A stretch of 22,097 nt of DNA from positions 1 through 22,097 of IMG/VR virus record IMGVR_UViG_3300007511_000173. One strand, 5' to 3'. Of the stretch, positions 1-22,097 are shown piece by piece. Each line of letters begins with the position of its first letter. Within the stretch, counting starts at the first letter, position 1. Under the pieces are notes generated by a model. That model searched no databases and was not told where the DNA came from. It saw only the letters and a list, made by a program, of their open reading frames with translations. The position numbers and the translations under genes are program-made. The DNA comes from a virus.

Positions 1-1250
1 AAGCCAGCAGCTGCAGCGAACTCACCGTTCTGATTGAACTGAACCTGAGTGTCAGATCCGGCAGCATCAAGGTTTTCAACATTGATGTTTGTAATACCAG
101 AACCGTCGCCACTAAAATAAGAAGCAGTCAGGATGTTAATACCAGTAACGTCTTTGGATGCGTCCAGGACAACAGCCTTGGAAGCGATCGCAGTACCAGC
201 GGTTACGCCATCAACGTAACCAAGCTCGGTTGCGCTAAGTACGACGGTATCGATGGTAAAACTTGTATCACAAGCCAAAGTACCACCGACATCCAAAGAA
301 CCCATGGTGGAAGCACCAGTAGAGGTGATAGCACCACAACCAACTGTGCCAAGAGTCGCAATGTTCTTGCTACCATCCAGCACAACAGCCTTCGACGCGG
401 CGGCGGTACCAGCAGTGATACCATCAACCTGCACGAGATCGGCAATACTTAATTCTAAGCCGGGACCTTCAATGTTTGAAGCTCCAGCCAAAGAGATATC
501 GCCAGATGCAGACAGCGAAGAAGCGATTACTTGTCCTGCGCCGCCGTATACAACAGCTTTGCTATTAACAACGGTACCCGCTGCAGCAGTATCGAGCAAG
601 TTAAGCTCGGCGGCAGTAGCTTTAACCACAGCCCCAGCAAGTTTAAGACCAATGGTCGATGCGTTAGCTTCAACGAGATCTAAACTGCCCGAACCATCGT
701 ACACCAGTCCACTGTCACCAGCGAACTCGCCATTCTGGTTGAACTGAATCTGTGTGTTCGATCCAGCAGCATCAAGGTTTTCAACGTTGATGTTGGTAAT
801 GCCTGCGCCGTCGCCCCAGAAGGTCGAAGCAGAAACCGATGTTTCAATATCAAGCGCATGGCCAGAGATCAAGCCCGAACCGGAGATTGTGCTTGCACCA
901 GCAATTGCACCAGCAGTTGTGATACCGTTAGAGAAAACAGCAGCAGCCTGGAAAGTAGGCACGCCTTCAACATTTAAAGTACCATCAATATCAGTGTTAC
1001 CGCTTGAGTCAACACTAAATTCAGCATTTGTAATGGATCCAACCGTTAAGTCACCAGACGCATCGATTGTGGTTGCACCAGCAATTGCACCAGCAGCAGT
1101 AATACCGCCAGACTGAAGTGCGAGAGAAGTGCCGTCGATAGCATCAAAGCTACCTGCAGCACCGGAGATAGTACTTTCTCCTACGAGTGCATCTTCGAAG
1201 GTGGTTGCACCCTCAAGGCGTGCTACACCTGTTTGAAATTTATATGCCAT
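1..1250 (-). CDS. repetitive fibre-like virion protein, partial (C-terminus beyond left edge)
   Basis: An open frame of 416 codons starts at the ATG at 1250 and reaches the window edge without a stop. The start is fixed by a strong SD (AGGAGG) 9 nt upstream. The product begins MAYKFQTGVARLEG and is made of low-complexity Ala/Gly/Ser/Thr repeats: two copies of GAIAGA(T/S)TI near the N-terminus, three copies of a module with TAGTA(A/I)ASKAVVLD (the first is AAELNLLD...KAVVY), and two copies of GITNINVENLDAAGS followed by QFNQNGEFA. Repeats of this kind are typical of phage tail-fibre and other elongated virion proteins; no catalytic motif is visible. Codon use is strongly skewed to GCT, GGT, AAC, ATC and GTT, unlike the neighbouring genes, which suggests very high expression. 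A fibre, or an abundant head or tail decoration protein, are both possible. Assignment as a structural protein is good; its exact place in the virion is unknown. Confidence 0.8.
   Translation of the reverse strand, partial: MAYKFQTGVARLEGATTFEDALVGESTISGAAGSFDAIDGTSLALQSGGITAAGAIAGATTIDASGDLTVGSITNAEFSVDSSGNTDIDGTLNVEGVPTFQAAAVFSNGITTAGAIAGASTISGSGLISGHALDIETSVSASTFWGDGAGITNINVENLDAAGSNTQIQFNQNGEFAGDSGLVYDGSGSLDLVEANASTIGLKLAGAVVKATAAELNLLDTAAAGTVVNSKAVVYGGAGQVIASSLSASGDISLAGASNIEGPGLELSIADLVQVDGITAGTAAASKAVVLDGSKNIATLGTVGCGAITSTGASTMGSLDVGGTLACDTSFTIDTVVLSATELGYVDGVTAGTAIASKAVVLDASKDVTGINILTASYFSGDGSGITNINVENLDAAGSDTQVQFNQNGEFAAAAG
21..110 (-). repeat. in-gene direct repeat, copy 2 (partner 726-815)
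   Basis: About 80% of bases match the copy exactly 705 bp (235 codons) to the right, in the same frame. It encodes GDGSGITNINVENLDAAGS and QFNQNGEF. It is a coding duplication within the fibre-like gene, not a mobile element. Confidence 0.85.
726..815 (-). repeat. in-gene direct repeat, copy 1 (partner 21-110)
   Basis: Encodes GDGAGITNINVENLDAAGS and QFNQNGEF. The offset to the second copy is 705 bp, a multiple of three, so frame is kept. The whole 235-codon interval may be the repeating unit of the protein. Confidence 0.85.
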
Positions 1251-1406
1251 TTTTAAATCCTCCTATAGATTAATGACGAAACGGGTGAAAAAATCATAAA
1301 ATAATAAGTGAACGCTCATCGGAGGAGTAAGGATTAAATATAGGTATCCACATCCGTTTTCTAATACATATAGGGAGCAGGGCGCCCAAAAGATATATTA
1401 TTTCCA
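1251..1406 (-). promoter_or_regulatory. 156-nt leader of the fibre-like gene with strong SD
   Basis: This is the longest gene-free stretch in the head region. On the minus strand it ends with AGGAGG (around 1258-1263 on the plus strand) ahead of the ATG. A TCCTCC element (plus strand GGAGGA at 1321-1326) lies about 60 nt upstream and could pair with the SD in the RNA. Its middle is AT-rich and could hold a promoter, but I see no exact -10/-35 or T4 late TATAAATA element. A GGGCGCCC palindrome at 1380-1387 just after the upstream gene lacks a T-tract and is not a convincing terminator. Confidence 0.4.
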
Positions 1407-3677
1407 TTAATATATAAACCAATTTGAGCCGTTAGAATATAGCAACAGAGAACCATAAGGAGATTCCATAGTTACGGTGGTGTCCCCATCTATGGTTTGT
1501 GCGGCAGCGCCACTTAATAGAATAGTGTCCGTTACGCTGGTGGCCCCCGACTCATCTTTTATAACGAGGACCTGTCCTTCTGCGAACAAGGTTGCATCAA
1601 CTTCAATTTCTGTTGGAACGGCGCTTACCCCCAAAATATAATCAGCTACAGAAGCTGTATACACACTTGAAACGGTAGTATGTTTATGCACAAGTCCCCC
1701 CGAAAGGTGGGTGTTGCCGGCAGTAGTTAAAGTATGGCTTGGTACGCTCGTTCCAATGCCCACCCGGTCGGTGGACCCCTCAACAAACAAACTAGCCGTA
1801 TTGTTGAGAGTTCGTACTTGAAAGTCTACATCGGCACTAGCGGAGTTGAAGACGGCCCAGTCTCGGCCGTTTTCATCAAACTCTAAAAAGTTAACATTGC
1901 CAGCTTTAAACTGCATAGAGTCTGAGCCTGCTTGGCCGAAGCGAATAAAGGTATCGCTATCATTATGAACAAAAATATACCCGCCGCCCATTGAACCGAC
2001 CGATAAATATCCTCTTACATCGAGGGCATATTGCGGATCGTCTGTGCCGATTCCAACCGATTGTCTTGCTGCTCCATCGGATCCTCGTGAACCTGTTACA
2101 AACAGGGCGGGCCCTAGCGTGGTACTTTGGGCGTTATCAATGCGAAATGCAACATTGTCATCCGAAGAGGAAAGAGCCATCGTACCGGAAAGAACCATAA
2201 AACTAGTCGAAGAGTCATAGGTGAGATTAGAGGAGCCCCCAAAAGTACTCGCATTGTTAAATTGAATTGAATTAACCGGCGGCGCAGGAGACGTCGTAGC
2301 GCCATCCCCTGCTGCAAGTACAACATTATTGTTCGTATCTAGAGACAAATAGCTGCCTGGGCCGGCCATTGATCCAGAGGTAGGCTGAAGGCTCATGAGC
2401 GATGATGATAAAGTTGTTAGTTCTGCCAGGGATCCCGTGTATGAGCCCGTCAGGGTGGTACCATTAAAAGTTAAATTGCTAGAGCCAGCGAAGTCGCCGG
2501 CACTATTAAACTGAACGGAACTAACGGGAGTAGCAGGAGATGTGGTTATCCCACTTAAGTTTGACCCATCCCCATAGAAAGCAGAAGCCGAAATGTTAAC
2601 ACTAGCCGACACTGAGCCACTTACCGAAACCTGATGATCTGGAGCTGTCGTTCCGCCAATAGCCAAACTACTCGTCACATAAGCACTAGATCCGTTGATC
2701 GTGGTGAAAATACCCCCTAATCCTTCGCCAAGTGACGAGGTAACGACTATGTTATTATTTACATCCAGGGCCAGGTAACTGCCGCGGCCGGCGAGCGATC
2801 CCGAAGTTGGTATCAAGTTTACCAGCGACGCCGATAAGCTTGTAAGCTGTGCCAAGGAGCCGGTGTAAGAGCCCGTTAGGGTGGTCCCATTAAAAGTTAA
2901 ATTGGCGGAGCCGGCGAAGTCGCCGCCGGAATTGTATTGAACCGAATTTGCAGGCAACGCGACGGCGCCGGCGGTAGAAGTAATCGTGAGGGGGCCCTGG
3001 CGGCCGCCGTCTGTCAAGGTGATTCCGGAACCAGCTGCTAAATAACGCCCCTCAGTCAGGCGAGACTCCGGCGTCATAGTGATATAGGTCGCAGCTACCG
3101 GGAGGGCTGGTCCGGGGCGAGATGCAGGGGCCGCAGACCCATCGGCGAGGACGGCGGCGGATTCTCCCGGCCGCGTGACTGCGGGCATTACTCGGAAAGA
3201 GTCAGTTCGTGCGCGGATGCATTCCGCACTAATCTGAAACTTGTGCTCTACCTGTCCAAAGTAAAACCGTGTATCGTTATAAGTACGGACAATTTCATAG
3301 AACTGGTCGCCGTATTGTACAAAGTCACCCACGCGTACGTAGAGATTTTGATCAGCGGTAATGCGCTTTTCACTAAAGTTAACTGTTAGTTTAGTCTGGT
3401 ATTCATAACCATATCTATCGTTGCTTTGCTCGTTCTCTACCTCAACATAGGCATAGACGCGGACAGGGGGCAATGATATTTTATCAATTGCCTCCCCGTA
3501 GATATCATTGAAATTAGATTCTTCTAAGCTTATTGGATAATAAGCAATAGGTTGTCCAATGACTCTTTCGGCAAGCTCATCATTGACCTGTTTAACAAGG
3601 TCACGTTCTTTCTTGCCAAAGAACATTGGGGGCGGCGGCGCTTCGGGTTGATCCCATTTATTATTCGGATCGGACAT
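1407..3677 (-). CDS. neck/connector-like N-terminus fused to tail-fibre repeats
   Basis: 756 residues; SD GGAGGAG precedes the ATG. Residues 1-20 are Pro-rich (PPPP). Residues 19-162 form a non-repetitive domain with FFGKKERD, ELAERVIGQ, YGEA, LPPVRVYA, VGDFVQYGDQFYEI and RFYFGQVEHKFQI. From recall this resembles head-tail neck proteins of T4-like phages (gp14-like), but I could not compare sequences. After a Pro/Ala linker (about 165-195) come fibre modules: two close copies of VQ(F/Y)N..GDFAGS.NLTFNGTTLTGSYTGSL and a weaker third, then VGIGTDDP and VGIGTSVP motifs common in phage fibres, and a C-terminal domain ending SNGSNWFIY. The likely role is a virion appendage whose N-terminus docks on the neck, as a whisker or collar fibre would. 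The fibre part is well supported; the neck part is inference. Confidence 0.75.
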   Translation of the reverse strand: MSDPNNKWDQPEAPPPPMFFGKKERDLVKQVNDELAERVIGQPIAYYPISLEESNFNDIYGEAIDKISLPPVRVYAYVEVENEQSNDRYGYEYQTKLTVNFSEKRITADQNLYVRVGDFVQYGDQFYEIVRTYNDTRFYFGQVEHKFQISAECIRARTDSFRVMPAVTRPGESAAVLADGSAAPASRPGPALPVAATYITMTPESRLTEGRYLAAGSGITLTDGGRQGPLTITSTAGAVALPANSVQYNSGGDFAGSANLTFNGTTLTGSYTGSLAQLTSLSASLVNLIPTSGSLAGRGSYLALDVNNNIVVTSSLGEGLGGIFTTINGSSAYVTSSLAIGGTTAPDHQVSVSGSVSASVNISASAFYGDGSNLSGITTSPATPVSSVQFNSAGDFAGSSNLTFNGTTLTGSYTGSLAELTTLSSSLMSLQPTSGSMAGPGSYLSLDTNNNVVLAAGDGATTSPAPPVNSIQFNNASTFGGSSNLTYDSSTSFMVLSGTMALSSSDDNVAFRIDNAQSTTLGPALFVTGSRGSDGAARQSVGIGTDDPQYALDVRGYLSVGSMGGGYIFVHNDSDTFIRFGQAGSDSMQFKAGNVNFLEFDENGRDWAVFNSASADVDFQVRTLNNTASLFVEGSTDRVGIGTSVPSHTLTTAGNTHLSGGLVHKHTTVSSVYTASVADYILGVSAVPTEIEVDATLFAEGQVLVIKDESGATSVTDTILLSGAAAQTIDGDTTVTMESPYGSLLLYSNGSNWFIY
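2320..2530 (-). repeat. fibre module, copy 2 (partner 2746-2956)
   Basis: In-frame direct repeat, offset 426 bp (142 codons), inside the 756-residue fibre. It encodes the module from SVQFNSAGDFAG to LSLDTNNNVV. Identity is highest around the segment encoding LTFNGTTLTGSYTGS. A degenerate third copy (SIQFNNASTFGGSSNLTY) lies further left. Confidence 0.8.
2746..2956 (-). repeat. fibre module, copy 1 (partner 2320-2530)
   Basis: Encodes SVQYNSGGDFAGSANLTFNG through YLALDVNNNIVV. It is the upstream copy of the 142-codon in-frame duplication. Confidence 0.8.
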
Positions 3678-3783
3678 TTAATCTCCTCCCACAATAAAGA
3701 GAATCACATGTAATTAGTCTCCACTTGCCTGATGATGACTCATCGTAGATCATTTCCCGGCATGGCCCCAGATTCTCTCTGCG
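3678..3783 (-). promoter_or_regulatory. 106-nt intergenic with inverted repeats
   Basis: Lies between the 136-residue protein and the 756-residue fibre gene. It holds the fibre gene's SD (GGAGGAG), an 8-bp perfect inverted repeat (AGAGAATC at 3698-3705 with GATTCTCT at 3771-3778) and a small hairpin GATGA-TGAC-TCATC at 3731-3744. No T-tract follows, so this is not a clear intrinsic terminator; an RNA-processing site or promoter is possible but unproven. Confidence 0.3.
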
Positions 3784-4194
3784 TTAACCAACGCCTAAGG
3801 AGCCAGTCCAGTTAACATTGGGGCTCACAGCGCCGGCGCCTCCGGGGGAAAGGGAGGGGTTATCAATGCCAGACGTAGCAATAAAGGTCAAGCCTGCCAT
3901 GACATCTACACTGGCTGCGCCGGCGAGGTGCAGCTGGGTAATCTTAAGTTCGAGCGGTTCGGTAACAGAGCCCGAAGTTAATGTAAAATAGTTGGTACCA
4001 GCGACGCCTGCGGCTGAAAAGCCAACTTTGAGGTCGGACGCTGTATTGTTTTTCACCCTCACCCATCGGGTAACCGCCGGGAACTCTACTACCGCAGCCG
4101 TGCTGGCATTGATAGCTCCTGTTACGAACGGTCTTCCCGAGACCTGGTAGGATCCCACATTTCCGATCCCTGCTTGATATTGAAATACTGCCAT
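3784..4194 (-). CDS. small probable virion protein, beta-rich
   Basis: 136 residues. The ATG at 4194 is preceded by GGAG at suitable spacing. The protein is rich in Gly, Ala, Ser, Thr and Val with alternating beta-type segments (RWVRVKNNTASDLKVGF, NYFTLTSGSVTEPLELKITQLHL, VDVMAGLTFIA), has no Cys, no signal peptide and no membrane segment, and ends in a Gly/Pro/Ser-rich tail. This fits a small jelly-roll-like decoration or tail component, and I recall similar proteins in uncultured marine phage contigs, but no specific function can be named. It sits between bS21 and the neck/fibre gene in the late structural operon. Confidence 0.7.
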   Translation of the reverse strand: MAVFQYQAGIGNVGSYQVSGRPFVTGAINASTAAVVEFPAVTRWVRVKNNTASDLKVGFSAAGVAGTNYFTLTSGSVTEPLELKITQLHLAGAASVDVMAGLTFIATSGIDNPSLSPGGAGAVSPNVNWTGSLGVG

Positions 4195-4219
4195 AGTTAT
4201 AACTCCGTCTAATAAATAG

Positions 4220-4233
4220 CACGCTACAGCGTG
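4220..4233. other. short hairpin between bS21 and the next gene
   Basis: CACGC-TACA-GCGTG forms a 5-bp stem with a 4-nt loop just after the bS21 stop codon. It is short and lacks a following T-run on the minus strand, so it may be a weak terminator, an mRNA stability element or chance. Confidence 0.3.
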
Positions 4234-4235
4234 TT

Positions 4236-4457
4236 TTATCTAAACAATTTCTTATCTAGTTTTCTTTGTAGCTTCTTTGCCTCTCTGCGGGCCTTGTCAC
4301 TTTTAAGTTTACGCTGCACACTGGGCTTGATGTAATGGGATGTGCGGGCCTTGTAGCGTTCGACCACCTTGTCGCGTTTACATTTTTTAATAAACCGTCG
4401 TATAAGGCGCTCCGACGATTCTCCTCGTCGTAATTCTACTACTACATTAGTGGCCAT
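4236..4457 (-). CDS. rpsU: phage-encoded 30S ribosomal protein bS21
   Basis: 73 residues, the usual bS21 length (about 70). The family pattern is visible: N-terminal VVVELRRGESSERLIRRF, then KKCKRD, an RRYK-type segment (VVERYKARTSHYIKPSVQRK), and a highly basic C-terminal helix rich in Lys and Arg (SDKARREAKKLQRK). In bacteria bS21 binds the 30S platform near the 3' end of 16S rRNA and aids initiation. Viral bS21 is established in several phage groups and is thought to be incorporated into host ribosomes to favour viral mRNA. Here the gene lies inside the late head operon, 7 nt after the preceding stop, and its SD (AAGGAAA) overlaps the end of that gene, so translation is probably coupled. 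The frame is complete with no sign of decay. Confidence in the family is high; the effect on translation is inference. Confidence 0.93.
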   Translation of the reverse strand: MATNVVVELRRGESSERLIRRFIKKCKRDKVVERYKARTSHYIKPSVQRKLKSDKARREAKKLQRKLDKKLFR

Positions 4458-4464
4458 ACTATTG

Positions 4465-4914
4465 TCACTTTCCTTCTTTAATTTCGTTCATGTGGGCGTT
4501 CCAATTCTTGCCTACAGAGCCAAAAAGAGCTGTAATGTCAACCCCTTTGTCGCCAGGGGCTTGTCCGCTTAAGGGTGCCGCCTGTTCGTCCGGGCTGGCC
4601 TGATTCGGTGCTGGGGATGTTCCCTCGAAGAGATCTACACCGTTATAGCTTTTGCCGCCGATCGCAGCCATGAGCTTGTTTTTATGTTCTTTTAGTTTTT
4701 TTGACTGCTCGGATGTAAACGCGTTACGCTGCATTCTTTCTCTAACAGGATTCGCCGTGGGTGCCGGGGCGGCTTCCACAATAGGCGCGGCAACCGACAC
4801 GCCTTTTACTACTTCAGCAATAATTCCTGAGATAAGCCCGTCTTCTAAGAGTGACTCTTTGATGCACTCTTGAACAAGAGGCTTCAGAATCTTTTTCAGT
4901 TCTGACTTTTTCAT
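4465..4914 (-). CDS. unrecognised head-operon protein with amphipathic N-terminus
   Basis: 149 residues. Its ATG overlaps the stop of the preceding gene (ATGA), implying coupled translation. The N-terminus, MKKSELKKILKPLVQECIKE, is an amphipathic charged helix like that of the upstream 671-residue protein. Next come a short hydrophobic stretch (GLISGIIAEVVKGVSVAAPIV), an Ala/Pro linker, a Lys-rich helix (SEQSKKLKEHKNKLMAAIGG) and a disordered Pro/Gly/Asp-rich C-terminal half ending WNAHMNEIKEGK. It follows the protease and the 671-residue protein, where T4 places its scaffold gene, so an internal head or scaffold role is possible, but no family is recognised. Confidence 0.65.
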   Translation of the reverse strand: MKKSELKKILKPLVQECIKESLLEDGLISGIIAEVVKGVSVAAPIVEAAPAPTANPVRERMQRNAFTSEQSKKLKEHKNKLMAAIGGKSYNGVDLFEGTSPAPNQASPDEQAAPLSGQAPGDKGVDITALFGSVGKNWNAHMNEIKEGK

Positions 4915-6926
4915 TTTACACCTGCTAATACTTTCATTCTGTTTAGTTGTTGTTCTTGGAAAAGCATCTTCATCAACTTCATGCCGCGCTTAACCTTGCC
5001 ATCTTCTTTGCTTTCCTCTAAAGAGTCCCAGAGGTCATTTATGATCTGGTGGGCCATGGTGATATGCTTGCCATCGACTAGTCCCAGGCGGCCGGCCGCT
5101 AAGAGCAGGAATTCCCACAGCGGTGGATCAAAATCGCCGCGCGGTGGCAAGACAGGCCCATCTTCGAGCCAGACATATAGGCCAGATTTGACTCCAGGGA
5201 AATCCATACCAGGAATATCGCTCATCCTAGGTGAAGCTTTCAAAACTTGATCCAGCATCTCCAGATATTCTTCTGGGGCAAGCATAAGAATCAAATCAAT
5301 GCGCTCTTTTTCCGACATGTCATCCCACTTATCCATCATTACTTCGACGACCTTTTCCCGGCCGCCGGGGAGCTTATCTATCAATTCAATTCCTGGCACC
5401 TCATCCAACAAAGAAGATAGTGCTTCAGGCGTGATTTCTTGTTGAGAGAGCACGCGAATAATCGGTTCAAGGCGGTCCACCCACACCATCTGTCCCTCAT
5501 CTAAGGTCAGCGAGAGAACCCACTTTAGCACGCTCACTATAAACTCAGGGTCTTGCACATCTATCCCACTCAGATCTTCAAGTTCTTCCGCCTGATCGGC
5601 CACGGATTGAGCTAATCCGGGTGGCAGGTCTTCGTCGTCTTCGGCACCAAATAGATACTTCCACAGCGCGTAGAGCCCTGCGGTTCCGGCGAGTCCTGCT
5701 AGGATCCCAATTGTAATCTCTTTGCCGGTGGGGATGGACTTGAGATTGCGAACGACCTCTGAGTCTTCTCTGTCGTCGCCCAAATCATCGAGGGCGCCGT
5801 CTTCCCAGAACCATTTGAAAGCCCAGGGATTCTCAAAGGATTCTTCTTCGCCTAGGCCCATATCCCTAGCTAACTTTAATAACTCCTGCTGGTATCTGTG
5901 AATGACTTCAGGGGGATGGCCCCTGCCGTCGTGGCCCATCATAGCCTCCATGTCGTCCCTGAGGTACTCGGCCGCCCGGGCGGACATGTTTTTGTAGAAC
6001 TGAGCCCTGGTGTCTTCGTGGGCACCCAGAAGTGCCATACCCAAGGATCTCCTGAGTACCTCCTGAAGAAAGGCCTCCATACTCTGGTCGTCCAAAGTTA
6101 AGAAAAACTTATTGAATTCGGATGCATCGTCAGATTCTGGGTCAACTACGGGGGGAACTACGACAGTTTGCGTAAGTTCTTCTTCGTCATCGCCCTGCCT
6201 CACAGTAAAGAACTCAGGGTAGTCTAAAAAGTCCGCGGGTTGAAGTCCGTGGATCTTGCGGTCGGTTTCCACATTCGTGATTTCAATAGGATTCTCTTCG
6301 TCATCATCTGTAGAGGTTACTCTATAAGAAGTTCCGGGCTTGAGCAGGTTGTGGAGGAAATGCTTCTTCGAAGCCTTGGTGCCGAATGCCTCCTCTACGT
6401 CGATAATATCGCCCACTTGAAGCTCGTAATTTGCGACCTCTGGGGGCTCTTCGGGAGGCGGGTCGACGGGCGGTACAACAACTGTGTCAGTGCCGTCTTC
6501 TTCCTCTTCTTCGGGGTCTGCTACAGTAAGAATTGATGGAATTTCATCATCCTCTGATTCCGGCGACAGGCCAGTATTAATGCCCCCTCTCTCAAATGCT
6601 TTGATCATCTGATTCCACGCGCCGGGTAAAGCGTCGCGGATGTCGAGCATGAGGTCCCCCAACTGGGTTCCTCCCAGATCAAGATGGAGGGGCTCCGCGA
6701 AAGTTAAGCCCTGTTCACGCAACTCAAAGCCCTGCCCTCTTAGGAGTTTTTCTATTTCTCCAACTATTTCCTCTCGCTGGTCTCCGGTAGTTTCTACTCC
6801 GGCTTGGTCAGCAAGACTAAAAATAGTCGCCGTAATCTCAGCCATTGCGTCAGCGGGATATTGTTCCAGAGCTTCGAGAAGCTCTTCTTTTATCAGCCTC
6901 TCCAGCTCTTGGCGGCTTATCTTCAT
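4911..6926 (-). CDS. large acidic head-operon protein with one membrane segment, unknown function
   Basis: 671 residues, starting 2 nt after the protease stop. Residues 1-22 (MKISRQELERLIKEELLEAL) form a charged amphipathic helix. Very acidic stretches occur near 122-162 and 205-270, containing two copies of a TVVVPPV linker (148-154 and 254-260). Between them is a compact region (about 165-245) with VGDII and GTSYRVTSTDDDEENPI, which looks like a small beta domain. A single hydrophobic segment (ITIGILAGLAGTAGLYALWKYLFG, about 404-427) could span a membrane. The C-terminal third is helical and acidic and ends QQLNRMKVLAGVK. No enzyme motif was found. A scaffold, an internal virion protein or a membrane-docking assembly factor are all possible; the membrane segment makes a plain scaffold less likely. 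Confidence 0.65.
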   Translation of the reverse strand: MKISRQELERLIKEELLEALEQYPADAMAEITATIFSLADQAGVETTGDQREEIVGEIEKLLRGQGFELREQGLTFAEPLHLDLGGTQLGDLMLDIRDALPGAWNQMIKAFERGGINTGLSPESEDDEIPSILTVADPEEEEEDGTDTVVVPPVDPPPEEPPEVANYELQVGDIIDVEEAFGTKASKKHFLHNLLKPGTSYRVTSTDDDEENPIEITNVETDRKIHGLQPADFLDYPEFFTVRQGDDEEELTQTVVVPPVVDPESDDASEFNKFFLTLDDQSMEAFLQEVLRRSLGMALLGAHEDTRAQFYKNMSARAAEYLRDDMEAMMGHDGRGHPPEVIHRYQQELLKLARDMGLGEEESFENPWAFKWFWEDGALDDLGDDREDSEVVRNLKSIPTGKEITIGILAGLAGTAGLYALWKYLFGAEDDEDLPPGLAQSVADQAEELEDLSGIDVQDPEFIVSVLKWVLSLTLDEGQMVWVDRLEPIIRVLSQQEITPEALSSLLDEVPGIELIDKLPGGREKVVEVMMDKWDDMSEKERIDLILMLAPEEYLEMLDQVLKASPRMSDIPGMDFPGVKSGLYVWLEDGPVLPPRGDFDPPLWEFLLLAAGRLGLVDGKHITMAHQIINDLWDSLEESKEDGKVKRGMKLMKMLFQEQQLNRMKVLAGVK

Positions 6927-6928
6927 GG

Positions 6929-7531
6929 TTAGTCTCTCAGGATACTATCGATTAAGTTGATAATTTTATTACTTTTTTCAACCTGCTCATTCACAAGCTT
7001 GCTTTCGCTAAGAGCCATAAACGCATTCGGTGTCGAAGGCTCTGAGACAATGTCGAAGCAAATCAATTGAAAGTCATCCTCTACAATTGTTTGTCCCTGG
7101 TGCTCTTTTACGGATCCCATGCCGCGAGATGAGATGCCAATCTTGACGCCGGCGTCTACCAGCGAGCGAAGAATCTGTCCAGCCGGGGTGGCGAGAACCT
7201 TGCATTTACCCATCACAGCCGGTCCATCCATCCAGATATCTACAACCATATGAGAAACATTGGCTAAGTTAATAATAGAAGACTCCGGGTGGTCTAGTTC
7301 CCCTAGCGCCCGATTATCTTTAACCATCTCGGAGTATTTCTTTACTTCGCGCTCCATAATATCAGGCGGATACATGCGCTGATTTCCATTGAGGACACCA
7401 CCTTCTTGGAGCTTGCCCGTAATGAACATGGCATTGTTTTCCCGAATTTCTCTCTTCTCGGCTTCCGTCAGTAGATCCTGACAGACGCCGCCTTCGCATA
7501 GTTCATAAAATTCTCGGAGAAGTTGTGCCAT
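6929..7531 (-). CDS. 21: prohead core protease (T4 gp21-like, peptidase U9 type)
   Basis: 200 residues, close to the T4 gp21 length. Key motifs are visible: GELDHPESSIINLANVSH with the probable catalytic His81, GISSRGMGS with the probable catalytic Ser134 or Ser135, and FDIVSEPSTPNA with Asp160, in the herpesvirus-type protease order. This enzyme cleaves scaffold and capsid proteins inside the prohead before packaging, and itself. The gene lies downstream of portal and terminase, as in T4-like phages, although four or five small genes separate it from portal where T4 has only two (67 and 68). The start at 7531 lies 6 nt after the upstream stop and its SD is weak, so translation probably depends on coupling. 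Assignment is strong from motifs and context. Confidence 0.9.
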   Translation of the reverse strand: MAQLLREFYELCEGGVCQDLLTEAEKREIRENNAMFITGKLQEGGVLNGNQRMYPPDIMEREVKKYSEMVKDNRALGELDHPESSIINLANVSHMVVDIWMDGPAVMGKCKVLATPAGQILRSLVDAGVKIGISSRGMGSVKEHQGQTIVEDDFQLICFDIVSEPSTPNAFMALSESKLVNEQVEKSNKIINLIDSILRD

Positions 7532-7537
7532 TGTTTA

Positions 7538-8023
7538 TTACCGGTCCGAATTCACCTGGGACGCCATGAGCAAAATCAGAGCAAGTGCTCCCAGAGCGAC
7601 CCCGCCGGACAGTCCTAGGGTTGTCATTGCGGCCGTAGATTTTGCGGCTGCAGCTGCGACCGATGGGAGAAATCCCGCGACGGCAAGTGCATTTCCCTCA
7701 ATTGCCGCGGCTATTCCGCCGATGCCGAGTGCGGCTGAGCCGGCCATGGCGGCCGTGGCTGCTGACTCCAAATCCTGGGACTGTGGTCCCAGCTCGTTAA
7801 TCTGTCCACCTTCAGCTGCTTGTTGGGCGATCGCTTGAATTTCAGGATTTGCTGTCTGCTCTTCAACAAAGTCCATGACGGCCGGCACCTTCATGAGTGC
7901 CAGTGCCATATCCTTAATGTCTTCGATGTTGCCTAGTCCGGGGACATCATCCCCCTCCCGCAATACTGTCTCGTGCAAGAAGTACCTTGGATCTATTCGT
8001 TTTACATTTTTTCTGCGCGCCAT
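7538..8023 (-). CDS. Ala-rich membrane protein in the head operon, unknown function
   Basis: 161 residues with SD AAAGGAATAATATT before the ATG. The N-terminal 90 residues are soluble and begin MARRKNVKRIDPRYFLHE, with acidic and helical stretches (NIEDIKDMALALMK). Residues about 88-126 are a long Ala/Gly-rich hydrophobic stretch and 134-155 a second one (LGLSGGVALGALALILLMAS), giving two or three probable membrane segments and a short polar tail. Holins can look like this, but the long N-terminal domain and the place between protease and portal genes fit a head-assembly or membrane-docking protein as well. No family is recognised. Confidence 0.65.
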   Translation of the reverse strand: MARRKNVKRIDPRYFLHETVLREGDDVPGLGNIEDIKDMALALMKVPAVMDFVEEQTANPEIQAIAQQAAEGGQINELGPQSQDLESAATAAMAGSAALGIGGIAAAIEGNALAVAGFLPSVAAAAAKSTAAMTTLGLSGGVALGALALILLMASQVNSDR

Positions 8024-8027
8024 AATA

Positions 8028-8095
8028 TTATTCCTTTAAAGTAGTCAACTGCCTGAGCAGCATCGTCGAACTGGTTGGATCATCCATTTTTTCAT
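8028..8095 (-). CDS. possible tiny gene, with A6 slip site or alternative start
   Basis: Between the 106-residue and 161-residue genes, a very strong SD (AGGAGG) lies 9 nt before an ATG at 8095 whose ATGA overlaps the upstream stop. That frame gives only 16 codons. Six A residues follow the ATG. A -1 slip there, or one extra A, joins it to a second frame (ATG at 8087, MDDPTSSTMLLRQLTTLKE, stop at 8028) that ends exactly at the next gene's SD. It could be a 16-, 19- or 22-residue peptide, or only a coupling leader. Low confidence as a protein; the initiation signal is clear. Confidence 0.35.
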
Positions 8096-8412
8096 GATTG
8101 CTCACCTCCTTTGTGGACCACACGGATCCCGTAATCCTCGACCAACATACTCAAAAAGTATGATGTTCCAGCACTAATACAACCGCACATAAATGCTGTC
8201 ATAGGCTGATTGCTAAAACTAAATAGTTCTGTATATGGACTTATGCCCCACAGAAACACACCGACCCAAAATCCCATACACAAGTGGCAATGGAATAAGC
8301 GGCCGAAGCCACCCCAGGAAGCACACTCTGGGCGTATCTTATTAAAGATATGTCCATGTATAATAATAAATGTCATGCCGTAAGCGGCAAGTATAAAATG
8401 TAGTAATTCCAC
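8092..8412 (-). CDS. small membrane protein with CxxC motif
   Basis: 106 residues from a GTG at 8412, one base after the upstream TAG (TAG-A-GTG). I chose this over a longer frame starting at 8586 because the extra 58 residues only overlap the upstream gene in another frame and are Arg/Ser-rich. The protein starts MELLHFILAAYGMTFIIIHG (membrane segment 1), then has HCHLCMGFWVGVFLWGI (Cys42 and Cys45 plus membrane segment 2), and a third hydrophobic region with two more Cys (FMCGCISAGTSYFLSMLV, about 74-91). The C..CxGFWVG arrangement recalls a small membrane family seen in T4-like phages (DUF1360-like from memory), of unknown function. The four Cys could bind metal or form disulphides. Confidence 0.7.
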   Translation of the reverse strand: MELLHFILAAYGMTFIIIHGHIFNKIRPECASWGGFGRLFHCHLCMGFWVGVFLWGISPYTELFSFSNQPMTAFMCGCISAGTSYFLSMLVEDYGIRVVHKGGEQS

Positions 8413-8413
8413 T

Positions 8414-8920
8414 CTAATACCTATTGCGGAGGGGACTGTAGTAGTAACCCGGGGACTGCGAGCCCTTCTGGGCATACTGCGGCACTTCGCCATACTCGGT
8501 AGAATCACGATCGTCGGGATGCGTGTACATATCTTCAACTTCTTTCTCGTACTGATCGGCGACGCGCTCGTTCTCTGCTTCCTCAATGAGAAACTCAGTT
8601 ATAACGAAAACTGCAGCCTGTAGTGGATTAACTTCTGTGTTCTCAAAGATATCCGCCTCAAGGGATCGGAACACATGTCCTCCCTGAACCGATGCGCGGT
8701 CGACGATACCTTTATCTGCTAAAAGCTCAAACAGGCGATTTTGATAATCATAAACATCTTCAGTGGCGGTTGTCTTGGGAAAGCTCACAACTTTATTTTG
8801 TTCCGGCATTACAGCAATATCAATCTTTTTGTGATCCATGATCAACAAAGAACCATCGAGTCCCTTGCGCGCATTAATTTCTATGGTCGCCTGAGGTCCA
8901 CCGATCTTAATTTTAATCAT
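8414..8920 (-). CDS. conserved-looking hypothetical protein of the head operon
   Basis: 168 residues. The ATG overlaps the upstream stop (ATGA). The N-terminal half looks like a small alpha/beta fold (MIKIKIGGPQATIEINARKG, SLLIMDHKKIDIAVMPEQNKVVSF), the middle is helical and acidic (FVITEFLIEEAENERVADQYEKEVEDM), and the C-terminal 40 residues are polar, rich in Tyr, Ser, Gln and Pro, and probably disordered. No Cys cluster, signal peptide or membrane segment. Position just after portal and the 267-residue gene suggests a role in prohead assembly, as for T4 genes 67/68, but there is no sequence evidence for that. Confidence 0.65.
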   Translation of the reverse strand: MIKIKIGGPQATIEINARKGLDGSLLIMDHKKIDIAVMPEQNKVVSFPKTTATEDVYDYQNRLFELLADKGIVDRASVQGGHVFRSLEADIFENTEVNPLQAAVFVITEFLIEEAENERVADQYEKEVEDMYTHPDDRDSTEYGEVPQYAQKGSQSPGYYYSPLRNRY

Positions 8921-9720
8921 TTTAAAGCCAGCTCCCGAACTAATTCTTGGGTTTGCAAAACCTTGTTTAGGTCTGTATCTACAAAGTCTCTCTTTCGAAA
9001 GCCCTCAAGATACTCTACTACCTCTGTTATCTTGGTAGAGACCGACCGTGATTTACTATCGTGTGCCGACAGCGTGGCCTTAAGCCGGCGAAGCTCTTCA
9101 TTAAGATAAAGCCTGAGTTCAAATCCCTCGTCCGCAAAACTCGTGATATAACGATTTAATAAGTCTTTTTGCTCGGAAAGCAGGTTGGTGTACTTATCAT
9201 TAAACTTGTTAATAAATGAATTATATGTTAGATTGTCCAGAGGCTGCAGGGTATCATCAGCTCTCGTTGAGGGCGCGGACGACATTCTGTCTACGATCAT
9301 CTGTTCGAATAGGACTCTTTTCTTAACGGCGGCTTTAGAATTAAAAATAGCGTTTACCGAAGCTAAAGATTTAAAATTAGGAACAAAGTTCCCCCATACA
9401 TCCGGGCTGACTTCCTTATTAATTGCAGCGATAATCCTACTTTGAGCACTAAAGATACTATTTTCATCCAGCGCTTGGTGTGCCACCTTAGTTTCATGGA
9501 GCAGTCGTTCTGCTACTTTCGGATGTATATTAACGGTCTCCAACAAAGCTGTGTATAACTCTAGCTCTTGTGCTAGGATGCACCCCTTGGAAAAGAACTC
9601 TTTAAGTATCGAGCCGATCTTCTGTTTGGTAGCTCGGTCTTTATTGACAACAGCTCTAGTGAGCTCTCGTGTTAGGGTCTCATAAATGAATGCGGTATTT
9701 CGTTTTTTATTGTGCTTCAT
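8917..9720 (-). CDS. helical head-operon protein, unknown function
   Basis: 267 residues; the start overlaps the portal gene by 14 nt and the stop overlaps the next ATG. The sequence is mostly charged alpha-helix: MKHNKKRNTAFIYETLTREL, a Lys-rich segment (KDRATKQKIGSILKEFF), a central region (FNSKAAVKKRVLFEQMIVDRM), and C-terminal coiled-coil-like stretches (LYLNEELRRLKATLSAHD and STKITEVVEYLEGFRKRDF). No catalytic motif or membrane segment. Its place directly after portal, as T4 genes 67 and 68 are placed, and its helical nature would suit a prohead core or scaffold protein. This is context-based inference only. Confidence 0.65.
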   Translation of the reverse strand: MKHNKKRNTAFIYETLTRELTRAVVNKDRATKQKIGSILKEFFSKGCILAQELELYTALLETVNIHPKVAERLLHETKVAHQALDENSIFSAQSRIIAAINKEVSPDVWGNFVPNFKSLASVNAIFNSKAAVKKRVLFEQMIVDRMSSAPSTRADDTLQPLDNLTYNSFINKFNDKYTNLLSEQKDLLNRYITSFADEGFELRLYLNEELRRLKATLSAHDSKSRSVSTKITEVVEYLEGFRKRDFVDTDLNKVLQTQELVRELALK

Positions 9721-11662
9721 CTTCTTGTGCCTCTTTTTTCTCTAATTGCTCGACTAACTTCCGAACACTGCGTGTGTTTTCGAGCAGTCGGGTCTCGCTA
9801 GTATTATAAGTAGATTGTTTTTGCTCTTCCAGACCAAACCTTACGTCTGGGATATAACCCTGAGGTTTTCGGGAGCGTGAAGTCTCGCCTCGGAGTGCCT
9901 CCACATTGTGCAGCGCCTTTATCGTTTTACTATTTGGTCCCGATCGTCCGGACCGGCGTTGATCTCCTCCGCGCTGGGCTACGGTTTTATAAGAACTCTT
10001 ATCGTAGTCGCGCACATTCGCATCTCCTTCCTTCATATCATCTCGCCGCCCGGGTGCCGCCAGTAACGGGGACTCTTCTCCGGCCGGTTCTGCGCCACCG
10101 AGGTCGCCTCCAAGCTCGTCTCCCCCCAATTCGTCGCCACCCAGATCATCGCCGAGGCCCAGGTCATCGCCACCCATTTCGCCACCCAAAGCATCTTCGG
10201 CGCCTTGTTCAGTGACAGCTTCAAGAGCTTGCTGATACTTACGATCATAGAATGACTCCCGCTGGTTGCGCAGGAACTCATCATCAGAGAGTCCGAGGAT
10301 GTTGTGTCCCACCCAGCGCTTGCTGTATGTCCCTTCGGGAACAGCATTTGCAACATCAAACTTGGTACGCATGTATTCCAGCTGCTGGAGTTCTGCAAGA
10401 CGAGAAGGATTGTTAAGTTCTAATTCAAAGTTGATTAAATCGTCGCCGCGAAAGCCTAGGGTATACAAATGAACGACGCCGATCTTTTCTAGTTCAGCCA
10501 CCACGGCGCGTTGCAGTCTCTGGATTGTGCGTGCGAAACGGATATCCTTCTGGGCCAAAGTGGTCTTGTCTTCATCAGCGCCTTCTAAGTTTGTCAGATA
10601 AGCCTGCGGCACTTTAATAGCAGCAAACAACTTATCTCTCATATACTTGACATCATCAATATCATTGAGGCTCGCTGCGCCTGGGAGGGACTTGATGTCG
10701 GAACCAACACCCCCTCGCATCGGAATGAAATAATCTTCTTCAAGTGACAAAGGATTATAACGAAGGTCCACGCGACCGGTGTTAGCGTCTACCAGCTGGT
10801 TGCGCTTCATCTCAGTTTTAACTTTTTCCATATATTGGGCTACATCCTGGGGTGGAATATTGCCAACATCAATCTGAAATATGCGGCGCTCAGGTGCACG
10901 GACAACTCGGTATGCAATCATCGCATCTTCTAACAAACACAGCTGCCGCCAGATGCGGCGAGCGGGGTCCAGGACTGAGGTGCCATAAGGCGCGTGGCGG
11001 TCGTTACCCAGAATTCTGAAGTGTGCAACCTGCCAGTTCTCGAATGTCATGCCAGCGCCATTCCACTGATACTGTATATAATTTGGGTTTGTGGGATCTT
11101 GTCCCTCTAGTCGTTCCACTTCATTATTGGGCATTCCAATGACCGAGGTAACTCCCATCTCATCATCGACGTCTAGATATAGAAAAAAGTCTCCATATTT
11201 ACACATCGAGCGAGCCCAGCCGAATGCATTAAACTCAATGTTCAATACATCATAATATAAAGAATGAAGGATTGTTTTAATCTCAAGGTTAGTACACTTA
11301 ACATTTAATAGGGGCTCAAACGAATTTGAAGTTGTCATCTCGTCCGCATAAATATCTATTGCAGACGCAATCTCTGGCATGTATTCCATCTGTTCAAAAT
11401 CAATATATCGTTCTGCTCGGTTCTGACTGCGAAATGCGGCCGAGGTCAACATGTTGAAACTCTGACCCATATTATTATCAGCGCGTTTGAACTCCTGTCC
11501 GCTCATGGAACGGAAACGGTACCGATATTTATCTAAATTGCTCCGGCGGTCCTGACGAACATTTTGCTGCTGATAGTTAACCAGCGGTCCTGACAGTAAT
11601 CTCGTCAACCTCTTAAACAGAGGAGATGCGGGGTTTCTCAAATTCTTGTCGTTTCTGGCCAT
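9707..11662 (-). CDS. 20: portal vertex protein (T4 gp20-like)
   Basis: 651 residues, longer than T4 gp20 (about 520). The core carries recognisable T4-type portal segments: YIDFEQMEYMPEIASAIDIYADEM (about 86-109), APYGTSVLDPARRIWRQL (224-241), LLEDAMIAYRVVRAPERRIF (243-262) followed by IDVGNIPP, and KLFAAIKVPQAYL (344-356). The portal forms the dodecameric ring at one head vertex through which DNA enters and to which neck proteins attach. The C-terminal part from about 490 is an extension: a Gly/Asp/Glu repeat (497-524), a basic segment (QRRSGRSG), and a charged helix at the end (RSVRKLVEQLEKKEAQEDEAQ). It lies 3 nt after terminase, in the usual T4-like order. Strong assignment. Confidence 0.93.
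   Translation of the reverse strand: MARNDKNLRNPASPLFKRLTRLLSGPLVNYQQQNVRQDRRSNLDKYRYRFRSMSGQEFKRADNNMGQSFNMLTSAAFRSQNRAERYIDFEQMEYMPEIASAIDIYADEMTTSNSFEPLLNVKCTNLEIKTILHSLYYDVLNIEFNAFGWARSMCKYGDFFLYLDVDDEMGVTSVIGMPNNEVERLEGQDPTNPNYIQYQWNGAGMTFENWQVAHFRILGNDRHAPYGTSVLDPARRIWRQLCLLEDAMIAYRVVRAPERRIFQIDVGNIPPQDVAQYMEKVKTEMKRNQLVDANTGRVDLRYNPLSLEEDYFIPMRGGVGSDIKSLPGAASLNDIDDVKYMRDKLFAAIKVPQAYLTNLEGADEDKTTLAQKDIRFARTIQRLQRAVVAELEKIGVVHLYTLGFRGDDLINFELELNNPSRLAELQQLEYMRTKFDVANAVPEGTYSKRWVGHNILGLSDDEFLRNQRESFYDRKYQQALEAVTEQGAEDALGGEMGGDDLGLGDDLGGDELGGDELGGDLGGAEPAGEESPLLAAPGRRDDMKEGDANVRDYDKSSYKTVAQRGGDQRRSGRSGPNSKTIKALHNVEALRGETSRSRKPQGYIPDVRFGLEEQKQSTYNTSETRLLENTRSVRKLVEQLEKKEAQEDEAQ
10091..10174 (-). 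repeat. short tandem coding repeat in portal C-terminus
   Basis: Imperfect 15-bp units encoding GD(D/E)LG-type pentapeptides (residues 497-524 of portal). Such repeats expand and contract easily. The encoded stretch is acidic and probably flexible. Confidence 0.75.
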
Positions 11663-11665
11663 TTC

Positions 11666-13252
11666 TTATCCTTTTATCAAAGCAAGGTATTGATCATTAA
11701 ACGCCTTACCTTCTTGCGAACGTTGATTCTCTTTTGTCATTTTGTGTCCGTGCATTCCCGGGATCGTGGTCGAAATATTTGTTTTAGACGTAGAAATAGA
11801 TGACAGCATCTGCTTATCGTATTCTACATTTTTTTGACTTTCCACAATCACCGTATCTCTTACCCAACAACCAATTGCAAAGGACATCACCAAATCATCG
11901 TTATAACTGCGCATTGCCTGTGGGCGCCCTGCTTTCCAAATAAATGTTTTCATTTCTGATAGTAATCGCGTTGAGTTAATCTTAATTAGTTTGTTTCTCA
12001 TAAACTCTTCCATCTTCGCCACAATCAATGGTCGTGTTTTCGAAGACGTAGTGAAGCCGGGAATGACATTAGACTGCCACTGTGCCGCAACAGGGTCCAC
12101 ATATTGATGATCACCCTTTCGTGAATGATATAAGTTATGATACTCTTTATCCAGCAACTTTTTAAGTACCGCATAGCCTATGTTGTTGTTTTCTATAACC
12201 AACATGGGGTTACCATATTCTGATGCCACGCCATACAGGATGTCCGCAAAATCGTCGGGGGTGGGCTTGCCGACATATTCAGCTACGACTTCCATGGATT
12301 CCAGTTCCATGATATGAAAGGCGCTGTTATCTTTTCCGTCGCCTCGCGCGACATCTGCCACTATAAGATATGGTTTTGTTGCGTCATACTTCTTCCAAAT
12401 CCAATAGTTGCGGTCGAAACCAGTACGATATTCGGGACCCACCACTCTTTCCAAATACCACTGAATATCGTCGGGATGAATAACCGTCTCGCCTGAAACA
12501 TTGAAGTTACACTCTAGCTCCTGCGCAATCTGGCGTCTAGACATGTTTCTGGTTTCTTTATCAAACCAGGCTTTATCGCGGTCGGGATGAACATCCCACA
12601 AGAGCGTGGTCAGGTTGAAGGCATTTGTTCCGGCTTCGGCCTCGACGCAGTTCTGATGGAACCAGTTACCAACGCCATTAGGAGTGGAAAGAGCTATACA
12701 ACGACCACCAGTAGAGAGGGTGGGATACAGCGCGGTCCAGAGTTCGCCAAGCTTTTCAACGTGGGCGGCCTCATCAATGACGAGCAATGACAGCGCTTCC
12801 GAACGGCCTGCATCGCCTGATGTGGAAGAGCCTTTGATCTGAGATCCATTTTTTAATTCAAAGGATGTGCGATTATCAATCTCGATATCACTGATCCTCA
12901 TCCAATCCGGAAGATTCTTGATGATAGCTTTTACTTTTTTAACTAAGTTGGTGGCGGTTTGAAGTTTAGTGGCAACAACAAGGATATTCTTATCGCGATG
13001 AAAAAGCATCAGCCACGCAATATAGGCAGCTGAGATAGTAGATATCCCAAGCTGGCGCGCCTTAAGAATTATATTGAAGCGATAGTCGTTAAAGTCTCTC
13101 AGCATTTCTTGCTGATAGTCGTACGCCTTAAACGGGATCAGTCCTCTTTGGGGGTGGGAAATGCGACAATAGTTTATTGTAAAGTAAACCGGATCTTTGC
13201 CGGCCTTGACGATCTCTTTTAATATCTCTTGCTTTGTTAGCGCATTCCCCAT
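11666..13252 (-). CDS. 17: terminase large subunit (T4 gp17-like packaging ATPase/nuclease)
   Basis: 528 residues, somewhat shorter than T4 gp17 (about 610). ATPase domain: adenine-binding region with YDYQQEMLRDF (45-55), a Walker A-like KARQLGIST (64-72), Walker B LLVIDEAAH (156-164) with catalytic Glu161, and a coupling motif LSTPNG (188-193). Nuclease domain: IVADVARGDGKDNSAF with Asp300, LVIENNNIGY with Glu354, and SYNDDLVMSF with Asp452 or Asp453, an RNase H-like acidic set. It cuts concatemeric DNA and drives it into proheads through the portal encoded just downstream. The frame is intact, with no intron or homing endonuclease, which are common at this locus in other phages. Strong assignment. 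Confidence 0.95.
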   Translation of the reverse strand: MGNALTKQEILKEIVKAGKDPVYFTINYCRISHPQRGLIPFKAYDYQQEMLRDFNDYRFNIILKARQLGISTISAAYIAWLMLFHRDKNILVVATKLQTATNLVKKVKAIIKNLPDWMRISDIEIDNRTSFELKNGSQIKGSSTSGDAGRSEALSLLVIDEAAHVEKLGELWTALYPTLSTGGRCIALSTPNGVGNWFHQNCVEAEAGTNAFNLTTLLWDVHPDRDKAWFDKETRNMSRRQIAQELECNFNVSGETVIHPDDIQWYLERVVGPEYRTGFDRNYWIWKKYDATKPYLIVADVARGDGKDNSAFHIMELESMEVVAEYVGKPTPDDFADILYGVASEYGNPMLVIENNNIGYAVLKKLLDKEYHNLYHSRKGDHQYVDPVAAQWQSNVIPGFTTSSKTRPLIVAKMEEFMRNKLIKINSTRLLSEMKTFIWKAGRPQAMRSYNDDLVMSFAIGCWVRDTVIVESQKNVEYDKQMLSSISTSKTNISTTIPGMHGHKMTKENQRSQEGKAFNDQYLALIKG

Positions 13253-13260
13253 AACATCCG

Positions 13261-13812
13261 CTACTTACCTTTGCGAGTATCGTTCTTTGGGCGCTTATTC
13301 TTGGGTCCTTGGGCTAGCCAGTCCTTCACGGCTGTATCTATGTCTCTCTTCTTCGCATCCTTTTGAAGATCATCGACAGCCTTAAGTCCGCCAATACGAT
13401 AGTCGCAATGGGCCTGAACATCAGTCCGATAATTAGACATTCGCTGTACCAAGATGTGATGCTCACCTTCAAGGGTCAAGGTCAGAGTGTCGCCGGTAAT
13501 CGCTTTGTATTCTTTCTTAAGAAACTTAACAATTTCCTTTAGTTGACTAACAACCGTATCTTCAAAATCGTTCTTCTTCACATCCTTGATGAGAGTTTCT
13601 GACTGATATGTGAGCCGCATGAGGGGTCCCATGAACTTGACCTGAAAGCCATCCATGACACGACGGTCATTGATAAAATGACCCTCTTCGCGCTTGAGTC
13701 CCGCTGTGCGGGCTTTGCCGTCTGCTGCCAGGTCCGCCGAATGCGCGCCGTCCCAAGCGCCGTTTGCAGCCGCTTGATTGATTCCTTGAATTATTTCGTA
13801 TACTGTAGCCAT
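13261..13812 (-). CDS. hypothetical protein upstream of terminase
   Basis: 183 residues from the ATG at 13812, one base after the upstream stop (TAA-C-ATG), with SD AAGGA. A longer frame from 13902 only overlaps the preceding gene, so I rejected it. It starts MATVYEIIQGINQAAANGAWDG, then has GLKREEGHFINDRRVMDGF, FMGPLMRLTYQSE, a helical stretch (VSQLKEIVKFLKKEYKAITG), a beta stretch with DTLTLTLEGEHHILVQRM, and ends in a Lys/Arg-rich tail (GPKNKRPKNDTRKGK). I recall related proteins beside terminase in uncultured T4-like phages, without known function. It could be a small terminase or a virion protein; neither is shown by the sequence. Confidence 0.7.
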   Translation of the reverse strand: MATVYEIIQGINQAAANGAWDGAHSADLAADGKARTAGLKREEGHFINDRRVMDGFQVKFMGPLMRLTYQSETLIKDVKKNDFEDTVVSQLKEIVKFLKKEYKAITGDTLTLTLEGEHHILVQRMSNYRTDVQAHCDYRIGGLKAVDDLQKDAKKRDIDTAVKDWLAQGPKNKRPKNDTRKGK

Positions 13813-13813
13813 G

Positions 13814-14197
13814 TTATTGTTCCTTATTAGGTCTCCACCCGGATTTCCATTTTTCTTCTCTTCCTTCGACCCACTGTATATAGCACTTGTAGCATGCTTC
13901 AAACTTATTCATATACATATCGTCTTGGGAACGAAAAGAATATTTACGACAAACAGGACAAGTCCTATTATGGTCTCTAGTAAGTAGTTTTTGGTTTATT
14001 AAAAATCCGTCTTCTTCTACTTTGTCCTGGGCCTCAGACAATTTAGCGAACTTCTGTCGCTCTTCTAGAGACTGTTGGATGTATTCTTTTTCTTTGTCCT
14101 CGGACCAAAAACGGGCCGGGTTGTTGATTGCCTCTTCACCATACTTTTGAGTTATGGCTTTTTCTAGTTTGGCAATGTAGTTGGGGTCTTTGCTCAT
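13814..14197 (-). CDS. zinc-ribbon protein upstream of terminase
   Basis: 127 residues from the ATG at 14197 (MSKDPNYIAKLEKAITQKYG). The longer frame from 14233 runs into the end of the fibre gene and was rejected. The N-terminal half is charged and helical. The C-terminal half has RTCPVCRKYSF (Cys80, Cys83) and FEACYKCYIQWVEGREEKW (Cys102, Cys105), a CxxC-x18-CxxC pattern that very likely binds one zinc, followed by WKSGWRP. A DNA- or protein-binding role in packaging is reasonable given its place two genes before large terminase, so it is one candidate for a small terminase or packaging cofactor. No named family is recognised. Confidence 0.72.
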   Translation of the reverse strand: MSKDPNYIAKLEKAITQKYGEEAINNPARFWSEDKEKEYIQQSLEERQKFAKLSEAQDKVEEDGFLINQKLLTRDHNRTCPVCRKYSFRSQDDMYMNKFEACYKCYIQWVEGREEKWKSGWRPNKEQ

Positions 14198-14210
14198 TTT
14201 ATCTCTTTTA

Positions 14211-17200
14211 TTAGGTGTTGTATATTGAAGCATTACTATAGATAGGTCGCACTCTCATCTCGAACAGCGGATAGGCGCCACCGCACCTGAGAATATTGCT
14301 ACCGCCGGAGGCATTGTAGCGCCGTGCGTACAAATACCAAATATATGTAGCACCGCTGGACAACCCGGTAACATAAAAGCGCGCAGATTTAAATCCACGT
14401 TGCTCTTGCTCAGCGTACCAAAATGCTCTCTCCGTACCGACAATTGTTGAATACCCCAGCGGGATATATGTCTTGTCGCCTGAAGTAGAAAGGGCCAAGT
14501 AGACATATGGTCCAGAGCCGCCGGTGCTGGTGTCTTCCTCCCAACAATCGACTTCAACCACCACTTTGCCACTCGCCGGAGCGGTGAAAGAAACCTTAGG
14601 GTCAGTAGTAGAGGTGTCGCCGCTGCTCCAAATAACTCTATATAAATCAGTGTTCGAGTTGGTAATTGTAAATGCGGTCGCCGTTGAAGGGTCTAAAATC
14701 GTCTGTGCTATAATTCCAGGGTCCCAGCCGGGTTTGATTTGTCCGACCGCAGTAGTGATGCCCTCGATATAGAGGTTACCATCCCCAGGACCGCTGGTGG
14801 TTGTTCCAACTCGTAGCCCATCAATGCGGGCAAAGTTTTGGACAAAAAGAGAGCCTGCAGTTGTTAAATTTCCAGCAGCAGTACACGCTCCATTTGCTAC
14901 TGTAAACTCTGTTCCGCCGCTAGCATCGTACAAGACAATATTGCCGGTCCCGGCGATGCTAATTCTCTGGTGTCCTTCGGCATCCCTGATATAAGATGTT
15001 GCTGCGCCCATAGTTAGGTCGCCATCTATTACAAGACTATCAAACCTTTTTTTCACGTTTGTGGTGGTTGGATTATGAGAGAGTGGTGTATATGAGCCTG
15101 CCCAGGTTTGTCCGGGGGTTAAGTACCAATCTGATTTATAATTCTCATCGCCATCGCTACTACCATTAGTGATGGTCGCATAACAGCTCTGATTGGTGGC
15201 TGGTGTTCGTACATACAGTTGAGCCTGCTTGGTACCACTGGTTTCTTGGGTTAGAATGAAATCGGTGGTGTCCCACGCTACAGATCCCTCATCCTGTATA
15301 ATGTCCACTTGGAGTTGAGAATTCGAGTAGTAGTATCGGCTCACCCACAAATGACAACGAGCTTGATATATTTCTGCGGAGCCCTCATTTCCCATCAATA
15401 TCACATCAATTACGGCGGCGCCGACTTGATAACTGCTGTGTTCGAGATCTACTTCAGCTACCTTAACCCACTCATCTGCGGCACTAAGATCAGTGGAGAT
15501 TGGGGCGCCCAAAGCTGACGTTACTCCTTCGCTCACAGTTAGTGCGCCGGCGATATCAAGATTACCATTTCCATCCAGGGTCATATTGGTAGTCGACGCA
15601 GCTGTTCCATTCGGCGTAGTCAAAAATTTCAATCTCGTCCCTTCATTTGATCCCTCAACAAAAGTCTCAGAGCACTCTGCTTTGATCACGGCGGGGGACC
15701 ACGCAATGTTAGTTCCATTTTCTGTTGCTTGAAAAATAATATTACCAAGATCATCTCCATCCACAAGCGAGGCAGTCTCCCTTCTAAAAAACAAATCTGC
15801 GACAGCGGTACTCTTGATGAACAAGTCTCCACCATTTACAGTTAAATCGCCGGCCAGATTCACATCGTTGGTGGCGTCCATTGTGATGACTGTTCCGCCA
15901 GAACCCTTAATGTCGTTTCCTGTTACGGTTAGGTCTCCATCAATTTGAAGGTCTCCTGTCTGGGATAAAGCCGCTTTCTGAGCCCACCCATTTATTCGAA
16001 ACTGCAGATCGTCGTTACTCGCCTTATTTCCAATAGCCCACTTGACCGTCGTATTTTCACTGAATATAACATTAGCTTCGCTGCCGGCTGCAGCATCCAC
16101 TTCAATATTGCAGTGATCCGCCGTGTTTTGGACAAAAAGAGCGCGGTCGTTTGTTAGACCGGTGTTGCTCGTGCTGATCGTCGCTTTTGCTGCGGTCAGT
16201 GCGCCGGCGATTGTAACCAAGCCGTCGCTGGCAATGCGCATACGCTCTGTCAATGAATTGGAGCCATCCGCGGTGGTGCGGAACAGGAGGCGCCCGGGGG
16301 TGTCGTTTGATCCCGGGGTACCGTCTACTTCCGCCATAATGCCGGCCGTGGCGGAAGCAAAGTCAGTCCCGTCATAGGAATACCAACGAAGGCTACCAAT
16401 AGTGTCGCCGTCCTGCACAATAGCTGGGCTAGCCATTGTTCCCCTAGCGCGTTGAAGAAGAATGTTGGGTCCATCAGTTACGGATGAATTGTTATATTGT
16501 GTGACGGATACTACAGCTTCGGCAGAGACATCAGTTGCTACCGTCAACAAGTGGGCCGGGGAGGAGTTCGGTCCCACACCAACGTTGCCGCCGCCGTAAC
16601 CTAAAACTACATTGTCATCTTCATAGTGGTTTAAAGAAAGATATTGTCCATCCGAATCGATGATCATGTGTTCTGAAGAAACAGCTTTGATGCTGGCTTC
16701 ACCGTTTGCTCGACCAAGGACAAGGGTGTCGCCGGATGTCGGCTCGGCTATAGTAAGAGTATTTCCATTAAAAGTTAACCCTGAATCTCCCTCTAGGGTA
16801 TCGGTGTCTGTCCATATGGCAACTTGATTATTTGCAGGCGTTCCGGTGTAATCAACTAAATCGCCTGCCCACACTTTTGGATCGATTTCGTCTGTTACGA
16901 TTGAAGATCCATTGTACACCAGCACAGTATCATCCGTACCACCCATCGCACCGACATTTGTTAAAACTATGTTTTTCGCGTTGAAGGTTACGGTGTCGCT
17001 GGAGGCGTTACCAAGAGTTGTGTCGCCCGTAATACTGGTGTCACCCGTAACCGTGAGCGTAGAGCCGTCAAAAGTTAGATTTGATTCAACAGCTGCCTCA
17101 TCGGCATCCTTATAAGTAGCAACACCATTTGCCGTTGAGCCGTACCAGGAAATGCCTCCGCCGCCACCACCACCGGAACCAGTCACATTCTGCAGCAGTG

Positions 17201-17300
17201 ACCCATCACCGACAAAGGCCGTTGCCGTAACGGTTCCCATGTTGGTTTCAATAAATTGTATTAGAGCCCCTTTGGACTGATAGATTACATCTTTACTCAC
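14211..17300 (-). CDS. long tail-fibre-like protein, 1029 residues
   Basis: I chose the GTG at 17300: it overlaps the upstream TGA (GTGA), an SD (GGAG) lies about 11 nt before it, and it gives a sensible N-terminus (MSKDVIYQSKGALIQFIETN). A longer frame from 17477 would lie inside the neighbouring gene, and a later ATG at 17240 lacks a good SD. After VTATAFVGDGSLLQNVTG comes a run of seven Gly, then repeated SNLTFDGSTLTV, GDSGLTFNGNTLTI and VTGD-type beta repeats and a VGVGPNSSP motif, typical of phage fibres. The last 140 residues (about 890-1029) are non-repetitive and rich in Tyr and Trp (GPYVYLALSTSGDKTYIPLG, FWYAEQEQRGFKSARFYV, YIWYLYARRYNASGG), so they may be the receptor-binding tip. 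No S74 chaperone domain is evident. It sits between a small membrane-protein group and the packaging genes. Confidence 0.85.
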   Translation of the reverse strand: MSKDVIYQSKGALIQFIETNMGTVTATAFVGDGSLLQNVTGSGGGGGGGISWYGSTANGVATYKDADEAAVESNLTFDGSTLTVTGDTSITGDTTLGNASSDTVTFNAKNIVLTNVGAMGGTDDTVLVYNGSSIVTDEIDPKVWAGDLVDYTGTPANNQVAIWTDTDTLEGDSGLTFNGNTLTIAEPTSGDTLVLGRANGEASIKAVSSEHMIIDSDGQYLSLNHYEDDNVVLGYGGGNVGVGPNSSPAHLLTVATDVSAEAVVSVTQYNNSSVTDGPNILLQRARGTMASPAIVQDGDTIGSLRWYSYDGTDFASATAGIMAEVDGTPGSNDTPGRLLFRTTADGSNSLTERMRIASDGLVTIAGALTAAKATISTSNTGLTNDRALFVQNTADHCNIEVDAAAGSEANVIFSENTTVKWAIGNKASNDDLQFRINGWAQKAALSQTGDLQIDGDLTVTGNDIKGSGGTVITMDATNDVNLAGDLTVNGGDLFIKSTAVADLFFRRETASLVDGDDLGNIIFQATENGTNIAWSPAVIKAECSETFVEGSNEGTRLKFLTTPNGTAASTTNMTLDGNGNLDIAGALTVSEGVTSALGAPISTDLSAADEWVKVAEVDLEHSSYQVGAAVIDVILMGNEGSAEIYQARCHLWVSRYYYSNSQLQVDIIQDEGSVAWDTTDFILTQETSGTKQAQLYVRTPATNQSCYATITNGSSDGDENYKSDWYLTPGQTWAGSYTPLSHNPTTTNVKKRFDSLVIDGDLTMGAATSYIRDAEGHQRISIAGTGNIVLYDASGGTEFTVANGACTAAGNLTTAGSLFVQNFARIDGLRVGTTTSGPGDGNLYIEGITTAVGQIKPGWDPGIIAQTILDPSTATAFTITNSNTDLYRVIWSSGDTSTTDPKVSFTAPASGKVVVEVDCWEEDTSTGGSGPYVYLALSTSGDKTYIPLGYSTIVGTERAFWYAEQEQRGFKSARFYVTGLSSGATYIWYLYARRYNASGGSNILRCGGAYPLFEMRVRPIYSNASIYNT

Positions 17301-17764
17301 TGCGTTACGATCTCCGTTGACAATGCAAAAATCCCCAACGAAGTAAGCGTTCCAATTCCAAAACCAAGCGCAACCAAGAATGGGCCTTGTCCGGGCTTCT
17401 GCTTTAAAACCAACTCTGTGAGGCGATCGTTCTCGGCTACTTTTAGAATCATCATTGATTCGTACTTGTCTTTCCAAGAGGTGAGTTCAATATCTTTATA
17501 ATCTAGCTGAAGCTGATATTTCTCTTCTTGGATGTGGAGTTCGTAACTGATGCGTAGATCGCACTCTGCGCTTTCAAATTTCTTTTCTGTTACTAGTTTT
17601 GCGGCCGCATCAAGTGAGAGCAGAACCCCATCAAATGGCACGATATCTCCGGCCTCAATTGGCAACACAACATAATCCGGGAAGGTTTCAATTTCTTCCG
17701 CCAACGCGATGGCTGGTGCCATCATAAAAATCGCCAGATAAAGCGATAATATTTTCCTAAACAT
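17297..17764 (-). CDS. secreted membrane-anchored protein, lysis candidate
   Basis: 155 residues; the ATG overlaps the upstream stop (TAATG). A signal peptide is clear (MFRKILSLYLAIFMMAPAIALA, probable cut after Ala22). The exported part begins EEIETFPDYVVLPIEAGDIVPFDGVLLS, continues with a charged coiled-coil-like stretch (about 68-122), and ends with a second hydrophobic segment (PFLVALGFGIGTLTSLGIFAL, about 128-148) and a short tail. Such a protein would sit in the inner membrane with its coil in the periplasm. Together with the two upstream small membrane proteins this suggests a lysis function (spanin-like), but no Rz/Rz1 match is recognised and there is no lipobox. Confidence 0.7.
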   Translation of the reverse strand: MFRKILSLYLAIFMMAPAIALAEEIETFPDYVVLPIEAGDIVPFDGVLLSLDAAAKLVTEKKFESAECDLRISYELHIQEEKYQLQLDYKDIELTSWKDKYESMMILKVAENDRLTELVLKQKPGQGPFLVALGFGIGTLTSLGIFALSTEIVTQ

Positions 17765-18174
17765 TATTCCATTCCAAAAGCTTTAGCTAGCTCTTTGGCT
17801 AACTTCTCTGGATCATTATAGCCTTCGTCCACAATTCTTTTAAGTTCTGCTTCCTTTTCTTTGTCCAGGGTTTCACCTCTTTTCTTAAACTCTTCTTCTA
17901 GCTGAGCCCTTCTCTTAAAGTGCTCTTCAAGTCTGGTGTTCTTTTCAATAATCTCCGTATTATGGATGTGTGCCAGCGTTTCCATTTCTTGGTCGTGCTG
18001 GTTCCTCTTGGCATCCATTAAGTCCAATACGCCGGCCAGGAAAGCTGCGTTTCGTGTGAGTGCCCCGATAAGACATGCACACAAAAAGAGTACTCCGACA
18101 ACAATCACCCACCAAAATTTCTTAGCCCAAAGCCACACCTTCTTTGAAATTGTTTTAAGTTTTAATAATGCCAT
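17764..18174 (-). CDS. N-terminal membrane segment plus coiled coil, inner-membrane spanin-like
   Basis: 136 residues; start overlaps the upstream stop (TAATG). A basic N-terminus (KLKTISKKVWLWAKKF) leads into one membrane segment (WWVIVVGVLFLCACLIGAL, about 21-39). The rest, from about 50 to 115, is a highly charged heptad-like helix (ETLAHIHNTEIIEKNTRLEE, KRRAQLEEEFKKRGETLDKE). This is the layout of an i-spanin, which links inner and outer membrane at the last lysis step, though the family is not identified. A scaffold or membrane-tethered assembly protein is the alternative. Confidence 0.7.
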   Translation of the reverse strand: MALLKLKTISKKVWLWAKKFWWVIVVGVLFLCACLIGALTRNAAFLAGVLDLMDAKRNQHDQEMETLAHIHNTEIIEKNTRLEEHFKRRAQLEEEFKKRGETLDKEKEAELKRIVDEGYNDPEKLAKELAKAFGME

Positions 18175-18359
18175 TATTTATAGCCCTTAAGCTTGGCAAC
18201 AGCGTCAATAACAGTTTGACCACCGATATAAACCGTAGTAATAATTACCCAATCGCTGGAGGCCAGATCGGCAAACAACAGTAATCCGGTGGCTGTCGCC
18301 CATGCCATTAACTTTCGCGAAACTAGTTTCTCTAGTCCCTTATCTAATATATGTCTCAT
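18174..18359 (-). CDS. small membrane protein, holin candidate
   Basis: 61 residues from the ATG at 18359, which has a strong SD (AAGGAG, 7 nt upstream). A longer frame to 18410 was rejected because it would cross that SD and the divergent gene start. After MRHILDKGLEKLVSRK come two hydrophobic segments (LMAWATATGLLLFADLA, about 18-33, and WVIITTVYIGGQTVIDAV, about 37-54) and a basic tail (KLKGYK). Small size, two membrane segments and a charged tail fit a class II-like holin, and it is first in a run of three coupled membrane-protein genes. No endolysin is visible in the window, so the lysis role is inference. Confidence 0.68.
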   Translation of the reverse strand: MRHILDKGLEKLVSRKLMAWATATGLLLFADLASSDWVIITTVYIGGQTVIDAVAKLKGYK

Positions 18360-18398
18360 GCTTGACTCCTTGGTACTAATTAGCCTCGGGAGCAAAGG
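18360..18398. promoter_or_regulatory. 39-bp divergent intergenic region
   Basis: Separates the leftward membrane-protein run from the rightward J-domain gene. It carries an SD for each side: AAGGAG on the minus strand and GGGAG on the plus strand before the ATG at 18399. It is too short for two full promoters, so at least one must lie inside a neighbouring gene. No clear -35/-10 pair is visible. Confidence 0.45.
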
Positions 18399-19121
18399 AT
18401 GTCTAAACAACTTAAGTACAAGCTTAAAAAAACATTAAAAAACGCGGAGTTTGTACACGCTGATTTAGAGTATCACCAAGAACTGTTTGCCGAAGCAAAG
18501 GTCGAGTTTAATGAAGAAGTAACCCGACTTTTAAAAAAATTGCCCGCCGAAGAGCAGGCGCGGCTTCAAGAAATAGTAGAAAGAAAAATTTCTGAGGAAA
18601 TCGCACAGAGAACGGCGACTGCAGCAAAAAAGGAGGCGGAGGAGGAGCTGCCTAAAGTAACTGAAAGCAACTGCATGGATCTTGTCACCACCGACATAGA
18701 GCCGGAGGACCGAAAGCCAGAAGAAAAAATTGATTTAGAAAAATCAAAACTTATTGAGCTTAAGAGACTCTTTCGTAAAATTGCAGAACTTACTCATCCA
18801 GACAAATTAGCAGCTAGCGGGTTTTCTACACAAGAGATAGCAAGGCTGGAAAAGATATTCAAGCGCGCGCTGGGAGCCTATAACAATGATAACTGGTATG
18901 TGGTGTACTCAATTGCTATGGAGCTACAAATCCCCCTTGATGTCGAGAGCGAAGATTACATCGATTGGATCGACGAGGACATTCGAAAAACTCTTTCAAA
19001 CATTTCCAGAATTGGGAACACCGTCGCATGGATGTGGTATGTGGGTGATGAGGCTTCCAAAGCGTACGCTCTTAAAAGTTATTTCGAACAAATATATGAC
19101 TATATCTATCCAGGGATCTGA
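18399..19121 (+). CDS. J-domain (DnaJ-like) protein
   Basis: 240 residues and the only plus-strand gene in the window. The N-terminal half is a charged helical region with a probable coiled coil (about 20-85, including EEQARLQEIVERKISEEIAQ). A J-domain core follows: LIELKRLFRKIAELTHPDKLAASG (118-141) with the invariant His-Pro-Asp at 133-135 after a basic helix II, then ARLEKIFKRALGAYNNDNW (148-166), which matches helix III. The C-terminal 60 residues are rich in Tyr, Trp and acidic residues. J-domains stimulate ATP hydrolysis by DnaK, so this protein probably recruits the host Hsp70 to some phage target. The zinc-finger and substrate domains of full DnaJ are absent. It ends 4 nt before the convergent SbcD-SbcC stop. 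The domain call is good; target unknown. Confidence 0.82.
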   Translation: MSKQLKYKLKKTLKNAEFVHADLEYHQELFAEAKVEFNEEVTRLLKKLPAEEQARLQEIVERKISEEIAQRTATAAKKEAEEELPKVTESNCMDLVTTDIEPEDRKPEEKIDLEKSKLIELKRLFRKIAELTHPDKLAASGFSTQEIARLEKIFKRALGAYNNDNWYVVYSIAMELQIPLDVESEDYIDWIDEDIRKTLSNISRIGNTVAWMWYVGDEASKAYALKSYFEQIYDYIYPGI

Positions 19122-19125
19122 TCCA

Positions 19126-22097
19126 CTACTGGCTGACGTATGCAAAGCCGTCTTTTTTGTCTATCGTAATCTCTACATCAACGATATCTTTTAGAGAGTC
19201 CACATGAGAAATGAGGATCACAGTCTTAAAATACATTTTAATGATCTGAAGGATTCGAATGAAGCCCTCCATGTTCTCGGCATCCAGAGCTGTGCCCGGC
19301 TCGTCCAGAATGAAGACGTTACCCTTAGGAAGCGAAGACACAGATAGCAGCGCCAGCCGAATTGCCATTGCCGCGACGGTCTTCTCGGCTCCTGATCCCA
19401 TCTCAATTGGCCGTGGCTCATGACCGGGGTGTTTAATAAGAATGTCAAGTTTGCGGCCGTCCTCTTGGAAAAAGACATCAAAATCAACAATGTTCGACAA
19501 GACCTTTGCTATCTCGCTGTTGATAACAGGAAGACGCTTTTTGATGATATCATACGCAACACCATTCGAATGAGTACATCGCATAAATAAATCATAGGAC
19601 GCGTACTCTTCCCTGATGTCGTGAAGTTCTTTCTTCTTATCATGAAGCGACTCTACCTTCTGCTCTAGGGATCCAATCTGCCGGTGATGGTTATTAATCA
19701 AGTCCTCTAAAACAAGAATAGAATTCTGCGAGCTGTCGATTACTTTCTGGACTTCGTCGCGGGAAGCCAAAAGACTCTCGATGTTCTTGATTAGATCTTT
19801 CTTTTCTTCATAGAGGCTGATTTTATTTTGTGTCTCGCTAAGCTGTGTTCTGCTGGCTTTAATCTTCGCATAAAGCTTCTCAATCGAAACCTTGTTGTCT
19901 CGCTTTTCAATTTCAATATTATTCTTATTGATGATGGTGGCGTTGTAGTTATCAATGACTGCTATCATTTCGGCCGAGTTCACCGATACTATTTTCGTCT
20001 TGTAATCCTTGGCATCCTCTATCTCTTGGATTATGTCAACCTCTAGAGACGGTAACTCAACCGAGGCCAAATGAGCGTCCTTAATAAATTGGCACATGGG
20101 AAACTGATCCCCGCAGGGTACTTCATCGAGCAACTCTACTTTTTTATTCAGTCCTTTATAGTCATTGTCCATGAGGCGCGCCCGATTCACCGTGTCATCA
20201 TATTTTTGCTTGAACTCATCATGTTGCTTCTTCTTTTCTAAAAGCTCTTCAATATCAATTGTAGTAAGGAAATCATCGTAGTCCTTAAGCTTTTCGTCGT
20301 ATCCCACAACCTCTTGTTTTAGCTCAACAATATTAAGATTTGTCTCTTCGATCTTATCTCCTAGGGCATTTTTCAATTCTAAGAGAGAGACAATATCCAA
20401 TCTTTCAGCCGGGATAGAATCAATTTGATCTGTCAAGGCTATGTATTCCGCATGCGCGTCGGACAAGTTCTGTCGCTCGGTTGCACAAATAACCACCTCG
20501 TTGTCTAACTCTTTGCGGGCCTCTTCGCACTGAACTTCCGCGAGCGCGATATCATTATCGTAGTTAGTCTCTCCGACTCGTCGAATGAGCCCTTTAAGAT
20601 CGGCGCAGTCCTCGTGAGCGAGCTTAAACTTTCTCTCAAAGATGTCTAAATCCAAGAACTTAGCCAGGATTTCTTTCCGGCGTGTAGAACCCTCTTTAAT
20701 GAACGATAAACTGTCGAGTTGGCTGGACATAGATGTGAGCAAAAAGTCTTCAACTGTCCCGAATCTCTTACGAATATGGGCGTCTGTCTCGTTGCGTGTC
20801 GTACCATTGAGGCTTACAGTTTCTCCTGCAACGGGGTCTACACCACTAAAATCTAAATTGGTGCGCGCCTCGTTGGTTACTTCACCCTTAAGCTTCTTCA
20901 CATACTTCGTTGAATCTCTCTCAATTGTATAAACCTTCTCTCCTACTTGAAGTTCCACCACTCCTCGACAATCTTTCCTATTCTGATTGATGATGTTATA
21001 ATTTTTCCGCTCGTTCTTAGAGGTAGTATTGAACATTGTATAGAGCAGCCCATCAATAATGCTAGACTTTCCAGAGAAGTTCTTTCCGAAAATGCCCACA
21101 ATGCCATTTAGGTTTGTAAAGTCGACGCTATTGCCTTCTCCGTAGTTGAATAAATTGTCCCACTCAAACTTGTTAATATTCCAGTTCACATTACGAGCAA
21201 CCTCTTCGGTCTCCTCAATCTGTGAGTTGTACTTCCGATTAAGTTCAAATACGCGTTCAAGCATTTCCTCGGTCGGCTGATAGTCAACGAGATACTCACG
21301 GATTAGATTCTCTTGCACACCCTTGTCTCGCAGGTTCTCCACCTTAAAACCAGTACCGATCTCAACCGTACCGCGCTGGCCGGCAGCTCGATTAAGAAAT
21401 GTAATACTCTCGGGCTTAAAGCGATGCTTGGCAACCTCTACAGCCTTACGCATAACATCAAGCGGCAGGTTATTGTTGCTCACAAGACGTAGGCGCGCGT
21501 TGGCTGGGACAGTTGTCCCCCTAGGCATTCGCCCCTTTGGCGTGAGTTCAATTGTTACGAAAGGCTTGGGGTTGAGCAAAACATGGTGACTCACGCGAAA
21601 CTCATCTTTGTCTTCAATTTCCCAAATCAAGAATCCCTTGTCGTTTGTCTCGCCGTGATTCTGTTGAACAGTTGAGCCACAATACCTCACGCGACCTTCT
21701 GTGTCTAGAATTTGATTGGTCTTGTGAATGTCACCAAGCAGGGCATAGTCGTGACCACCAAAGATACTCACATCGTGATCTCCGTGAGTCATGACCCAAC
21801 CGGTGTCAGTTTTGACGCCGGACACAGAGCCGTGATAAAGTGCGATGTTAATTCTATCAGGATCACTTGGCATCACCCAATTATCCTCGTCAAAAACCGA
21901 GAGCACATTGAAGGCGATGTGCGGCCCTACAAGGACTTCTCCTGCATTCTTGAGCAGATGTAGGTCCGGTAGGTTTAAAGCCTTCACAATGGGCGACAGG
22001 GCGTCCTGACGGGTACTGTTCTTTAGGTTGCCGTCGTGGTTCCCCAGAATGATGTAGGTTGGTGCGATTTTCGCTAGATTTGCGAAGAAGTCGGAGC
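19126..22097 (-). CDS. SbcD-SbcC (Mre11-Rad50, gp47-gp46) fusion, partial (N-terminus beyond right edge)
   Basis: The frame stays open to the window edge (989 visible residues). A GTG at 21987 is not the start, because the metallophosphoesterase motif ILGNHDG lies upstream of it (visible residues 16-22). Further nuclease motifs are YHGSVSG (about 87-93) and LLGDIHKTNQ (about 119-128), a GHxH-type site with Asp for the first His. A capping region follows, and then an ATPase begins with NKFEWDNLFNYGEG and Walker A GIFGKNFSGKSS (334-345). Two long coiled-coil arms flank PCGDQFPMC (660-668) in the zinc-hook position. The C-terminus has the signature GSGAEKTVAAMA, Walker B FILDEPGTALD (around 928-938) and an H-loop ISHVD. 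MR complexes process DNA ends for recombination-dependent replication. In T4 the two parts are separate neighbouring genes in the same order (47, then 46). Frame continuity across the junction is seen directly. Confidence 0.92.
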   Translation of the reverse strand, partial: SDFFANLAKIAPTYIILGNHDGNLKNSTRQDALSPIVKALNLPDLHLLKNAGEVLVGPHIAFNVLSVFDEDNWVMPSDPDRINIALYHGSVSGVKTDTGWVMTHGDHDVSIFGGHDYALLGDIHKTNQILDTEGRVRYCGSTVQQNHGETNDKGFLIWEIEDKDEFRVSHHVLLNPKPFVTIELTPKGRMPRGTTVPANARLRLVSNNNLPLDVMRKAVEVAKHRFKPESITFLNRAAGQRGTVEIGTGFKVENLRDKGVQENLIREYLVDYQPTEEMLERVFELNRKYNSQIEETEEVARNVNWNINKFEWDNLFNYGEGNSVDFTNLNGIVGIFGKNFSGKSSIIDGLLYTMFNTTSKNERKNYNIINQNRKDCRGVVELQVGEKVYTIERDSTKYVKKLKGEVTNEARTNLDFSGVDPVAGETVSLNGTTRNETDAHIRKRFGTVEDFLLTSMSSQLDSLSFIKEGSTRRKEILAKFLDLDIFERKFKLAHEDCADLKGLIRRVGETNYDNDIALAEVQCEEARKELDNEVVICATERQNLSDAHAEYIALTDQIDSIPAERLDIVSLLELKNALGDKIEETNLNIVELKQEVVGYDEKLKDYDDFLTTIDIEELLEKKKQHDEFKQKYDDTVNRARLMDNDYKGLNKKVELLDEVPCGDQFPMCQFIKDAHLASVELPSLEVDIIQEIEDAKDYKTKIVSVNSAEMIAVIDNYNATIINKNNIEIEKRDNKVSIEKLYAKIKASRTQLSETQNKISLYEEKKDLIKNIESLLASRDEVQKVIDSSQNSILVLEDLINNHHRQIGSLEQKVESLHDKKKELHDIREEYASYDLFMRCTHSNGVAYDIIKKRLPVINSEIAKVLSNIVDFDVFFQEDGRKLDILIKHPGHEPRPIEMGSGAEKTVAAMAIRLALLSVSSLPKGNVFILDEPGTALDAENMEGFIRILQIIKMYFKTVILISHVDSLKDIVDVEITIDKKDGFAYVSQ

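Follow-up and report, generated by a model that had tools for sequence, protein, structure and literature searches.

The window that we analysed is the whole of a 22,097-base virus record, in which a gene for ribosomal protein bS21 is encoded on the minus strand after, in this order, genes for the large terminase (TerL), the portal, the S77 prohead protease, an ORF with a FliG C-terminal domain and an ORF that we call p5, and is followed by an ORF that we call p3 (Table 1). The bS21 gene is the third after the protease, and TerL, portal and protease all run in the same direction as bS21, in agreement with the initial annotation, which had placed a phage bS21 inside a head operon. The same annotation had described the two neighbours as a head-operon protein and a virion protein; the head module itself was confirmed, but these two labels rest on position only, since neither p5 nor p3 matched a Pfam or PHROG family. 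Comparison of p5 with T4 gp22 and with the gene that precedes rpsU in Microcystis phage Mel-JY01 gave no convincing match.

Table 1. Features of the head module and of the bS21 locus in the window.
Feature	Position	Strand	Evidence or remark
Large terminase TerL (gp17-like)	11666..13252	minus	Pfam PF03237
T4-type portal (gp20-like)	9707..11662	minus	Pfam PF07230, 4.1e-77
Prohead core protease (peptidase S77)	6929..7531	minus	Pfam PF03420, 2.1e-32; PHROG 207
FliG C-terminal domain ORF, 671 aa	4911-6926	minus	Pfam 8.7e-14; PDB FliG chains 1.7e-9
p5, 149 aa, upstream neighbour of bS21	4465..4914	minus	ORF; no Pfam or PHROG match
SD-like GAAGGA of bS21	4471..4476	minus	In 3' end of upstream gene, 13 nt before ATG
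Phage bS21 (rpsU-like), 73 aa	4236..4457	minus	ORF; Pfam and NCBIfam matches; AlphaFold2 model
Terminator-like hairpin	4220..4233	minus	Directly past bS21 stop; relatives show no clear conservation
p3, 136 aa, downstream neighbour of bS21	3784..4194	minus	ORF; no Pfam or PHROG match

The bS21 frame is intact from the ATG at 4457 to the stop codon at 4238-4236 and encodes 73 residues, MATNVVVELRRGESSERLIRRFIKKCKRDKVVERYKARTSHYIKPSVQRKLKSDKARREAKKLQRKLDKKLFR. Only 7 nt separate it from the upstream ORF (4914-4465; stop TGA at 4467-4465), and the GAAGGA at 4476-4471 falls within the last codons of that ORF, so that the Shine-Dalgarno (SD) motif of bS21 does overlap the previous gene, as had been proposed. 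The predicted duplex of the leader with the anti-SD has an energy of -8.9 kcal/mol, at a spacing of 13 nt, which is long, and close relatives share both the KEGK-stop ending of the upstream gene and a G/A-rich leader. The T4-type late promoter TATAAATA was not enriched in the window (1 match vs 0.78 expected), the promoter and terminator scan stayed near the shuffle background, and Rfam and tRNA scans were empty.

The product matched Pfam Ribosomal_S21 (PF01165; E = 2.7e-10, 40.3 bits against a cut-off of 27, 53 residues aligned), the NCBIfam equivalog TIGR00030 S21p (33.7 bits, cut-off 28.95) and PHROG 21469 'ribosomal protein S21', and a PDB search with it returned many ribosome chains, bS21 chains among them. 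The profile search on which the initial annotation had let the assignment hinge thus gave matches far beyond chance, and an intact 73-residue bS21 was confirmed. AlphaFold2 predicted helices at 15-28, 31-39 and 45-71 (mean pLDDT 89), the C-terminal one very basic. The top 11 PDB matches of this model were all small-subunit or whole-ribosome structures, the first-ranked being a bacterial ribosome that contains bS21, with none individually significant (best E = 0.4). Both family motifs, R20-R21-F22 in helix 1 and K44-P45 at the opening of the C-terminal helix, are there, and in an alignment with the sampled bacterial proteins R20, R38, Y42, K44, P45 and A56 are retained. At four sites that are near-invariant in these bacteria the window protein differs (A to L18, K to I23, G to K30 and E to I43), and its hinge carries a one-residue insertion. 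The 'full bS21 pattern' of the initial annotation therefore stood in part, and so did the retention of rRNA-contacting residues that was to be checked by alignment, with six conserved positions kept and L18, I23, K30 and I43 changed, residue conservation being here a mere proxy for rRNA contact. Position 23 is basic in 35/35 sampled bacterial bS21 and has lost this character in the clade of the window, which counts against the explanation that we favour below.

The arrangement is shared by 79 related viral contigs that carry bS21. All window genes detected in them share the strand of bS21; p5 was found beside it in 78/79, the protease in 76/79, p3 in 70/79 and the portal in 63/79, counts that vary with contig size and include a few near-duplicate contigs. 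In 78/79 relatives p5 directly precedes bS21. The FliG-domain ORF was seen in 10/79, the slot between protease and p5 varies in length, and we found nothing relevant in the literature on a role of this domain in phages. Altogether, 268 IMG/VR loci matched the window-type bS21, which lay in the head operon wherever the context was checked. Among 210 pairs the median pN/pS was 0.26 and the maximum 0.40, and dN/dS did not exceed about 0.2 in the least diverged pairs, synonymous sites being nearly saturated; the window-type bS21 is under purifying selection.

Viral bS21 is known from other phages, as the initial annotation stated, and earlier papers (Chen et al., 2022, PMC9723584; Mizuno et al., 2019, PMC6375957) already contain the main proposal of that annotation, a bS21 that sits beside head genes and acts late. 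Chen et al. found bS21 adjoining TerL, portal, protease and capsid genes; of 900 published phages with bS21, 310 had the prohead protease at most ten genes away from it. They also reported metatranscriptomic support for bS21 being transcribed together with late structural genes, and hypothesized a late take-over of the ribosome through bS21 (PMC9723584). Their Bacteroidetes phages resemble the window in the T4-type TerL, portal and prohead protease, in a bS21 that lies few genes from the protease, and in the late use proposed for it. One could hence suppose that the window protein is of that same type and keeps the anti-SD sequestered. The head proteins are indeed related (TerL is 47% identical to that of Flavobacterium phage immuto, in whose genome there was no Ribosomal_S21 match), but this supposition is already contradicted on several counts and we regard it as very improbable. 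In F. johnsoniae, sequestration of the anti-SD is aided by Tyr54 of bS21, which is stacked against the 3' tail of the 16S rRNA (PMC9976891). The Bacteroidota-type proteins of the Chen et al. phages have an aromatic residue at this site, whereas the window protein has Arg58, as would be expected if its host does not sequester its anti-SD; R or K occupies the site in 37/40 viral rows of our alignment and Y in 1. Moreover, bS21 runs opposite to the head genes in the phages of Chen et al., but is co-directional with them in the window and in 79/79 relatives. The contrast is direct, since the arrangement described by Chen et al. recurs in IMG/VR contigs L179-L198, with a reversed bS21 and a Bacteroidota-type protein. 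Placement in the tree and SD use, given below, also speak against this type.

The tree comprised 35 bacterial rows, 40 window-type viral rows, eight Bacteroidota-type viral rows and pelagiphage HTVC008M, and was built on few columns; the bacterial rows were 30 Pseudomonadota and five PDB chains (Bacteroidota, Bacillota, Acinetobacter). In this tree the window bS21 belongs to a clade of viral proteins only (39 rows, 98/88, starred), separate from the Pseudomonadota, Bacteroidota and Bacillota that were sampled. It lies outside the Bacteroidota clade, in which the Bacteroidota-type viral proteins group with F. johnsoniae. The HTVC008M protein grouped with alphaproteobacteria-like proteins, and that of Mel-JY01 attached by a long, doubtful branch. 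The motif ERLIRRFI had itself helped to recruit the viral rows, so that its frequency among them is circular; a search of cellular genomes for the clade-typical nonapeptide ERLIRRFIK is a non-circular reverse test. Across 84,980 species genomes it occurred in one bS21 only, on a contig (L053) that is binned in an Acidiferrobacteraceae MAG and is also held as viral: it is identical to IMG/VR record L048 in size (24,260 bp), contig number and bS21, and we therefore took it as viral rather than cellular. Its presence in that MAG either hints weakly at a host or stems from contamination during binning. The suggestion that this bS21 would reveal the host did not hold, since the phylogeny against bacterial bS21 gave a virus-only clade and the nonapeptide was in no cellular bS21; with no cellular neighbour in the sampled tree, we rejected a host assignment from bS21 phylogeny. 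Viral bS21 need not reveal the host.

A second suggestion, that the SD-rich leaders reflect a bS21-dependent initiation bias, was not borne out either. An SD motif precedes 72% of the 18 window genes, against 17% for internal ATG codons; by the same measure SD-led genes make up 76% in T4, whose genome has no bS21, 50% in Mel-JY01 and 0/30 in immuto. T4 and immuto served as controls and show that SD richness goes with the host and not with the presence of bS21, and we rejected it as a bS21 signature; SD-rich leaders are uninformative on bS21. The SD-rich genes of the window, so different from the 0/30 of the Flavobacterium phage, argue against a Bacteroidia host; more probably, the phage infects a bacterium from outside that class that uses SD motifs.

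As the best explanation, at a probability of roughly 0.6, we propose that the gene encodes a functional bS21 of a T4-type myovirus lineage, made late, that replaces host bS21 and biases or sustains phage initiation. The protein would be translated from late head-operon mRNA via its own SD overlapping the end of the upstream gene, would take the place of host bS21, which is held loosely on the 30S platform, and could there bias or sustain initiation on phage mRNA during the synthesis of virion proteins. Late use fits the position in the head module; late transcription, incorporation into host ribosomes and an effect on initiation are what we infer from the profile matches, the conserved co-directional order TerL-portal-protease-p5-bS21, purifying selection, the conserved residues and the SD-led genes, together with the published transcription of bS21 with structural genes (PMC9723584) and the uptake of one viral bS21 by E. 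coli ribosomes (PMC6375957). That viral protein came from HTVC008M, like the window a myovirus with its own bS21 and the one for whose protein incorporation was shown (Mizuno et al., 2019). Three of its traits count against our explanation: with its bS21, in vitro translation by E. coli ribosomes fell to about 5% (PMC6375957), that protein groups with alphaproteobacteria-like proteins, unlike the window clade, and its gene adjoins CobS, Hsp20 and replication genes, away from head genes. A simpler account, which we consider a serious though weaker contender, is plain supply: late infection needs many 30S subunits and host bS21 is easily lost, so that the phage copy would merely complete ribosomes, with no preference for phage mRNA. 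bS21 binds loosely and can be exchanged (PMC6375957), and an SD use matching that of T4, which lacks bS21, calls for no special class of mRNA; the virus-only clade with its conserved first-helix changes, however, suggests more than a copy of the host protein, bearing in mind that this clade was partly motif-recruited.

The fixed place between head genes and the very basic C-terminal helix could also point to a task outside the ribosome, such as RNA binding in head assembly, or to a bS21 that is packaged and delivered with the genome, a possibility raised by Chen et al. (PMC9723584). We hold this to be unlikely, given that signature residues of the ribosomal family are conserved under purifying selection.

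A cultured relative is Microcystis phage Mel-JY01 (PP395634). Its TerL and portal are 47% and 40% identical to those of the window, and its annotated RpsU matches the window bS21 in place: it is co-directional and comes second after the gene for the prohead protease. The protein has diverged strongly, however, and has no ERLIRRF motif. The contrast between the window lineage and the Bacteroidetes-phage arrangement of L179-L198 suggests an independent acquisition, or replacement, of bS21 at one and the same locus, the alternative being replacement of one ancestral gene. We tentatively extend this to a bolder proposal, which we think more doubtful than not: the window protein may be an old, virus-only bS21 that diverged from all cellular bS21 (L18, I23, loss of Gly30, hinge insertion) into a dedicated viral initiation factor acting on SD-led mRNA, in a mode unlike that of the anti-SD-sequestering bS21 of Bacteroidetes phages, with independent recruitment to the head-gene slot in at least two lineages. 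The window adds a large virus lineage in which a head-operon bS21 has a strand, a sequence type and a setting among SD-led genes unlike those of the published Bacteroidetes phages, and comparing both lineages would separate general functions of viral bS21 from traits of hosts that hide their anti-SD.

Elsewhere in the window, three long minus-strand ORFs (1-1250, 1407-3677 and 14211-17477) bear repeats, share short ones with one another, and probably encode fibres or other proteins of the virion surface. Among long ORFs on the plus strand only one resembles a gene (18399-19121, 240 aa); it had a weak, sub-threshold Pfam match to CTD9 (E = 0.0018). In a minus-strand ORF of 989 aa (19126-22095), truncated at the end of the window, an Mre11/SbcD-like part is fused with a Rad50/SbcC-like ATPase. 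No match to it was found in immuto; fusions of the Mre11-Rad50 type are known elsewhere (PMC3175470), and this one also occurs in six relatives (frames of 1044-1058 aa) and in Mel-JY01 (1067 aa).
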